Assembly: GCF_000160695.1 (NCBI RefSeq)
Contig: NZ_GG694008.1
Coordinates: 180,902 to 244,901 of the forward strand
Direction of reading: 5' to 3'
Source of the DNA: Centipeda flueggei ATCC 43531
GTDB taxonomy: Bacteria; Bacillota; Negativicutes; Selenomonadales; Selenomonadaceae
Length of the DNA stretch: 64,000 nucleotides
Part shown: positions 1 through 64,000 of the stretch, piece by piece
Numbering within the stretch: the stretch's first letter is position 1
Layout of the letters: each line of letters starts with the position of its first letter
Translations under genes and position numbers: made by a program
The notes under the pieces: generated by a model
The model's database searches: none
The model's input: the letters and a program-made list of their open reading frames with translations, nothing else
Told to the model about the DNA's origin: nothing

Positions 1-1
1 G

Positions 2-805
2 TATGGACATCACTACACACCGTCCACCGTGTCGAATATCGCCAAAGCGGCTGATGAGCAAGTACGCCAGTTCCATTCCCGCCCCGTTGCCAAGCGATAC
101 GCCGTTATTTATGCAGATGCCACTTACCTGAACGTACGTCGCGATTCTGTCGCAAAGGAAGCTCTGCATGTCCTACTCGGCATTACCCCGGAAGGATACA
201 AGGAGGTGCTGGATTTTGCGCTCTATCCAACCGAGACAGCCGCCAACTATAGGGAGATGCTACAGGGATTGAAAGAGCGCGGATTGGAGGAGGTTCTGCT
301 TTTCGTATCGGACGGGCTGAACGGGCTTTGTGCCGCCTTGCGGGAAGAATTCCCCGCAGTACGCCATCAATCCTGCTGGGTACATCTTTCCCGTCTCGTA
401 GCAAGATATGTCCGAAAGACGGAGCGCAAGGATGTATTAAGCGCCCTGTCAGCCGTCTACAAGCAGCAGAATGCCGGCGATGCAGCGTGCGCCTTGGAGG
501 AATTTCTCGTGTGTTATGGCAGCAAATATCCCAAGCTGAAGAGGATCTTCTCAGAATGTGACAGTCTGTACACCTTTTATGAATTTCCGCCCTCCATATG
601 GGCGAGCATCTACACATCGAATCCGTTGGAAAACAACAACAAAGGCCTAAAACATCTGACCAAGAAAAAAGAGCAGTTTCCAAACGAGGATTCCCTAGAA
701 CGTTTTGTCTGCGCCTATTATAGCGAATACAACCGCAAAAGTGGCGACCGCGTCCAAAAAGGTTTTCAGGAAGCTACGCCTCTGCTGCTGGATATGTTTC
801 CTTAA
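2..805 (+). CDS. IS256-family (MULE-type) transposase, 5'-truncated by window edge
   Basis: This is a DDE transposase that catalyses cut-and-paste or copy-out movement of its own element. The reading frame is open from base 2, so the true start is outside the window; about 267 residues are visible against roughly 400 in the family. The acidic triad can be placed: the first Asp in YADATYLNV, the second in VSDGLNGL, and the Glu in NPLENNNKGLK. The opening residues YGHHYTPSTVS also fit the family. The visible frame has no internal stop, so the protein may be functional. Its codons and orientation differ from the neighbouring glycan genes, as expected for a mobile gene. Confidence 0.9.
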   Translation, partial: YGHHYTPSTVSNIAKAADEQVRQFHSRPVAKRYAVIYADATYLNVRRDSVAKEALHVLLGITPEGYKEVLDFALYPTETAANYREMLQGLKERGLEEVLLFVSDGLNGLCAALREEFPAVRHQSCWVHLSRLVARYVRKTERKDVLSALSAVYKQQNAGDAACALEEFLVCYGSKYPKLKRIFSECDSLYTFYEFPPSIWASIYTSNPLENNNKGLKHLTKKKEQFPNEDSLERFVCAYYSEYNRKSGDRVQKGFQEATPLLLDMFP

Positions 806-840
806 CCGATTTGATATTGCAATTTAGGGTTGCTACACTT

Positions 841-874
841 GCAGAAACGTTTACACAAAAAACTTGACACTATC
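841..874 (+). repeat. Right terminal inverted repeat of the IS256-type element
   Basis: The stretch starts GCAGAAACG and ends ACTTGACACTATC. Read inward from the outer end it begins GATAGTGTCAAGTTTTTTGT, which resembles IS256-family termini. The outer boundary at 874 is placed by that resemblance only. Confidence 0.65.
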
Positions 875-1009
875 TCCACTTTCATTCAGAGACGTATTAT
901 ACGTTAATCTTTCCAGCTTGCCTCAATGTTTATATATCCAATTCTTATATTCATCAAAAACTATCAATTATCCTTCTTATTGTCAAAATTTTTTCTTTCT
1001 TCTTTGATT

Positions 1010-1058
1010 TATCAAATAAATAACGGCATCAAGAAAGCCCTGCCTTCTCAATGCCGTT
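1010..1058 (-). terminator. Probable intrinsic terminator ending the glycan cluster
   Basis: On the minus strand an 8-bp stem (AACGGCAT pairing with ATGCCGTT, at 1051-1058 and 1022-1029) is followed by an AT-rich, U-containing tail, ATTTATTTG. The loop is about 21 bases. It lies just past the last gene of the minus-strand cluster. The remaining bases from 875 to 1009 are AT-rich and show nothing recognisable. Confidence 0.5.
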
Positions 1059-1096
1059 TCGTGATTCGTCTTTAAAGAATACACTATCTCACAATA

Positions 1097-1810
1097 TTAT
1101 CTTCTCGCCACACACTTGATCTCATAAGTAAAGATTCTCGGACTTGGTGCGTGATAAGCACTCCCGGTAACCTTATTCCAAAACAGCTTGTTTTTGATAT
1201 ACGCCCACAAAAGTACTTTGCGCACACCCCTTTTCCAACCTTTTGCGTCCCCCAGTCCATCAACATCCAAAAATTGGATGTCGTGAAATCCTGCCTCGCG
1301 CAAGACGAAAAGGACACTGCCTGCCGTAAATAGTGTGTAATGTGTAAAATCTTCATACGCCCAATAACAATCTGTATTGGATTGCGCATTTGGTACCATC
1401 AAGACAAGCTTTCCATGCTCTTTGAGGACGTCGCTCCGTATCTTGCGGAGCATTGGTATCACATGATCTTTAGGAAGATGTTCCAATACATGGCTCATCA
1501 GCACACAATCATACTTCTTACCCGCATACTGCATAACGTCGCCCATTACAACGGGTAGACCCTGCGACTGACAATACGCTACCGCCTGCTCAGAAATATC
1601 TAATCCGCTAACTTTTTTGTATCCGGCATTCATGAACGCGCGCAGGTTCTGTCCAAAACCGCAGCCAAGCTCCAGTATGGTCTCCGCCGGAGCGATCACA
1701 TGCATAAGATACGACGGCAGTTTTACATCATCGTACATGGCAGGATCTACACCACGGCTTGAGTAATATGTCGCATATGCCTCTCTGTTATTCACTTCGT
1801 CCATCATCAT
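1097..1810 (-). CDS. Class I SAM-dependent methyltransferase
   Basis: A 237-residue Methyltransf_11/23-type enzyme expected to transfer a methyl group from S-adenosylmethionine, probably to a sugar of the surface glycan or a lipid-linked precursor. The SAM-binding glycine loop ELGCGFG is at residues 47-53, followed by an acidic strand end (SGLDIS) and the motif-IV region CVLMSHVLEHL. An AGGAAGG ribosome site lies 6 bases before the first of three consecutive ATG codons. The gene overlaps the end of the upstream family 9 glycosyltransferase by 23 bases, so the two are translationally coupled. The acceptor cannot be predicted. Confidence 0.8.
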   Translation of the reverse strand: MMMDEVNNREAYATYYSSRGVDPAMYDDVKLPSYLMHVIAPAETILELGCGFGQNLRAFMNAGYKKVSGLDISEQAVAYCQSQGLPVVMGDVMQYAGKKYDCVLMSHVLEHLPKDHVIPMLRKIRSDVLKEHGKLVLMVPNAQSNTDCYWAYEDFTHYTLFTAGSVLFVLREAGFHDIQFLDVDGLGDAKGWKRGVRKVLLWAYIKNKLFWNKVTGSAYHAPSPRIFTYEIKCVARR

Positions 1811-3041
1811 CCGTATCCTTCCTGATTAGGCGTTCATTCATGTGCAAGACTGCTTGTACCACCACACCTGCGGAAATCCGCATGATGCAATGCGGCTCAT
1901 TGTGCTGACATCCATGCTCGCACCCTGGAAACGGTGTAGGACGCAGAATCGTCATATCACGCTTATACGGACCAAAACGACTTGGAGAGTTACAATGATT
2001 CTCGTCACCTCCAATGGGATGACATGATAATACAATGCCTGGTTTTCTAAGTGCAGCCGCCATGTGCATAGGCCCCGTATCACCGCCTAAATATATATCG
2101 CACAAGCAAAGCGCAGATATTGTCTCGCGCAAAGTAAGTCGATTGACTAAATTACGGCAAGGAACTCCGCTCTCCGAAAAAGCAGCAGCCTTCCCAATCT
2201 CATTCTTTCCACTTCCCAAAATAACCCATTCTATATCAATCTGCTTCGAAAGAGCTTGTGCCGTTTCCATAAATGAATGAACTGGCCACTCACGCCGAGG
2301 ACTTCCCGCACCTAAAAAAAGTGCCACGCGTAACTGTGATGATTTTTTCCCAAGCAAGGATAGGGCATGGGTATTATCTTGCTCCGATGTCCACACTTCC
2401 AAGTCAGTATTCCCCACGCGAATGCCAAGCGAATGCAGCACATCTATACTGCGCTCCACCTCATGTCTACTCTTGCCCTGTTCGGATGTCAATACCTTCG
2501 TATAGAAGCCATCATATCCTTTGTCTGACAGGCTCTTGCTGCGAAGAACCACCTCACTATAACCAATGCGCTGTGCTGCCCCCGAAAGAAAAGCAAGCGG
2601 CCCTGCCCCATAGCCTGCATCTGCATCAAAGCGCGGTACAAGCGCCATGCCATATTTTTGTTTATAAAAGTGACAGAAAGAAAAATACAGCGATTGAAAC
2701 AGGCGAAAGTAAAATGCACCACGCCCATTGACTTTTGAAAACGTGAGGATCTCATCGACATACGGACATAATTCCACCAGATTATAAACAGCAGGCTTGG
2801 CGACTAAGGTAATATGCGCCTTTGGATAGCCGCGCCTAAGCTCTCGTAAAAAAGGGGACATCATCACCATATCGCCAATCTCGTCAAGGCGAATGACAAG
2901 AATTCTAGAAGTCGCAATTTTCGGTTGCTGTCTCCCTCGCCTACAGGAATAAATGACCTTTCCAATGGTCTGGACTCCTAAAATAATCATACGCTGGAAT
3001 AGATGATCGACATTACGCAATATCCACTTCAATAAGCACAT
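1788..3041 (-). CDS. Family 9 glycosyltransferase (heptosyltransferase-like)
   Basis: A GT9 (GT-B fold) enzyme of the ADP-heptose:LPS heptosyltransferase type, about 417 residues. The N-terminal domain opens with LVIRLDEIGDMVMMSPFL, the typical Rossmann start of WaaC/WaaF/RfaF enzymes. The C-terminal donor domain has LFLGAGSPRREWP and the hallmark GGDTGPMHMAAA. The start chosen is the ATG 9 bases after GGTGGAG; a GTG 15 bases earlier lies inside that ribosome site. It probably adds heptose or a similar sugar to the core or repeat unit, which fits the heptose-like activation genes at 19-22 kb. Donor identity is inferred. Confidence 0.83.
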   Translation of the reverse strand: MCLLKWILRNVDHLFQRMIILGVQTIGKVIYSCRRGRQQPKIATSRILVIRLDEIGDMVMMSPFLRELRRGYPKAHITLVAKPAVYNLVELCPYVDEILTFSKVNGRGAFYFRLFQSLYFSFCHFYKQKYGMALVPRFDADAGYGAGPLAFLSGAAQRIGYSEVVLRSKSLSDKGYDGFYTKVLTSEQGKSRHEVERSIDVLHSLGIRVGNTDLEVWTSEQDNTHALSLLGKKSSQLRVALFLGAGSPRREWPVHSFMETAQALSKQIDIEWVILGSGKNEIGKAAAFSESGVPCRNLVNRLTLRETISALCLCDIYLGGDTGPMHMAAALRKPGIVLSCHPIGGDENHCNSPSRFGPYKRDMTILRPTPFPGCEHGCQHNEPHCIMRISAGVVVQAVLHMNERLIRKDTDDDGRSE

Positions 3042-3068
3042 AATAATATACTCCACCTGATATCTGTG

Positions 3069-3833
3069 TCAGATATCAGAACCAGTAAGTGCTCTATAAT
3101 CCTCTCCAAGCAAGCTCTTCCTTGATGTAAAGCGATTGATCCACGAGGACAATCTAACCGCCACTGAAAACTTCCATTGGCTTACAGGTTGTTTCGAAAA
3201 GAGATGTATATCACGATAACCGACGTAATGGTAGTCAAAGCTCTTTGCTAGCAGTTGCAAAGATTCTACTGTATAAAAAGATACATGCTGCCCATTATAC
3301 GGAGCATAATACCACCAATCGTCTACTTTGGGTATGGTACGAGGAACTATCGTCGTTGTAAACAGGATATTGTCAGAAATCTTGCTGAGCACATTAACTT
3401 CTTCCACTGGTGTCGGTAAATGCTCAAACAGTTCAAATGCCGTTAGTACATCATAACGATCTTTACTTTTTCTGAATGATTTCGCGAACATATTCTCGCA
3501 ATATCGATCAAACCATTCAAAATGGAATCCTCTATCCCTCATAAGTCGCACTAAGATACCATACCCTCCAGCATAATCTAAAAAAGATGTTGCTGTGGGA
3601 AAGCAAAAAGAAATAACGGCTGCGGTCAGTCTACTAAGCATAATATTGCGCTCAATCAATCCAATATCAGAGTCCACGATTGCATCCGAATATGCTTCAT
3701 CCAACCAGTAAGGCTTCTCTGTTTGTATAAAGCCACAATTCTGGCAACGAAAATACTGTGCCCTATATTTTTTTAGCATCAAAGCCTCATCAAAATAAGT
3801 TGACTCAGCACCGCATATTCTACACTGTTCCAT
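3069..3833 (-). CDS. SAM methyltransferase with N-terminal zinc finger-like region
   Basis: A 254-residue protein. Residues 4-7 (CRIC) and 29-32 (CQNC) form a four-cysteine module like that of C-methyltransferases and related enzymes of sugar modification. A class I methyltransferase core follows, with FLDYAGGYGILVRLM as the SAM loop and LTAFELFEHLP as motif IV. The start is set at MEQC because the zinc ligands begin there; a longer frame upstream adds 34 residues with low-complexity arginine content. It may be a sugar C- or O-methyltransferase. It follows an FkbM-like gene by more than 100 bases. Confidence 0.75.
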   Translation of the reverse strand: MEQCRICGAESTYFDEALMLKKYRAQYFRCQNCGFIQTEKPYWLDEAYSDAIVDSDIGLIERNIMLSRLTAAVISFCFPTATSFLDYAGGYGILVRLMRDRGFHFEWFDRYCENMFAKSFRKSKDRYDVLTAFELFEHLPTPVEEVNVLSKISDNILFTTTIVPRTIPKVDDWWYYAPYNGQHVSFYTVESLQLLAKSFDYHYVGYRDIHLFSKQPVSQWKFSVAVRLSSWINRFTSRKSLLGEDYRALTGSDI

Positions 3834-3942
3834 GTTCTGTTCTCTACTCCGTCTGCACAATGGTATTAGCAAGTCCTCTATACTCACATGCCCACTGGCG
3901 AACCTTCCCCCCCTCCTCAACCAGGCACGTATCAATGGTATC

Positions 3943-4818
3943 TTACACCTCTACTAGCAGTAGTTTATCGTTCTCCAACAATTTCTCTTCTTCTTTTACA
4001 GTCAATAATGCCAATTCTCCGTCTTGACGCCTTGCCTGACGATATTTTGCTCGGATATAGCACTCTTCAACACTGCGTTCACGAACTACATCATTCAACA
4101 GCTCTCGACGGACAAAAAACAAATTGCTCCCTATCTTATTTCCATACACTAATGCATAGCCTTTTTCATCCCCCAATTGAACCATAGCACGAATACTAGC
4201 ACCAAAGTACAAATTGGAATAATGCGCTTTTGTACGATAAAAAGAGGCATCATAAGGAAGTGTAACGGCACGCTCGGCACCAAACCTGCTGTTATATTCA
4301 CAGATGACAATATCCGGAATAATACAATCTATCGCCCTCCAGACCCAATAATCCATTCCATCAATATCAACAGAAAGAATACCGATGTCTCCCGAGAAAC
4401 CATTTTCTCGTATTAGCTCATTGATATTCTCTGCCGTGATGAACGCATGGACAGGCGTTAAATCATGCATCCAACAGACATTATCATGACGCGCATAGTC
4501 AATATTCTCCTTGCTCCCATCCATAATCAATCCGGACCAATTATCATGCATGAGCAGGAATCGTGTATTCGCTTCTGTATAATTTTGTACACCAAACTCT
4601 ATGAAACGCTCGCTGGAGACTCGGATATTTTTGATCAGCCACTGAATGACGCCATCTTCACCGCTTTGTGAAAAAACCTTAAACTCACGAACTGGATCTC
4701 CTGCGTGAATAGCATCCGCTCGCATCGACCCAATTGCATATCGTAGTTCCTCTACCTCCTGCGCGATATATGAAATCTGATTTAGCTTCGTCTTCATCGT
4801 TTTTATTTTATGTATCAT
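3943..4818 (-). CDS. FkbM-like methyltransferase-fold protein
   Basis: About 291 residues. The core begins KVFSQSGEDGVIQWL and continues with RFIEFGVQNYTEANTRFLL, the pattern of FkbM/Methyltransf_21-type proteins found in polysaccharide clusters; ILSVDIDGMDYW is the acidic strand later in the fold. The glycine-rich SAM loop is weaker than in classical methyltransferases, so the activity is uncertain. The N-terminus (about 40 residues) looks like a short coiled coil. The start chosen is the ATG 8 bases after GGAGG; an ATG 24 bases earlier has no clear ribosome site. Confidence 0.65.
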   Translation of the reverse strand: MIHKIKTMKTKLNQISYIAQEVEELRYAIGSMRADAIHAGDPVREFKVFSQSGEDGVIQWLIKNIRVSSERFIEFGVQNYTEANTRFLLMHDNWSGLIMDGSKENIDYARHDNVCWMHDLTPVHAFITAENINELIRENGFSGDIGILSVDIDGMDYWVWRAIDCIIPDIVICEYNSRFGAERAVTLPYDASFYRTKAHYSNLYFGASIRAMVQLGDEKGYALVYGNKIGSNLFFVRRELLNDVVRERSVEECYIRAKYRQARRQDGELALLTVKEEEKLLENDKLLLVEV

Positions 4819-4896
4819 CCGAAATGCCTCCATACCAACCATCAGAGCTTCACGTACAAAACTAATAATGAACCTCTTATCTCACTCAAGCTGCAA

Positions 4897-5889
4897 TCAT
4901 GAGCGATAACCCGCAAGAATTTGTTTGTATTTAGCCCTCAAAAGTTTTATGTTCCGAAGAATATAATTTCCATTCTCACAAACAATATTTTGTCGTGTCA
5001 AAAAGTATGGATCCACGGTAATATCCTGATCCTCAGGAAAACGAACTTCGAAGGGAAGTTCGTGTATCGTATGCACAAATTGATCGGTGGCAGATATTGT
5101 ATTCGTCCCTGTTCCATCTCGTCCAATATCTTCTGCAAGGGCATGTAGCGGCGTAACAGTTACACCACCGGAAAACACTTGCAAAGCAGTCCAATAGAAT
5201 GCCCACGTATTGATATTTTCCGGATGATTAACAACCATCTCAAGATAATTCAGGTTATCACACCCGGCTAAACGCCCAAGCCTTATTTTCTGAACCTTAT
5301 CTTCCCAAATACGTTGTGCGATCTTCGGATCACGATCATAGTCCTTCCAACGATCTCGCCATGTCCCAAAAGCCATGCTGGACAAGCGATAGGTAAAGTA
5401 AACATCATATGGATAGCACCGATTATAAGACACATCAGAATCTACTGCATCACTTGCTCCAGCAGCACATATAGATTTAACCTGAGGAACATTTTCATAC
5501 CGTTCGAAACAGAGTGACGCAAATCGGTGATAATCCTTACCTAATAAAATATCGTCCTCTAAGGCAATAACCGCTTGATGTTTTTCCAAAACATAGGAGA
5601 TCCCCTGGGTGATGGAATTTGCCAAACCTTTGTTCACACCAGATATATGCATTTCAACAGACGATCCATCTCGATCCTGTAATAGATGAATTACCTGTTG
5701 TACTTCTTTCCATTCTGCTTCATCATGCTCGCTCCGCAAGCCATCTTGAAAAACATATATGTTGTCAAATCTATTCTCAAGAATCGACTGCACGACACGT
5801 CTTGTATGTTCTGGTCTTTTATATACAAAAAAAGCGAGTCCTATATCATACTTGTCTTGCATCCCATTGGCTCTTGTTTGAACATCCAT
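4897..5889 (-). CDS. GT-A glycosyltransferase-like protein
   Basis: A 330-residue nucleotide-diphospho-sugar transferase-like protein. It begins with a GT-A nucleotide-binding strand (IGLAFFVYKRPEHTRRVV), then VFQDGLRSEHDEAEW, and carries the metal-binding DXD-like acidic motif in ALEDDILLGKDY. This resembles families distantly related to GT2 that open with VYKRP or TYNRP. The start chosen is the ATG 11 bases after AGAGAGG, because the conserved fold begins about 17 residues later. It lies 19 bases downstream of the UDP-sugar dehydrogenase gene. Donor and acceptor are unknown. Confidence 0.75.
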   Translation of the reverse strand: MDVQTRANGMQDKYDIGLAFFVYKRPEHTRRVVQSILENRFDNIYVFQDGLRSEHDEAEWKEVQQVIHLLQDRDGSSVEMHISGVNKGLANSITQGISYVLEKHQAVIALEDDILLGKDYHRFASLCFERYENVPQVKSICAAGASDAVDSDVSYNRCYPYDVYFTYRLSSMAFGTWRDRWKDYDRDPKIAQRIWEDKVQKIRLGRLAGCDNLNYLEMVVNHPENINTWAFYWTALQVFSGGVTVTPLHALAEDIGRDGTGTNTISATDQFVHTIHELPFEVRFPEDQDITVDPYFLTRQNIVCENGNYILRNIKLLRAKYKQILAGYRS

Positions 5890-5908
5890 GATAATATATA
5901 CCTCTCTT

Positions 5909-7129
5909 TTAGAGATGATACCCCGCTGAATGGAGCACATTCCTACAATCCAAAAGGATTTTTCCTTCCAAATCTTTTTCTGTTTCTCTTATCTGATCAT
6001 GCGCTACCATAACAACAATAAAATCTACGTCAGAGGTGAATTTCGCAAAGTCGTGATATTGATGCTCTACTATGTCTTCTGCGACGTAGGGATCATAGAC
6101 TTTAACACCAAAAGCCATATGTTTTTCCATTTTATCCAATAGTTGAAGTGATGGACTTTCTCTAGTATCCGCTATGTTCTCCTTATATGTTAATCCATAT
6201 ATCCCAACGCGACTCAAATCATTAATGTGGTTTTCCCGCATGATGAAAGCCATACGTTCCATAACAAAATCAGGCATGGATTCATTCACAGTTCTAGCTG
6301 CAAGAATCAAGCACGTCAACCGGGGGTAATCTCCAACTAGGAACCATGGATCAACGGCAATGCAATGACCACCCACTCCAGGACCAGGAGAAAGAATCGA
6401 TACACGCGGATGCATATTGGCGATACGAATGACCTCATGCACATCAATACCAGCAACGCGACAAATTTTACTTAATTCATTTGCAAATGCGATATTAACA
6501 TCTCGATATGTATTCTCAACGACCTTGGTCATTTCGGCAGTTTTAATATCAGTAATGACAATATCCCCATTACAAAACATAGCATATTTTTTTCGTATAA
6601 TAGAACCAATACGTGGATTATCTACACCAATGGTTCTCGCGTTATTTTGAAGTTCTCGGACCATACTCCCAGGAATAATACGCTCTGGTGCATGAGCAAG
6701 ATGAACCTTCTTCCCTGCATCTCGCATCAGGCGATCAATCAAGGGCCGAATATATACATCAATTGTACCTGGAGATATTGTGGATTCTATGACGATAATC
6801 GAATCATGTGGGCAAATACATAAAATCGCCTCAACCGCACTAATAACATAATCGGGATTAATTTTTTTGGAGTTTTTGTTATAAGGTGTAGGGACAGCAA
6901 CAATATATATGTCTGCTTTCACCAATTCTACAGAGAATTTAATATTAGGAACTGCTCGGTGATAAAGCTCCCTTATTCCCACTTCTCCGATATCCAAAGC
7001 GTCATTCTTCAAAGTATGAATGAGTTTCGCATTCCGGTCAGAACCAACAACGGCCTCCCCATGTGCAGCAAACATCAAAGCAGTCGGCAGACCAATATAT
7101 CCTAACCCTACAACATTAATCATATTCAT
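5909..7129 (-). CDS. wecC: UDP-N-acetyl-D-mannosamine dehydrogenase-like enzyme
   Basis: A 406-residue nucleotide-sugar dehydrogenase that oxidises a UDP-N-acetylhexosamine to the uronic acid using two NAD+. The N-terminal NAD site is VVGLGYIGLPTALMFA. The central region contains VESTISPGTI and LAHAPERIIPGSM, and the catalytic Cys is C256 in GGHCIAVDPWFLV. The HCIAVDPWF wording is typical of the WecC/WbpA group rather than of UDP-glucose dehydrogenase. Its product would be UDP-ManNAcA or UDP-GlcNAcA. Full length, intact, and distinct from the truncated ugd at 8356-9291. The start could also be the ATG two codons later. Confidence 0.85.
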   Translation of the reverse strand: MNMINVVGLGYIGLPTALMFAAHGEAVVGSDRNAKLIHTLKNDALDIGEVGIRELYHRAVPNIKFSVELVKADIYIVAVPTPYNKNSKKINPDYVISAVEAILCICPHDSIIVIESTISPGTIDVYIRPLIDRLMRDAGKKVHLAHAPERIIPGSMVRELQNNARTIGVDNPRIGSIIRKKYAMFCNGDIVITDIKTAEMTKVVENTYRDVNIAFANELSKICRVAGIDVHEVIRIANMHPRVSILSPGPGVGGHCIAVDPWFLVGDYPRLTCLILAARTVNESMPDFVMERMAFIMRENHINDLSRVGIYGLTYKENIADTRESPSLQLLDKMEKHMAFGVKVYDPYVAEDIVEHQYHDFAKFTSDVDFIVVMVAHDQIRETEKDLEGKILLDCRNVLHSAGYHL

Positions 7130-7135
7130 TCATCC

Positions 7136-7906
7136 TCATATCATATGGTACAATTGAGCAAGTGTATACTGTGGTACATTCTTCTGCACAAGATAATCTG
7201 CAAGTTCCGTGATAAAATCTGTAATACCACGTGCCGCTTTATTTCGTATCTGTTCTATAATCTCGTCTGATATTGAATTCCATACGTCTCTGCTCACGGA
7301 ATCCTTTATATCACGCATATACTGAAAATCAGGGGTATTAATAAGCAAATGCATCGGATGTATATTGATTACTTTAACCCCCGGTTGTTCGAAATAACTC
7401 TTTACAGAAGAAAAATTAAGATCTAATCCATGATATAGGTACGCCCCATCTTCAAAGAAAGCCGGAAATGAGACCATCCCCGAACGATGAACAAAAGGAG
7501 GTATTACATCAAGCATCGTACATAGATTAGACTCATAACGGATTCCACGATTGTATAATTCCGTGTAAATATCATTATCGGCATACCACCGATGTGCACG
7601 AAACGCCTCGGCTTGGGGAAAATGTGTCATACAATAATGGATAACTGCCTCCTTATCTTCCCCTTGACTGCTTGGCTGAATAAAGTTTGGATGGATACCA
7701 TACGACACACTCTCTGTTCGAATCAAATGATGAATATACGGACTCGTATGTGTAAAGAAAAGAGTCAACGGTATCTGACACCCTTGAAAGAAGGTTACTG
7801 CTTCCTTGATTACATAGTCTGACGCCCAATCCACATCCATCGTGACCGAAAACGCGTCAAGGTCCTTAAATGCCGCCTTAATCAGCGCAACATTATTCAT
7901 GTTCAT
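7136..7906 (-). CDS. Polysaccharide deacetylase-like (NodB-like fold) protein
   Basis: A 256-residue protein resembling the WbmS-like polysaccharide deacetylases of O-antigen clusters. The first strand carries FSVTMDVDWAS, whose aspartates match the metal and catalytic Asp of carbohydrate esterase family 4. YGIHPNF is the expected histidine-containing metal site, FRAHRWY follows, and VINIHPMHL is the C-terminal His motif. It may remove an acetyl group from a sugar of the repeat unit or act on a nucleotide-sugar intermediate. The start is the ATG about 6 bases after AAGGGAG; 12 extra upstream residues lack a ribosome site. It ends 6 bases before the wecC-like gene starts on the same strand. 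Confidence 0.75.
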   Translation of the reverse strand: MNMNNVALIKAAFKDLDAFSVTMDVDWASDYVIKEAVTFFQGCQIPLTLFFTHTSPYIHHLIRTESVSYGIHPNFIQPSSQGEDKEAVIHYCMTHFPQAEAFRAHRWYADNDIYTELYNRGIRYESNLCTMLDVIPPFVHRSGMVSFPAFFEDGAYLYHGLDLNFSSVKSYFEQPGVKVINIHPMHLLINTPDFQYMRDIKDSVSRDVWNSISDEIIEQIRNKAARGITDFITELADYLVQKNVPQYTLAQLYHMI

Positions 7907-7947
7907 GTGAGCTCCCTTTCCTCGTAAAATTAAAACGACCAATGCAG

Positions 7948-8355
7948 TTATTTTCTCTCAACTAAAGAATGTGCATGAGCTACAATTTTATGGATAACTG
8001 CGGCATTTCCTTCCGGTGTTAGTGGATATCCATATTATTGATTAACCACCTGTTCCAGATCATCGTACTGAGGACTCCCCCCTTCCTCAACCCTATGAAG
8101 AACATTTTGACAATCCGCATACGATTGTATGGAAACCACATCTCTGCAATACCGCATCCACGAATTATCAGCGCCAAACAACAAAATCGGTTTTTTCAGT
8201 TTCGTTGCCTCAATCGCCACTGTTCCATTGAACGTAGCTATCGCCATGGCACTCTGGTTGATATGACTTGATGTGTTGTGGTCAAGCGTTTTTGTAACAC
8301 GAGTGTCCAATAAACTTATGTCGAATACCTCGCTTCGAATGGCGTACGATAGCCG
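7948..8355 (-). pseudogene. Capsule-biosynthesis (KpsC/KpsS-like) gene remnant, 5' end missing
   Basis: The minus-strand frame is open from 8355 and includes FNGTVAIEATKLKKPILLFG, the C-terminal donor-site signature of capsule polysaccharide synthesis glycosyltransferases (a GT x EA pattern followed by KP and FG). The first 200 or more residues of such a protein are missing. An in-frame TAA at 8035-8037 is followed by 28 more codons in the same frame, ending at TAA 7948; those codons (YGYPLTPEG onward) still look like family tail sequence, so the TAA may be a later nonsense mutation. The fragment abuts the truncated ugd, which points to one deletion removing both ends. Confidence 0.7.
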
Positions 8356-9291
8356 TTATAAGAATGCGGTCGTACTTGTGAGACGGAAAATCCCTACTGT
8401 TTGTGGATCACGCGCAAGGATCATCTCTGTGATATGATCCTTGCGCGTATGATTCACCTGCACAATCGCTGTGATAAGATTTTGCGGAATATCTTTATAA
8501 TTCGCCAAAAGCTGCTTTGTATCCTTCGGCAGACAATATCCTCCATAGCCAAAGGATGGATTGTTGTAATCCTGACCTATACGCGGGTCAAGACAGACAC
8601 CTCTGATAATCTGCGCACTGTCCAGCCCGCGAAGCTCCGCATAGCTGTCCAGCTCGTTAAAGTACGCCACGCGGAGCGCAAGATATGTATTTGCAAAAAG
8701 CTTGACCGCCTCTGCTTCGGTTGACTCCATAAAGAGCACAGGCACATCTTTTTTTATCGCGCCTTCAACGAGTAATTGTGCAAATCGCTTTGCCGCCTCC
8801 GTCTGTGCACCGATGATGATACGCGACGGATAGAGATTGTCATGAAGGGCCTTCCCCTCTCGCAGAAACTCCGGCACAAAAAAGATATTTTTACATGAAT
8901 ACTGTCGCTGGAGCGACTTCGTGTAACCGACAGGCACAGTCGACTTGATGACAATATGCGCATTGGGGCTAATCGCAAGAATCTTCTTCAGCACATTCTC
9001 CACCGATGATGTGTTGAAAAAATTGCGCTTGGGGTCATAATCCGTCGGCGTTGCTATAATGACATATTCCGCCCCACAAAACGCCTCCGCAGGGTCTGTT
9101 GTAGCGCAGAAGGACAATGCTTCCTTACGAAGATATGCCTCAATATCCGCATCGACAATAGGAGAACGCTTCTGATTGAGCAGATCCACCTTGGCAGTGT
9201 TAATATCATACGCGCATACGTCATGATGCTGCCCCAGCAGAACTCCATTCGACAGTCCCACATAGCCCGTACCCGCGATTGCTATTTTCAT
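8356..9291 (-). pseudogene. ugd: UDP-glucose 6-dehydrogenase, 3'-truncated
   Basis: The enzyme would oxidise UDP-glucose to UDP-glucuronate. The NAD site is [15 protein letters not shown], the lysine strand is [13 protein letters not shown], and the catalytic Cys is C253 in [13 protein letters not shown]. Only 311 residues remain against about 390. The C-terminal UDP-binding domain stops shortly after VGIFRLT, where intact relatives continue with a conserved serine/aspartate/asparagine/phenylalanine segment; instead six unrelated codons and a stop follow. The start is the ATG after GGGAGCAATTTC. The missing UDP-binding and dimer-closing segment makes it very probably inactive. Confidence 0.8.
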
Positions 9292-9350
9292 GAAATTGCT
9301 CCCACTCATTCAACACCTATGAAAGAGATGCAGATACGCTAAAGCACGAA

Positions 9351-10715
9351 TTACGCCTCAAGAAGCCATTCGTTCTGTCGCAAAAACTCACGACCTACCG
9401 GCAGGTCGACAACAAAACAATCCCGCCCCTGCGCTGCCCATGCCAAAAGTTCGGAAAATCGTTTTTGCCGCATCTCGTCTTCCGGCGTATACGAGAACGT
9501 GCCATCCAGACGTGCGATCATCTCGTCAGCAGCATCCGCAATTTCTTCCGGCGTATTTTCTTCAAGGATGATTCCATGTGTTTCGTAATACTCAGCTATC
9601 TTGTAGCGTGAGTCCTCCTGGCGTTCGATGGCAAAAATCTCCTGAAAGGTAAGATATCGTTTCTTACGAGTGTCATACATTTTCTTCGGCAGGAAGATAT
9701 CCTGCTTTCGGTCACAATAATTAAGGCTGTCTGCATTGAATGTAATCACAGGCATATTGATCATGACAAGAGGTTTGTCAAAGAGATTCGCCATAACCTC
9801 CATTGCGCTTGGATCGGAAATCAAAAATTTCGCTTTGGACAGCACATAGAAATCCATAAATTCACTTCGATAGCGATTTGCATAATCCACACTTCCAGGA
9901 GCATCAAACGAACCTTCTACCAAGCAGCCCATCCGCACCGATTGTATTCCACGCCTCCACAAGCGTTCCGACATGAGATTGAAATTTTCAATGTGGCTAT
10001 TACGCGTCACCTCGAGATCATCAGGATTCATTCCCAAATGCTCTTTCAAATACCGTCCCTGTCGCGCGAAAAAACAAACATAATCGCCCGAGATCCCCAT
10101 CTCTTCGAGCTTTCTATCCCCCTCTTGCATCTCGTCTAGTTCGAAATGCAAAAACTGACGATGAAAATTTTTCTTCTTTATAATCTTTTTCTGCATAGCC
10201 AAGAGGCTCGGATGATCGAAACGATGAGATATATATGTTCTATGTTTGTAATGTTGTATGAAATATTTCCAAAATCCGGCATTTTCCCGTGTCACGAGGG
10301 GAAGCATGTCTGCCACTTTCCGATAAAGATAAGTGTTCGCTATATATCGATCCTCATAGAGATATTCGCATTGCACTCCGCCCTCTCGCGGAATCCAGCC
10401 CACGGGAAAAAAAATCGCAAGTTCTCCTTCCTTTGGCGGGAACTCCTGCTGATGCCCTAACGAAACGATGATTTCCCCTATCCTGTACGCAAAGATGGTG
10501 CACAGCTCAACTTTTCTGTATTTCCTCAGGATTTCTTGACTTTTCTCTTCATATTCCGCTTCTGATCCTCTCGCTTTGGGAATCTTCGGAAAAACCTCCT
10601 GCTCGAAGAAGCGTTCGTCCCGGCTTTTTTGTCGTCTTGCTTGTATCGCTTGGAGTGCCGCGCTCGGAAGAAGATACTTCAACCCCGTTTTCAAATATTG
10701 TATCATTTTTTTCAT
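9351..10715 (-). CDS. TIGR04372-like glycosyltransferase
   Basis: A 454-residue protein of a family seen in bacterial surface-glycan clusters. Recognisable segments are YVCFFARQGRYL, an asparagine/isoleucine-rich central region, GIQSVRMGCLVEG, and FLISDPSAMEVMANLF followed by KPLVMINMP, a GT-B-like donor pocket. The protein is a paralogue of the frameshifted gene immediately upstream, with conserved blocks in the same order. A GGGGAG ribosome site precedes the ATG, and the start overlaps the upstream stop in an ATGA arrangement. The sugar transferred is unknown. The family name is assigned from remembered motifs, not from a search. Confidence 0.65.
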   Translation of the reverse strand: MKKMIQYLKTGLKYLLPSAALQAIQARRQKSRDERFFEQEVFPKIPKARGSEAEYEEKSQEILRKYRKVELCTIFAYRIGEIIVSLGHQQEFPPKEGELAIFFPVGWIPREGGVQCEYLYEDRYIANTYLYRKVADMLPLVTRENAGFWKYFIQHYKHRTYISHRFDHPSLLAMQKKIIKKKNFHRQFLHFELDEMQEGDRKLEEMGISGDYVCFFARQGRYLKEHLGMNPDDLEVTRNSHIENFNLMSERLWRRGIQSVRMGCLVEGSFDAPGSVDYANRYRSEFMDFYVLSKAKFLISDPSAMEVMANLFDKPLVMINMPVITFNADSLNYCDRKQDIFLPKKMYDTRKKRYLTFQEIFAIERQEDSRYKIAEYYETHGIILEENTPEEIADAADEMIARLDGTFSYTPEDEMRQKRFSELLAWAAQGRDCFVVDLPVGREFLRQNEWLLEA

Positions 10716-12111
10716 GTCGAGGCACTCTCCCCATAGAAAGGCTCAGGCAATGAGGATTCCAAAAACCATGCATTTTTTGTAATCCATTTCGCTCCGATCT
10801 CAGCACAAACCGCCAAAAAATCATCCTTCACAATATATTCACACATAATGCTTTTGTACTTGCGCTTCAGTGCCATTTCTTCGTCGGTATAGCTTACATT
10901 CCGATCAAGGATGTGAATCATTTCCTCGGCAAGTTCCTTGATTTCCGTTTCGGAATTAGGGATGGCTATATACCCATGATCTGACAGCCATCTCCAAAAG
11001 CAGAGCGTTAGATTTTCTCCTCGATGTTCTTGAATCAACTGGAGATGAACCGCAAGAATTTCTCGTAAGGTTAAATACGTATCGTCCAACGGATGGTAAA
11101 ATTTCTTACAAATCATCAACGTGCCTTCCGTCTGTGAGTCCCCTGCAGAAAAAAAGACGATACATTCGTAAAGGCCATAGGTTTTTTTGCCAGCAAAGGA
11201 AAGACAAAAATCCCCGATGGATCTCCCAAAAAGAACTTCGCATGTGAAAACACATACACATCACCAAAAGCCGACCGTCTTTCATTAGTATAGTCTACTA
11301 TATGTGCGAGTGTACCCCTTGAGGATACAGCCTCCCCCATACGGACGCATCGCATTCCACTGCTGTGCAAATACGCAGCCGCAGATTGAAAACTCTCAAT
11401 ATCTGAATCACAATAGCGCACCATGAGTTCATTTGCCCATTTCGCTTTATCTAAAAATTGGTCATCGTAAAACTGATTATAGTATGCTGCATCACGAGCA
11501 AACAGACAGACATAACCGCCGGACTCAATCTTGAGTTTCTCTAAAATTATGTCTCCCTCACGGATTTCCTGTTCTGTAAATGAAAAATGTCCGGTTTGAC
11601 GGCTGTCTGTATCGTATCGGTACGCCCCCTTCCCTGCATAGAATTGACGCGATATATCGATCCCGCTGCGATACGCATCACCGAAATCCAACGATTCAAC
11701 CTTCCAGAAACACATCTTCAGAACACGCAGCCAGAACGGAAGATTTTCTTCCATATCGACAAGATCACGACAGATGATTTCCTCTAAAAATGCATTCGGG
11801 ATTTTCTTGCTATGGTCGAAATGCTCCCGATAAAAAAGATACAGCGTATCCGAGGCTCGATGTTCACATAGCCATTGATACATAAGCCCCATGCCGCCTA
11901 TATTGCGGCATGACATCTGAAGCACCGCGATCTTTTTATACGTCCGTCTGATCAATGCCATTCGATTCATATCTTCTTGCGTAGACACATAGTCGGCAGG
12001 ATCGAATTTCTTGTACAGAGAACGGACGATTCCAACGCTTCTTTTCAAGCGCAATGCCTTTGCCGGGATGAAAGGTTTTAGAAATCCTTTCACGATATCC
12101 CATGCATTCAT
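10712..12111 (-). pseudogene. TIGR04372-like glycosyltransferase, frameshifted at a T7 run
   Basis: Two adjacent frames together give one paralogue of the 9351-10715 protein. The first (from 12111) runs through YVCLFARDAAYY, GMRCVRMGEAVSS and FFLGDPSGIFVFPLLAKKP, then ends at a stop at 11116-11118. The second frame (to 10712) supplies the C-terminal part, matching the paralogue at KKFYHPLDDTYLTLREI and the Glu-Glu-rich tail. The shift falls at seven T residues (11149-11155, read as A7 on the plus strand). One extra T would join the frames through SSFFSAGDSQTEGTLMIC. It could be a true mutation, slipped-strand variation or a sequencing error. Confidence 0.75.
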
Positions 12112-12953
12112 TTGGATCCCCCCAAAAGCCTCTGCACCATCTCAATCGGCGAGATAGACTCATACCCCATCTCCAGTGCACAGCTATCATCCAGACAGAA
12201 CGGCGCACGCATATCGTTGTCCACAATAATCTCGGAAGAAGATCCCGTCAGTCTCTTAATCTCGTGAACAAGTTCGCGTACCGTCGTCTTTTCGTGGGAG
12301 GCAAGACATACAACATCGTACTTCCACGTATCCATGCGCAACAGATGAGCAACGAATTTTGCCAGATCATCATTCCAGACAAAATTTCGTGTTGGAAAAT
12401 CCGGTGCGTAGATGCGTACCGAATCATTTCGTAGAAACTTCTCAATGGTACTCGGCAGCCAGATACCGTAAGAACCATGCCCGATGATCCCCGGCATACG
12501 AAGACTGATACTTTGAATTGACATTTCCTCACGAAGCAGACACTCTGCCACATATTTCGTCAATCCATACGCATCGGGATTGATGCGGTCTGAATTCTCA
12601 TCAATGTTTTCGTCACGGAACTCGCCATAGATGCCGATTGTCGAAAAGTAAATAACTCTGCGGACTTCATGGCGCTTCGCATAGTCGATGATCTGCCTCA
12701 TCGTATCGATGTTGTTTCGCACATATACGCAGAAATCTTTTGCCCGATGCGGAACACTTCCGGCTGTGTGGATTATGGCCTCAAAGCGCCCCATCTCAGG
12801 CCACGGCTCTTCAAGATTAAGCTGCACCGTTTCAAACGGTACTTCGATGCGGCGGGAATGCACTGTTCCGACAACATCAAATCCGCTCGCATACAGGTGC
12901 TCCGCTGTGCGCCGCCCTGCGAAGCCGCCTGCACCTGTTACCAGAACTCTCAT
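12108..12953 (-). CDS. NAD-dependent epimerase/dehydratase (SDR)
   Basis: An extended short-chain dehydrogenase of about 281 residues. The NAD(P) loop is VTGAGGFAGRRTAEHL and the catalytic pair is YGLTK; IIHTAGSVPH and YFSTIGIYG are the other family blocks. It is likely a nucleotide-sugar 4-epimerase, 4,6-dehydratase or reductase. Short for the family (usually 300-340 residues). It overlaps the transketolase C-half gene by 4 bases, which suggests that the transketolase product and this enzyme work in one pathway. The start chosen is the ATG that begins the Rossmann strand (MRVLVTG), preceded by GGGAG; 32 upstream codons have no fold. Confidence 0.75.
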   Translation of the reverse strand: MRVLVTGAGGFAGRRTAEHLYASGFDVVGTVHSRRIEVPFETVQLNLEEPWPEMGRFEAIIHTAGSVPHRAKDFCVYVRNNIDTMRQIIDYAKRHEVRRVIYFSTIGIYGEFRDENIDENSDRINPDAYGLTKYVAECLLREEMSIQSISLRMPGIIGHGSYGIWLPSTIEKFLRNDSVRIYAPDFPTRNFVWNDDLAKFVAHLLRMDTWKYDVVCLASHEKTTVRELVHEIKRLTGSSSEIIVDNDMRAPFCLDDSCALEMGYESISPIEMVQRLLGGSK

Positions 12954-13867
12954 CGCTGCAAGCTCTCCCGCACTTTTTCCATGATGCTTCCCGAGGCAAG
13001 TCCGTTGATTTCCCGCATCGCCTCGCGGTTTCCGCATCCTTTTGCACAACCGTTGAGACCCATTCGATGAAAAGATGCTGCAGTACCGCTCTCTGCCAGC
13101 ACCTCTGCGACTGCACTGCCAAGTCCGCCATGGATACTGTGTTCTTCCAGGGTGATGATATGGCCTGTCTCTTTTGCCGCTGCGACAATCAAATCCCGAT
13201 CAATCGGGTTTACCATGGGCATATTGATAACGCGAACACGGATACCATCAGACTCCAGTTTTTTTGCGGCACTCAGAGCCTCATTGACAACAGAACCCAT
13301 AGAGATGACAGTGATGTCTCCTCCATCTCTCAGAACGTAGCCCCGTCCCACAGAGAATTGATAGTCCTCACCATACAGTTCCGGCTCATTAAATCCCTCC
13401 AGACGGATATATACGGAACCTCGATGATGATAGGCAAATCTCGTAGCCTCCCGTGCTTCAATCGGTGTAGCAGGAGTGATGACAAGCATATTGGGAAGAG
13501 TTCTAAGAAGCGCAACTTCTTCCGTCCCCTGATGTGTTGCTCCCATGCTGCTGCTTACCAAACCGGAAGACCGTCCGAGAAATTTGACATTCTGATTCGC
13601 AACGCAGACATCATTACGAATAAACTCGAAAGCATGCATTGACATGAAATTTGTAATCGTATACAAAAATGGAATCTTACCGCAGGAGGCAAGCCCCGCA
13701 GCACTTGCCACCATATTTTCTTCGGCAATCCCATAATCGATATACTGTCCCGGCATCTCCCGCTTGATCTTATCGTATATTTCATTGCTGTTGTCGGCGG
13801 TCAATGCCATGACATCTCGATCACGTTTAGCCAAATTATAGACCATCTGCGTACTTGCATTTCTCAT
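12950..13867 (-). CDS. Transketolase, C-terminal subunit
   Basis: A 305-residue protein with the pyrimidine-binding and C-terminal domains of transketolase. Key blocks are YIDYGIAEENMVASAAGLA (the Glu that activates thiamine diphosphate is in the AEEN segment), FLGRSSGLVSSSMGATHQG and ITLEEHSIHGGLGSAV. It pairs with the N-terminal subunit gene just upstream, with a 4-base overlap. A split transketolase inside a glycan cluster usually serves a specialised two-carbon transfer to make a sugar building block rather than central metabolism. Substrates are unknown. Confidence 0.85.
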   Translation of the reverse strand: MRNASTQMVYNLAKRDRDVMALTADNSNEIYDKIKREMPGQYIDYGIAEENMVASAAGLASCGKIPFLYTITNFMSMHAFEFIRNDVCVANQNVKFLGRSSGLVSSSMGATHQGTEEVALLRTLPNMLVITPATPIEAREATRFAYHHRGSVYIRLEGFNEPELYGEDYQFSVGRGYVLRDGGDITVISMGSVVNEALSAAKKLESDGIRVRVINMPMVNPIDRDLIVAAAKETGHIITLEEHSIHGGLGSAVAEVLAESGTAASFHRMGLNGCAKGCGNREAMREINGLASGSIMEKVRESLQR

Positions 13868-14688
13868 AGACGCGTCAGCTCCTCTTTCCGGATTCGATAC
13901 TCCTCACATATCTTATCCCATTCTTCGCCTTTCGGTGCGCGGCTATGCCATGCAGGATTATTCTCTGCAAGGGAAACGCCTTTCCCCTTAATCGTACGCG
14001 CTAAAATCATGGTTGGACGCTCCGTTGCCTTTGCACGTTCAAAGGACTGTATAAGTTCTGAGAAATCATGACCGGAGCATTCCAATACAGTCCAACCAAA
14101 GGACTCCCATTTTGCCTTCAGAGGTTCTATCGATGAAATGTCCTCAATATATGCACTTGCTTGTAAGCCATTGCAATCCATGACAACCGTCATATTCGAG
14201 AGTCCTTGATTCGCAGCAAAGGCCGCCGCTTCCCATACTGAGCCCTCCTGAGACTCACCATCCCCCATAACGACATAGGTGCGATATGATCGCCCATCCA
14301 CCTTCGCCGCGAGTGCTGTTCCTGTGGCAAAGCAAATGCCATGCCCCAACGCACCTGTTGCAGTCTCAATGCCCGGCAGTGCAATATCAGGATGCCCGCC
14401 AAGACGCGTATTTCGTTGATAAAACGTCAAAAGCTCCTCACGAGGAAAATACCCGGCGCGAGCCAATACAGCATAGAGAGCAGCACAAGCGTGCCCCTTG
14501 CTGAGGACAATACGGTCACGCTCCTCAGAAAACCTGTTTTCCCATGCGATGACCCCCCCAAAATAAAGTGTCGTGAAAATATCAACACAGGAAAGTGCCG
14601 GGGCCATGTGCCCGGTACCAGAGATGTAAAACATCCGCAGAATGTCTAATCTCAACTCATGCGCTGTTTTTTCCAAGTTCATTGCCAT
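13864..14688 (-). CDS. Transketolase, N-terminal subunit
   Basis: A 274-residue thiamine-diphosphate-binding half of transketolase. The TPP/Mg motif is VVMGDGESQEGSVWEAA ending near MDCNGLQ. Histidines of the substrate channel sit in SGTGHMAPALS and SKGHACAALYA, and GALGHGICFATG is the conserved loop. The start chosen is the ATG 8 bases after GAGGAG; a GTG two codons earlier is too close to that ribosome site. It shares an overlap with the C-terminal subunit, so the two form a heterodimer-type enzyme. Nearby sedoheptulose-type genes make a seven-carbon product or substrate possible. Confidence 0.85.
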   Translation of the reverse strand: MAMNLEKTAHELRLDILRMFYISGTGHMAPALSCVDIFTTLYFGGVIAWENRFSEERDRIVLSKGHACAALYAVLARAGYFPREELLTFYQRNTRLGGHPDIALPGIETATGALGHGICFATGTALAAKVDGRSYRTYVVMGDGESQEGSVWEAAAFAANQGLSNMTVVMDCNGLQASAYIEDISSIEPLKAKWESFGWTVLECSGHDFSELIQSFERAKATERPTMILARTIKGKGVSLAENNPAWHSRAPKGEEWDKICEEYRIRKEELTRL

Positions 14689-14737
14689 CTTCACATCTCC
14701 TCTGTCTAAGCCAGTACACGTGAATACGTTTTTGAGA

Positions 14738-14854
14738 TCAAACTCTGCTGTTATCTATCGCGCAGACCACCGATTCAACAGGATTCTCGGAATAATGTCT
14801 CATGTAGAACTTATACCCATTATTTAAGCCTACAAATAAAAAGTCAAGCCCCCC
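14738..14854 (-). pseudogene. C-terminal remnant of an FkbM methyltransferase gene
   Basis: Between the complete FkbM gene (14855-15952) and the transketolase gene, the minus strand still encodes GYKFYMRHYSENPVESVV and ends with a stop at 14738-14740. This parallels the C-terminus of the complete FkbM protein just upstream (GYKFYMRHYGDIPIDSILYA). It has no start codon and no body. It is the tail of a second, closely related paralogue, left by deletion or by recombination between tandem copies. Confidence 0.75.
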
Positions 14855-15952
14855 TTAACTCTCAGTAGAATCGACAGCATAGAGGATAGAATCTATAGGA
14901 ATATCTCCATAATGCCTCATGTAAAATTTATATCCTGTACTTAATTCATATAGGTACAATGGAATATTGAATATATCATCTTTTTTATGATAGACGGAAA
15001 ACGCAATGGTCGGTTTATATTCTCTAATGATATTTTCCGCTCCATGAAGTGCCTGCATTTCAGCCCCTTCTATATCCGCCTTCATAAAGGAGATCTTATT
15101 CCCGATCTCCTCATCGAGACTGCAAACAGGCACTTCAATATCCCCTTGCTCATCAAAAAAAGAGGTCCATGTCCCTTCCGACGAAAACCGCAAGACCGTA
15201 TTCTCAGAATATGCCCCTTTATTAATATAAGTCATATTTGGATAGTGTGAGGTGCGTCTCTTTAGCTCCACAAAGTTGTTTGGATCCGGTTCAAAGGCAT
15301 AAATATGAGCATATGATACACCAGCTGCTTTGATATGTTTGACAAAGGAGTCCACCGTATCACCAATATAGGCCCCGAGATCAGCAAACACCTCATTTTC
15401 CCTAAAACGAACGATAGCCCCATCAAAGTACTGATCACAATGACCAAGATCATTGATATCTGTAATTAAGGAAATATTTCTGCTGACCTTATAGTTTAAG
15501 AGATTTCGGAATACTTCTCTGGACCGCTCATCTTCAAGTAGCCCATAGACTTGCTCCAATTCTAAGCCATGTTCCATATAATAGGAATAGTAGTCTAATC
15601 CGTGTTCCCAAAGGAAAAATTCCGACCATAATACACGCTTTGGTAAGTTAGAGTCAATGTTCTCCAAGCGCTTCATAAGACTGGTTGGTCCATACGAAGA
15701 AATCAGAATTATGCCGTCACGCCCCACCATTTCTTCCGGGGAGAGGACTGGCTTTCCATAAAATCCACTCTTCTGTTTTTGTATATCATCATCCAAAAAG
15801 GCTTCTACCGATATCCCATTTTCTCCCAGCACATTCAGGTAATTCTCTCCGCAGTTGCCTGCTCCAAAAAGGTACAACGGCTCTGAGAGATTTTTCAAGT
15901 TCTCAACCAAAGATACCATCTTGTTCGGTTCTTTTACCAAGAAATCTAACAT
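14855..15952 (-). CDS. FkbM-family methyltransferase with N-terminal Rossmann-like domain
   Basis: A 365-residue protein. Residues about 17-110 resemble a nucleotide-binding Rossmann-like module (LYLFGAGNCGENYLNVL, then EAFLDDDIQ). The C-terminal FkbM/Methyltransf_21 core starts at EVFADLGAYIGDTVDSFV, with IYAFEPDPNNFVELKRR and FMKADIEGAEMQALHGAE as SAM-binding blocks. It is expected to O-methylate a sugar hydroxyl. The paralogue at 17942-19039 has the same length and order. The start is set at MLDFLVKE because everything upstream in frame is repeat-element sequence. The domain pair may couple carrier recognition to methylation (inference). Confidence 0.8.
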   Translation of the reverse strand: MLDFLVKEPNKMVSLVENLKNLSEPLYLFGAGNCGENYLNVLGENGISVEAFLDDDIQKQKSGFYGKPVLSPEEMVGRDGIILISSYGPTSLMKRLENIDSNLPKRVLWSEFFLWEHGLDYYSYYMEHGLELEQVYGLLEDERSREVFRNLLNYKVSRNISLITDINDLGHCDQYFDGAIVRFRENEVFADLGAYIGDTVDSFVKHIKAAGVSYAHIYAFEPDPNNFVELKRRTSHYPNMTYINKGAYSENTVLRFSSEGTWTSFFDEQGDIEVPVCSLDEEIGNKISFMKADIEGAEMQALHGAENIIREYKPTIAFSVYHKKDDIFNIPLYLYELSTGYKFYMRHYGDIPIDSILYAVDSTES

Positions 15953-15972
15953 TTTGATGTCCTCCGTACCTG

Positions 15973-16140
15973 TTAAGGAATCGCTGATAAAATGAAGTCT
16001 GTCAGATTGGTGAAAAATTTTTGTCCTGCCAAGGAAACAAACCGGACGCATAGCCAAAGCTATGTGGAGGATTTGTTGACACAGGCAGGGCGAAAAGGAT
16101 ACGCCAAGATGATGGGCTGAATTTATCAGCGATTCCTTAA
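15973..16140. repeat. Dispersed MITE-like repeat, copy A (complete)
   Basis: A 168-bp element with a perfect 19-bp terminal inverted repeat: TTAAGGAATCGCTGATAAA on the left (15973-15991) and its reverse complement at 16122-16140. The interior includes a small hairpin (CATAGC and GCTATG around CAAA) also found in copy B. It has no coding capacity of its own. It fills most of the gap between the radical SAM gene and the FkbM gene, which are read toward and away from it on the minus strand. Three relatives lie at 48876, 51386 and 61788. Confidence 0.85.
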
Positions 16141-16161
16141 GACTACAAGATAGAAATATAC

Positions 16162-17247
16162 CTAAATAAAGTTGACATGCCGCATATCTGTATCAAAATA
16201 GGATTGAATCAACAGGTTTCGTTCTTCATATACACAAAAATTACGGCAATCTCGTTTCGGCTGAAGAGCATTCAGTCGTTTTTTTGTCTGCTCCGAAAAC
16301 CACATCTCACGGAATGATTGATCCTGAAGATCTCCAACAACCGCCTGAGAATCGTATGCTCTCGTATGACACAGATAGACCCTCTGATCTGCCGCTATGA
16401 CCGTAACCAGACGGCACGTGTAGCAAGTCTCAAAGGGCTGAGCAGTAAAGTTCTTATCCATCCAGTCGTATTCGTAATTATTGACTATGCGAAACGCATG
16501 CTCCCCCGAAGGAACGGAAAGCTCCTCTTGCGCACGATGAAGCTGCTCGATCACCTTATCCTTGATATCAAGATGATAGTGTGGCTGGTTCTCCACAACA
16601 GCCGCAAACTTGACGTTATCTGCCCCAAGCTCCTTCAGCAGTGCCGCCGCTTCATATACATAGTCACAGTTCGCCTTGCTGATGACGAAGTTCACACCGA
16701 GCACGCAATCCTTATCTTTATTCTGTGCAAAGCTGCGGATATTCTCACAGACTCTTTGAAAGGAAGATTTCGGAATGCGGCGCAGAGACGAATACACAGA
16801 TGCCAACGGAGCGTCAAATGAGATGCGCACCCATTTTGCCGTATAAAATTCTTCTGCAATCTCTCCTTTCAGGAGTTGACCGTTCGTAATCAGCGAGAGA
16901 TCGATCCCGTGGCTCTTCACTTGCTGCACAGCTTCTCTGATGTGCGGATAGGTCAGCGGCTCTCCGCCACCTGAAAAGGTGAGTGCCTTGACCCCCATCG
17001 CTCCCATATCTGCAATAATCTCCTGGAGCTTATCCCACGGTATCATATCGCGGTGTTCTATGCTGTCGCGGTTCTCCGTCTTCTGGTAGGTATCGCCGGA
17101 TCCATAGGTGCAGTATGCACAATGATGATTGCAGAAATTCGTTGGCTTCAAGCGTATGTAGAACGGAGCAATATGCTTGTGCCGCTCCAACGCATCCAGT
17201 GCATCTTTATGATGAAAAATTTTCAGTGAGCTATACGGGTTTCCCAT
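16162..17247 (-). CDS. Radical SAM protein with SPASM-like C-terminal cysteines
   Basis: A 361-residue enzyme that binds a 4Fe-4S cluster through CNHHCAYC and cleaves S-adenosylmethionine to start radical chemistry. The GGEP motif is in TFSGGGEPLTYPHI. The C-terminal part has several further cysteines (CYTC, CHTR and the CRNFC region), as in SPASM or twitch domains that hold extra clusters. The start is the ATG after AAGAAGAGG; the alternative GTG lies in that site. It overlaps the preceding methyltransferase gene by 17 bases. In this setting it may dehydrate, epimerise or deoxygenate a sugar, but substrates of this subgroup are not known to me. Confidence 0.8.
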   Translation of the reverse strand: MGNPYSSLKIFHHKDALDALERHKHIAPFYIRLKPTNFCNHHCAYCTYGSGDTYQKTENRDSIEHRDMIPWDKLQEIIADMGAMGVKALTFSGGGEPLTYPHIREAVQQVKSHGIDLSLITNGQLLKGEIAEEFYTAKWVRISFDAPLASVYSSLRRIPKSSFQRVCENIRSFAQNKDKDCVLGVNFVISKANCDYVYEAAALLKELGADNVKFAAVVENQPHYHLDIKDKVIEQLHRAQEELSVPSGEHAFRIVNNYEYDWMDKNFTAQPFETCYTCRLVTVIAADQRVYLCHTRAYDSQAVVGDLQDQSFREMWFSEQTKKRLNALQPKRDCRNFCVYEERNLLIQSYFDTDMRHVNFI

Positions 17248-17929
17248 CAATACGCCTCTTCTTTCCACAGCCTAATGCCATGATATAGCATGTCATCGGA
17301 TACATGCCCGTATGAAGAACCTCGTCATTCATCCCAAAAATAAAGACATTCTCAAAGTAACGGCTCATCGCATCATACAACCTTTTTTGATCGTAGTTAT
17401 TGATATGCGCAATCTTATTCCACGAACTTGAATATGGCACCATCGTCACATTAGGCGTTCCAATCACAGCAAACCCATCGTCCTTCAGGTTACGGCAAAC
17501 CGTCTGAAAGTACATATCTTCCTGTTCCACGGGAATATGTTCAATAACATCCAGAGAAAGAACGCAGTCCCCCCCCAGAGGAAAGATATCCATTCCCATA
17601 AAATTTCCTTGAACAAAAGACAATTTATCTTGCTTTAGATTTTCATTTGCCCATCGGATTGCATCTTTATCAAAATCGACTCCAATTACCTGTTCACAAT
17701 GACAGTTTTGCAAAATCATCAGATCACCAAGACCATCATTGCAACCCAAATCAAGGACCTTAAGATTCTTTCGATTTGCCATCATTTTTAGGGCGAATTT
17801 ATAGCGTGCTAAAATAAACAGAAAACCATTCCCAGGACTTTGGAGTGTCGCAGACATTTTGGGGCTGAGTGTCAACGGCTCTCCTTCCAATTGATGCTTG
17901 ACCTCATTCCAACGATCTTGCGTATCCAT
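17231..17929 (-). CDS. Class I SAM-dependent methyltransferase
   Basis: A 232-residue methyltransferase. The SAM loop is KVLDLGCNDGLGDLMI, the acidic strand end is IGVDFDKDAIRWA and motif IV is VLSLDVIEHIPVE. The gene follows GGGAGGATTAAT and begins 12 bases after the end of the FkbM gene upstream. It is one of three classical methyltransferases in the cluster and is likely to act on a sugar in the same branch as the two FkbM enzymes and the radical SAM protein. The acceptor is unknown. Confidence 0.8.
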   Translation of the reverse strand: MDTQDRWNEVKHQLEGEPLTLSPKMSATLQSPGNGFLFILARYKFALKMMANRKNLKVLDLGCNDGLGDLMILQNCHCEQVIGVDFDKDAIRWANENLKQDKLSFVQGNFMGMDIFPLGGDCVLSLDVIEHIPVEQEDMYFQTVCRNLKDDGFAVIGTPNVTMVPYSSSWNKIAHINNYDQKRLYDAMSRYFENVFIFGMNDEVLHTGMYPMTCYIMALGCGKKRRIDGKPV

Positions 17930-17941
17930 ATTAATCCTCCC

Positions 17942-19039
17942 TCAAATTCTGCTTCCACTTCGCTTACTCATGGTTTTAGGTACTGCATACAAAACCGTTT
18001 CAATGATGGTCGGCGAGTAGTGCCGAATATAGTAATCATAGGTATTTGGACACATTTTTTCAATCAGGAGCTGCAGACGAAAGAGATCCTCCACCTTATG
18101 ATAGATGGATACCATGAGAACGGGATGATTTCGGAGTGTCTGCTCCATTCCCAAGATAGCATCGTACTCTGCCCCCTCAATGTCCATCTTGATGGTGGTC
18201 ACGGCTTCACCGTTCAAGATATGATCGACCGAATCGACATCCAATACGTCTGCACCGTCTGCACTTGCAAAGCTGTTTTTGGCATCACTTACCTCAAAGC
18301 GAATTTGCCCCTTTTCCTTATGGATACCGATATTCACGCACTGCACACGTGGCAGCATTTCGGTATTTTTCACCAGCATCTCGTAGTTCTTGCGGCTCGC
18401 TTCGACGGCAATAATTTTCTTGTATTGATCGCCTGTATAGTCAATAAAGCCTCGCAGGGAATCTCCGTCATATGCCCCCAGATCAAGGAAAACATCTTCG
18501 CCACTCCATAGAACAGGAATCTCATCCTTAGGCGGAAAATATTGATTTTTCTCTTCCATTCCGGCAAGGAACTTCAGATCTCGGCTGATTCGATAGTTTA
18601 CCAAATTCTGCAGCACGTTACGCGACTTTTCATCTACAAGGAGACTCCATGCCCGATTTAACTCTGCTTCATGCTCCTTGAAATACGCCGGATTTTCCTT
18701 GTCAGCATCGTAACGACCAAAATCAATCTCACGATAGTACGAAAGAAGTCCGAGTTTCTCGATACACTGCTTCATTTTCGCATTGAATCCACTCGTAATG
18801 AATATGACCGTCTTTTCATCAGGGCAAATATCATCCAATCGAACGATTGTATAACCGTCCAACACTTCTCCCGCACGAAAATCATCACAAACAGCGCGCA
18901 CGTGAATCCCATACTGGGTCATCAAGGAAAGCGCCTCATGTCCACAGTAACCTGCGCCGTAAAGAATGACATCGTTGCCGTCCGCTTTCAGCTTCTTCAG
19001 ACACTCGGGTACAGCATTAATACTGTCTCGTATTTCCAT
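17942..19039 (-). CDS. FkbM-family methyltransferase with N-terminal Rossmann-like domain
   Basis: A 365-residue paralogue of the protein at 14855-15952. The N-terminal block is VILYGAGYCGHEALSLM followed by RAVCDDFRAGEVLDGY; the C-terminal FkbM core has VFLDLGAYDGDSLRGFI, IIAVEASRKNYEMLVK and TIKMDIEGAEYDAILGME. Both proteins end with a YYIRHY or FYMRHY block. An AAGGAG site 6 bases before ATG fixes the start. It probably methylates a second position or a different sugar in the same glycan. It lies 39 bases downstream of the nucleotidyltransferase-kinase gene. Confidence 0.82.
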   Translation of the reverse strand: MEIRDSINAVPECLKKLKADGNDVILYGAGYCGHEALSLMTQYGIHVRAVCDDFRAGEVLDGYTIVRLDDICPDEKTVIFITSGFNAKMKQCIEKLGLLSYYREIDFGRYDADKENPAYFKEHEAELNRAWSLLVDEKSRNVLQNLVNYRISRDLKFLAGMEEKNQYFPPKDEIPVLWSGEDVFLDLGAYDGDSLRGFIDYTGDQYKKIIAVEASRKNYEMLVKNTEMLPRVQCVNIGIHKEKGQIRFEVSDAKNSFASADGADVLDVDSVDHILNGEAVTTIKMDIEGAEYDAILGMEQTLRNHPVLMVSIYHKVEDLFRLQLLIEKMCPNTYDYYIRHYSPTIIETVLYAVPKTMSKRSGSRI

Positions 19040-19078
19040 GTTAAACTCCTTAGCTGATTCAGCGTAGTTCCACACCAG

Positions 19079-20623
19079 TTATACATTCATAACCGTGCTG
19101 AGGAACTTGAGCAAGTCAACCTTCTTCACGGCTTCCTTGTTTCCGACGACGTTTGTTTTGAGTGCTCCTGCCGCATTAGCGAGCAGGGTCGCCAGATCAA
19201 GCGGCATTTTATGCAGTGCGGCAAGTGCAGCAAGTGCATAGAATGCATCTCCCGCGCCAATCGTATCCTTCACGCGCAGCAGAAGTGCAGGGCTCCTCAC
19301 TTGCTCATCTTCAGCATTACCGATGGCACCGTCTGCGCCGATGGTCGCCCATGACATATCGGCATGCAGTTTTTCAGAGAGCTGCCGCAGCAGCCGATGA
19401 CGCGAGGTCAGAGCCTGCCCGAACGCAAGGCGCAGCTCGCGTTCATCCACGACGAAGCAGTCTGCTCGATGATACTTCGTAATAAGGTTCGTCCCATAGT
19501 TCGAGCTGTTTGTCTGGCAGTTTACGGCGAGAAATTTTGCCTTCTCCTCAAGGATGCGGAGTGCCTCATCATCGAGAAGCCCATGCCCATAGTCGCACAC
19601 GACGACAAGGTCATACTCGCCGACCATATCGCGCAGCTTCTGATGAAACACAGTGTAGTCAAAGCGTTTACGCTGTCCTCTCTTGAGGAGATAGTTCACA
19701 GAAAAGAGCTTCGTATACTCCTGACGGACGAGGTTCTGTTTCAAATAGCGACGCTTGAGCGGTGTCACGAAATCTGTGTCTTGCAACAGTTCGAGATGAA
19801 CCCCCTCCATCTTGTCCTCAATGAAGTCCACGAGTCCGTACTCTGTCCCCATCATCGAGAGCAGTGTGACATCCTGCGAGAAATTTGCCAAGTGACGCGC
19901 GATGGCAAGAGAGCCACCCGCATAGTTCTCCTCGCTGTCGCAAAATGCCGAGAGTGTCGCATCCTTCATCGTGACGCCCTGCACGTTGCAAAAGACATAG
20001 GCGTCGATGATCACATCGCCCACGACCAAGACCTTGGTATCCGAAAATCTTTCCACCGTACCTCGCACCTGAGCAAAAGCATCTGTTCCGTGTTTTTTTC
20101 GCAGGGAGAACGCCATCTCCTTGACGTTCTCGGGCAGTGCTGCAAAGAAGTTATTGAGCAGTTTTGTCGAACTGTGAACTTCTCCCTGCGTGAAGAAGAT
20201 CCTGCCGCCGTATTTCTCTACAACGCTTTGTTCCGCCCCGATATTGCCGGTCACATCATCCTCAGCGCGGGCATACTCCTGCCCCTTCGCATAGATATCC
20301 GGCTGCACGAAGTCGACAATCTCATGAACGGTGACAGCCTCACTCAAGAGAACATAGTCTACCATCTCAAGACTCGCCAAGAAAGCCATCCGCTGACGAT
20401 CATCGAAATAGGGGCGTCCCGGACCTTTGTTGACATACTTTGCAGCAGTCACAGAGACAACAAGGATATCGCCCTGTTTTTTTGCTTCTTCCAAATGCTC
20501 GATATGCCCATAGTGCAGGAGATCAAAGACACCGTGACAAAGCACAACCTTCTTGCCCGCATCGCGAAACGTCTGTCGCAGCTTCAAAAAATCTTCTTTG
20601 CTGATGATTTTTTTGTCCGTCAT
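19079..20623 (-). CDS. Bifunctional nucleotidyltransferase / PfkB sugar kinase (HldE-like, inverted order)
   Basis: A 514-residue fusion. Residues about 20-150 are a cytidylyltransferase-like domain with the active-site motif HGVFDLLHYGHIEHL. Residues about 185-505 are a ribokinase-family domain with DTIGAGDAFYALAAL, catalytic base D459. E. coli HldE has the same two activities, but with the kinase first, so the order here is inverted. By analogy the kinase phosphorylates C1 of a heptose-7-phosphate and the other domain attaches AMP or another nucleotide. The gene sits 11 bases after an epimerase gene and close to a SIS isomerase. An SD of TTGAGG supports the ATG chosen. Confidence 0.8.
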   Translation of the reverse strand: MTDKKIISKEDFLKLRQTFRDAGKKVVLCHGVFDLLHYGHIEHLEEAKKQGDILVVSVTAAKYVNKGPGRPYFDDRQRMAFLASLEMVDYVLLSEAVTVHEIVDFVQPDIYAKGQEYARAEDDVTGNIGAEQSVVEKYGGRIFFTQGEVHSSTKLLNNFFAALPENVKEMAFSLRKKHGTDAFAQVRGTVERFSDTKVLVVGDVIIDAYVFCNVQGVTMKDATLSAFCDSEENYAGGSLAIARHLANFSQDVTLLSMMGTEYGLVDFIEDKMEGVHLELLQDTDFVTPLKRRYLKQNLVRQEYTKLFSVNYLLKRGQRKRFDYTVFHQKLRDMVGEYDLVVVCDYGHGLLDDEALRILEEKAKFLAVNCQTNSSNYGTNLITKYHRADCFVVDERELRLAFGQALTSRHRLLRQLSEKLHADMSWATIGADGAIGNAEDEQVRSPALLLRVKDTIGAGDAFYALAALAALHKMPLDLATLLANAAGALKTNVVGNKEAVKKVDLLKFLSTVMNV

Positions 20624-20634
20624 GCCCGCTTTCC

Positions 20635-21630
20635 TCAATTCCCGAGATACTTGAACCAATCCGCTGTGGCTTCCTGAATCGTGTCCGGTGTCCAGACGGG
20701 AGCTTTTTTCCAGTAGTCAATGTGCTCCAATATATGCTGTACGCCTTCCTCGAGTGTCACTTTCGGATGCCAGTTAAGCATCTTGTTGATCTTCGTTGTG
20801 TCAGCCCATGTGCAGTCCGGCTCTCCGGGACGCTTTGGGATGTGCACCACTTCTGCATCCGCCCCGCCGAGGAGCTCTACCAAGCGATTGACCGAATATG
20901 TATGCTCACTGCCGACATTGAATCGCTCGCCGATGACATCCGACTTCGCTGCCGTAAGGAATGCGTCAACAATATCGGCGACATAGGTGAAGTCCCGCGT
21001 CTGTTCGCCTGTGCCGACGATCGTATACGGTTTTCCCGCCAGCTTCTGTCCGAGGAACACACCGAACACCGCGCCATACGTTCCCGAAGTGCGTGAGCGC
21101 GGTCCATAGACGTTAAAAAGGCAAAGCGAGACCACCGGCAGCTGATAGACCTTCGCCCAATGTAGGGCAAGTTCCTCGCCCAGTCTCTTCGTCAGCGCAT
21201 AGGGATACTCAGGACGGATGTCCGCCTGCTCATTGGTCGGAAAATGATCCGGAATCCCATAGCACGAGGACGATGCCGTATACAGGAAACGCTTGACATT
21301 CGCCGCCTTTGCCGCCTGAAGCACTGAGAACGTACCATCCACATTGGAGTGAAAATACTCCTGCGGCTTCTGAATCGAGGGAACAATGTCCGCAAGTGCC
21401 GCCATGTGGAACACCCAGTCCGCTCCCTCAAAGAGCGGCGCAATCGTGCCGTAGTCACAGATATCCGCTTCCACAATAGTAAGATGAATGTTCCCCTGAT
21501 GATGCGCCAGATTCTCCATGCGCCCTGTGCTGCAGTTGTCGATGACGATGAGTTCATGCCCCTCGGCAAGCAAACGATCGACGATATGCGACCCGATGAA
21601 TCCGCAGCCGCCCGTAACAATAGATTTCAT
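20635..21630 (-). CDS. NAD-dependent nucleotide-sugar epimerase/dehydratase
   Basis: A 331-residue extended SDR. The NAD loop is VTGGCGFIGSHIVDRLL, the Ser/Tyr/Lys triad lies in TASSSCYG and YALTKRLGEEL, and NVGSEHTYSVNRLVEL and RPGEPDCTWADTTKI are the C-terminal substrate blocks of the UDP-glucose 4-epimerase/UDP-glucuronate epimerase group. The start is the ATG 9 bases after GGGAGG. It shares the SIS-isomerase/kinase block, so it may epimerise the NDP-heptose-type product or a UDP-hexose for the same glycan. HldD-type function is possible but not shown. Confidence 0.8.
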   Translation of the reverse strand: MKSIVTGGCGFIGSHIVDRLLAEGHELIVIDNCSTGRMENLAHHQGNIHLTIVEADICDYGTIAPLFEGADWVFHMAALADIVPSIQKPQEYFHSNVDGTFSVLQAAKAANVKRFLYTASSSCYGIPDHFPTNEQADIRPEYPYALTKRLGEELALHWAKVYQLPVVSLCLFNVYGPRSRTSGTYGAVFGVFLGQKLAGKPYTIVGTGEQTRDFTYVADIVDAFLTAAKSDVIGERFNVGSEHTYSVNRLVELLGGADAEVVHIPKRPGEPDCTWADTTKINKMLNWHPKVTLEEGVQHILEHIDYWKKAPVWTPDTIQEATADWFKYLGN

Positions 21631-21631
21631 T

Positions 21632-22210
21632 TCATCGTCCCTCCCGCGCATCGAGTGCCATGATTTCATCGACAACCTGCTGGAGCATCTGATTATGGAT
21701 GGACTCTACAATCCCATACTCCATCGAAGGAACGTAGAGATTACGATGTCCCTTTGCCCGAAGATGATTGTCACTCTTGAACCCCGTAAACGTGACAATC
21801 GTGCCGCCGACCGCCTGTACGGCTTCGGCAGCGCGCAGGATATTGGGCGAGTTGCCGGAGCTTGAAATCGCGACCAGAACATCCCCGGGGTTCGCCAAGA
21901 TTTCCAACTGCTTGCTGAAAACATATTCATAGCCATAGTCGTTCCCAAGGCAGGTAAGCGTCGCAGGTTGATACAGATCGACCGCACGCATCTTCCCATT
22001 CTTGAGGAAGTCTGCCGTCATATGCATGGCAATACCGGCACTCCCACCATTGCCAACGAAAAACAGCTGCTTTCGTTCTGCCCGCGCCTGGCGCATAAGG
22101 AGCGACAAATCCTCAGCAATATGTGCGCTAATCGTATTACCATCGTGGTCTGTATAGAGTTTTTCATCGTATGCAGTACGGTACTGCACTTCATAGTCTT
22201 GTATTAGCAT
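21632..22210 (-). CDS. SIS-domain sugar isomerase, GmhA-like
   Basis: A 192-residue phosphosugar isomerase-fold protein. FFVGNGGSAGIAMHM, TCLGNDYGYEYVF and VAISSSGNSPNIL are the blocks of GmhA, the sedoheptulose-7-phosphate isomerase. From memory of E. coli GmhA, catalytic E65 and H180 align here with Asp (in MHMTADF) and Gln (in IHNQMLQQ), so a standard GmhA mechanism is doubtful. Other possibilities are isomerisation of a different ketose phosphate, or a DiaA-like binding role. The start is the ATG 11 bases after AGAGG. The gene directly precedes the epimerase and the HldE-like fusion. Confidence 0.75.
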   Translation of the reverse strand: MLIQDYEVQYRTAYDEKLYTDHDGNTISAHIAEDLSLLMRQARAERKQLFFVGNGGSAGIAMHMTADFLKNGKMRAVDLYQPATLTCLGNDYGYEYVFSKQLEILANPGDVLVAISSSGNSPNILRAAEAVQAVGGTIVTFTGFKSDNHLRAKGHRNLYVPSMEYGIVESIHNQMLQQVVDEIMALDAREGR

Positions 22211-22255
22211 GGAAATTTCTTCCTCTAAACAACTGCAATCAACGCAAATTATCAC

Positions 22256-23992
22256 CTATACCATGTGTATCACACCATCTTCAAACCGCACCTTGAAATC
22301 ACACTCCGCCAGCGTGCTGGCGCGGTGTGCGATGGAGAGGATGGTAATCCGGCCTTTGAGCTTCAGTATTGTATCGGTGATTCCCCGTTCCGTCTCGTTG
22401 TCGAGGGCGGAGGTTGCTTCGTCGAGGACGAGGACTGCGGGGCGCTGATAGAGAGCCCGCGCGATGCCGATACGCTGCCGCTGTCCGCCGGAGAGTTTGA
22501 CGCCGCGCTCACCGACCATCGTTTCGATTCCCCTTGGCTGGGCATTTACAAATGCATCGAGTTCCGCCATCGCAAGTGCTTTATGAACCCGCGCATCATC
22601 AATTTCATCGGGGGCTTCTCCTAATGCCACATTCTCGCGAATGGTCGCATCGATCAGATAGATGGACTGCGGGACATAGGCGATATTCGCCTGCCACGCC
22701 CGCAGCTCGCGGCGAATATCTACCCCATCGACAGTAATCTTGCCGCGCGTGGGTAAAAACAGCCCCAGCAGGATGTCCACAAAGGTGGTCTTTCCCGCCC
22801 CTGATGGTCCAACGATGCCAACAAAACTCCCCTTGGGTACAGAAAAGTTGACATCTGTCAGCACTTCCTCCCCGGCAGGATACGAAAATCCCAGATGCTC
22901 CACGCGAATCTCCTTTGTAAAGGAAAGCGGCGGAGGGACATCAGCGATTTTGAGTTTACGGTGGTGATACTTACGGGATTTGATGGCAATCAGCTCGCGG
23001 TACAGCTCATCAAACAGCGGCAGCTGAAACTTGATGCCGTTTGACAGGTTCACAATACGGTTCGCACTCGGCATCAGCCGAAATGCCGCCAACGCCAAAA
23101 CGCCGAGGAGCGGCACAATCTCCGAAGGTGCGTATCCAACGGCAAGTTTTCCAATGATGAGCAGGAGGAGCGCGCATACGACGAGTGTCTCGATGATCAT
23201 GCGCGGAAGCTGACTCAAAAAGAGATAGCGGCGATTGGCAGCGCCGTATTGTTCATAGTTCTCCTCGAACTCCCGAAGAAAATACTCCTCCTTCCGCATG
23301 ATTTTCGTTTCTTTGATTGCGCCCAGTCCCTGATTCACGGAGCGGATATACCGTGCGGCAAAGGCATTCTGTATCTGCCCCGTCTTTTCCATACTGCGGC
23401 GGAAGGAGCGCAGGAGCACATAGATCATCCCGCCCATAACCCCCGCGACGATGATCGCCGTGAATGGATCGGCGGCGATCAGCACCAGCCAGATCGTCAG
23501 TGCCGTAACGATTTCGGTGAGAAGCTGAAATGTGGGAATTAATATGTTGGAAAAAATGACAATGCCGCTGCTGTTAACATTCCGCAGAAGCACAGCGGTG
23601 TTATGATTGAGATGAAAGAGATAGGGCTTCGCGAGGTAGTTCGCCATCAATTCCTTCGAGAAGTGAATCTGATTGGACAGGGAGAAGTCAATCTGCAGGC
23701 GAAGCTGCCATGCGAGATAGAGATTCTTTAGGATATAGAGTACGATGAGGAGCCCTGCAAGTCCCATGATGAGACCGGTGTGTGTCGTAACCCCAACGCG
23801 CTCGGCGTACGCGGCGATGTCTGCGTGCCGCGTCAGAAAGTCCGGCTGCCCCATCAGTGAAATGAGTGGAAGGATCGCCCCGATGCCGACTGCCTCGAGG
23901 ACAGCACCGACTATCATCACAACAACGAGAAAGGCACAATGCCTGAGTTCACGCGGTGTAAAAATTGAGAAAATCCGAAAGAATAATTTCAT
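22256..23992 (-). CDS. ABC transporter, fused permease/ATPase (PglK/MsbA-like flippase)
   Basis: A 578-residue half-transporter that forms a homodimer in the inner membrane. The N-terminal ~330 residues hold six hydrophobic segments. The ATPase has Walker A GPSGAGKTTFVDI (near residue 394), signature LSGGQRQRIGIARAL and Walker B VLVLDEATSALD. In surface-glycan clusters without Wzx such proteins flip a lipid-linked oligosaccharide, like PglK of Campylobacter. The start is the ATG 10 bases after GGGGAG. A promoter lies just upstream at 24075-24102. No separate wzm/wzt genes were seen. Confidence 0.85.
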   Translation of the reverse strand: MKLFFRIFSIFTPRELRHCAFLVVVMIVGAVLEAVGIGAILPLISLMGQPDFLTRHADIAAYAERVGVTTHTGLIMGLAGLLIVLYILKNLYLAWQLRLQIDFSLSNQIHFSKELMANYLAKPYLFHLNHNTAVLLRNVNSSGIVIFSNILIPTFQLLTEIVTALTIWLVLIAADPFTAIIVAGVMGGMIYVLLRSFRRSMEKTGQIQNAFAARYIRSVNQGLGAIKETKIMRKEEYFLREFEENYEQYGAANRRYLFLSQLPRMIIETLVVCALLLLIIGKLAVGYAPSEIVPLLGVLALAAFRLMPSANRIVNLSNGIKFQLPLFDELYRELIAIKSRKYHHRKLKIADVPPPLSFTKEIRVEHLGFSYPAGEEVLTDVNFSVPKGSFVGIVGPSGAGKTTFVDILLGLFLPTRGKITVDGVDIRRELRAWQANIAYVPQSIYLIDATIRENVALGEAPDEIDDARVHKALAMAELDAFVNAQPRGIETMVGERGVKLSGGQRQRIGIARALYQRPAVLVLDEATSALDNETERGITDTILKLKGRITILSIAHRASTLAECDFKVRFEDGVIHMV

Positions 23993-24074
23993 CGAGAAAA
24001 TACTCCCCATGGATAGGAAGAACTATAGGAGCCCTTATAAAACAAGAGAATAGAAAAAGGATATGATAAAAAAC

Positions 24075-24102
24075 AGTATAAACATTAAAATATCATTGTC
24101 AA
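24075..24102 (-). promoter_or_regulatory. Sigma-70-type promoter inside the glycan cluster
   Basis: On the minus strand TTGACA (24097-24102) and TATACT (24075-24080) are separated by 16 bases in an AT-rich gap between fcl and the ABC transporter gene. It is the best match to consensus in the cluster and would start a second transcript for the flippase and the heptose-like genes. Confidence 0.7.
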
Positions 24103-24137
24103 CACATTGGCAAAATCATTGGCATGGATTCTCACTT

Positions 24138-25082
24138 TTATCGCTCCGCCCGCACCGGATGCGCCAAGAAGTCCTGATAAGCGAGACGAATTCCTTCCTC
24201 GAGTTCTGTCTTATAGTGCCATCCGAGCCTCTCCGCCTTCGAGACATCGAGGAGCTTGCGCGGCGTGCCGTTCGGCTTCGCCCTATCCCACAGGATCTCG
24301 CCGTGATAGCCGACCACACGGGCGACCATCTCCGCAAGAGCATGGATCGAGAGTTCCTTTCCCGTTCCCGCATTGACCGTCTCATCGCCGCTGTAGTGAT
24401 TCATGAGGAACACACAGAGATTCGCGAGATCATCCACATACAGGAACTCGCGCAGCGGCGAGCCGTCCCCCCAACAGGTCACGGATGCGGCGTGCGTCTC
24501 CTTCGCCTCGTGAAAGCGTCGAATCAGTGCCGGAATAACATGGCTGTGCTCCGGATGATAGTTGTCATTCGGTCCATAGAGATTTGTCGGCATCACGGAG
24601 ATATAGTCCGCTCCATACTGTTTGTTCAGGCAGGCACAATACTTCAGCCCCGCAATCTTCGCCAGCGCATACGCCTCATTCGTCTGCTCGAGCGCCGATG
24701 TCAGGAGGCAGTCCTCCTTCATCGGCTGGGGGGCGAGACGCGGATAGATACAGGAGGAGCCGAGGAACTCGAGTTTCCGGCATCCGTTCCTCCATGCAGC
24801 ATGGATGACGTTCATCTCGAGCATCATATTCTGATACATAAAGTCTGCCGGAGCCTCGGCATTCGCCTGAATCCCGCCGACCTTTGCCGCCGCCAGGAAT
24901 ACGTACTCCGGCTTCTCCTCGGCAAAGAATGCCTCAACGGCATCCTGGCGGCAAAGATCAAGCTGTGCGTGAGTGCGCGTTATAACATGTATATACCCCT
25001 GCCGCTCAAGCTCTCGGCAGATGGCAGAGCCGACCATGCCGCGATGCCCCGCCACATATATTTTTGCATTCTTTTCCATCAT
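24138..25082 (-). CDS. fcl: GDP-L-fucose synthase
   Basis: A 314-residue SDR that converts GDP-4-keto-6-deoxymannose to GDP-L-fucose by 3,5-epimerisation and NADPH-dependent reduction. The NADP loop is [17 protein letters not shown], the catalytic Tyr/Lys are in YALAKIAGL, and [15 protein letters not shown] and [14 protein letters not shown] are family hallmarks. It follows manC with a 9-base overlap and shares the GDP-fucose route with gmd. Length and motifs are normal. The start is one of two adjacent ATG codons after a GAGG about 12 bases away. Confidence 0.93.
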
Positions 25083-25090
25083 CGCACTAT

Positions 25091-26413
25091 CTAGCCTCGG
25101 TGCTCTTCTGTCCACTTTATCTTATCCTCTTTAGAAATCGATGAACCGATCTGAACCTCGATCACCACCATGCGCTCCCGCGCACTGATTTTATGCTTCA
25201 TCCCTGCAGGAATATCGATCACATCGCCTGCTGCAGCAGAATGTGCCACGCCATCGAGGAGCACCGTACCGCACCCGCTGACCACATTCCATATTTCACG
25301 GCGATGTGCGTGACTGTGATAGTTCATCGCGTGCCCCGCATTCAGCGTCACCTTGATGGTCAAGCTCTCCTCCTCCACATCGATGATGCGAAAACTCCCC
25401 CATGACTTTTCCGCAAACATGACCGGCTGACTGATACGCTCGACATAGGGCTTCATGTGACTGGAAGATGCCTTATCCGCTACGAGGATCCCCTCGGGGC
25501 TTGCCGCGACGATGAGATGCTGTGCGCCCATGACGAGCACGGGAACATCCATCTCATTGACCACATGCGTATTGCGGCACATATCATCCAATACGACATT
25601 CCCGAGCACCGTTTCTTCCATGATCTCAGTCAGTGTGTTCCACGTGCCGAGATCCTTCCATGTGCCGCCATAGCGGAGCACGCTGATATTTGTTTCATGT
25701 TCGGCAACAGCATAGTCAAAGCTGATCTTCTCAAAGCTCTCATACGCGGAGAGGAGCCCCTCATAGTCCGAGCACCCGAGCAGCTGGCGTGCCTGTGTCA
25801 GAACATACCCCAAACGATAGGCGAACACCCCGCTGTTCCAGAGTGCCCCTTCGTCGATGTACCGCTGTGCTGCCGCTTCATCCGGCTTTTCGCGAAAGGA
25901 GAGGACATGGCTCACACGCTCCTTATCCTGCGGCAAAATATAGCCGTATTTCTCACTTGGATAGGTTGGTTCAATCCCCATCAGCATCAGCTCCGCCGCC
26001 CCTGTTTCCGCAAGCTGCGTCAGCTGACCCACGGCGGCGAAATAGCGGTCTTCCACATAGGGGTCAACAGGGCATACAGCAACGGCTTCGTTCTCTTTGA
26101 TGCCCTTGACATCATGCAGATAGGCACTGACCAGTGCGGCTGCCGGAAACGTATCACGGCGGCATGGCTCAACGCAGATATCAACTGCATCCCCCAACTG
26201 ATTCCGCAGCACGGAAACCTGTGCTTTCGATGTCGCAATTGTAATATCAGCAAGCGGCATCATACGGCGAACCTGGCCGCACACCCGCTGTGCCATCGAG
26301 CAGCGCGAACCGTCGTTCTGCCGAAAGAATGGAATGAACTGCTTGGAACGAATGTCATTCGAGAGCGGCCACAGACGCTTCCCCGAGCCGCCCGAAAGCA
26401 GAACGATGTGCAT
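25091..26413 (-). CDS. manC: Mannose-1-phosphate guanylyltransferase (type II, cupin C-terminus)
   Basis: A 440-residue enzyme that makes GDP-mannose. The GTP-binding loop is [14 protein letters not shown], and later EKYGYILP and FREKP are substrate-binding blocks. The C-terminal cupin domain, marked by [18 protein letters not shown], is the mannose-6-phosphate isomerase-like region. About 90 residues of that domain are present, so isomerase activity is possible as in type II enzymes. The start is the ATG 7 bases after AAAGGAG. It lies downstream of gmd and upstream of fcl, forming the complete GDP-fucose set apart from phosphomannomutase, which is not in the window. Confidence 0.92.
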
Positions 26414-26437
26414 ATACACGCTCCTTTGACGGAATCC

Positions 26438-27469
26438 TCAGTCCCCGTACTTCTCCCGATCTGCCTGCACCATCATGCGAATCAGTGCAGGGAACTCCAC
26501 CTTACGCGTCCATCCAAGTTCCCGCTCCGCCTTCGACGCATCGCCCAAAAGAAGCTCCACCTCAGCAGGACGGAAGAAGCGCGGATCGACATCGACGAGC
26601 AGGCGGCCCGTTCTTGCGTCATATCCTTTCTCCTTGCCCCCAGTGCCGCGCCACTCAAGCACAATGCCCGTCTCATGAAATGCCGTCTCCACGAACTCAC
26701 GCACCGTATGCGTCTCGTTCGTCGCAAGCACATAGTCGTCGGGGGTGTCCCGCTGGAGCATCCGCCACATGCCATCGACATAGTCGCCCGCGAAGCCCCA
26801 GTCCCGCTTTGCGTCGAGATTGCCAAGGGAGAGCTTCTCCTGCTTTCCCGCAAGAATTTTGGCGACTGCCATCGTAATCTTGCGCGTCACGAACGTCTCT
26901 CCGCGACGCGGCGACTCATGGTTGAAGAGGATGCCGTTCACGGCAAACATCCCATAAGACTCGCGATAGTTCTTCGTAATCCAATAACTATAAAGTTTTG
27001 CCGCACCATAAGGCGATTTTGGATAAAATGGCGTCGTCTCGCTCTGGGGGGCAGTATCCGGAAGTCCGCCAAAGAGCTCCGACGTCGATGCCTGATAAAA
27101 GCGGATGGGAAGCCCGCTCTGACGTACCGCTTCAAGAAGGCGTATTGTCCCAACCCCCGTCGCCTCTGCTGTATACTCCGGCACCTCGAACGAAACCGCC
27201 ACATGGGACTGCGCGGCGAGGTTATAGACCTCATCCGGCTGAATCTCACGGATCAGTGCATGTGCATTGCTCGAATCCGTCAGATCGCCATAGTGGAGAA
27301 AGAGGCGCCCATCATACTGAACATCCGACAGGAGATGATCGATCCGCTCCGTGCATGGCGTACTGTGCCGACGGATAATGCCGTGCACCTCATAGCCTTT
27401 GTCAAGCAAGAGCTCTGTCAGATAAGAACCATCCTGGCCGGTGATTCCGGTGATTAGTGCTTTTTTCAT
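26438..27469 (-). CDS. gmd: GDP-mannose 4,6-dehydratase
   Basis: A 343-residue NADP-dependent SDR that converts GDP-D-mannose to GDP-4-keto-6-deoxymannose, the first committed step to GDP-L-fucose. The NADP loop is [17 protein letters not shown], catalytic Tyr/Lys lie in [12 protein letters not shown], and [17 protein letters not shown] is characteristic. The start is the ATG 8 bases after TAGGGG; the frame runs on upstream for 23 codons without fold. Length is typical. Confidence 0.95.
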
Positions 27470-27506
27470 TATATCATCCCCTACAGGAAAAGTTGACATT
27501 CTATAA

Positions 27507-28274
27507 TCACACACGCGCTCTGATTCCCCTGATGACATAATGGACCATATAAATCAAAGATCTCAGCATGGTGAGCTGCTGACTGTCTCGATAGACTCTC
27601 CATGTCCACAGCAGGCTCTTCAATTTATTGGCAGACAGTGAACCGCCTCGTACGCGATATCTTGCCAAATCATCTGTCATGCCATAAATCCTGACTCCTG
27701 TCTTTGCCAAGTTCAGCCAAGCAGCATAATCCTCATGATGAACCATAGGCATACTCAGCGATGCGCATTGTGATCGATCGATCATCACCGTCAAACATCC
27801 GATGCAGTTTCCTCGGAGAAGCTTATCATAGGTGACATCCGACACAATTGGAACAGGTTTTCCCGCATCCTGTATGTCATGGCAAAAGCGGCGATAAGAG
27901 GTATACGACATCGCAGCCTTTGTCTTTCTCATGAACTGGAGCTGTCTTTCCAACTTGTCGGGAAGCCATACATCATCACTATCTAAAAAAGCAACATATC
28001 TTCCTGTTGCTTGTTGAATCCCTGCATTTCTCGCATTTGCGACACCTCGATTGCGTTCCAGTCGAATAAGATGAATCCTGTGGTCCTGAAGCAAAGGCGT
28101 AAGTACCATCTTTATATCTTGTTGCGAGCCATCGTCGACAACAATCAATTCCCAAAATTGATATGTCTGACAGGAGACGGAGCGAATCGCTTCACGAATA
28201 TATTTTGTATCATTATAGACCGGCATAATCACCGATACACGTTTATCTACATAACAAACTTTGTTCATAGACAT
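27507..28274 (-). CDS. Family 2 glycosyltransferase
   Basis: A 255-residue GT2 (GT-A fold) enzyme. The opening [18 protein letters not shown], the acidic [21 protein letters not shown] and the DXD-like [13 protein letters not shown] are classic for this family and bind the nucleotide-sugar and metal. It is likely a cytoplasmic transferase that extends the lipid-linked repeat unit. It overlaps the upstream glycosyltransferase gene by 10 bases and has only a weak ribosome site, so its translation may depend on the gene before it. Donor unknown. Confidence 0.85.
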
Positions 28275-29062
28275 CGTCCATAATTAATATACTCATTAAC
28301 ACCTTGATACATGAGTTTCCACGCTTTCCACATGCCGCCAACATTACGCGTATTTCTGCGATACCTCAATATAAATTGTACACACAGAAAATACGCGAAG
28401 CGTTGTGAAATTGCACAAAAAAGTGCGCCACGATCACGATAATATTTCTCTGTGTATCCATGAAACCATGTCGAACTCTCTTGCCGAACGGTCCCAATAC
28501 AGCAAGGCGACGCATACAGTCTAAGCCCGCGGCGCAAGCAATCCACAATAAAAATACTATCTTCCCCAGCTGAATATCTTGCACCCCCGCCAAACAAAAG
28601 CGAAAAGCAAAGATTTTTTTTCCTAAGGCTGTCCAGTCGAGCAGCTAAGCGAAATGCACCGTATCTAAAACAATTGTACCACCTGACACGATGAAAGTTT
28701 TTCTCTATAGCTTCAATTCGACTCTTATTTAGCGATGGCATATTAAAAAAAATAACATCGGCTTCCGGGTGGTCTTGGAAAGCCTTTTGAACCATTTCCG
28801 GATATCCATCTACATAGATGCAGTCATCATCTGAAAAAAGAATAATATCCGCATCCGCCCGCATTAGTGCTGTATTACGGCTTAATCCTACGCCTCGCTC
28901 TGAACAAGTATATATTTCTATCTTGTATTTACCATAAACCTCCTCATTAAACCGATATACATCACTTTGATTCACGAGAATCACATTGCTTTGAACATTC
29001 ATGTCCTTGCAAAAAGATAGGTCTTTCAAGTCCATTGCAGACAACAGCAGCTGTAATGTCAT
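28265..29062 (-). CDS. GT-A glycosyltransferase, family 2-like
   Basis: A 265-residue protein. The nucleotide-sugar half is reduced at the N-terminus compared with classic family 2, but RGVGLSRNTALMRADADI and LFSDDDCIYVDGYPEMV give the RNxA and DXD motifs. VIFFNMPSL and FGGGARYSAGEDSIF follow, as in transferases with the FGxG-AGED pattern. GGGGAACTTACT precedes the ATG. The C-terminal 70 residues are rich in aromatic and basic residues and may associate with the membrane. It overlaps the next gene, suggesting consecutive steps. Confidence 0.8.
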   Translation of the reverse strand: MTLQLLLSAMDLKDLSFCKDMNVQSNVILVNQSDVYRFNEEVYGKYKIEIYTCSERGVGLSRNTALMRADADIILFSDDDCIYVDGYPEMVQKAFQDHPEADVIFFNMPSLNKSRIEAIEKNFHRVRWYNCFRYGAFRLAARLDSLRKKNLCFSLLFGGGARYSAGEDSIFIVDCLRRGLRLYASPCCIGTVRQESSTWFHGYTEKYYRDRGALFCAISQRFAYFLCVQFILRYRRNTRNVGGMWKAWKLMYQGVNEYINYGRCL

Positions 29063-29095
29063 AGTAAGTTCCCCATATTATACAAGCACCCAGCA

Positions 29096-29236
29096 CTATC
29101 CCATATGTTGAAACATCCGCAGCCATCTATCTACATTCTCCGCACTGGCGTAGGTAGTATCATAAAAATGTTTTGCGCGATTCCCCAACATAGCAGCCAT
29201 GTTATCATCTTCCGTCAATACGTATCTTTCTCTCAT
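29096..29236 (-). pseudogene. Possible glycosyltransferase C-terminal remnant
   Basis: A 46-codon minus-strand frame has sequence like the tail of family 4 glycosyltransferases (an Asp-Asp-Asn-Met then Ala-Met-Leu-Gly-Asn-Arg-Ala-Lys block, then FYDTTYASAENV). It overlaps no other gene; a stop codon directly upstream separates it from any body. A neighbouring frame (29240 upward) has GNDILVVGSFVGGASDG, possibly another part of the same broken gene. Weakly supported; it may simply be an unrelated intergenic sequence. Confidence 0.35.
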
Positions 29237-29239
29237 CCA

Positions 29240-30076
29240 TCACTTGCACCACCGACAAAACTCCCAACTACAAGAATGTCGTTTCCACCCATAGTGGAGT
29301 AAGAGGCACTTCAATGCCCTTGTTTTTCTTAATCTTTTTTTTGCGATGTTCTTAATCCTTGCAAGATACCCTCTCCGTTTTTTGATACAATCACTTGGAT
29401 CAAGCCCATTTTCCTGCAAGGCGCGAATATACTCCATGCATTGCACTTCTATCTCACTGCCGCTTACTCCGTCATTGGCATAATATGCAACAATCAGATC
29501 TGTCTGTCTCAGTATAATATTACTATCTAAATAGAATGTCAGAAAATTTTTATAATCCGCTGCAACACGATAATTTGTGTCGAATGGGTGTTGGTTTAAT
29601 ATTGCCCGACGAACAAACATCCCTTGATGAGGTGCATTGTAACCAGACAGGACTGCTTCTTCTGAAAAAAAACTACGGTACACCTTCTCAATTCGATAAA
29701 CCGGATCCACCATCATCACAGCACCACACAATACATCCGGTTCAGCTTCTGATCTCAAACACGAAACGATCTTGGAAATAACGGCTGTGTCATAGAGGCA
29801 GTCATCCGCCCCAAGATAATAGATATAATCTCCCGTCGCAGCGCTGAGGCCCTTATTCATTGCATCATAAATTCCCTTATCCGGCTCACTCACCCAATAC
29901 GCAATTCTGTCTTCATATTTCTTGATGACATCAAGGGTGCCATCCGTCGAGCCTCCGTCAATGATGATATATTCAATATTCGGGTAATCCTGTTCTACGA
30001 CACTGCGAATGGTCTGCTCAATCGTATCGGCTGCATTATAGACAACTGTGATAATCGAAATTTTGAAATTTGACAC
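29240..30076 (-). CDS. Family 2 glycosyltransferase
   Basis: A 278-residue GT2 enzyme with ISIITVVYNAADTIEQTI, IEYIIIDGGSTDGT, EPDKGIYDAMNKGL and YLGADDCLYD. The EPDKGIYDAMNKG block is typical of transferases that add GlcNAc, rhamnose or related sugars to lipid-linked oligosaccharides. The start is set at GTG 7 bases after AAGGAG because the fold begins with the next residues; ATG codons upstream have no ribosome site. The last ~15 residues are atypical (Trp, Cys and His rich) and may be altered by the rearrangement seen just downstream. Confidence 0.85.
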   Translation of the reverse strand: MSNFKISIITVVYNAADTIEQTIRSVVEQDYPNIEYIIIDGGSTDGTLDVIKKYEDRIAYWVSEPDKGIYDAMNKGLSAATGDYIYYLGADDCLYDTAVISKIVSCLRSEAEPDVLCGAVMMVDPVYRIEKVYRSFFSEEAVLSGYNAPHQGMFVRRAILNQHPFDTNYRVAADYKNFLTFYLDSNIILRQTDLIVAYYANDGVSGSEIEVQCMEYIRALQENGLDPSDCIKKRRGYLARIKNIAKKRLRKTRALKCLLLHYGWKRHSCSWEFCRWCK

Positions 30077-30170
30077 CTGCAAGCTCCTTATGAGTCTCTC
30101 CATAAAACCAGCATCGGCAGCCGTTGAAAAGGATTTCCCCATCAAATCCGTCAAACAGACATTGCTTCAG

Positions 30171-31562
30171 CTAAAAATCTCCATCCATGTTCTTCTGTAT
30201 GTCGAATTCTTTCAAGCTCTCCTTCGTTCGCACGCTATGTACTCCCTCCGCCGCACTTTTTTGGAAAAGAACACGTACGGTCTGGATGATGATGGTAAGA
30301 TCCGTACGAATGCTGGCATTCTGTATATAGACAAGATCATAGATGAGCTTGTCATACACTGTCGTGTTGTATTTCCCGTAAACCTGAGCAAGTCCTGTAA
30401 TGCCGGGTTTGACATTCATCCGATAGATGTACTCCGGTATCTCCCGCTTGAATTGCTCGACAAAAAAAGGACGCTCAGGACGTGGGCCGACGATGCTCAT
30501 ATTCCCCATAAGGACATTCCAAATTTGTGGAAGCTCATCCAGTCGGACAGCACGCAGAAATGCCCCAAGACGCGTGATACGGGGGTCATTCTCCTTTGCG
30601 AGCACAGGGCCGCTCAATTTTTCCGCATTGACACGCATGGTACGAAACTTATACAGTTTGAACGGCTGTCCATAGCGGCCTACCCGTTCCTGCGTATAGA
30701 AAATCGGTCCAGAGTCGAAAATCCTGACAGCAGCGGCTGTCAGAATCATAAGCGGAAGTGCCATGAGGAATCCCGCCGACGCCACTGCGATATCCATGAT
30801 GCGCTTCAGGCTGCGCTGCTCAAGCGTGGGACAGAGACGCTGCGGACGAAAAACGGGAACATCATCAATCTTGTCAAGTATCATACTGCTGCAGAACACT
30901 TCGTATGCATTGGGGATCAGAAGAGCCTGTTTTTCATGAAGATTGCAGTAGTGAACGAGCCGTGCCTTGTCCTTGAGACGTATGTCCGGGCAGATAATGA
31001 GGACATCCACCTGCTCTGCCGCCGTCTCCCAGTCACTGCCTGCCAGGTCGGTACAGATGGAGCGCAGTTCCATCGCAAGCTGCGGCTGTTGTTTCATACG
31101 ATGGTAGACGTGCTGACACTCTTCCTCGCCGCCAATCAGCATGACTCCGCGAATTTTCTGTCTGGCCCTGATATAACGCCAAACCAAATGCCGCCATACA
31201 GAAAGGAAGATCAGATCCAGTCCCGCACACGACAACAAGACACCGCGCGAAAGAGCAAACTCGCGAATGAAGAAGGTCAACGCCATTGTCAGGACGAGGA
31301 TCTGCACGATACTGACCACCAAAGAGAACAGGATCTCAGCAAAGCGCTTGTTTTCAATTGTATAGAGGCCATTGATATTAAACAGGAGTCCCATCAATAT
31401 GATCTGCACAGGGAGTATGCCTTGATATAGGCCAAAGTTGCCGATCAGGTCAACACGCACCAAGATAACAGTTGTCACAAAGGCGTACACGGATACGGCG
31501 ATTCCTATATCACCAAAGAGCAATATCAGTTTCGGCAAGACAGAAAACTTCTTTTCTTCCAT
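30171..31562 (-). CDS. Undecaprenyl-phosphate sugar phosphotransferase (WbaP/WcaJ-like)
   Basis: A 463-residue membrane enzyme that starts glycan assembly by moving a sugar-1-phosphate onto undecaprenyl phosphate. The N-terminal ~130 residues carry about four membrane segments, then a Rossmann-like middle domain (CoA-binding-like, GVMLIGGEEECQ). The C-terminal Bac_transf catalytic domain contains QERVGRYGQPFKLYKFRTM, the LPQIWNVLMGNMSIVGPRP block and MNVKPGITGLAQV, including the catalytic Asp-Glu of RLDELPQ. The first gene of the cluster after its promoter, consistent with its initiating role. The start is uncertain between ATG at 31562 and a TTG upstream. Confidence 0.88.
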   Translation of the reverse strand: MEEKKFSVLPKLILLFGDIGIAVSVYAFVTTVILVRVDLIGNFGLYQGILPVQIILMGLLFNINGLYTIENKRFAEILFSLVVSIVQILVLTMALTFFIREFALSRGVLLSCAGLDLIFLSVWRHLVWRYIRARQKIRGVMLIGGEEECQHVYHRMKQQPQLAMELRSICTDLAGSDWETAAEQVDVLIICPDIRLKDKARLVHYCNLHEKQALLIPNAYEVFCSSMILDKIDDVPVFRPQRLCPTLEQRSLKRIMDIAVASAGFLMALPLMILTAAAVRIFDSGPIFYTQERVGRYGQPFKLYKFRTMRVNAEKLSGPVLAKENDPRITRLGAFLRAVRLDELPQIWNVLMGNMSIVGPRPERPFFVEQFKREIPEYIYRMNVKPGITGLAQVYGKYNTTVYDKLIYDLVYIQNASIRTDLTIIIQTVRVLFQKSAAEGVHSVRTKESLKEFDIQKNMDGDF

Positions 31563-31598
31563 ATCAAGCCACAACTTTCTATCTATATTATGCTCTAT

Positions 31599-31628
31599 TT
31601 TATAGCATTAAATCAGCATATCAATCAA
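31599..31628 (-). promoter_or_regulatory. Promoter for the glycan operon
   Basis: The minus strand has TTGATT (31623-31628) and TATAAA (31599-31604) with an 18-base spacer, and TGC directly before the -10, an extended -10. It lies between a terminator and the initiating sugar phosphotransferase. Confidence 0.6.
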
Positions 31629-31666
31629 AACAGGAGTATCTCTCACAATCTAGGGAAACACTCCTG
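31626..31666 (-). terminator. Intrinsic terminator after the epimerase gene
   Basis: On the minus strand CAGGAGT pairs with ACTCCTG (31660-31666 and 31631-31637), followed by TTTTGATT. The loop is about 22 bases. It would end the epimerase transcript just before the next promoter. Confidence 0.5.
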
Positions 31667-31674
31667 CACCTTCT

Positions 31675-32655
31675 TTACGCTTTCAAATTTTCTTTATACC
31701 ACTGGATTGCCTCTGTGATTCCCCGTGCAAAGTCGTATTCAGGGTGATAGCCGAGGTATTTTCGTATCTTTGCGATATCCGCACCGCTGCGGCGGATATC
31801 CCCCTTTCGCACGGGACCAAAGACCGGCTGCAAATCTTTGTTCAAAAGTTTGCTGAGCACAGCATACATCTCATTGAGGCTCAGCTGCTTTCCTGCGGCG
31901 ACGTTGTATGCCTCGCCTGCCGCCTCATGCGGTGCGGCACATGCGAGAAGGTTCGCCTGTACGACGTCGTCCACATAGACGAAGTCGCGTGACTGCTCTC
32001 CGTCACCGTTGATGGTCGGCGGCTCATCACGCAGAAGGCACTCGATGAACGTCGGGATGACCGCTGCATACGCCCCATTGGGATCCTGACGGCGCCCATA
32101 GACATTAAAGTACCGCATTCCGTAGCAGTCAAGCCCATAGTGCATGGTATACTGATGCGCGTATTCCTCCGCCGCAAACTTCGTCACAGCGTATGTCGAG
32201 AGGCGCCGCCCGACGATCTCCTCCCTCTTTGGCATGGTCTCATCATCGCCGTAGACGGCCGCACTCGAAGCATAGGTGAACTTCTTCACACCATGTTTTG
32301 CCGCCGCTTCCATCATATTGACCGTACCGATGATATTCGTCATGGTGTAGTCAATCGGCTTATCGATACTCTCCGGGACGCTGACTTCTGCCGCCAGATG
32401 CAGTACATAGTCAACGTCTTGGCAGGCATGATGACATGCTGCAAGATCCCTAATGTCCCCTTCAATAAACTCGAACTTCGAGTTGCCGCAAACGTTCTCT
32501 ATATTCCTTGTATGCCCCGTCGACAAGTTATCCAGTACACGAACCCTGTGCCCCAATGACAAAATTGCTTCACACAGATTCGAACCAATAAAGCCTGCCC
32601 CGCCGGTGATGAGAAACAAGCTGTCCGCAGGAAGCAAAATGTCACGGTAATTCAC
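31675..32655 (-). CDS. UDP-hexose/N-acetylhexosamine 4-epimerase-like SDR
   Basis: A 326-residue extended SDR that probably inverts C4 of UDP-glucose or UDP-GlcNAc. The NAD loop is LITGGAGFIGSNLCEAIL, the Ser/Tyr/Lys triad is SSAAVYG and STYAVTKFAAEEY, and GMRYFNVYGRRQDPNGAYA closely follows WbpP/Gne-type epimerases. It starts at GTG 7 bases after AGGAG. It would supply UDP-Gal or UDP-GalNAc to the cluster downstream and lies just upstream of a terminator and promoter, so it is a separate transcript or the end of one. Confidence 0.85.
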   Translation of the reverse strand: MNYRDILLPADSLFLITGGAGFIGSNLCEAILSLGHRVRVLDNLSTGHTRNIENVCGNSKFEFIEGDIRDLAACHHACQDVDYVLHLAAEVSVPESIDKPIDYTMTNIIGTVNMMEAAAKHGVKKFTYASSAAVYGDDETMPKREEIVGRRLSTYAVTKFAAEEYAHQYTMHYGLDCYGMRYFNVYGRRQDPNGAYAAVIPTFIECLLRDEPPTINGDGEQSRDFVYVDDVVQANLLACAAPHEAAGEAYNVAAGKQLSLNEMYAVLSKLLNKDLQPVFGPVRKGDIRRSGADIAKIRKYLGYHPEYDFARGITEAIQWYKENLKA

Positions 32656-32718
32656 GGCAATACTCCTCTATCCGATGCCATAGGTGCGGTATACAACCGC
32701 GCTGCTGTCGATGATTCT

Positions 32719-33660
32719 TCAGAAAAGCCCCAACGTCTTAAACAGAAACACCCAGCCGAAGATGGTAAAGCAGGAAAGTGCGCTGCTGTAGACAACGCAG
32801 TTGCCCGCGAGCTCGGCATCCGCCTGCATCTGCTGTGCCATGGCAAAGCCCGCGACAGCACAGGGCGTAGAGAAGATCGCGATGAGCGTGACAAGCTCGA
32901 CGCCGCGAAAGCCGATCGCGACAGCACAGGCAAGCACGACAGCAGGCACGAGGATGAGCCGCGCAGCGACCGAGAAGATGAGCTGACGCAGATGCGCGTG
33001 ATAGCTGCCGCCATGGAACGACGCCCCGAGGATGATGAGTGCGACGGGCGTGGTCGCCGCCGCGATCTGTGCGACGGGTTTCAGGACGGGCGCAGGAATC
33101 GGCAGTTCTGCGACGCGGCACAATGCCCCTAGTATCGCGCCGAGAATCATCGGGTTCATTGCAACGCCGCGCAGGATATGCGGCAGGTTGAATTGCCCGC
33201 CGCGAAATGTCTCAAGAATAAAGACGCTGAGAATGTTGTAGAGGGGGACAATGACGGCGATCATCATGGTCGGGATGGCAATCGCCTCGTCCCCAAAGAT
33301 GTTGCCGACAAGCGGGACGCCCATGAGGACGTAGTTGCCGCGAAAGCTCGCCTGGATCATCGGGCCGCGCCGTGCATTGTCCTTCTCGATCATGCAGACG
33401 ATCGCACCGAAGACGAGCGCCGTCAGGATAACGCCGCCCGCACCGAAGACCATGAGCATCGGCTGAAACGCCTTCTGCGGGTCAGAGACGTAGATGTTGT
33501 AGAACATCATGAAGAAGAAGAACACACGGAACACCATACGGTTCACGTGCTTCAGTTCTTCCTCGGTAAGGAGGCGTGCGTGCTTAACGAAAAGCCCGAC
33601 GGCCATCAAGCAGAATAGCGGGACGACGCCGCCAAGTGCAACAAAAAAATTGCTCAACAC
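32719..33660 (-). CDS. AEC-family transporter (auxin efflux carrier type)
   Basis: A roughly 313-residue membrane protein with ten hydrophobic segments. The pattern FRGNYVLMGVPLVGNIFG, PMILGAILGALCRV and TTPVALIILGASF is typical of the AEC/BASS-like group, which often carry organic acids such as malate. The start is set at GTG 10 bases after GGAGG. An ATG 21 bases upstream would lie at the expected transcription start of the TATAAT promoter at 33690-33718, which favours the GTG. Substrate unknown. Confidence 0.85.
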   Translation of the reverse strand: MLSNFFVALGGVVPLFCLMAVGLFVKHARLLTEEELKHVNRMVFRVFFFFMMFYNIYVSDPQKAFQPMLMVFGAGGVILTALVFGAIVCMIEKDNARRGPMIQASFRGNYVLMGVPLVGNIFGDEAIAIPTMMIAVIVPLYNILSVFILETFRGGQFNLPHILRGVAMNPMILGAILGALCRVAELPIPAPVLKPVAQIAAATTPVALIILGASFHGGSYHAHLRQLIFSVAARLILVPAVVLACAVAIGFRGVELVTLIAIFSTPCAVAGFAMAQQMQADAELAGNCVVYSSALSCFTIFGWVFLFKTLGLF

Positions 33661-33689
33661 GACGAACTTTCCTCCGTCCATTGTCCTAT

Positions 33690-33718
33690 ATTATAGCAGG
33701 AAAAGAAAAAGAGGGCAA
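33690..33718 (-). promoter_or_regulatory. Sigma-70-type promoter for the AEC transporter gene
   Basis: On the minus strand TTGCCC (33713-33718) and a perfect TATAAT (33690-33695) are 17 bases apart. The transcription start would fall within about 10 bases of 33681, so the usable start codon is the GTG at 33660. Confidence 0.75.
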
Positions 33719-33727
33719 TAAACAGCT

Positions 33728-34507
33728 TCACTCGTCACAGATCTGCATCTTCCGCTCGTGGAAGGTGACGACGGTGAGGTCAAAGGCATGGGCAAGCTCA
33801 CGCCCACGGTCACAGCGCACGCCGACCGCCTCGGGAACATGGGCATCCGATCCGATGGTGACATAGCGTCCGCCGAGTTCGCGGTAGCGGTGATAGATGG
33901 GCGCCAGTTCCTTGATGCCGCGCGGCGTGCCGAGGCGGCGCGTATTGATCTCGATCACGGTGTCCGTCTCGACGAGCGCACGCAGGACGGCGTTGATGTC
34001 GTCGGTGAAGTCGCCATAGCTGATTTCAGGGTTGTCGAATGGGGCACAGCGCGCGATGTAGTCGATGTGTGCAAGTGCGTTGATCTCGGGCTGAGCATAG
34101 ATCTCTGTGCGCATCGCGGTGAAATACTCGTGGTACATCTCATGCTTTTCCCGCCCCGCATAAGTCTCGGGCAGATAGAGATCTTTGCTCTCCAGTGAGT
34201 GAATGGAGCCAAGGACAAAATCAAACGGAACACGCCGCAGAAATGCGGTGTTTTTTTCATGTGTCCCCGCCATCAGACCGACCTCGACACCGAGAGAGAG
34301 CACATCCCCGCGCAGCGGTTCGTATGCTGTCCAATACGCCTCGGGATCAAAGATGAACTGCTCCTCACCTGCTGCCGGGACGTCATAATCCAGATGATCG
34401 GTAAAGACGAGCCCAATCCCCTGCTCTGCCGCGCGGACAAGAGCCTCCTGGGCAGACATCTCAGAGTCAGCAGAAAATGATGTATGGATATGGCTGTCAA
34501 AGAACAT
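33728..34507 (-). CDS. hisK: Histidinol-phosphatase, PHP family
   Basis: A 259-residue metal-dependent PHP phosphoesterase. FDSHIHTSFSADS holds the first metal-ligand histidines, FTDHLDYD the next, then LGSIHS, ALAHIDYIAR and TIGSDAHVPEAVG. This is the HisK/HisJ arrangement of Firmicutes and would make L-histidinol from its phosphate. No other his genes are nearby, so a wider phosphatase role is possible. The start is the ATG 7 bases after GGAGGAGG. It overlaps the end of rsmA, suggesting co-transcription. Confidence 0.8.
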   Translation of the reverse strand: MFFDSHIHTSFSADSEMSAQEALVRAAEQGIGLVFTDHLDYDVPAAGEEQFIFDPEAYWTAYEPLRGDVLSLGVEVGLMAGTHEKNTAFLRRVPFDFVLGSIHSLESKDLYLPETYAGREKHEMYHEYFTAMRTEIYAQPEINALAHIDYIARCAPFDNPEISYGDFTDDINAVLRALVETDTVIEINTRRLGTPRGIKELAPIYHRYRELGGRYVTIGSDAHVPEAVGVRCDRGRELAHAFDLTVVTFHERKMQICDE

Positions 34508-34509
34508 GG

Positions 34510-35388
34510 TCATTCCTCCTCCGGCAAAATCGCGCCCACGGCATCCGACAGTCGAGCGAAGTCCGCGAGGGAAAGCTGCTCCCCGCGTATGGACGCAGCA
34601 AGTCCTGCTGCCGCAAGCCCCGCGCGACAGAGCTCCTTTGTCAGCCCCGCCCCCGTGAGCGCATTAAGGAGTGTTTTGCGCCGCTGTCCGAAGGCAGCGC
34701 GAACGAGACGGAAGAACAGCTTTTCATCCGTTGGACAGACAGAAGGTGTCTCCCGCACACGACAGGCAATGACGGCACTCGTGACCTCGGGTGCGGGCAT
34801 AAAGGCGCGCGGCGGTACATCCATGACGATATGTGCATCCGTATAGTACTGCACAGCGATGGAGAGCGCCCCGTAGTCTTTCGAGCCGGGGCGCGCCGTC
34901 ATACGGACGGCGACCTCCTTCTGCACCATGGTTACCATACGCGCGATGGGCAGATGCTGTTCAAGGAGTGCCATGAGGATCGGCGTCGTGATGTAGTAGG
35001 GAAGGTTCGCAACGACTTTGAACTGCTCTCCCGCACCGAGGTTCAGGATGCGGAGGATGTCCAGTTTCAGGATGTCCCCCGGCACAATGGCCACATTGTC
35101 ATAGCCTTTCAGCGTCTCGGCAAGTACGGCAGGGAGCTTCTTGTCCAACTCGACAGCAACAACGCGGGCACCGCTTTCAGCGAGTCCCTGGGTCAGCGTA
35201 CCGATGCCGGGGCCGATCTCGAGGACAGTATCTGCAGGGCTGAGGTCAGCCGCATCCACGATGGCGCGCACCACGCCCGCATCCACGAGAAAGTTCTGCC
35301 CAAGCCGCTTGCTCGCGCGCAGGTGAAAGGCATTCAGGATGTGGCGCGTGACCTTGGGGTCAGCGATCACTGGGATACCTGCATTCAT
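34510..35388 (-). CDS. rsmA: 16S rRNA (adenine1518/1519-N6)-dimethyltransferase
   Basis: A 292-residue KsgA/Dim1 enzyme that dimethylates two adjacent adenosines in the 3'-terminal helix of 16S rRNA. The sequence has KRLGQNFLVD, the SAM loop LEIGPGIGTLTQGL, VAVELDKKLP, GDILKLDI and the catalytic NLPYYITTPI. GGAGG lies 7 bases before the ATG. It follows rnmV with a 4-base overlap, as in Bacillus, and precedes a histidinol-phosphatase gene. Length and motifs are normal. Confidence 0.96.
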   Translation of the reverse strand: MNAGIPVIADPKVTRHILNAFHLRASKRLGQNFLVDAGVVRAIVDAADLSPADTVLEIGPGIGTLTQGLAESGARVVAVELDKKLPAVLAETLKGYDNVAIVPGDILKLDILRILNLGAGEQFKVVANLPYYITTPILMALLEQHLPIARMVTMVQKEVAVRMTARPGSKDYGALSIAVQYYTDAHIVMDVPPRAFMPAPEVTSAVIACRVRETPSVCPTDEKLFFRLVRAAFGQRRKTLLNALTGAGLTKELCRAGLAAAGLAASIRGEQLSLADFARLSDAVGAILPEEE

Positions 35389-35924
35389 TCCATATCCTCC
35401 AGTGCGGCAGTAAACTCCGCGCGTGTAATGCCGTAAGTGTTGAGACGGCGCAGAAAGGTCTTGGCATTCGCGAAGCCGAGGCCCAGGCGGCGTGCGACCT
35501 GTGCGCGCCGTACAGCGGCGTCATCCGTTCCCGTCAGTCCCGCGTGCATCATGTCGCTCATGGAAAAAGTCTCCTCCGGTTCTTCCACCGGCGTGCGCAC
35601 CTTTTCGAGTGCCGCACGGACAGCCGCGGGGGATGCCTGCTCCACGCCGATGTCGCCGTCTCCCGCATTCGTCGCGTCCTCCACGGGGATAAAGGCGTGG
35701 CGGGCGCGCGGGAATATCTCGGTCAGGCGCGCACGAATGCGCTCACCGACCGTATCGGGGTCAGTGAGGATGATGATGCCGCGCTTTTCATAGGCGGCAC
35801 GGATATTTTTGATTGCTGCACTGCGCAGACGAAATCCGTCGGTGATGATGCAGTCCGCATCGACGGCACGCCGCACCGCTGCAACGTCCATTTTGCCCTC
35901 GACGATGATGACTTCTTTGATCAC
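35385..35924 (-). CDS. rnmV: Ribonuclease M5
   Basis: A 179-residue Toprim-domain nuclease that trims 5S rRNA precursor. VIIVEGKMDVAAVRRAV carries the catalytic Glu of the Toprim fold and ILTDPDTVGERIR the second acidic motif. The C-terminal half after residue ~90 matches the M5-specific part (GLTGTDDAAVRRAQVARRLG). The start is GTG after a GAGGAG site some distance away. Adjacent to rsmA as in Firmicutes. Confidence 0.93.
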   Translation of the reverse strand: MIKEVIIVEGKMDVAAVRRAVDADCIITDGFRLRSAAIKNIRAAYEKRGIIILTDPDTVGERIRARLTEIFPRARHAFIPVEDATNAGDGDIGVEQASPAAVRAALEKVRTPVEEPEETFSMSDMMHAGLTGTDDAAVRRAQVARRLGLGFANAKTFLRRLNTYGITRAEFTAALEDME

Positions 35925-35940
35925 AATCGGCTCTTACACT

Positions 35941-36025
35941 CCTCATCCTGGCACATCACTGTATTCGCCCCTTCCACCGCTCACGCGGTCCCCCTCCCCC
36001 GTAAACGGGGGAGGCTTTTTCATTT
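35941..36025. repeat. Palindromic GC-rich repeat with terminator-like hairpin
   Basis: CCTCCCCCGT (35993-36002) pairs with ACGGGGGAGG (36005-36014), followed on the plus strand by TTTTT. It lies between two minus-strand genes, so it does not fit a terminator for either. The neighbouring GCTCACGCGGTCCC belongs to the same unit, which resembles small dispersed palindromes common in Firmicutes and Negativicutes genomes. Function unknown. Confidence 0.6.
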
Positions 36026-36063
36026 ACAGGATACTGACTTTCCTATCGTAATACGGAGAGGTT

Positions 36064-36363
36064 TCATACAGCTTCTTCCAGCGGGTCTTTCACCACGGGT
36101 GACGCGTAGACCGTAAACGGATCAATATCGATACATTTCGTTTCATCACGATTGCCGGCGATATCCCATGCAACTGTGCCGTTCATCACCGTCAGACGAT
36201 CCACGAATACCTTACGGTCACGAAGCTGTGCGAGGATGCCCGAACGCATGACAAGCTCCGATGCATCGTAACGACGCACCGTGCCATCGTTGAAATACGC
36301 ATAGACGGTGTAGTTATCCCCTGGGACAACCTGCAGTACTTCGGGGAAGAAACGAGAATCCAT
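36064..36363 (-). CDS. DUF2442 domain protein
   Basis: A small protein of 99 residues with FPEVLQVVPGDNYTVYAYF, an RYDASELV block and a VAWDIAGNRDETKCIDIDP tail, matching the DUF2442 family. Such proteins often sit beside DUF4160 partners, and the pair has been suggested to behave like a toxin-antitoxin or regulatory module. The start is the ATG 9 bases after AAGGAG. It overlaps none of its neighbours except for the stop of the DUF4160 gene, which is 6 bases away. Function not proven. Confidence 0.75.
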   Translation of the reverse strand: MDSRFFPEVLQVVPGDNYTVYAYFNDGTVRRYDASELVMRSGILAQLRDRKVFVDRLTVMNGTVAWDIAGNRDETKCIDIDPFTVYASPVVKDPLEEAV

Positions 36364-36368
36364 CTTCC

Positions 36369-36635
36369 TCATCTCCTTATCATCGGCGGTATCGGATTGG
36401 GCTCTCTGCCAGCCTTGACCAATTCCCAGTCCTGCATGAGTTCATCCTGATAGAGAACACACCATGCCAAGACAAGTTTTAGCTGTCGATTGGGAAGGTA
36501 CCCATTCAAAATACTGGCATTCTGAATATCTATCGTGGCTTTATTCCCTGCATATTCCGCATGGATATGCGGAGGGTTATGATCGTTGTGGTAAATCGTG
36601 ATACGGATACCAAAGAACAGGCTGATTTCAGGCAT
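36369..36635 (-). CDS. DUF4160 domain protein
   Basis: A protein of 88 residues with FGIRITIYHNDHNPPHIHAE, the DUF4160 hallmark with its paired histidines, and LPNRQLKLVLAWCVLYQDEL in the second half. The fold is small and basic to neutral. It ends just before the DUF2442 gene start and begins within the end of the tmk gene. It may be a toxin-like partner or an independent small regulator. GGGGAG precedes its ATG. Confidence 0.75.
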   Translation of the reverse strand: MPEISLFFGIRITIYHNDHNPPHIHAEYAGNKATIDIQNASILNGYLPNRQLKLVLAWCVLYQDELMQDWELVKAGREPNPIPPMIRR

Positions 36636-37323
36636 GCGATTCTCTCCCCGTCGTCAAAAACTTCCCCACTTCCGCATACAGCCGCTCATGAATCTCCTCG
36701 ATGGGGAGAGGTGCGCCGTCTGCGCTCGATGGGATGCGTACCCAGCCGCAGCGTGCGGTGAGCAGGACATAGGCATCGTGAGTGCGGCGCAGGTAGTCCG
36801 CGTCGCGCTCGTGAATGTCGGGCGTCTCTCCCTTCGCCTGTGCGCGCGCGGTGAGCAGGCGCTCTGCCGCGCACGGCTCCATGTCGAGGAAGAATACGGC
36901 GTCGGGCACAGGCAGTCCAAGTTTGTTGAACTCGAAGTCATCGAGCCAGTCGAGAAAGGCATCGCGCTCGGCTGCATCCCTGATCTTCACCGCCTGATGC
37001 ACCATGTTCGATGTGGTATAGCGGTCAGCAAGGATGATTGTCCCAGCCTCATAGTCCTGCCTCCACTTCATCCGATAGGAGGCGTAGCGATCAACCGCAA
37101 AGAAGGTCGAGGCGGCGTATGGATTCACCTCGTCCGCCTGCATGCCGAAGTCGCCGCGCAGATACATCCGCACCGGCATCGACGCATCCGCCTCGTAGTC
37201 AGGAAAGGCAACGGCCCGCACGCGATGCCCCTCGCGTATGAGACGCTGTGCGAGGAGGCGCGTCTGCGTTTCCTTGCCCGAGCCGTCGCCCGCTTCGATG
37301 ATAAAGAGCTTTCCGCGTGCCAT
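36628..37323 (-). CDS. tmk: Thymidylate kinase
   Basis: A 231-residue P-loop kinase that phosphorylates dTMP to dTDP. The P-loop is EAGDGSGKETQ at residues 10-20, ADRYTTSNMVHQA is the DRY motif with the substrate Tyr-Thr, and the C-terminal lid is in RAQAKGETPDIHERDADYL. AAAGGATAAG precedes the ATG. It follows the decarboxylase gene by 2 bases, an arrangement seen in Bacillus next to yaaO. Length is slightly longer than usual but motifs are complete. Confidence 0.95.
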   Translation of the reverse strand: MARGKLFIIEAGDGSGKETQTRLLAQRLIREGHRVRAVAFPDYEADASMPVRMYLRGDFGMQADEVNPYAASTFFAVDRYASYRMKWRQDYEAGTIILADRYTTSNMVHQAVKIRDAAERDAFLDWLDDFEFNKLGLPVPDAVFFLDMEPCAAERLLTARAQAKGETPDIHERDADYLRRTHDAYVLLTARCGWVRIPSSADGAPLPIEEIHERLYAEVGKFLTTGRESHA

Positions 37324-37325
37324 AC

Positions 37326-38783
37326 TTATCCTTTCGCAATCACCGTCACCGTATCGAGAGACACATCTTCCGCCCCCACGACACGCGCTCCGATGGCCCG
37401 CATCATCTGCAGATAGCGGAGCGTCTCTGCGTCGATCACGTCACCGGGCGCGAGGACGGGAATCCCCGGCGGGTAGAACACAATCGTCTCTGCTGCCGTA
37501 CGCCCCACAGCATTCTCTGCGGGCACGTGCTCCTTGGGCGAAAAATACGCCTCACGCGGCGTGAGCCGCGTCTGCGGCAGTGAGGGGAGGCCGCAGAGTG
37601 CCGCCTCTCCTGCGCCGCGTGAGGTGCAGCGCGGCGCATACTCCTCCGCCATGCTGCGGAGTGCCGCATAGAGCCGCTCTGTTTCCGATGCACCATCCGC
37701 ATAGGAAAGGAGGAAGAGGACGTTGCGTGCATCCGCCAGCTCACAGGCGATATTCCGCCGCCGCAGTTCTTCCTCCGCCGCAAAGCCCGTCATGCCGAGC
37801 CCCATCACCTGCACGGTGATCTTCGTACGGTCGAGTGCCGCCATACCGGGTGCGCCCATACGTTCCGCGCCGAACGCCCACAGTCCCGGGAGCGCATTGA
37901 TGCGCCGCCGCAGGTCATCGACACGGCGAACGAGATCGCTGATGCGCGGTGCTCCCTCCTCCTCCATCTGGGCACGTGCCAGATCGAGCGATGCAAGGAA
38001 GATCTCATTCGGACTAGTCGTCTGGAGAACGCCCGATGCCGCGCGAATCCGCTCCGGCGGCACGCGCCCGCCGCGCATGAGAAGCATCGAGGTCTGCGTC
38101 AGCGAACCGAGCATTTTGTGCGTGCTCTCTGCTGACAGATCTGCCCCTGCCGCCATCGCCGACGGCGGCAGTTCCTCCGAGAACGCAAAATGCGCCCCGT
38201 GTGCGCCATCCGTGAGGAGGAGTATCCCATGGTCGTGGAGAACGTCAGCTATCGCCGAAAGCTCCGATGTGACACCGTAGTAAGTCGGATGGACGAGAAG
38301 CGCGGCACGCGCCTCGGGGTGTTCCTGCACGGCATGTTCCACCGTTCGCAGAGATACGCCCATCGCAATCCCAAGCCGAGGATCTATCTCGGGGGCGAGA
38401 TAAACGGGCCGTACACCCATGAGAATCATTGCTCCGACGACGGAGCGGTGCGCATTGCGCGGCACCAAAACAGTATCCCCGGGGTTGACCGCCGCCATCA
38501 GCATCGTGTGGACGGCGCCCGTCGTCCCATTGACCATAAAGAATGCCGCGTCCGCACCGTACGCGCGCGCCGCCATCTCCTCTGCCGCACGAATACAGCC
38601 CGTCGGAGCATGAAAGTCATCCAGTTCTGCTGAGAGCGAGACATCGGCACGAAGTCCCTCGTCGGTAAGCAGTCGCCGCAGCAGCGGATGCGCCCCGCGT
38701 CCGCCCTTATGCCCCGGGGTGTGATAGGGAGCAACGCCGCATCCCGCATAGCGGAGCAGTGCCTCTGCAATCGGCGCGCTCAA
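37326..38783 (-). CDS. Aminotransferase-fold Orn/Lys/Arg decarboxylase family protein (YaaO/SpeA-like)
   Basis: A 485-residue PLP enzyme of the Firmicutes group I decarboxylase family. The Lys that binds PLP is in TESTHKMLGSLTQTSMLL. TPGHKGGRG and TPRNAHRSV-like blocks (PRNAHRSVVGAM) and DGAHGAHFAFSEELP surround the cofactor. The C-terminal domain has the FYPPGIPVLAPGDVI block. It may decarboxylate arginine, lysine or ornithine, but annotation in this group is often imprecise. Its start is TTG 5 bases after GGAG, overlapping the histidine kinase stop. Next to tmk, as in related genomes. Confidence 0.85.
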   Translation of the reverse strand: MSAPIAEALLRYAGCGVAPYHTPGHKGGRGAHPLLRRLLTDEGLRADVSLSAELDDFHAPTGCIRAAEEMAARAYGADAAFFMVNGTTGAVHTMLMAAVNPGDTVLVPRNAHRSVVGAMILMGVRPVYLAPEIDPRLGIAMGVSLRTVEHAVQEHPEARAALLVHPTYYGVTSELSAIADVLHDHGILLLTDGAHGAHFAFSEELPPSAMAAGADLSAESTHKMLGSLTQTSMLLMRGGRVPPERIRAASGVLQTTSPNEIFLASLDLARAQMEEEGAPRISDLVRRVDDLRRRINALPGLWAFGAERMGAPGMAALDRTKITVQVMGLGMTGFAAEEELRRRNIACELADARNVLFLLSYADGASETERLYAALRSMAEEYAPRCTSRGAGEAALCGLPSLPQTRLTPREAYFSPKEHVPAENAVGRTAAETIVFYPPGIPVLAPGDVIDAETLRYLQMMRAIGARVVGAEDVSLDTVTVIAKG

Positions 38784-40039
38784 GCGTTCTCCACCATACG
38801 GTTGCGCACACGCAGATGCACCTTCGTCCCCTTGCCCGGCTCGGAGAGAATCTGGATCTCGGCGCCGATGAGCTTTGCCCGCTCCTCCATGCCGATCATG
38901 CCGAAGTGCCGTCCGCGGCGCCTGCGCTGCGACTCCATATCGAGCGCATCGTCGTCCTCATCGTCTGCCGTTTCATCCACATGGTCAGGAGAGAATCCGA
39001 TTCCCTCATCTGCGATCAGTACGGTAAGCGCCTGCGCTGTATAGTGCATCCGCACGCGCACCTGATCCGTCCGCGCATGCTGAACGACGTTGTTAAGCGC
39101 CTCCTGCACAATGCGGAAGACGGCGATCTCCACGTGCTTCGGCAGATCATAGTGTTCCCCCTCGATGCTGAACGTCCCGCGCAGCTTTCCGCGCTCACCG
39201 AAGAGGGCAATCAGCTGCTCCACCGCCTGCGGAAGCCCAAGATCGTCAAGCGCCATCGGCCGCATGTCGAAGATGATCTGCCGCACGCTCGTCAGGCACT
39301 TTCGGATCTCGCCGCGCAGTTCCTCAAGCGTTTTCTTTGCCTCCGCCATGTCGTCCTGATCCATCACGCGCTCAATGATCGTCGACGTAAACAGGCAGTT
39401 CGCGAGATCCTGCGCAGGTCCGTCGTGGATCTCACGCGAAATGCGGTAACGTTCCTCCTCCGTCGCCTTGATGATCCTCGCACCGACAAACTTATCCTTC
39501 TGTACCGCCTCGATCTGCCAGATCACCCCGCTCACCTGTGTGCTGAGATAGCTGAGTACCGAGCCGATAGAGAGCGCCATCTGCTCCGCACGGGCAACCA
39601 CATTGCCAAGATAGCGCAGACGTATCTCAAGCTTGTCACGTTCCACACGCATGGACTGCTCTTTCTCGCGCTCAATCGCAAGGTTGATCTGGATGATGGA
39701 AACCGCCTCGTACGTCTTACGGATCTCATCCTCCGTATATTCCGTGAACTTCTCGCTCACCTCGGCGAGACGCCGCTTGGCCTGCTGCTCCTCTGCGGTA
39801 AGGGCATCCACACGTTCAATGGTCGCAGCGACGTGTTCTTTCAGCTCCAGGAGACGGCGCCGTGCCCCCTCCACTTCCTTGCGCGTATTTTCATAGATGT
39901 CAAAGATCTGGGTCTTGTTGTCCTCGATCGTGTTGATCGTATTGGTCAGCAGTTTGCGCAGCTGTCCCTCTTCAACCCCCTCCACGGGCTGATCGTCTGC
40001 GGGTGCACTGCTCATCCGCCGTCTGTCTGTTGTGCGCAT
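38780..40039 (-). CDS. Sensor histidine kinase, DegS-like (HisKA_3)
   Basis: A cytoplasmic kinase of about 419 residues without membrane segments. The N-terminal ~170 residues are a long coiled coil of DegS type. The HisKA_3 phospho-acceptor is in RISREIHDGPAQDLANC, and the ATPase part has VQEALNNVVQHARTDQV and ADEGIGFSPDHV. A charged insert then follows (DETADDEDDDALDMES and arginines) before GMIGMEERAKLIGA. No response regulator such as DegU is adjacent. The start is the second ATG, 5 bases after AGGAGG. Confidence 0.88.
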   Translation of the reverse strand: MRTTDRRRMSSAPADDQPVEGVEEGQLRKLLTNTINTIEDNKTQIFDIYENTRKEVEGARRRLLELKEHVAATIERVDALTAEEQQAKRRLAEVSEKFTEYTEDEIRKTYEAVSIIQINLAIEREKEQSMRVERDKLEIRLRYLGNVVARAEQMALSIGSVLSYLSTQVSGVIWQIEAVQKDKFVGARIIKATEEERYRISREIHDGPAQDLANCLFTSTIIERVMDQDDMAEAKKTLEELRGEIRKCLTSVRQIIFDMRPMALDDLGLPQAVEQLIALFGERGKLRGTFSIEGEHYDLPKHVEIAVFRIVQEALNNVVQHARTDQVRVRMHYTAQALTVLIADEGIGFSPDHVDETADDEDDDALDMESQRRRRGRHFGMIGMEERAKLIGAEIQILSEPGKGTKVHLRVRNRMVENA

Positions 40040-40065
40040 CATATCCTCCTATCTCTTTGCGCTTT

Positions 40066-40094
40066 ATTGTACCCCATTTATCATGAAAAGTCAC
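40066..40094 (-). promoter_or_regulatory. Promoter for the DegS-like kinase gene
   Basis: On the minus strand GTGACT (40089-40094) and TACAAT (40066-40071) lie 17 bases apart, about 27 bases before the kinase start. It is part of a divergent promoter pair with the YgbA gene. Confidence 0.5.
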
Positions 40095-40107
40095 GTTCCC
40101 TTACTCC

Positions 40108-40136
40108 TTGCATTTTCTTCTAAAAATCGGTAAAAT
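40108..40136 (+). promoter_or_regulatory. Promoter for the YgbA-like gene, with an inverted repeat downstream
   Basis: TTGCAT (40108-40113) and TAAAAT (40131-40136) are 17 bases apart. A symmetric ATTCC / GGAAT repeat with an 8-base centre lies at 40159-40176, in the leader, and could be a regulator site. In E. coli ygbA answers to NsrR; no NsrR site is proven here. Confidence 0.55.
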
Positions 40137-40200
40137 GACAAAACGGAGAGAAAAATACATTCCATAGATAAGGAATAAAACGAAAGTACAGGTGAACTCC

Positions 40201-40656
40201 ATGAGTATTTTTTCACGCTTCCTGCCGAAACGCAAGCCGCCCGAGCTGAAGAACAACATCCCGAAGGAGAAGGAGAACATCCGCAAGACCTTCAGCGTCT
40301 ACTGTGCAAAGCACCACAAGCCGAAAAACGGCAAACTCTGTCCTTCCTGCACGGCACTTCTCGCCACCGTCTTCACAAAGATTGACCGCTGTCCCTACGG
40401 TATCACAAAGCCGATCTGCGACCGCTGCGACCGCCCGTGCTTCGGTGCGAAGGCAACACAGGACTTCCTTACGATCATGCAGTCCACACAGCGTGGAATG
40501 TTCCTGCGCCACCCGGTCATGGCGATCAAGCACAAGCTGGCAAGCATGGGCGTGGACTACGTAAAATACCAGCAGCAGAAGAAGACCAACGACAAGGCGA
40601 AAGCAAAGGAGCAGGCGGCAAAGACGCGTGCCAAGGGAAAAGAGAAGAAGAAGTAA
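40201..40656 (+). CDS. YgbA/nitrous-oxide-stimulated promoter family protein
   Basis: A 151-residue protein with the cysteine cluster CPSC, then CPYG and CDRCDRPC, that defines the YgbA family. The cysteines look like a metal or iron-sulfur site. E. coli ygbA is induced by nitric oxide through NsrR and is linked to nitrosative stress recovery. Upstream residues are basic, and the C-terminal 30 residues are a Lys/Ala-rich tail. The start is an ATG after a CAGGTGA site. It is transcribed away from the DegS-like kinase and ends before a bidirectional terminator. Confidence 0.82.
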   Translation: MSIFSRFLPKRKPPELKNNIPKEKENIRKTFSVYCAKHHKPKNGKLCPSCTALLATVFTKIDRCPYGITKPICDRCDRPCFGAKATQDFLTIMQSTQRGMFLRHPVMAIKHKLASMGVDYVKYQQQKKTNDKAKAKEQAAKTRAKGKEKKK

Positions 40657-40668
40657 CACGGCATAGAG

Positions 40669-40709
40669 AAAGGGCTGTATATGAAGTTCTGCTTCATATA
40701 CAGCCCTTT
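40669..40709. terminator. Bidirectional intrinsic terminator
   Basis: A perfect 18-bp stem (AAAGGGCTGTATATGAAG and its complement) with a 5-base loop, flanked by A-rich and T-rich ends. It lies between the convergent YgbA and chemoreceptor genes and would serve both. Confidence 0.85.
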
Positions 40710-40721
40710 GGTGTACAAGGA

Positions 40722-41255
40722 TTACGCGAGGCTCTTGACGTAGTCCCTGAGCTGTTCAGTGGACCGCGTCACCTGCGAAAGGTTCGCCGTGATCTCCTGC
40801 GTGGACGCTGCCTGCTGCTCACTGATGGAGCCCGTCGTCTCGATGGACCGCGAGATGTCTTCAACGGCGCGGTTCATCTCTGTCAGCGTAGCATGGATGC
40901 GCTCCGTTGCCTCACGTGACTGCTCTGCGAGTTTGCGCACTTCCTCTGCCACAACAGCAAAGCCGCGTCCCTGCTCACCGGCACGAGCCGCTTCAATGGC
41001 AGCATTGAGTCCGAGCAGGTTCGTTTGTCCCGCGATATTTGTGATGAAGTCGATCACCTTCATCGTGTCGGCGTTGCGCTCCTGAAGGAACTTTGCCTGC
41101 TGGACAGACTCCTGCCCTGCCTTCGCGAGTTCTGTTGCACTCTTTGCCACCTGTTCGATTGCCTGAAATACCGTCTGCGTTGACACTGCAATCTGTTCGA
41201 TCGTCGTCAACAGACGCTCATGGTCAATCTGCGTCTCTTTCGTTTCTTCTGCCAT
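40722..41255 (-). CDS. Soluble short methyl-accepting chemotaxis protein
   Basis: A 177-residue chemoreceptor consisting only of the cytoplasmic signalling hairpin. The tip that contacts CheA and CheW is complete: [20 protein letters not shown] then [20 protein letters not shown]. Both arms are coiled coil. No signal peptide, membrane segment or sensor domain is present, and residues 1-10 are not hydrophobic. It may dock into receptor arrays or sense an internal signal. GGGAGGAAG precedes its ATG. Ends before a bidirectional terminator. Confidence 0.88.
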
Positions 41256-41358
41256 TCTTCTTCCTCCCTGATCCTACCCCGGGAATAAATTCTCTCATAA
41301 GAGCTCTTTTTGATTTATTCCACAAAGTTGGAAAAATCCCTTCCTCATGGAAAAATTT

Positions 41359-42588
41359 TCATTTTTCCGGCATAAGGATGATATTTACGGGCAAATTCGA
41401 CGCCCCCGGCGGCGAGTAAAGAAAGGTGACCGGTGCATCTGCCCCATACGTGCCAAGGTCGGCAAGCTCCGTGTACGGGGTGAGTCTGCACAGGCCCTCC
41501 GCACGTGCCTGTGCGGCCTGGGGCGACTCCGGCTGTGTCTGATCGCCGAAGAACGCACGCGCTGCCGGTGTCTCCACAAGACGGCGGCCGCCGCCGCTCA
41601 TTGCACTGACTGCCCCTGCATAAACGCCGCCGAGAGGGCTGAGGAAACAGTTCATCCGTCCGCGTCCCGCCATGGGCAGGCGGATTTGGTAGAGGATGCC
41701 GTAGTTGCCATAGTTGACGACAGGTGTTCCGTCTGTCGCATCAATTCCGCGGCGATAGATATCATGGACGTTGTCGGCAATGGGGAAATAGACGGCTCCG
41801 TCCCGCGCAGGATAATACGCCCGCGGCAGGCTGAGGATGCGGTCCATCCCATGAAACGTGCCGCGCAGGGCAACCTCGTCACGTGGGAGGATACGCGCTG
41901 TCCGCAGGAAGGCAAACGGATCGACATCAGCACCATACATCACGACGGAAACACGGACAGGGGCATTCGTGTGAAAATCATAGACCCCATAGACCAGTTC
42001 GCCCGGCGCGAGCACTGTGGTATTCATCGCCGGAGAAAGCAGGCGCGGGCGCTCCTTCGTCACATGAATACGCTCCTCACGCTGCTGCGCATCGAAGTAG
42101 GCGATCTGCGTTGCCTTTCCGACGCGCAGATAATCCGTACTCGGTGTACTTGAACCGCCGCGCGTCACAGAGACGATGGCAAGATCTGCATCCGTCTCGA
42201 GGATGACGGCCACCTTCTTCGGCTGTGCCGTATCGTTCAGGTGGTAGTAGAGGACACGTGCATCCCCCTCCACCGTATCGCGGTAAAGGATACCGCTCTC
42301 CCTGACATACTCAGGACTATCCGAAAAAAGCAGAGTCCCCCCCGTATCCTGTGTGGTCATATCCCAACGCCGCATCACATACGTGCTTCCGTGGGAGAAT
42401 ACATGGTTTTGCGGCTGTGCCTGTGTTCCGATGATATCTGCCACCCGTTTCCGTATGTTTTCCTCTGCCGTACCGCGCTCACGCACGATGGTTGTGCCCT
42501 CGGTGTGCTGCGCTGCCGCAGCGTGACCCGCACAAAAGAGGACAGTGGCCAATGCTGCCGCCTGTATTCCCTTAATTCCCTTATTCAT
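41359..42588 (-). CDS. Exported hypothetical protein
   Basis: A 409-residue protein with a signal peptide (residues 1-26, MNKGIKGIQAAALATVLFCA, then an AAA cleavage region). The mature part is rich in beta-type segments with YYHLNDTAQPKKVAVILETD and repeated Asp-Gly and Tyr-Gly-type turns. I recognise no family. It lies downstream of the polysaccharide deacetylase in what looks like one transcript, so it may act in the cell envelope. It ends just over 100 bases before the chemoreceptor gene; that gap shows no clear element. Confidence 0.75.
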   Translation of the reverse strand: MNKGIKGIQAAALATVLFCAGHAAAAQHTEGTTIVRERGTAEENIRKRVADIIGTQAQPQNHVFSHGSTYVMRRWDMTTQDTGGTLLFSDSPEYVRESGILYRDTVEGDARVLYYHLNDTAQPKKVAVILETDADLAIVSVTRGGSSTPSTDYLRVGKATQIAYFDAQQREERIHVTKERPRLLSPAMNTTVLAPGELVYGVYDFHTNAPVRVSVVMYGADVDPFAFLRTARILPRDEVALRGTFHGMDRILSLPRAYYPARDGAVYFPIADNVHDIYRRGIDATDGTPVVNYGNYGILYQIRLPMAGRGRMNCFLSPLGGVYAGAVSAMSGGGRRLVETPAARAFFGDQTQPESPQAAQARAEGLCRLTPYTELADLGTYGADAPVTFLYSPPGASNLPVNIILMPEK

Positions 42589-42618
42589 GCCCGTTATCCT
42601 GCATTTCCTTTCTCATTG

Positions 42619-43482
42619 TTATCGTGTACTCCGCAGCGCATCCCGCAGTCTTTCGAGCGGTGCACGCACTCCGTCAGGCAGCTCTGCCATCCGCACCGCC
42701 GTGCGTGCTGCAAGATCCGCCTTCATCAAGCGCAGGCGGAACTCCGTCATCCCGAGATATGGTGCGGGGATATTGACGCGATGCAGGAGATACGGATTCG
42801 TCTGAAGGTTGTTCAGCCCCGCCTCACCTGTCACAGCGGTGAGATACTCTTCCTCAGGGAGCATGGCAACGATTGCCTCGTCATACGCCCCGTTCGGATA
42901 GGAGAAGCTGTAGATTGTCTTCAGCCCACGCCATTCGAGCAGCAGTTTCGAGAGGTGCAGCTCATCGTACCGTTCCTCCGGGGAAAGTTTCGTGAGCGGA
43001 ATGTGATTTGCCGTATGGCTGCCGATCTCCATGCCGCTCCGCTCCAGATCAAACAGGTTGTCCCACGTCATATAGCCGGGCTGACCGATGTCATTCGTCA
43101 CAACGTAGAACACGGCCTTCATTCCGCGCTCCTCAAGCATCGGCAGGACAACACGCCAGTTGTCTTCATAGCCGTCGTCAAAGGAGAGGATGACAGGCTT
43201 TTCAGGCAGTTCCTGCTTTCCCTTGCGTGCACGCGCATAATCCTGCGGCGTGATGGTCGTATATCCTTCCTGCGTGAGATAGTCCAGCTGTGCGGCGAAC
43301 TCCTCGGGCGGAACGGCGTAGCGCACCTCATCGGGTTTCGCGTCATCCTTCACCATGTGATATTCCAGTATGGGAAAGCCCGCCGGCGGCTGTGCTGTCA
43401 GTACCCATGCAAAGGCTGCCAAAACAATGAGCAGCGGCAGCGGCAGTCCATGCGTGAGCCGCCGTGCAATACCTCGAATCAA
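42619..43482 (-). CDS. Polysaccharide deacetylase (carbohydrate esterase 4)
   Basis: A 287-residue enzyme with an N-terminal membrane anchor (LPLPLLIVLAAFAWVLTA). The NodB domain has ILEYHMVKD, VILSFDDGYEDNWR with the catalytic and metal Asp, IGSHTANHIPL with the His ligands, and FSYPNGAYDEAIVAML. It would deacetylate peptidoglycan or an exported glycan outside the membrane. The start is set at TTG, exactly 7 bases after AGGAGG and overlapping the whiA stop; the longer upstream frame is out of step with that ribosome site. Confidence 0.85.
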   Translation of the reverse strand: MIRGIARRLTHGLPLPLLIVLAAFAWVLTAQPPAGFPILEYHMVKDDAKPDEVRYAVPPEEFAAQLDYLTQEGYTTITPQDYARARKGKQELPEKPVILSFDDGYEDNWRVVLPMLEERGMKAVFYVVTNDIGQPGYMTWDNLFDLERSGMEIGSHTANHIPLTKLSPEERYDELHLSKLLLEWRGLKTIYSFSYPNGAYDEAIVAMLPEEEYLTAVTGEAGLNNLQTNPYLLHRVNIPAPYLGMTEFRLRLMKADLAARTAVRMAELPDGVRAPLERLRDALRSTR

Positions 43483-44408
43483 TCTGTTTCCTCCTCTGCC
43501 ATCATGCGGAGTTTCCGCAGACGATGGCTCATTCCTGATTTGCTGATGTGGCAAAGCTCCGCCAGCTCCGCCATGCTGATCTCCGGATGGGCACGCCGCA
43601 TCTCTGCTGTTTCGCGCAGCTCCTCCGGCAGGGCAGCAAGCCGCCCCGTCTCCTCCAGCCGCACAATCGCCGCCGTCTGATCCGCGGCAGCATCCACAGC
43701 ACGCTGGAGGTTTGCAGTCTCAACGTTGACGATACGGTTGACCTGCGCACGCACCTCCTTCAGATTGCGTGCAACCTCAATCTCCTCTGCCGCCTCCTCC
43801 ACACCGACGAGTGAGAGGAAGTCCATCACGGCATCTCCCTCTTTGAGATAGACAACATACATCTCATGACGATCGGTGATCCCGACAGGAAAATGCAGCC
43901 GTCGAAGGAGTGTATGGAGTGCACGCCCCATGGCCTCGCTTCGTGACGTGATCTCAAGGTGACACGCCGCCTCGGGGCGGTTGACGCTGCCGCCGCCGAG
44001 GAATGCACCGCGCAGGTAAGCGGCGCGGCAGCACTTCTTTCGCAGCAGGGCGAGATCGCTCCCTGTGCGCAGAGCCCCGTCAGCGGAAAAACCGAGACGT
44101 GCCAGGAGGGGGGTAGCAGTCTCTCCCGCCGCAATGTTGACGATATAGAGACGCCGCCGCAGCTGCGGCGTACGCTCCATCGCAACAGAAGTCTCGATAG
44201 AGCTGTCCATGGCGCGCAGCAGACGAATCACGCGGCGTGCTACGGCGGCACTCGCCGCCGTAAAGCGCAGCCCCGTCCCACGCACTCCATCCGTCGCAGC
44301 AGAGGCCCCCATACGCAGGAGTGCGGCCAGTTCTGCCGTCTGACAGCAGGCGCGGTCAACATCCGTACGCGAAAGTGCATTTTTCACATCTGAGGCAAAA
44401 GACGGCAT
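43479..44408 (-). CDS. whiA: DNA-binding protein WhiA
   Basis: A 309-residue protein with LAGLIDADG-like N-terminal domains (AAYLRGAFLGGGSVN) and a C-terminal helix-turn-helix (ISMAELAELCHISKSGMSHR). It is linked to cell division and chromosome segregation in Firmicutes and to sporulation in actinobacteria. It follows yvcK directly, one base after its stop codon, in the conserved rapZ-yvcK-whiA set. Normal length. Confidence 0.95.
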   Translation of the reverse strand: MPSFASDVKNALSRTDVDRACCQTAELAALLRMGASAATDGVRGTGLRFTAASAAVARRVIRLLRAMDSSIETSVAMERTPQLRRRLYIVNIAAGETATPLLARLGFSADGALRTGSDLALLRKKCCRAAYLRGAFLGGGSVNRPEAACHLEITSRSEAMGRALHTLLRRLHFPVGITDRHEMYVVYLKEGDAVMDFLSLVGVEEAAEEIEVARNLKEVRAQVNRIVNVETANLQRAVDAAADQTAAIVRLEETGRLAALPEELRETAEMRRAHPEISMAELAELCHISKSGMSHRLRKLRMMAEEETD

Positions 44409-44409
44409 C

Positions 44410-45705
44410 TCAGGTCACCCGAAAATCATAAATCATGCGCATGATATTGCGGCTGAGCTTGTCAGGATCATGCCGCACGGCATCCGCTTGGCTGATAATA
44501 TCCGCCGCAACAAAGCCAATGCCGAGTGCGTTGATGGCCTCCTCGTCCACGGCAACGGGATAGATCCCCTGCGCGGCATACTGTGCGCGCAGTGCCTCGG
44601 AGATAGGTGTGTTGTTGACCAGCATAAAATCGATTGTTCCGCGCCCCGCATGCTTCAAAATTGCCTCCGCATGCATGGACGCCGTATAGCCATCGGTTTC
44701 ACCGGGCTGTGTCATAACATTGCAGATGTAGATCTTGAGTGCATGGCTTTTCCGCAGTTCATCGGCGACACCGCGCACAAGCAGATTCGGCATAATGCTC
44801 GTATAGAGACTGCCGGGACCGAGGATGATTGCATCCGCCGTACGCAGTGCCTCAAGCGCTGAGGGCACGGGAGCAACATCCTGCGGAAAAAGACGTACGC
44901 GGCGGATGCGCCCCGGCACCTCCGGAATCCGCGACTCTCCCTCGACGACAGTTCCGTCTTCAAGAATGGCATCGAGCCGTACGGATTCCTTCGATGCAGG
45001 CAGGACACGCCCCTTGACGGCAAGGACTTTGGAGGACTCGCGCAGCGCCGTCTCCATGTCTCCCGTAACCTCTGCCATCGCCGCGAGAAAGAGATTGCCG
45101 AAGCTATGCCCTGCGAGATTGCTCGCCCCTTCAAAGCGGTGCTGAAAGAGCTTCTCCATCAGCGGCTCGGTATCGGCGAGTGCGACGAGGCAGTTCCGCA
45201 GATCTCCCGGCGGAATGATGCCGAGCTCCTCGCGCAGGCGTCCCGAGGAGCCGCCGTCATCCGCCACCGTCACGACAGCAGTCACATTGCTCGTCAGCTC
45301 CTTGATGCCGCGCAGGAGCACCGAGAGCCCATGCCCCCCGCCGATCACCGTCACCGACGGGCCGCGGCTGAGCCGTGTTTTTTCATAGACCAGATCAACG
45401 AGACGCGCCGATGTTCCCTCCGGCATGAGTGCCGTGATGACGGAGCGAATGACGTGCCGCGTCGCCACGAGCATGAGTACACTGCCGACAAGAGACGCAA
45501 GTACGCCTGCCACAACCGTGAAACCGTAGTCATAGCTGCCCTGCCACGTATAGACAAAGCGGAAGATTGCCTCCTCGATGGAGTCAATGTACTTGTAGTT
45601 AAAGATCAGTGCAGCCCCGAGTCCGACGAGAAGCGTTCCGAGCGCAAAGACGAACAGCCAGCGCTTGAACCCCATGCCGGGATAGAGCCATTTCATCAGA
45701 TGCAT
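44410..45705 (-). CDS. yvcK: Gluconeogenesis factor YvcK/CofD-like, with N-terminal membrane segments
   Basis: A 431-residue protein. The nucleotide/substrate-binding domain opens with TVIGGGHGLSVLLRGIKEL and VADDGGSSGRLREELG, and IILGPGSLYTSIMPNLLV and PGETDGYTASMHAEAIL complete it. Residues about 10-90 carry two hydrophobic segments, a membrane extension common in Clostridia and Negativicutes. YvcK is needed for growth on gluconeogenic carbon and for normal cell shape in Bacillus. Between rapZ and whiA. Confidence 0.95.
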   Translation of the reverse strand: MHLMKWLYPGMGFKRWLFVFALGTLLVGLGAALIFNYKYIDSIEEAIFRFVYTWQGSYDYGFTVVAGVLASLVGSVLMLVATRHVIRSVITALMPEGTSARLVDLVYEKTRLSRGPSVTVIGGGHGLSVLLRGIKELTSNVTAVVTVADDGGSSGRLREELGIIPPGDLRNCLVALADTEPLMEKLFQHRFEGASNLAGHSFGNLFLAAMAEVTGDMETALRESSKVLAVKGRVLPASKESVRLDAILEDGTVVEGESRIPEVPGRIRRVRLFPQDVAPVPSALEALRTADAIILGPGSLYTSIMPNLLVRGVADELRKSHALKIYICNVMTQPGETDGYTASMHAEAILKHAGRGTIDFMLVNNTPISEALRAQYAAQGIYPVAVDEEAINALGIGFVAADIISQADAVRHDPDKLSRNIMRMIYDFRVT

Positions 45706-45712
45706 GGATCCG

Positions 45713-46624
45713 TCATCCCTCGCTCACGTGTTCCCGCACCTCATTCTTCATGAGGTCGCGATGTTCCAGATGCGCCGCATAGTGTTTCTTGATGCGGTCA
45801 TAGAGATGCTTCGCGATAAAGACACTGCGGTGCATCCCCCCCGTACAGCCGACAGCGATTACGAGCTGGCTCTTCCCCTCCTTCACATACTGCGGCAGGA
45901 GGAAGTCCACAAACCCATCCAGGTATTCCTCGAACTTCTGCGTCACATCCCACGACTCGATATAGGACGCGACCTGCGGAACGGTTCCGCTTCTCCTGCG
46001 AAGGGAGTCCACATAAAATGGATTGGGCAGGAAACGCACGTCAAAGACAAGATCCGCATCGAGCGGAATGCCGTACTTGAATCCAAACGAGAGGATGTTC
46101 ACATTCATCTCCGTATCCGTGCCCGGCGTATCGTAATGACGGCGGATGATGTCCCGCAGTTCCGCCTTGCGCAGCTTCGACGTGTTGACGATCTGTGTCG
46201 CGCGTTCGCGCACAGGAGCAAGGCGCTCCCGCTCGCGCGTCACGCCCTCGGAGATGCGCGCATCCGGGGCGAGCGGATGCGGCCGCCGTGTTTCCTTGTA
46301 GCGTCGGATGATGACATCATCCGACGCCTCAATAAAGAGCAGTTCATAGGGGACGCCGCCCGCATCCAGATCACCGAGCACACGCACAAAATCGTCGAAG
46401 AACTCACGGCTGCGCGTATCCACGACAATGGCGGCACGGTTGATCTGCCCGTGCGTCTCACGGCAGAGATCAATAAACTTTGGGATGAATACCGGCGGGA
46501 GGTTATCCACACAGAAGTAGCCGAGATCCTCCATATAGCGGGCAGCAAGCGACTTGCCGCCGCCTGACAGCCCCGTCACGATCACGGGGCGGAACTTCTC
46601 CGCGGGACGTTTCATTTCCATCAT
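45713..46624 (-). CDS. rapZ: RNase adapter / nucleotide-binding protein RapZ
   Basis: A 303-residue P-loop protein. Walker A is GLSGGGKS at 18-25, followed by MEDLGYFCVDNLPP. The C-terminal domain has LSFGFKYGIPLDADLVFDVR and GCTGGMHRSVFIAKHL, the conserved sensing site. In E. coli it guides RNase E to the GlmZ RNA; in Firmicutes (YvcJ) it acts with the rapZ-yvcK-whiA set in competence and cell-envelope control. First gene of the set. Confidence 0.95.
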   Translation of the reverse strand: MMEMKRPAEKFRPVIVTGLSGGGKSLAARYMEDLGYFCVDNLPPVFIPKFIDLCRETHGQINRAAIVVDTRSREFFDDFVRVLGDLDAGGVPYELLFIEASDDVIIRRYKETRRPHPLAPDARISEGVTRERERLAPVRERATQIVNTSKLRKAELRDIIRRHYDTPGTDTEMNVNILSFGFKYGIPLDADLVFDVRFLPNPFYVDSLRRRSGTVPQVASYIESWDVTQKFEEYLDGFVDFLLPQYVKEGKSQLVIAVGCTGGMHRSVFIAKHLYDRIKKHYAAHLEHRDLMKNEVREHVSEG

Positions 46625-46633
46625 AATCCCACC

Positions 46634-47428
46634 TTACAGCACAAATTTTTCCACAGCGGCGGCAATCCCGTTTTCATCATTGGATGCCGTGATATAGGAT
46701 GCACGCGCCTTTGCCGCGGGAAGACCATTCGCAGGAACGACAGAGAACGCGCCCATCGAGAGCATGTCAAGATCGTTATCTGCATCGCCTGCAACCATGA
46801 CCTCATCGAGTGTCAGCCCCATCGCGTCCGCAAGCGCCTGCACGCCGACCGCCTTGTTGATGCCGGGCGGGTTGATGTCAACGCTCGTGCCCGTATTCTG
46901 CTGCGGCACGAGGCGTCCGCCGAAGTGCGCCCGCACCTCGCTGACGTAGGAGTCAACCCCGCTTTTCATCTCGCGCAGGACGAACTGCGGTACGTTCTCC
47001 GTGCAGCCGAGATAGTCGCTTCCCACCTCCGTCACCACGAAATTCGCCGTCGTTCGATAGGCGGCAAAGCATTCTGCACGGTATTCCGGCGCGTAGATCT
47101 CGATGCCGTTGTACCAGTTCACGTACCAGTCCCGTGCATAGCAAAACGCAAGGAACTCCCGCACAAGCGCGGGATCAAAATAACGGGCAAAGAGCGGATC
47201 GCCCTCCGCCGTTCCGACATACCCGCCGTTGCAGCAGATGACGGGGGCACGCGAGCCGAGCAGCCGTACAAAGTAGAGTGCGGAGCACAGCATCCGCCCC
47301 GTCGCAATGGTGACGGTGACGCCGCGTGCCATGGCGCGTGCCAGGATGTCCTTCGTCCGCGCCGTAATGGTCTTGTCCGAGGTCAGAAGCGTGCCGTCCA
47401 GATCGAGCGCGATAAGTTTGATTGCCAT
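46634..47428 (-). CDS. Cof-type HAD phosphatase
   Basis: A 264-residue HAD-superfamily enzyme. LIALDLDGTLLTSD carries the catalytic DxD, TIATGRMLCSA is motif II, and MVAGDADNDLDMLSMGAFSV has the motif IV aspartates. A cap domain of type C2 lies between them. It probably hydrolyses a small phosphorylated sugar or pyridoxal phosphate. It is a tandem paralogue of 47433-48269, 4 bases away, with the same motif spacing. The start is the ATG 8 bases after GAGAGG. Confidence 0.88.
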   Translation of the reverse strand: MAIKLIALDLDGTLLTSDKTITARTKDILARAMARGVTVTIATGRMLCSALYFVRLLGSRAPVICCNGGYVGTAEGDPLFARYFDPALVREFLAFCYARDWYVNWYNGIEIYAPEYRAECFAAYRTTANFVVTEVGSDYLGCTENVPQFVLREMKSGVDSYVSEVRAHFGGRLVPQQNTGTSVDINPPGINKAVGVQALADAMGLTLDEVMVAGDADNDLDMLSMGAFSVVPANGLPAAKARASYITASNDENGIAAAVEKFVL

Positions 47429-47432
47429 GCCT

Positions 47433-48269
47433 TCATCCTCTCCGCATTGGTACAGGTGCATTCGCCCCCATCCCGAGCACATACGTGTAGATTGCCGCCG
47501 CAAGGCCATTCTCCGTGCAGGACAGCGTCTCGTAATCCGCTTCCTCTTTGACTTCGGGAAAGGCATTTCCCATGGCGACGCTCTTTCCCGCCGCCTTCAG
47601 CATGGGCAGGTCATTGTACGCATCGCCGATGGCCATTGTTTCATCCGCAGTGATGCCCAGCTTTGCCGCAAGTGCCGTGAGTGCCGATGCCTTCGAGACC
47701 CCCTTCACAACGATCTCGACCAGCCGATCTGCCGAACGCGTCACACCGATGTGTGCGCCGAACGCATCCATGAGCATCTGTGCACGCGCCTCACTCACGG
47801 CGCGCCCCTCCGTCACGAGGAGCAGCTTGCAGTTGCCTGTCACGTACGCAAGCATTCCATTTCTCCCGACGGCCTTGCCGGTGATCTTCTGTGAATTCTC
47901 GTAAAAACGCGACTCCTCACAGGCGATGGCATAGCGCAGCACACCGCCGCTGTAGCTTTGGATATACCAGCCCCGTGCCTGCGCAAAGGTGATAATGTCC
48001 CGTGCGAGCATCGGGTCAATCGCATGCTCCTCATAGATGCGTCCGCTCGGGCTCTTGATCAGCGCACCATTGTAGGCGATGATCGGCACATCGACGCCGA
48101 GCGCCTCAGCGACGGGCAGTGCCGCCTCGAACATCCGCCCCGTCGCGATCGTCACGGTGACCCCTGCGCGTACGGCACACTGCACCGCCGCGATATTCTC
48201 TGATGAAACGATATCGCCGCTTGGCAGCATCGTACCATCCAAATCCGACACAAACAATTTTACCGCCAT
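47433..48269 (-). CDS. Cof-type HAD phosphatase
   Basis: A 278-residue HAD enzyme of the same family as the next gene. LFVSDLDGTMLPSGD is motif I, TIATGRMFEAALP motif II, and AIGDAYNDLPMLKAAGKSV motif IV. GGAGGGG precedes its ATG. It is the upstream copy of a tandem pair that likely arose by duplication. Substrates may differ between the two copies; neither can be assigned. The gap from 48270 to 48330 holds the promoter of the divergent plus-strand gene. Confidence 0.88.
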   Translation of the reverse strand: MAVKLFVSDLDGTMLPSGDIVSSENIAAVQCAVRAGVTVTIATGRMFEAALPVAEALGVDVPIIAYNGALIKSPSGRIYEEHAIDPMLARDIITFAQARGWYIQSYSGGVLRYAIACEESRFYENSQKITGKAVGRNGMLAYVTGNCKLLLVTEGRAVSEARAQMLMDAFGAHIGVTRSADRLVEIVVKGVSKASALTALAAKLGITADETMAIGDAYNDLPMLKAAGKSVAMGNAFPEVKEEADYETLSCTENGLAAAIYTYVLGMGANAPVPMRRG

Positions 48270-48329
48270 TGTGGCTTCCCCTCCGTATCCATTTCTCAAG
48301 CGTCCCCCTGCACATCCCACGGGAAACTG

Positions 48330-48359
48330 CTGACAAAATCATTTCCCCTATGCTATAAT
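48330..48359 (+). promoter_or_regulatory. Extended -10 promoter for the small membrane protein gene
   Basis: CTGACA (48330-48335) and TATAAT (48354-48359) are 18 bases apart, with TGC just before the -10. An ATG at 48358 lies inside the -10 box, so it cannot be the start; the GTG at 48391 is used instead. Confidence 0.75.
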
Positions 48360-48390
48360 GATCGAAAGCTTCCGTGAAAGGAGCGTTTCT

Positions 48391-48879
48391 GTGCTCAGCA
48401 TCTTTCGCCAACTGATCGTCGTCGTCGCCCTGCTCCTCATTCTCGTCGGCATCTTCGGTCTCTCGTACACGTACCGCATCGACCACCGCAGCGCACGCAG
48501 TCTCTCTGCCTACGCGACCATTGATTTTCGCGCATCCTACACGGAAGAGGGACGGCTTGAGGGCGCGACACTGTCCCTGCTCGACTATCGCTATGACAGT
48601 GCAAAACTCCTGCCTGACGTCATCCTCTATACGGACGGCACAGCATGGGAAATGAAGGCGGCAACGAAGTACACACCGCATCCTGTCCCTGCGTCAGACA
48701 GCGCATACAAGAATGAAAATAAAATGTTCGTGGTGTTCCCCCGCGCCTGCCTGCCCGCCATCCGCAAGGCAGTGAGTGTCCGCCTGCGCTTCTACTACGA
48801 CAACGGGAAAACCATCGACCTCCCGCTGAACGAGCCCGATCTCGCCTACTGGCAGCGCGAACTCAGTCAGGGAATTTAG
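48391..48879 (+). CDS. Small membrane-anchored hypothetical protein
   Basis: A 162-residue protein with one N-terminal hydrophobic segment (LIVVVALLLILVGIFGL). The rest is extracytoplasmic and contains TEEGRLEGATLSLLDYRYDS, AWEMKAATKYTPHPV and FYYDNGKTIDLPL. I recognise no family. GTG start 7 bases after AAAGGAG. Its stop codon lies inside the left arm of a dispersed repeat. It precedes the NusG domain II gene, possibly under one promoter. Confidence 0.7.
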   Translation: MLSIFRQLIVVVALLLILVGIFGLSYTYRIDHRSARSLSAYATIDFRASYTEEGRLEGATLSLLDYRYDSAKLLPDVILYTDGTAWEMKAATKYTPHPVPASDSAYKNENKMFVVFPRACLPAIRKAVSVRLRFYYDNGKTIDLPLNEPDLAYWQRELSQGI

Positions 48880-49048
48880 GGAGTCACTGATAAAAATGAA
48901 GTCCGTCGGACTGCGTAGATTCTTCATCCTGTCAAGGAGACAAACCGGACCCATAGCGGAGGCTATGCGGAGGATCCAGGGCACAGACAGGGCGGAAAAG
49001 ATGGACGAAGACGGCAGTGCTGAATTTATCCCTGCTTCCCCAGGATAA
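48876..49048. repeat. Dispersed MITE-like repeat, copy B (decayed ends)
   Basis: About 172 bp aligned with copy A: the interior has ATGAAGTCCGTCGGACTG, a CATAGC/GCTATG hairpin (with compensating loop changes), GGCACAGACAGGGCGGAAAA and a GCTGAATTTAT near the right end. The right inverted repeat is degenerate (CCCTGCTTCCCC in place of a clean CAGCGATTCC). It begins at the stop codon of the small membrane protein gene. Confidence 0.75.
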
Positions 49049-49104
49049 GACATCTGGTATTTATTGTACTGTGATAAAAAACATTCGTCAAGGCAGGACC
49101 GACT

Positions 49105-49443
49105 ATGAAGAAAAATGACCTCGCGCTCATCGCTGCGCTGCTTCTCCTCTGCGGGATCGGCGCAATATTTTTTGCGCTTCGCACGGACGATGCAGTGCGT
49201 CACGCTGTCATTACGCAGGACGGCACACAGCTCTATGACATCCCGCTCACGGGACACAAAGGGACGGAGGACATACAGATTGCGGACGCACACGGCGAGA
49301 ACACGATCCGCATCGAGGGAGAGAGCATTTCTGTCGTCCACGCGGACTGCCCCGATCAGGTCTGCGTGCGGACGGGACGCGCGGAGAAAAAGGGGGACGT
49401 GATCGCCTGCCTCCCGCATAAACTCCTGATCGAAGTGAAATGA
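49105..49443 (+). CDS. NusG domain II-containing protein
   Basis: A 112-residue membrane-anchored protein. One N-terminal segment (LALIAALLLLCGIGAIFFAL) is followed by a domain with HGENTIRIEGESISVV and HADCPDQVCVRTG, the NusG domain II (KOW-like) motif. Such proteins in Firmicutes usually pair with a Gx transporter-type protein, as here. Role in quinone or isoprenoid biology is suggested by the company but unproven. Confidence 0.85.
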   Translation: MKKNDLALIAALLLLCGIGAIFFALRTDDAVRHAVITQDGTQLYDIPLTGHKGTEDIQIADAHGENTIRIEGESISVVHADCPDQVCVRTGRAEKKGDVIACLPHKLLIEVK

Positions 49444-49444
49444 T

Positions 49445-49936
49445 ATGAGACCGCTTCATCATACGGCGCGCATCGCCTTCCTCACATCCCTCTCCCTCAT
49501 TCTCTTCCTCCTTGAGGGATTTCTTCCCCTGCCGCTGCCGGTACCGGGGGCAAAGCTTGGGCTTGCCGCCATCGTCACCCTCATCGCGCTCCGCCTCCTT
49601 CCGCGCACCCGCGATGCCGCCGCCGTACTCCTCCTGCGCATCTTTCTCTCCGCCTTCCTCGGCGGCGGAGTCGCACCGCTCCTCTACAGCCTCGCGGGCG
49701 GACTGGCGAGCTTTGCCGCCATGGTACTCCTCCTGCGGTACACGCAGCTTTCTCTCATCGGCATCAGTGCTGTCGGCGGACTCTTCCACAACATCGCACA
49801 GCTTCTCGTCGCTGCCGCAGTCATGGAAAGCAGTGCGCTCCTCTTCTACGCACCAATCCTCGGGTGCGTCGGCATCCTGACCGGTACGGGCATCGGCATC
49901 CTCGCACAATCCATTGTGAAAAAAATAAATAAATAA
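49445..49936 (+). CDS. Gx transporter family protein (heptaprenyl diphosphate synthase component I-like)
   Basis: A 163-residue membrane protein of about five hydrophobic segments with PVPGAKLGLAAIVTLIALR, LLRIFLSAFLGGGV and GGLFHNIAQLLVAA. Named for a subunit of heptaprenyl diphosphate synthase in older annotations, it is now seen as a small-molecule permease (Gx family). It begins one base after the NusG domain II gene stop, so the two are one unit. The catalytic subunit is not nearby. Confidence 0.8.
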   Translation: MRPLHHTARIAFLTSLSLILFLLEGFLPLPLPVPGAKLGLAAIVTLIALRLLPRTRDAAAVLLLRIFLSAFLGGGVAPLLYSLAGGLASFAAMVLLLRYTQLSLIGISAVGGLFHNIAQLLVAAAVMESSALLFYAPILGCVGILTGTGIGILAQSIVKKINK

Positions 49937-49943
49937 ATAGATA

Positions 49944-49972
49944 AATATTCTCAATTCTAATATTTTGTGCTA
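49944..49972 (+). promoter_or_regulatory. Extended -10 promoter for fumC
   Basis: TTCTCA (49944-49949) and TATACT (49967-49972) are 17 bases apart, with TGC directly before the -10. The AT-rich 50 bases before it suit a promoter. Confidence 0.6.
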
Positions 49973-50023
49973 TACTATTCCTATCAGAATATTCCTTTTC
50001 TACATGATAGGAGGTTCATATCC

Positions 50024-51388
50024 ATGGAGTATCGCATTGAGCACGATTCCCTCGGCGAGGTCAAGGTCCCCGCAGACAAGTACTGGGCGGCGCAGACCGA
50101 GCGCAGCTTCGAAAATTTCCCCATCGGCATAGAGAAGATGCCAGCCGAGATCATCCACGCATTCGGCATTCTGAAAAAATCCGCTGCCATCGCGAACCAC
50201 ACGCTCGGCAAACTGGACGAAAAGCGACTCTCTGCCATCTGCAAGGCATGCGATGAGATCCTCGACGGCAAGCTCGCCGCCCACTTCCCGCTCGCCGTCT
50301 GGCAGACGGGCAGCGGAACACAGTCCAACATGAACGTCAACGAGGTCATCGCAAACCGCGGCAATGAAATCGCAGGCGAAAAGATCCTCCATCCAAACGA
50401 TCATGCAAATATGTCGCAGAGCTCGAACGACACCTTCCCAACAGCAATGCACATTGCCGCCGTCATCGCCATCGAAGACGGGCTCTTCCCCTCCATCGAC
50501 CTTCTCGCCGCGACCTTCCGCCGTCTCATGGCAGAGAACGACGGCATCGTCAAGACGGGACGCACGCATCTGCAGGACGCAGTGCCCATCTCCTTCATGC
50601 AGGAGATCAGCGGCTGGCTCGATATGCTTGAGCAGTCAAAGAAACAGCTGCAGGCATCCCTTCCCTTCCTCCATGAACTGGCACTCGGCGGCACCGCCGT
50701 CGGCACGGGGCTCAATGCGCCGAAGGGATTTGACATTGCCGTCGCCCGCGCGGCGAGCGAGCTGACAGGAAAGCCCTTTGTCACCGCAGCAAACAAGTTC
50801 CATGCCCTCACGAGCAAGGACGCCATTGTCTTTGCCCACGGCGCACTCAAGGGGCTTGCCGCCAACATGATGAAGATTGCAAACGACGTGCGCTGGCTCG
50901 CCTCGGGACCGCGCTGCGGACTCGGCGAGATCACCATCCCCGCGAACGAGCCCGGCAGCTCGATCATGCCGGGTAAGGTCAACCCGACCCAATGCGAGTC
51001 CGTCACGATGGTCGCCGTACAGGTCATGGGCAACGATGCCGCCATCGGCTTTGCCGCCTCACAGGGGAATTTTGAGCTGAATGTATTCATGCCCGTCATC
51101 ATCTACAACTTCCTGCAGTCCACACGCCTGCTCACCGACTCCATCAAGTCGTTCAACGACCGCTGCGTCGTCGGCATCAAGGCAAACCGCGAAAAGATGC
51201 ACGAGAATCTGCATCGCTCGCTCATGCTCGTCACGGCGCTCAATCCATACATTGGGTATGAGAACGCCGCCAAGACAGCACACAAGGCGTTCGATGAGAA
51301 CATCAGCCTGAAAGAGGCATGCGTCGCACTCGGCTTCCTCACCGCAGAGAAGTTCGACGAGGTATTCCATCCCGAAGAGATGGTCTAA
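50024..51388 (+). CDS. fumC: Class II fumarate hydratase
   Basis: A 454-residue enzyme that hydrates fumarate to malate. WQTGSGTQSNMNVNEVIANR, SSNDTFPTAMHIA and TGRTHLQDAVPISF are substrate-binding blocks; the signature GSSIMPGKVNPTQCE holds the catalytic Ser. The start is ATG after AGGAGGTTCATATCC. Fumarase suits the fumarate/succinate branch of anaerobic Selenomonas metabolism. The stop lies inside the left arm of a dispersed repeat. Confidence 0.95.
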   Translation: MEYRIEHDSLGEVKVPADKYWAAQTERSFENFPIGIEKMPAEIIHAFGILKKSAAIANHTLGKLDEKRLSAICKACDEILDGKLAAHFPLAVWQTGSGTQSNMNVNEVIANRGNEIAGEKILHPNDHANMSQSSNDTFPTAMHIAAVIAIEDGLFPSIDLLAATFRRLMAENDGIVKTGRTHLQDAVPISFMQEISGWLDMLEQSKKQLQASLPFLHELALGGTAVGTGLNAPKGFDIAVARAASELTGKPFVTAANKFHALTSKDAIVFAHGALKGLAANMMKIANDVRWLASGPRCGLGEITIPANEPGSSIMPGKVNPTQCESVTMVAVQVMGNDAAIGFAASQGNFELNVFMPVIIYNFLQSTRLLTDSIKSFNDRCVVGIKANREKMHENLHRSLMLVTALNPYIGYENAAKTAHKAFDENISLKEACVALGFLTAEKFDEVFHPEEMV

Positions 51389-51450
51389 GGAAGCACTGAC
51401 AAATTCGGCACGGCCATCTGGCATACCTCATTTTATCAGCGATTCCCTAA
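51386..51450. repeat. Dispersed MITE-like repeat, copy C (short)
   Basis: A 65-bp remnant with both ends (TAAGGAAGCACTGACAAA on the left, TTTTATCAGCGATTCCCTAA on the right) but almost no interior. In the minus orientation it opens GATAAAATGAGGT, like copy A. It begins at the TAA stop of fumC. Confidence 0.7.
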
Positions 51451-51473
51451 GGCATACAGAGCCGCTCAGTACA

Positions 51474-51516
51474 ACGGGGCTGCTGCAAACTTCATGCAGC
51501 AGCCCCGTTTTTTTTC
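51474..51516 (+). terminator. Intrinsic terminator after fumC
   Basis: A 14-bp stem (ACGGGGCTGCTGCA and its complement) with a 7-base loop, followed by seven or more T. The transcript of fumC should end here. Confidence 0.9.
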
Positions 51517-51545
51517 ACAATATTTCTCTTCATTGGGTCAAAAAA

Positions 51546-51554
51546 TGCTATAAT
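51546..51554 (+). promoter_or_regulatory. Extended -10 promoter for the RclA-like gene
   Basis: TGCTATAAT ends the extended -10 box. No clear -35 lies at the usual spacing. About 41 bases separate it from the RclA-like start. Confidence 0.5.
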
Positions 51555-51594
51555 AACTGCAGTGATACAACATTTAACAGAAACGGAGCACCCT

Positions 51595-52959
51595 ATGCAA
51601 AATACAACATACCAAAACCTCATCATCGGGTTTGGCAAGGCAGGCAAGACGCTCGCGGGCTTTCTCGCGAAGAAGGGCGAGACGGTCGCCCTCGTCGAGC
51701 GGTCAAAGGAGCGCTACGGCGGCACCTGCATCAACGTCGCCTGCATCCCGTCGAAGTCGCTGGAGTACAGCGCGCGTCTCTCAGCAGCGGCGGGCGGTGG
51801 CTTTGCTGCAAAGGCGGAGCGCTATCGTGCGGCGATTGCAGAGAAGCGCCGCCTCACGGCGATGCTGCGTGAAAAGAACTACGCCAAGGTGAGGGGCGCG
51901 GGTGCTGTCGTCATTGACGGAGAAGCATCGTTTGTCGATGCGCATACCGTGCGCATTGTCGGCGCGGACGGAGAGCAGACCGTCACGGCGGAACGCATCT
52001 TCATCAATACAGGCGCACTCCCCTTCGTTCCGCCAATCGAGGGGGCGGCAGAGAGCACGCACGTCTACACGAGCGAGACGATGATGGAGCTGGACAAGCT
52101 GCCCGAAAAGCTCGTCATCATCGGGGGCGGCTATATTGGGCTTGAGTTTGCGTCATACTACGCCAACTTCGGGTCGTCCGTCACCGTCGTGCAGGACGGC
52201 ACTGCCTTCATTCCGCGTGAAGACACGGAGATCGCCGCACGCGTCCTCCAGCATACAAATGACCGCGGCATCCATATTCTGATGGGAGCGAAGGTACAGC
52301 GCATCGAGGACAGTGCCGATGCTGCGACCGTTGTCGTGCAGACGGCGGACGGAGAGAAGACGCTTACGGCGAACGCCATCCTCATTGCCACGGGCCGCCG
52401 CCCGAACATCGAAGGGCTGAATCTTGCAGCGGCGGGCGTTGCTGTGACGGAGCGCGGTGCCGTCGCCGTTGACGAGCACCTGCGCACAAGCGTCCCGCAT
52501 ATATGGGCGATGGGCGATGTCGCGGGCGGCCTGCAGTTCACCTACATCTCTCTCGACGATTTCCGCATTGTCAAGGATCAGCTCGCAGGCAGCGGAACAC
52601 GTACAACGGCAAATCGCGGAGCCGTCCCCTACTCCGTCTTCCTCGATCCGCCGCTCTCGCGCGTCGGGATGACAGAGGCACAGGCAGAGGCAGCAGGCTT
52701 TGACGTACGCGTCCTCCGCCTGGAGGTCGCCGCCATCCCGAAGGCACAGGTTTACAAGAAGCCCGCCGGCATGCTCAAGGCAGTGGTTGACGCAGCGACG
52801 GACACCATCCTCGGTGCTCATTTCTTCTGTCCCGAGTCGCAGGAAATGATCAACCTCATGAAAATGGCAATCGACCAGGGCATTACTGCCGCCGCACTCG
52901 GTTCTGCCATCTACACCCACCCGACCATGACCGAAGCACTAAACGATCTGTTTAGCTAA
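51595..52959 (+). CDS. rclA: RclA-like flavin disulfide reductase (hypothiocyanous acid reductase)
   Basis: A 454-residue class I pyridine nucleotide-disulfide oxidoreductase. IIGFGKAGKTLAGFLAKKG is the FAD site, GGTCINVACIPSK contains the redox pair C45/C50, GGGYIGLEFASYYANFGS is the NAD(P)H site and YTHPTMTEALNDL the C-terminal His (H442). The stretch WAMGDVAGGLQFTYISLDD is nearly that of E. coli RclA, which reduces HOSCN with NADPH; streptococcal relatives do the same. No RclR-type regulator is adjacent. Start is ATG after CGGAGCACCCT. Confidence 0.85.
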   Translation: MQNTTYQNLIIGFGKAGKTLAGFLAKKGETVALVERSKERYGGTCINVACIPSKSLEYSARLSAAAGGGFAAKAERYRAAIAEKRRLTAMLREKNYAKVRGAGAVVIDGEASFVDAHTVRIVGADGEQTVTAERIFINTGALPFVPPIEGAAESTHVYTSETMMELDKLPEKLVIIGGGYIGLEFASYYANFGSSVTVVQDGTAFIPREDTEIAARVLQHTNDRGIHILMGAKVQRIEDSADAATVVVQTADGEKTLTANAILIATGRRPNIEGLNLAAAGVAVTERGAVAVDEHLRTSVPHIWAMGDVAGGLQFTYISLDDFRIVKDQLAGSGTRTTANRGAVPYSVFLDPPLSRVGMTEAQAEAAGFDVRVLRLEVAAIPKAQVYKKPAGMLKAVVDAATDTILGAHFFCPESQEMINLMKMAIDQGITAAALGSAIYTHPTMTEALNDLFS

Positions 52960-52969
52960 GGAGACAACG

Positions 52970-53572
52970 ATGACATTTGCACACAAAGCGGTGCGGTTCT
53001 GTTTCGCCGCCATATTTGCCCCGCTGCTCTTCCTCGGGGCAGAGGCTGAGGCGGCGCCCGAGCCAGCCCCCGTACAACCGACAAAAACAGCCCCCGTCGA
53101 GGACACTGCCATACAGCAGCTCTCGATGGAGTTTCGCCATCCTGTTGCAGACGGCACGCTCATGCGCATGATCTGCCTGATCGACACCCCCGCGAAAAAT
53201 GCACTCTCCGCAGAGGAGCTAGCGGCACGCGGCATCGACGGCGAGCACTTCATCACCTGCCTCGGTGAGTTCGTCGGCAAGGAGTATGCAGACGGACGCT
53301 TTCAAGACATCGCCGAGCACTATGTCCCATGGACGGATGCGCGCGAAGCAGACTTTCGTGCGCTGCTCGGCGCGCACAATCTCGCCGCGGAGAACGACTA
53401 TGGTGCACGTGCGGAGACGGTGACGAATCCCGCCTACAACATCGTTATCGCCTATCATAGCGGACGCAGCCTGCACATCACCTCGGAAGGACAGACGCTG
53501 AACGAGCATGAGAAGGGTGTCGAGGATGCCATCCTGACATGGGCGGATGACGCGTTTGCGGGGAAAAAATAA
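52970..53572 (+). CDS. Exported hypothetical protein
   Basis: A 200-residue protein with a signal peptide (FCFAAIFAPLLFLGAEAEAA) followed by a Pro-rich linker. The mature part has two cysteines (in MICLIDT and FITCLGEF), and motifs LIDTPAKNALSAEELAARG and SEGQTLNEHEKGVEDAIL. No family recognised. It starts 10 bases after the RclA-like gene, so it probably belongs to that transcript and may act in the envelope in redox defence (inference). Confidence 0.7.
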   Translation: MTFAHKAVRFCFAAIFAPLLFLGAEAEAAPEPAPVQPTKTAPVEDTAIQQLSMEFRHPVADGTLMRMICLIDTPAKNALSAEELAARGIDGEHFITCLGEFVGKEYADGRFQDIAEHYVPWTDAREADFRALLGAHNLAAENDYGARAETVTNPAYNIVIAYHSGRSLHITSEGQTLNEHEKGVEDAILTWADDAFAGKK

Positions 53573-53581
53573 GGACACACT

Positions 53582-53628
53582 AAAACACAGGAGATCACAG
53601 CGCGCATTGACGTGATCTCCTGTGTTTT
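53582..53628. terminator. Bidirectional intrinsic terminator
   Basis: A 17-bp stem (AAAACACAGGAGATCAC and its complement) with a 13-base loop and A and T ends. It lies between the convergent exported-protein gene and prfC. Confidence 0.85.
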
Positions 53629-53639
53629 GTTGTTCCTAT

Positions 53640-55265
53640 TCATGCCTCTTTACGGTCGAACGGTACTTGTCCAAGCTCAAGGTCGGGATTGTTCTCGCGG
53701 ATCCAGCCGAGCGCCCACTCGTTATTCACGAGAAGGACGGGGTTGCCGTTGCGGTCGTGGACGAACATGCCGCGGTCCGCGCCGCGCAGATCGGCAGGCT
53801 TGATCTCGTGTCCGTCGGGAAACGCAAGCCAGCGTGCCGTCTCGAACGGCTGCATCTGCATCGTGATCTCCGTGTTGTACTCGTTCTTTAGGCGATACTC
53901 GAGTACCTCGAACTGCAGCGTGCCGACCGTGCCGACGATGTAGCTGTCAAGCCCCGCGCCGACCTGCTCAAAGAGCTGGATCGCGCCCTCCTGCGTCAGC
54001 TGCTCGATGCCCTTGACGAACTGCTTGCGCTTCATCGTATCCTTTGCCGCGACGCGCGCGAAACGCTCGGGCGGGAACACGGGGAAGTCCTCGAACTTGA
54101 ACTTGTGCGCAGGGTCGCAGAGCGTATCCCCGATGCCGAATACGCCGGGGTCGAAGAGCCCGACGATATCACCCGGGTACGCCGTGTCGATGATCTGACG
54201 ATCCTGCGCGAGAAACTGCTGCGGCTGTGCGAGCTTGATGAGCTTGCCGCTCGGCGCATGCCAAACGCTCATGTTGCGGTCGAATTTGCCCGAGGTGATG
54301 CGGATAAAGGCGAGGCGGTCGCGGTGCGCGGGGTTCATGTTCGCCTGGATCTTGAACACGAAGCCCGAGAACTGCTCGTCGTCCGGCTCGATCACGCCGT
54401 CCGAAGACATGCGCGGTGCGGGCGTCGGCGCGAGACGGATGTACTCCTCAAGGAAGTTCTGTACGCCGAAATTCGTCATCGCAGAACCGAAGAACATCGG
54501 TGTCAGCTCGCCCGCGTCAATCGCCGCACGGTCAAATACCTCGCCCGCGTCGCGCAGCAGCTCGATGTCGTCCGCAAGGGCGGCGGCGGCATCCGCTCCG
54601 ACACGCTCCTTCCACGCGGAATCATCCATCTCGAACACCTCGGAGACACGCGTCTCCTGTCCGTGACTCGTATCCTCGGCAAAGAGCTCGATGCGGTTCT
54701 TCTGGCGGTCATAGACGCCGCGGTACGTACCGTCCGTTCCGATCGGCCAGTTCATCGGGTAGGAGTGGATGCCGAGTACGTTCTCGAGCTCATCCATCAG
54801 GTCGAGCGGTGCCTTGCCAAAGCGGTCAAGCTTGTTGACAAAGGTGAAGATGGGAATGCCGCGCTGACGGCAGACGCGGAACAGTTTGCGTGTCTGTGCC
54901 TCGACGCCCTTTGCCGCATCGATGATCATGACGGCGCTGTCCACCGCCATCAGCGTGCGGTACGTATCCTCACTGAAGTCTTGATGGCCCGGTGTATCGA
55001 GGATGTTGATGCGATAGCCGTCATAGTCGAACTGCAGGACGGAGGAGGTGACGGAGATGCCGCGCTGCTTTTCGATCTCCATCCAGTCAGAGACGGCATG
55101 ACGCTGCGTCTTGCGCGACTTGATCGATCCCGCAAGATGGATTGCCCCGCCGTAGAGCAGCAGCTTCTCAGTGAGCGTGGTCTTGCCCGCATCCGGATGC
55201 GAGATGATGGCAAAAGTGCGCCGCTTCTGGATCTCGCGGTCAAGTTCTTCTTTCAGAGCCCCCAT
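53640..55265 (-). CDS. prfC: Peptide chain release factor 3
   Basis: A 541-residue translational GTPase that recycles RF1 and RF2. G1 is SHPDAGKTTL, G2 ends in RGISVTSSV, G3 is DTPGHQDFSEDTYR and G4 is NKLDR. Later parts follow the RF3-specific order, including GTLQFEVLEYRLKNEYN and the typical C-terminus. GAGGAGATTT precedes ATG. Normal length; first of the block running to rplS. Confidence 0.96.
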   Translation of the reverse strand: MGALKEELDREIQKRRTFAIISHPDAGKTTLTEKLLLYGGAIHLAGSIKSRKTQRHAVSDWMEIEKQRGISVTSSVLQFDYDGYRINILDTPGHQDFSEDTYRTLMAVDSAVMIIDAAKGVEAQTRKLFRVCRQRGIPIFTFVNKLDRFGKAPLDLMDELENVLGIHSYPMNWPIGTDGTYRGVYDRQKNRIELFAEDTSHGQETRVSEVFEMDDSAWKERVGADAAAALADDIELLRDAGEVFDRAAIDAGELTPMFFGSAMTNFGVQNFLEEYIRLAPTPAPRMSSDGVIEPDDEQFSGFVFKIQANMNPAHRDRLAFIRITSGKFDRNMSVWHAPSGKLIKLAQPQQFLAQDRQIIDTAYPGDIVGLFDPGVFGIGDTLCDPAHKFKFEDFPVFPPERFARVAAKDTMKRKQFVKGIEQLTQEGAIQLFEQVGAGLDSYIVGTVGTLQFEVLEYRLKNEYNTEITMQMQPFETARWLAFPDGHEIKPADLRGADRGMFVHDRNGNPVLLVNNEWALGWIRENNPDLELGQVPFDRKEA

Positions 55266-55274
55266 AAATCTCCT

Positions 55275-56027
55275 CTACTTTAGTGTCAGTGATACGGGGC
55301 AATGGTCGCTCCCGAATATATCCGCATGAATCTCTGCTGCCGCAATGCGGTCACGCAGTTCCGCGGAGACGAGGAAGTAGTCGATGCGCCACCCTGCATT
55401 CGTCTCACGCGCATGGCGCAGGTATGACCACCACGTATATGCCCCTGTACGGTCGGGATAGAGCGCGCGGAACGTATCGATAAAACCTGCCTGGAGCAGT
55501 TCCGTGAACTTGCCTCGCTCCTCATCCGTAAAGCCCGCGTTGCGGCGGTTGCTCTTCGGATTCTTGAGATCGATCTCCGTATGCGCAACGTTGAGATCGC
55601 CGCAGACGACGACGGGTTTTTTCGCGCGCAGCCCAAGAAGGAACGCACGGAACGCATCCTCCCACATCATGCGGTAGTCGAGCCGCTCGAGCGCACGCTT
55701 CGCGTTCGGCGTGTAGACGGTGACAAGATAGACATCATCAAACTCCATCGTGATGACACGTCCCTCATTGTCGTGCGCGGAGATACCGATGCCGTACGCC
55801 ACGGAGAGCGGCTTCACGCGCGTAAAAATTGCCGTCCCTGAGTAGCCCTTTTTCTCCGCACTGTAAAAATACTGCTCATAGCCGGGCAGATCAAGGATCG
55901 CCTGCCCCTCCTGCATCTTCGTCTCCTGCAGACAGAACGCATCGGCATCGAGCTCCCGGAACGACTCCATGAACCCCTTCTTGAGGGCGGCGCGCAGGCC
56001 GTTGACATTCCATGATACAAAGCGCAT
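55275..56027 (-). CDS. xth: Exodeoxyribonuclease III
   Basis: A 250-residue AP endonuclease/3'-exonuclease of the ExoIII family. [16 protein letters not shown] and QETKMQEGQ are the metal-binding start, then [16 protein letters not shown] and [20 protein letters not shown], ending with [10 protein letters not shown]. All catalytic Asp, Asn and His residues appear present. GGAGGACGACGCG precedes ATG. It follows lepB closely and precedes prfC. Confidence 0.94.
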
Positions 56028-56041
56028 CGCGTCGTCCTCCG

Positions 56042-56569
56042 TCAGAGCGTCTTATACGCTGAAATCGGCCAGAATACGAGCATTGCCTTTCCCTTGATGA
56101 GATCGTACGGAACGAATCCCACATCGGCAAAGCGGCTGTCCTCGGAGTTGTTGCGGTTATCCCCCATGACGAAGATATGTCCCTCGGGCACGGTTGCCTT
56201 CGGATACTCGCTCCGCGTCTTTTCGAGAATATAGTCCTCTGTGAGGAGCTGATCATTGACGAGGACGCGCCCCTCGCGAATCTCGACCGTATCCCCCGGC
56301 ACGGCAATCACGCGCTTGATGAAGTCGCGGCTTGGGTCGCGCGGGTACTGAAAGACAAGCACGTCCCCCTTCTCGGGCGGATGGAACCGGTAGATGAACT
56401 TATTGACGACAAGGCGCTGCTCCGATTCAAGCGTCGGGCGCATGGACGGCCCATCGACAACGTAGAGCTCGACGATAAAGGTGCGAATGAACATCGCAAG
56501 AGCAACGGCGACGACAATGGAGACAATCCAGTCCTTGATCTCGGACGCCGTTGATGTTTCCTGTTCCAT
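56042..56569 (-). CDS. lepB: Signal peptidase I
   Basis: A 175-residue membrane protease that removes Sec signal peptides. One N-terminal segment ([18 protein letters not shown]) is followed by catalytic S42 in [10 protein letters not shown] and K85 in [30 protein letters not shown] is the third box. Small for the family (the single-anchor type), as in many Firmicutes. Together with xth and prfC it forms a short operon. Confidence 0.94.
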
Positions 56570-56614
56570 AGAGGCCTCCTCTCAGCCATAAGAAGTAAGA
56601 TGGAGAATACACGC

Positions 56615-56642
56615 GAAAAATAGGGACTGCCGCAGCAGTCCC
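56615..56642 (-). terminator. Intrinsic terminator after rplS
   Basis: On the minus strand GGGACTGC pairs with GCAGTCCC across a 4-base loop, followed by TATTTTTCGC. It separates the rplS transcript from lepB. Confidence 0.75.
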
Positions 56643-56655
56643 CATCTTCCATCGA

Positions 56656-56997
56656 TCAGCGTTTTTCCCGAATACGAGCTGCCTTGCCCGTGAGACCGCG
56701 CAGATAGTAGAGCTTCGCACGGCGGACGATGCCGCGGCGCGTCACCTCGATCTTTGCGATGCGCGGGGAGTGCACGGGGAAGAGACGCTCGACGCCGACG
56801 CCCGATGCGATGCGGCGCACGGTAAAGGTCTCACGGACACCCGTGCCCTGGCGGGCGATGACAACGCCCTCGAACACCTGGATACGCTCACGCGTGCCTT
56901 CGACGATACGGGCATGGACGCGTACCGTGTCACCGGGCGTGAACTGCGGGATATCCGAGCGGAGCTGTTCCTTCTCCAGGACTTCGATGATGTTCAT
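56656..56997 (-). CDS. rplS: 50S ribosomal protein L19
   Basis: A 113-residue ribosomal protein. [19 protein letters not shown], the basic core with [32 protein letters not shown] and the C-terminal [20 protein letters not shown] are unmistakable. AAGGAGGAAAACGT precedes ATG; a frame running further upstream lacks homology. A strong promoter at 57074-57102 serves it. The usual partners rpsP, rimM and trmD are not next to it. Confidence 0.97.
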
Positions 56998-57073
56998 ACG
57001 TTTTCCTCCTTCGATCGGGCGTTCATACGCGACCCTCTGCCGCCCAGCGGACCACCCATACACATACTCAGTG

Positions 57074-57102
57074 ACTATATCATAAGATGGATTTCTGTGC
57101 AA
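57074..57102 (-). promoter_or_regulatory. Sigma-70-type promoter for rplS
   Basis: On the minus strand TTGCAC (57097-57102) and TATAGT (57074-57079) are exactly 17 bases apart. It lies just past the stop of the diguanylate cyclase gene, giving an 80-base leader before rplS. Confidence 0.75.
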
Positions 57103-57109
57103 GCGTTTT

Positions 57110-58912
57110 TTAGCGCCACTGCAAATTCATTATATTGCTCTTTGTACGTTCCCCCTGCTTCTCTTTTGCCGTGGCGTGTTCCTGTGGGCTGGGCGGCGGC
57201 ATGCGGGTCTTCCCATCCTTCGGCTCGCAGCTGATGCGGTTGCGCCCCCCCTCCTTCGATGCATAGAGAGCGGTATCCGCACGCTTGACGAGCGCCGTCG
57301 CATCGTCGTCCGGACCATGCCAGACACCGATGCCGCCGCTGCATGTCACCTGCTGCGCCGTCAGCAGCCATGCCTTGGCGACCCCCTCACGGATCTGATT
57401 GGCAAATGCCTGTGCCTTTGCACCATCATAGTGCAGGCAGAGCAAGATGAATTCCTCACCGCCCCAACGAATGAGTATGTGCCGCCGATCGAGGAAGGAA
57501 CGGATGGTCTGTGCAAAGCCGAAGAGCACCTCATCGCCGGCATCGTGCCCATAAGTGTCATTGATCGACTTAAAGTGGTCGATATCAAACATGACGAGAG
57601 AGAGCGGCGCACCTGTATTCTGCGCAATCCTCGTAAAATCACTGATGGCCGACGGGAATCTGTTCCGATTGTAAACCCCCGTAAGCGGATCGATCTCCAT
57701 GCGCTTCTTAACTGCCTGCACCTCTCCCTCAAGGGTGTTGGAGCGCTCCATGAGCCGGCGCTCGGACTCCGCACGGTCGAGGATGAGCTGGATGACAAAG
57801 AAACAGATCGTATAGATACTGAACGGCGTAAATGAGGTCTGTGCCTCATACAGCCGATACTGGAATGCGAGCGCATCGATGATGCCAAGCGGTACAATGA
57901 TGAGCAGGGCAATCAAGAGCGCCGCAGCATGCTTGTTGCCCGCCTTGCCGGACTTCCAGAGTGCATAGGCGACACAGCCGCACCAGACACTGAGGGCCGG
58001 AATATAGGGGAACTGTATCATGTAGAGCCCAAACTGCCCCATCATCTCGGCGATAACGCCGACCACGAAAAGCACAACAAAGACGTTGTTCAGGCGCACG
58101 ATCCAGTTGCGGTACTGCCGATCCACCACCTCATAAAGGAGAATGTTGCCCGTGATGGGAAGCAGGAAGGATGAGACCTGCTCTGTACGCCACCAGAACT
58201 CCGGCCAATCGAACCACAGGAAGATGACGTTCGAGGAACTGAACATCCATATGAAGAACACGGTCAGGAGAAGCATAAGGCGAAGATAGATCCCCCGTCG
58301 TGCCCGGTCGGCGACGAAGTAGACGGCAATGACCATCATAAAGACGGCGATGGCCGTCAAGCCCGCGGCATAGGAAAAATCATGGATAAAAAGCTGCTTC
58401 ACAAGTTCGGTTTCCCGATCGACATGCACGCGGTTGAGCTGACCAATGACCCATGGATTATCTGTCGTCACGCGGATGATGAGTTCCTGCCCCGCCGCCC
58501 ATGCAGGCAGCCCGACGAGATGCCACTTGCGCCCATACCCCCTCAGCTTTGGATCGCTGCTGCCATAGCGGTAGATGGATACTCCATCCAAATAAACCCG
58601 TACGGACTGATCGATCGTCGTGAAAAAAAGACTGTCACCACCCCGCAGATCTGAAGGAACATGGACGCGCAGCCACGCATTTCGCGTGCCCTGAGGAACA
58701 GCAATGCCTTCGCATGGGTCAAACGGCACCCACGTCCCCTCGTACGGAACGAAAGCGGGAGGCATCTTCATTGCCTTGATATTGGTATCCGGTACATTCT
58801 CCTGCCAGTATTCCCATACCAGTGATTCATCCTTTGCGGACGCTCTGTGCTCCATCCCAAGGAAGAAAACCAGCAGTGCAATGGACAAAAAAAATATCAT
58901 CTCCCGCTTCAT
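57110..58912 (-). CDS. 7TM sensor diguanylate cyclase (7TMR-DISM + GGDEF)
   Basis: A 600-residue membrane enzyme that would make cyclic di-GMP. A signal peptide (residues 1-26) leads an extracytoplasmic 7TMR-DISM-like sensor domain to about residue 165. Seven hydrophobic segments follow (about 178-385), then a short coiled coil and a GGDEF domain with [32 protein letters not shown] and the signature [10 protein letters not shown]. The inhibitory RxxD site five residues before GGEEF is absent. AGGAGG lies 6 bases before ATG. The last ~45 residues are a basic Lys/Gln/Pro-rich tail. Confidence 0.9.
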
Positions 58913-58967
58913 GCATCCATCACCTCCTGATTATAGTTTCGTCCATAGGATATTTTTCTTAAGAGGT

Positions 58968-60056
58968 TTAGGTTAAAAGTCCCTTTATTGCACAGCGTAC
59001 GATTTCCTCCGACACATCACTGCGCACGCACACTCTGCCGATCTCTTCGGCGAGTACCCAGTGAATCCGCCCGCCCACGGTCTTTTTGTCATGAAAGAGA
59101 TCGGCGTACATTGCATCCGGCGACACGCCCTCAACGGTGCAGGGCAGCCCCATCGCGGCAATCAGCCGCTCGATGCGTGCACACGCCTCATCAGAAAGGA
59201 GTCCCATCGCACGGCTGATGCGTGCCGCGCCAATCATGCCGATCGCTACGGCTTCCCCGTGGCGGTAACGCACATAGCCCGTCTCCTTCTCGATGGCGTG
59301 GGCGAGGGTATGTCCAAAGTTCAGGATGCGGCGCAGACCGCCCTCGCACTCATCCTGACGGACGACATCCGCCTTGATTTCACAGGAGCGTGCAATCATG
59401 TGTGCCCCTGCCGCAGGGGTGAGGGCGAGCACATCGTCATGATGCATCTCAAGCCACGCAAAGAACTCCGCATCCGCAATGATGCCGTACTTGATGATCT
59501 CGCCCAGTCCCGTCGCAATCTCACGCGCGGGCAGTGTCTGCAGGAGATCGAGATCCATAATGACCGCATCGGGCTGGTAGAACGCACCGATGAGGTTCTT
59601 GCCGCGTGCATGATTGACGGCGACCTTGCCGCCGACGCTCGAGTCCACCTGTGCCAAGAGGCTCGTCGGGAGCTGCACAAACGGAACGCCGCGCATATAA
59701 GTCGCAGCGATGAAGCCCGCGAGATCACCGACTACCCCGCCGCCAAGTGCAAAAATCGGCGAGCGGCGGTCCAGCCCCAGCGCAATGGCTCGTGTATAAA
59801 GATCGTCTGCCGCAGAGAGACTCTTCGATGCCTCTCCGGCAGGAATGGTCACAATTTCAGCAGCCACACCGCCGCGCGCAATCTGCGCTGCCGTGTGGGC
59901 GGCATAGAGCGGTCCGACATTCGTATCCGTGACAATCATGCCGTGTGCGGAGTACCCCGCATGGCGGACAAACGCGGCAAGCACCTCATCCATCCCGCTG
60001 CCGATCTCAATGACGTAGCTGCGTGCGCCGAGCGCGACCTCTACCTTGCGTCTCAT
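58968..60056 (-). CDS. aroB: 3-dehydroquinate synthase
   Basis: A 362-residue enzyme of the shikimate pathway that makes 3-dehydroquinate from DAHP, using NAD and a divalent metal. FALGGGVVGDLAGFIAATYM, VQLPTSLLAQVDSSVGGK and the metal ligands in GLRRILNFGHTLAHAIE and RHGEAVAIGM are all present. The start is ATG 8 bases after GGAG. It follows aroK by one base in the transcript order aroC-aroK-aroB. Confidence 0.97.
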   Translation of the reverse strand: MRRKVEVALGARSYVIEIGSGMDEVLAAFVRHAGYSAHGMIVTDTNVGPLYAAHTAAQIARGGVAAEIVTIPAGEASKSLSAADDLYTRAIALGLDRRSPIFALGGGVVGDLAGFIAATYMRGVPFVQLPTSLLAQVDSSVGGKVAVNHARGKNLIGAFYQPDAVIMDLDLLQTLPAREIATGLGEIIKYGIIADAEFFAWLEMHHDDVLALTPAAGAHMIARSCEIKADVVRQDECEGGLRRILNFGHTLAHAIEKETGYVRYRHGEAVAIGMIGAARISRAMGLLSDEACARIERLIAAMGLPCTVEGVSPDAMYADLFHDKKTVGGRIHWVLAEEIGRVCVRSDVSEEIVRCAIKGLLT

Positions 60057-60057
60057 A

Positions 60058-60579
60058 TCACTTTCTCCATATCCGTGTCGCCTGCACGATATACTCTGCC
60101 ACCTCAAGCGGAGAGCGGCAGCTCGTATCCACCGCAATGTCCGCCCCCTCGTAGAGTGCGCGGCGTTCCTCAAGCAGCCGGACAACAGCCGCACGCCGAT
60201 CCCCTGCATCAGCACCGTCGAGCACAGGGCGCGCGCCACGTGCCGCTGTCCGGCAGAGGATGGTATCGACATCGGCGGTCAGTGCGACGAGGATACCGCT
60301 GCTGCGCAGCAGGGCAACGTTCTCCGCATCCTTGACCGTACCGCCGCCCGTTGCAATGACAAGCCCGCTTCGCGCGGCGGCGGCACGTACGGCCTCCTTT
60401 TCGCGTGCGCGAAAATATGGCTCACCATGCTGCGCAAACATCTGCGGGATGGAGATGCCGCATGTCTCTTCAATTTTTTTATCGAGATCGTGAAAGGCAC
60501 AGCCAAGACGCATCGCAAGGAGGCGTCCGACGCTCGACTTTCCCGTCCCCATAAATCCGATCAGTACGACATTCTTCAT
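60058..60579 (-). CDS. aroK: Shikimate kinase
   Basis: A 173-residue P-loop kinase. Walker A is GFMGTGKSS, DLDKKIEETCG is the shikimate-binding Asp motif, and VIATGGGTVKDAENVALL and RPVLDGADAGDRRAAV complete the fold. It catalyses shikimate phosphorylation. Its start codon overlaps the aroC stop (ATGA), with no strong ribosome site, so it is translated by coupling. Confidence 0.96.
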   Translation of the reverse strand: MKNVVLIGFMGTGKSSVGRLLAMRLGCAFHDLDKKIEETCGISIPQMFAQHGEPYFRAREKEAVRAAAARSGLVIATGGGTVKDAENVALLRSSGILVALTADVDTILCRTAARGARPVLDGADAGDRRAAVVRLLEERRALYEGADIAVDTSCRSPLEVAEYIVQATRIWRK

Positions 60580-61745
60580 GGTTTCTGCCACACCCGCTCC
60601 ATACGGCTGCGATAGGCTGCAAGCGCTGCCTTGAGATCGGTCATGTTGTCCGCACTGAACTGCGAACATACGGCATCTGCAAGCACGAACGCCGTCATCG
60701 CCTCACCGACCACGGACGCAGCAGGGACGGCGCAGGTGTCGCTGCGCTCCTTGCTCGCCGAGACCGCCTCCCCCGTCGCGAGATCGATGGTCTGAAGCGG
60801 TGCCATCAATGTCGGAATGGGTTTCATCGCTGCACGTACGATGAGCGGCTCTCCATTCGTCATGCCGCCCTCCATGCCGCCCGCACGATTTGTCTTACGA
60901 AAGGGCTGACCGTCTGCGCCCATATAGAGTTCATCATGGATCTCACTGCCGGGCAGATGCGCACAGGCAAACCCCGCACCGATCTCCACGCCCTTGATCG
61001 CCTGAATGGACATGAGCGCTCCCGCAAGGCGTGCATCGAGCCGCCGATCCCACTGCGTATGTGTGCCGAGACCCGTGGGCAGGCCGCGCACGACGACCTC
61101 AAAAATACCGCCAAGCGTATCGCCCGCCTGTTTCGCCGTGTCAATACGCTCTTTCATCCGTGACTCTGCCGCAGAGTCACAGCAGTTCAGGTCATCGGAG
61201 TTGGTCACTCCGATATCGTCGGCGCGGATCACCGCTGCATCGACCGACACGCCGCCGATCTCGGTGACATGAGATGCGATGCTGATACCGAGCTGCGCGA
61301 GGAGCTGACGGCAGACCGCTCCGACGGCAACGCGCATTGTCGTCTCCCGTGCACTCGACCGCTCGAGAATATCACGCGCATCCCTGCGGTCATACTTCAG
61401 CACACCCGAGAGATCAGCATGTCCCGGACGGACAGCGGTGACCCGCCCGCCGTTCGGCGTGCCGAAGGGATCCATACGATCCGTCCAGTTCGCGAAGTCG
61501 CGGTTCACAACCTGCAGCGTGATCGGTGAGCCAATCGTCTCACCGAAGCGCAGCCCTGAGAGCACGAGCACGCGATCCGTCTCGATTTTCATGCGTCCGC
61601 CGCGCCCATAGCCGCGCTGACGGCGCGCGAGCTGTCCGTCAAGCTCTGCGCGTGAAAGACAGAGTCCTGCCGGCAGCCCGTCGATGATCGCCGTCAGTGC
61701 CGCACCGTGCGACTCTCCTCCCGTGACAAACCGCAGCTGCCCCAT
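60576..61745 (-). CDS. aroC: Chorismate synthase
   Basis: A 389-residue enzyme that turns EPSP to chorismate with reduced FMN. Signatures are FVTGGESHGAALTAIIDGLP, RRQRGYGRGGRMKIE, GSPITL, RPGHADLSGVLKY and RAGGMEGGMTNGEPL. GGGGGGATTTAC precedes ATG. First of the three aro genes; the gap upstream holds dispersed repeat copy D, with a possible TATAAC -10 box between them. Confidence 0.97.
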   Translation of the reverse strand: MGQLRFVTGGESHGAALTAIIDGLPAGLCLSRAELDGQLARRQRGYGRGGRMKIETDRVLVLSGLRFGETIGSPITLQVVNRDFANWTDRMDPFGTPNGGRVTAVRPGHADLSGVLKYDRRDARDILERSSARETTMRVAVGAVCRQLLAQLGISIASHVTEIGGVSVDAAVIRADDIGVTNSDDLNCCDSAAESRMKERIDTAKQAGDTLGGIFEVVVRGLPTGLGTHTQWDRRLDARLAGALMSIQAIKGVEIGAGFACAHLPGSEIHDELYMGADGQPFRKTNRAGGMEGGMTNGEPLIVRAAMKPIPTLMAPLQTIDLATGEAVSASKERSDTCAVPAASVVGEAMTAFVLADAVCSQFSADNMTDLKAALAAYRSRMERVWQKP

Positions 61746-61787
61746 GTAAATCCCCCCAATCGTCTGATGACGAAAACGTTATATATC

Positions 61788-61903
61788 CTAAGGAATCACT
61801 GATCCATTCAGCGCACGTCTCTTGACACATCTTTTTTTCCGCACTTCGGCGGACAAAAATCCACGCCAATTCGACGGACTTCCTTGTATCAGTGATTTCC
61901 TAG
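61788..61903. repeat. Dispersed MITE-like repeat, copy D (opposite orientation)
   Basis: Ends CTAAGGAATCACTGAT (61788-61803) and ATCAGTGATTTCCTAG (61888-61903) form a near-perfect inverted repeat. On the minus strand the interior shows GGAAGTCCGTCGAATTGG and GGATTTTTGTCC, and GCGCTGAATGGATCAGTGAT near the right end, matching copy A read forward. It lies between the pilus block and aroC. The rest of the gap to 61965 shows nothing. Confidence 0.75.
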
Positions 61904-61965
61904 ACTAAATTTCGATGCGTTAAGGACTTTTCCTGCTAACAAACAATTCTTTTTACTGTCTGCTT

Positions 61966-62505
61966 CTACTCACCTGCTGCCAATGCCGCTGTCTCCATCA
62001 TGAGCGTTCCGTGCAGTACGCTGCCGTCCGCCGTAAGATCAATCGCTGCAAAAGACACGGCACGATCCCCTGCCTCGACATCACGCATAAAGGAAAGGAT
62101 GGCGAAGTAGCCGCCGTACAGCCGAATCTCAACCGTCTGTCGGATGACCGCCCCCGTGGACTCGGAACGATGCGGAACAATACGCTCAAGCGTTACCCCC
62201 GCACGGCGGGCACTGCGTTCCACCGACGGAAGAAACCGCCCTTGTTCCTGTTCCTCGGGCAGAAGCGTACAGAGATGTGCCTCGCGCAGGCGCAGCTTAT
62301 CCTCTGCCTGTGCATCCGCCGAACTCATGCGCTGATACTGTTCCGTCCGCGCAAGAAGTGTGCGTGCCGCATCCCGCTCCGCCAGAGCCGCCTCCCGCGC
62401 GGCAGAGAAGTACGGTGCAGCCACGGCAAAGTAGAAGAGTGCGAGAGCGAGCCCCCAAATGAGTGCTGCCATGATGCGCTGACGCTCCGTATACCGCTCC
62501 ATCAT
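61966..62505 (-). CDS. PilO-like pilus assembly protein
   Basis: A 179-residue bitopic membrane protein. One N-terminal segment (MAALIWGLALALFYFAVAAP) leads to a coiled coil and a ferredoxin-like periplasmic domain containing RRAGVTLERIVPHRSE, VEIRLYGGYFAILSFMRDV and FAAIDLTAD. This is the PilO/GspM arrangement, which forms a complex with PilN in type IV pilus alignment. The start overlaps the stop of the PilN-like gene. Likely the last gene of the pilus transcript. Confidence 0.7.
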   Translation of the reverse strand: MMERYTERQRIMAALIWGLALALFYFAVAAPYFSAAREAALAERDAARTLLARTEQYQRMSSADAQAEDKLRLREAHLCTLLPEEQEQGRFLPSVERSARRAGVTLERIVPHRSESTGAVIRQTVEIRLYGGYFAILSFMRDVEAGDRAVSFAAIDLTADGSVLHGTLMMETAALAAGE

Positions 62506-63695
62506 ACGCCCTTCCAATCCGCACGCAGGACAAAGCGAACGCCTTCCTCATCCCGCGAAACCTCTGCCAAGACGACATGTCCAGAAAAAAAGCCGCCCGC
62601 ATCCACACGCTCCACGAGGGCGTGGAGTGCATCATAATCCGCTGCCTCGCCCTCGATCTCCACCGTCTCATCTGCCCGCAGTGCCGTGAGATGAACTCCA
62701 TCTGCCGTCACAGTGCCGAGAAATACGAGGAATGCACGCAGGGGATGGGCCGACGCCTGAAATTCCGCCAAAATTTGCTCACGGCGCGTTACATCAGCAC
62801 GTTGCGCAGCATATATCTCCATGCGGTGCACATCCGCATCCGCATGACCCAGCTCCTCCCGCACCGCATCTGCCGCCGCGCGGTCTGCAATGAGTACCGC
62901 TGCATCCATTGACACCGCCATGAGGAAACACGCCGCTGCAGCCGCTGCCATCACCCCTGCGGCATGGGAGCGAATCCGCTGAACGATATTACGCTCCTCA
63001 CACCAAGACAGGGAAGATGACCGCATGGACACAAGCAGGCCCGCATAGACCGCCTCCGACAAGTCCGCCCCCATCTCCTGACATTCCCACGACATCTGCG
63101 GTCTGCACGCCGCCGCGATCAGCGGGGCAAGCGTACCGCCGGCAGGCGGGCAGACCGTCAGGCGCCGCAGGCGCATCCCCTCATGGGAAAAGGCCGCAAA
63201 GTACGCCCGTACGCGAGCATCCTCCATCACCGCCGACCAATAGCGATACGGCTCTGTATCCGTGCGCGCACAGCAGCACAGACGCAGAGCCGCAGGCAGT
63301 GTTCTCCCCTCTGCATCTGCCTCTGCACGCATTGCCCAGAGAAGTGCCGCCCGCAGATCCTCCCCCGTGAGTGCAGCGGGCAGTTCCCGCTCTGCCGTCA
63401 CGGCAACCCCCGCGGGAAGAGCAAGGCCGAGCGGCAGACGCTCCCATCCCTGCGAAGAAAGCGCCGCGCGCACGGCGGCTGCGAGTGACGAAGCATCTGT
63501 GGGGGCACAGGCACATGCTGCTGTATGCGAGGCGGTAACCATCCAGCCGCCATCCGCATCGTCGGAAGCAGAAAGTCGGGCGAGCACAGCTCCATCCTCC
63601 GTCATGCCGATGCCCACCGCCTCGCGCGGGCGCAGAGGATGGAGACTTATTTTCGCCAAAAGGTGTGCGTCCTTAAAACCATCGACGCCAAACAT
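62502..63695 (-). CDS. PilN-like protein with PilM-like N-terminal region
   Basis: A 397-residue protein. The first ~230 residues look like a decayed actin-like PilM (VGIGMTEDGAVLARLSAS, then PLGLALPAG and a substrate-like middle), and a membrane segment (GVMAAAAAACFLMAVSMDA) is followed by a coiled coil and a PilN-like periplasmic domain with VHLTALRADETVEIEGEA. The order matches GspL, in which the two parts are one chain. It overlaps the upstream partial gene by 23 bases and its downstream PilO-like gene by 4. AAGAAGGACGGGCACT precedes ATG. Confidence 0.65.
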   Translation of the reverse strand: MFGVDGFKDAHLLAKISLHPLRPREAVGIGMTEDGAVLARLSASDDADGGWMVTASHTAACACAPTDASSLAAAVRAALSSQGWERLPLGLALPAGVAVTAERELPAALTGEDLRAALLWAMRAEADAEGRTLPAALRLCCCARTDTEPYRYWSAVMEDARVRAYFAAFSHEGMRLRRLTVCPPAGGTLAPLIAAACRPQMSWECQEMGADLSEAVYAGLLVSMRSSSLSWCEERNIVQRIRSHAAGVMAAAAAACFLMAVSMDAAVLIADRAAADAVREELGHADADVHRMEIYAAQRADVTRREQILAEFQASAHPLRAFLVFLGTVTADGVHLTALRADETVEIEGEAADYDALHALVERVDAGGFFSGHVVLAEVSRDEEGVRFVLRADWKGV

Positions 63696-64000
63696 AGTGC
63701 CCGTCCTTCTTTTCCATCAAGGCACGGACAATCTTTGCCCGTGTCCAGCCCTCACCGTCCGATACGTACGTATCATGCCGCTGATCTACGGCGGCCGCTG
63801 TGACCCAGATTGTCCCGTCCGTCTGCGGCTCGAGCACGACGTGCAGGCCGATGTCCGACGCCATGGGAACATCATGCACGGCAATATTTCTGCGCTCTCC
63901 TGCAGGCAGTACACCATAGGCAGCCGCTGTGTGTTCAAGTGCAGCCGCCGCCGTCAGCACACCGCTCTCTGCCGCAAGGCGCAGCTGCATCTCATGCTCA
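63673..64000 (-). CDS. Hypothetical pilus-operon protein, C-terminal part (cut by window edge)
   Basis: The frame is open to the window edge, so the N-terminus is outside. The visible 109 residues hold MQLRLAAESGVLTAAAALEH, DIGLHVVLEPQTDGTIWVT and a C-terminal VWRRWF. No family is recognised; it resembles a small soluble or pilin-like component. It overlaps the PilM/N-like gene, indicating one pilus-assembly transcript. Confidence 0.5.
   Translation of the reverse strand, partial: EHEMQLRLAAESGVLTAAAALEHTAAAYGVLPAGERRNIAVHDVPMASDIGLHVVLEPQTDGTIWVTAAAVDQRHDTYVSDGEGWTRAKIVRALMEKKDGHYVWRRWF

Follow-up and report, generated by a model that had tools for sequence, protein, structure and literature searches.

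Introduction

Among the closest described counterparts of the element reported here are ERIC/IRU and Correia/NEMIS, whose ends and parents differ from its own. REP/RAYT repeats are shorter, do not have terminal inverted repeats and target duplication, and depend on a different transposase chemistry. ERIC/IRU and Correia/NEMIS resemble the present element in being intergenic MITEs of 100–200 bp with long stem-loop transcripts (PMC2229807); in contrast to these, the fold described here is strand-specific, rich in G-U pairs, broken by tandem G.A pairs and covarying throughout a class, and the ends are of at least two IS types. REP/RAYT repeats are likewise small, numerous, intergenic, palindromic and associated with a transposase (PMC2817692). 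Repeat stem-loops of Borrelia plasmids are also intergenic and contain compensated pairs, but their stems are short, and a link to MITEs is no more than suggested (PMC2674063). More generally, stable stem-loops are formed by MITE transcripts, with possible effects on mRNAs (PMC2229807, PMC10969869), and in stem-loop families folding is usually possible on either strand, except where G-U pairs are indispensable (PMC2267715).

The mobile elements to be considered as parents belong to the IS5 and IS427 groups. In the rows considered of one table, IS427-group elements are of 832–865 bp, mostly with 2-bp duplications and one with 4 bp, and IS5-group elements have 4-bp duplications, with one of 6 bp; both groups carry a DDE transposase, and the duplication lengths are much like those of the parents found here, which are of 1.25 kb and 802 bp (PMC3281130, Table 2). 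Beyond the 15–18 bp of the end, the body of the MITE has nothing in common with either parent. Other RNA motifs have been reported from Negativicutes, namely ldh2, and gltD in Selenomonadales and Veillonellales (PMC8632094); among the matches listed in a search of the open-access literature, none concerned Selenomonas MITEs or a covarying mobile RNA of the class. The element is, in our judgement, probably a MITE mobilised by IS5-family transposases, the body of which is a conserved structured RNA outside Rfam.

Copy A and its relatives

The window, i.e., the whole stretch of 64,000 nucleotides which was analysed, is part of the genome of Centipeda flueggei ATCC 43531 (2.16 Mb, 8 contigs). It contains the following features (positions in the window).

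15973–15976, no strand: left target duplication TTAA, abutting copy A
15977–16136, RNA strand plus: copy A, a mobile hairpin element of 160 nt, forming a hairpin over its whole length (R2, 149 bits)
15977–15991, plus: left terminal inverted repeat GGAATCGCTGATAAA, 15 bp, like the ends of IS5-family elements of sister genomes
16122–16136, minus: right terminal inverted repeat of copy A, 15 bp
16137–16140, no strand: right target duplication TTAA, abutting copy A
48880–49039, plus: copy B, diverged, full length, 160 nt (R2, 70.4 bits)
51389–51446, minus: copy C, deleted at the apex, 58 nt, still a hairpin (R2, 41.7 bits)
61792–61899, minus: copy D, deleted at the apex, 108 nt, still a hairpin (R2, 51.4 bits)

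A perfect terminal inverted repeat of 19 bp had been proposed in the initial annotation. It is present at 15973–15991 and 16122–16140 and is not due to chance (0 in 100 shuffles); the true end, however, comprises 15 bp, to which the palindromic 4-bp target duplication TTAA is added. Similarly, the conserved internal hairpin noted there exists but is just the tip of the structure, since all 160 nt pair with each other on the plus strand, with a folding energy of -84.7 kcal/mol versus -54.9 on the minus strand. Three diverged relatives had been recognized, and these were found in both orientations, B on the plus and C and D on the minus strand; their sizes, given as 172, 65 and 116 bp, amount to 168, 66 and 116 bp when 8 bp of flanking target are included. 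The end pattern of copy A had 4 matches with up to 3 mismatches in the window, compared to 0 in 100 shuffles, and the ends GGAATCGCTGATAAA match those of IS5-family elements from sister genomes in 15/16 or 14/15 bases.

Several other identities were considered and rejected. Copy A is spanned by an open reading frame of 42 codons, as judged by eye, and among own-genus copies 96 have an ATG following the left end, of which 34 remain open for at least 38 codons; 50 of the 96, however, reach a stop at codon 7. There is thus no conserved gene, in agreement with the earlier statement that no gene is present. An intrinsic terminator was dismissed, since no T-run was seen by eye after the stem of copy A. 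All five matches of copy A to Rfam 15 families were far below the gathering score, and at 20 loci with relatives Rfam matched just neighbouring tRNAs and a TPP riboswitch. Carriage by phages or plasmids was rejected, since blastn with copy A gave no match in phage and plasmid collections; in IMG/VR no contig was found for one exact core pattern.

Copy number and mobility

Scoring of 40 out of 94 candidates gave at least 40 places in the own genome to which the element matches over most of its length, and the end pattern with up to 1 mismatch occurs 137 times, while the reversed pattern gave 0 matches. Genome searches scored 40 candidates (DNA) or 7–150 (RNA models) per genome, which makes the numbers of places lower bounds, and genome-wide counts of matches are perhaps inflated by matches on two strands to the same locus. 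Within the genus, matches were obtained in 14 of 14 genomes, two of these with one match each. In 1.264 Mb of sequence (400 kb from each of three species, plus the window) the merged hits number 142, including 103 that are close to full length; merging of overlapping hits reduced their number from 228, the profile being nearly palindromic and many copies being counted on both strands. The 400-kb stretches of two sister genomes, G005 and G011, contained 57 and 47 merged hits, respectively.

The element inserts with duplication of its target. The 4-bp flanks are identical in 64 of 125 genus copies, where 11.7 would be expected and the maximum in 1000 shuffles was 23; among the same copies, no excess of identity was found for flanks of 3 bp or 5 bp. 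The preferred target of own-genus elements is YTAR. The duplication of TA or TTAA that had been suggested is present in copy A, which lies between two TTAA, and a 4-bp duplication is general among the copies of the genus. Relatives retain empty sites. Between species, 27 pairs of copy and target could be assessed, of which 5 were occupied, 3 were classified as other and 19 were empty, although in at least 6 of the 19 (rows 3 twice, 88, 91, 92, 96) the flanks are inside another repeat and are unsafe as orthologues. Clean empty sites with a single target were kept in row 26 (TGAA) and row 2 (TTAG). In G015, a genome of another genus, 14 copies had one and the same score, and 9 of the 11 copies which were fetched are letter-identical at different sites; this is a recent burst.

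An element in two genomes of genus g55 (L382 and L383, from G261 and G260) is identical including the near flanks, which is an orthologous, retained insertion. Family f33 includes a version with ends GACC(G/T)CAGGAGCTCAATG whose flanks are almost unchanged between two species (L376 and L377, from G336 and G332); this copy may be resident and non-mobile.

The stretches fetched from the genus also contain many copies of another intergenic repeat, about 100 bp long and including GCGGACAAGCACACGACCGCTTGCG, which often adjoins the elements or serves as their insertion site. It was located as follows.

G005 contig 1, near 28692–28793, 145488–145590 and 242744–242845 (L118–L137): repeat containing GCGGACAAGCACACGACCGCTTGCG
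G011 contig 1, near 907646–907749: repeat containing GCGGACAAGCACACGACCGCTTGCG

Distribution and change of ends

With a covariance model built from 39 own copies (R1), matches were obtained in 64 of 151 genomes of the family and in 19 of 30 genera. The second model (R2) was based on 40 elements that represent many genera; it matched 131 of 380 class genomes and 38 of 102 genera. The E-values of R1 and R2 are rough because of short calibration. Among the genomes matched by the second model, 42 belong to 13 other families, and some of the matches in these are weak. From 20 of these 42 genomes 30 loci were taken, and in 29 of the loci 30 matches were inspected: 29 were of 154–164 nt and one was of 104 nt. 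Up to 123 matches were present in one out-of-family genome, some perhaps counted on both strands. A profile based on sequence only found all 30 out-of-family loci, 27 of them at E < 0.001, and at several of them (f8, f9, f10, f29, f33) it recognized likeness in the interior alone. Among the matches listed in a scan with the core motif, the records were from Selenomonas and Centipeda only.

The ends of the elements fall into the following main classes; further types were each met once or twice.

GGAAxCxCTGAT(A/T)AA: YTAR target
GGGCGTGTTGATTAA (GGGCGTG class): TA target; 2-bp duplication exact in 21 of 28, no exact one of 3 or 4 bp
GGTGCTGGTGGTAAA: TA target
GGTGTGTCTGAAAACTAG: YTAR-like flanks

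In the own genus, a copy at 289398–289557 of G005 contig 1 and three similar copies (rows 88, 91, 92, 96) have both ends changed together to a GGAATCACGRACGCA-like form, as if this subfamily were adapting to another transposase specificity.

IS elements with matching ends

A transposase elsewhere in the genome had been postulated in the initial annotation. In the 8 contigs of the own genome DDE_Tnp_1, the only transposase family sought there, had no match at E ≤ 0.01; IS with such ends do exist in 5 of 13 sister genomes. DDE_Tnp_1 was matched in 6 of the 14 genomes of the genus, which include these five. The elements in question (L051, L052, L054–L057) are of about 1.25 kb, with MITE-type ends on both sides (up to 2 mismatches), and the protein of L052 belongs to the IS5 family (NF033581, 309 bits, cut-off 140). 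YTAR is the target of the IS5 group. Matching ends and a YTAR target, which together were taken as the test for mobilisation by this group, were both found, and it is probably the matching IS that move the element. The interpretation as a MITE is upheld by the 4-bp target duplication, the dispersed copies, the empty sites in relatives and the IS5-family element with similar ends.

A second parent was found for the GGGCGTG end class. This element, L336:1348–2149, is of 802 bp, lies between TA sites and matches in 15 of 15 bases at both ends. It codes in two pieces for DUF4096 and DDE_Tnp_1; its best NCBIfam match, NF033580, was likewise obtained in two pieces, each alone below the cut-off for the whole protein. 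Homologous bodies are thus joined to the ends of two transposase types. The ends were shown to match IS of the types IS5_4 (4-bp YTAR) and IS5_3/IS427 (2-bp TA), which occur with the element in different genera.

Internal deletion of an IS is a common origin of MITEs, but it is not required of all. Similarity between MITE and IS was confined to the last 15–18 bp when 4 parental copies were compared with 3 elements, and beyond the ends just 10-bp matches at E 0.52 were obtained. The body is therefore not left over from the 1.25-kb IS, as the two have only the last 15–18 bp in common, and signs of an origin by internal deletion were found for neither of the two IS types compared.

Two further arrangements were noticed. 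The copy at L059:1363–1522 (G005 contig 9) immediately adjoins a truncated reading frame for an IS5-family transposase, and its insertion there was apparently into the IS that is likely to carry it. L342:5383–6751 (G132 contig 91) is a stretch of 1.37 kb between ends of the GGGCGTGTTGATTAA type, one of them with 1 mismatch, which contains an open reading frame of the Doc/Fic family (TIGR01550, 65 bits; PF02661), and no transposase reading frame of 90 codons or more is listed for it. This stretch is possibly a passenger element.

One-strand fold and covariation

The plus strand is the more stable one in 124 of 126 distinct copies, whose orientation was assigned by homology and not by energy, with means of -72.1 versus -46.8 kcal/mol. 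The 61 pairs across these copies comprised 6271 Watson-Crick, 866 G-U, 142 A-C and 280 other cells. Like transitions turn Watson-Crick pairs into G-U or A-C, but of the two G-U alone pairs in the folded RNA of this strand. Tandem GA/GA was found at the 5'-side columns 18, 29, 39, 58 and 69 in 95, 110, 119, 66 and 115 of the 126 copies, respectively, i.e., with spacings of 11, 10, 19 and 11. Conservation is 92.5% in the columns of the G.A loops, compared to 86.1% in inner paired columns and 72.6% in the remaining unpaired ones. GA/GA also makes up most of the symmetric 2x2 loops in the predicted folds, with 272 of 323 in the own genus and 72 of 106 in the class set. The minus strand gave a count of 0, which cannot serve as a control because TC/TC is necessarily what the complement shows. 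No helix runs without interruption for more than 16 bp in the 126 copies of the own genus, or for more than 18 bp in the 44 diverse elements. RNase III wants a duplex of about 20 bp or more.

Compensatory changes were evaluated in two sets. The family set, a plain alignment of 40 elements from the own and related genera, had 92.6% of its cells paired, whereas slid structures reached at most 46.0%, a comparison of percentages in which structures voted from the sequences' own folds are favoured. Of its 63 pairs, 48 had changed on both sides, a number which 0 of 500 shuffles reached, and across genera G-U exceeded A-C by 252 to 29. The class set contained 44 elements from many genera with a median pairwise identity of 54%; here 84.6% of the cells were paired, 62 of 66 pairs had changed on both sides in 570 cells (0 of 500 shuffles; at most 219 cells in slid structures), and G-U versus A-C was 271 to 69. 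Relatedness of the elements inflates the counts of covariation against shuffles, and the two controls partly offset each other's weakness.

With covariation beyond both the shuffled and the slid controls, and with G-U prevailing over A-C, the body is probably a structured RNA which is kept at the RNA level. Its interior, unrelated to the two IS types compared, was shown to retain the rod-like fold of one strand by compensatory change throughout the class. Two things had escaped the initial annotation: the IS did not give rise to the body, and the body is a strand-specific, covarying RNA fold of class-wide occurrence with differing ends.

Genomic setting and selection

Of the 103 near-full-length copies, 100 are intergenic, 2 are inside genes and 1 is at an edge, according to gene calls from codon usage. 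With respect to genes, 31 copies are oriented with and 30 against them, and 21 are between convergent and 18 between divergent gene pairs. With orientation to genes equal, the copies show no sign of a set position within host transcripts. Orientation to replication was 54/71 (p 0.15), and a fixed orientation to either transcription or replication was rejected on these figures. Both results look as though direction were of no consequence, which speaks against a role of the RNA. In the codirectional-gene classes the median distances were 59 and 80 bp to 3' ends and 171 and 130 bp to starts. Inspection by eye revealed no conserved internal promoter, and a motif like an extended -10 in the own-genus left end was discarded, since by eye it is not kept in the other end classes.

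The age of the changes was assessed with a tree of the 126 copies, which is rough and would be undermined by mosaic exchange between copies. On terminal branches, changes from Watson-Crick to G-U numbered 92, and those to A-C 78 (p 0.32); on internal branches these were 42 and 27 (p 0.09). Pair changes kept versus broken were 103/87 on internal and 172/193 on terminal branches. Pair states present in more than 10 copies were 14 G-U versus 2 A-C (p 0.004); with the cut of the spectrum test at 5 copies, Fisher's p was 0.084. Since recent mutations look near-neutral and old, shared variation is strongly biased towards G-U, resident copies would decay near-neutrally and selection would act on those lineages that go on to multiply, presumably on their folded plus-strand transcript.

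The element could also be an RNA of benefit to the host, i.e., a hairpin in 3' regions which controls stability or processing of the neighbouring mRNA in the manner of ERIC or Correia. The location of 100 of 103 copies between genes, and nearer to 3' ends than to starts where both genes have one direction, speaks for such a role, and transcripts of ERIC and Correia affect mRNAs (PMC2229807, PMC10969869). The effect of ERIC on mRNA depends, however, on orientation (PMC2229807), while no preference of orientation exists here, sites are mostly empty between species and recent mutations in resident copies are near-neutral; a host benefit is thus unlikely.

Proposed explanation

The fold may be viewed as the role-less palindromic filler of an ordinary MITE, with its pairing either a relic of the founder or a result of template switching between the arms. 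Many bacterial MITE transcripts do form long stem-loops (PMC2229807, PMC10969869), and both the neutral appearance of changes on terminal branches and the random orientation to genes would fit. Correction from arm to arm, however, should leave palindromes with perfect Watson-Crick pairing on either strand, which does not fit the 866 G-U versus 142 A-C cells; also, the G.A loop columns are conserved, lengths of segments and of the total are similar throughout the class, and 62 of 66 pairs covary. Covariation and the G-U bias across genera speak strongly against this reading, which we hold to be quite improbable.

DNA tolerates both G.T pairs and tandem G.A pairs, and movement of the IS5 family is taken to use double-stranded DNA. 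DNA parameters likewise made the plus strand the more stable one in 43 of 44 elements (-39.7 versus -31.5), with an asymmetry between strands, relative to total energy, of 8.3 in 39.7, which is like that with RNA parameters (21.0 in 81.6). A hairpin of single-stranded DNA, folded from one strand in replication, transformation or transfer as the substrate of movement, would agree with that asymmetry and with the tolerated mismatches, but it is very unlikely in view of target duplications and DDE transposases pointing to movement of the IS5 type, no significant bias to leading or lagging strand, and the missing match of copy A in phage or plasmid collections.

For the reading preferred here, that of a mobilised MITE with an RNA body, a chain of events may be outlined, which we consider possible but rather doubtful as a whole. 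A copy would be transcribed by read-through, and its plus transcript would fold into a rod of about 75 bp in which G-A pairs, about once per helical turn, keep the uninterrupted duplex short. Such a rod of short duplex segments with G.A pairs could escape cleavage of double-stranded RNA and could be bound by a protein, either the transposase or a host factor; in this way the bound rod would favour multiplication or tolerance of the element. The ends would be replaceable adaptors to whichever IS is active, and the RNA the part which persists.

A broader proposal, put forward tentatively, is that of a mobile RNA which is older than its vehicles, perhaps as old as the class Negativicutes, and which has swapped its DNA ends across successive transposases, its transcript being active in multiplication. 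If this were true, the RNA would be the selfish unit, with the IS-like ends as replaceable adaptors. MITEs are usually viewed as stripped IS, with folding as a by-product of the inverted repeats, whereas here the fold is conserved and the IS ends are changeable. The system permits a direct test of whether a gene-less DNA transposon can multiply better, or be better tolerated, owing to the structure of its transcript. It also adds an abundant RNA family which is absent from Rfam, and its elements make up a notable share of the intergenic space of oral Selenomonas.
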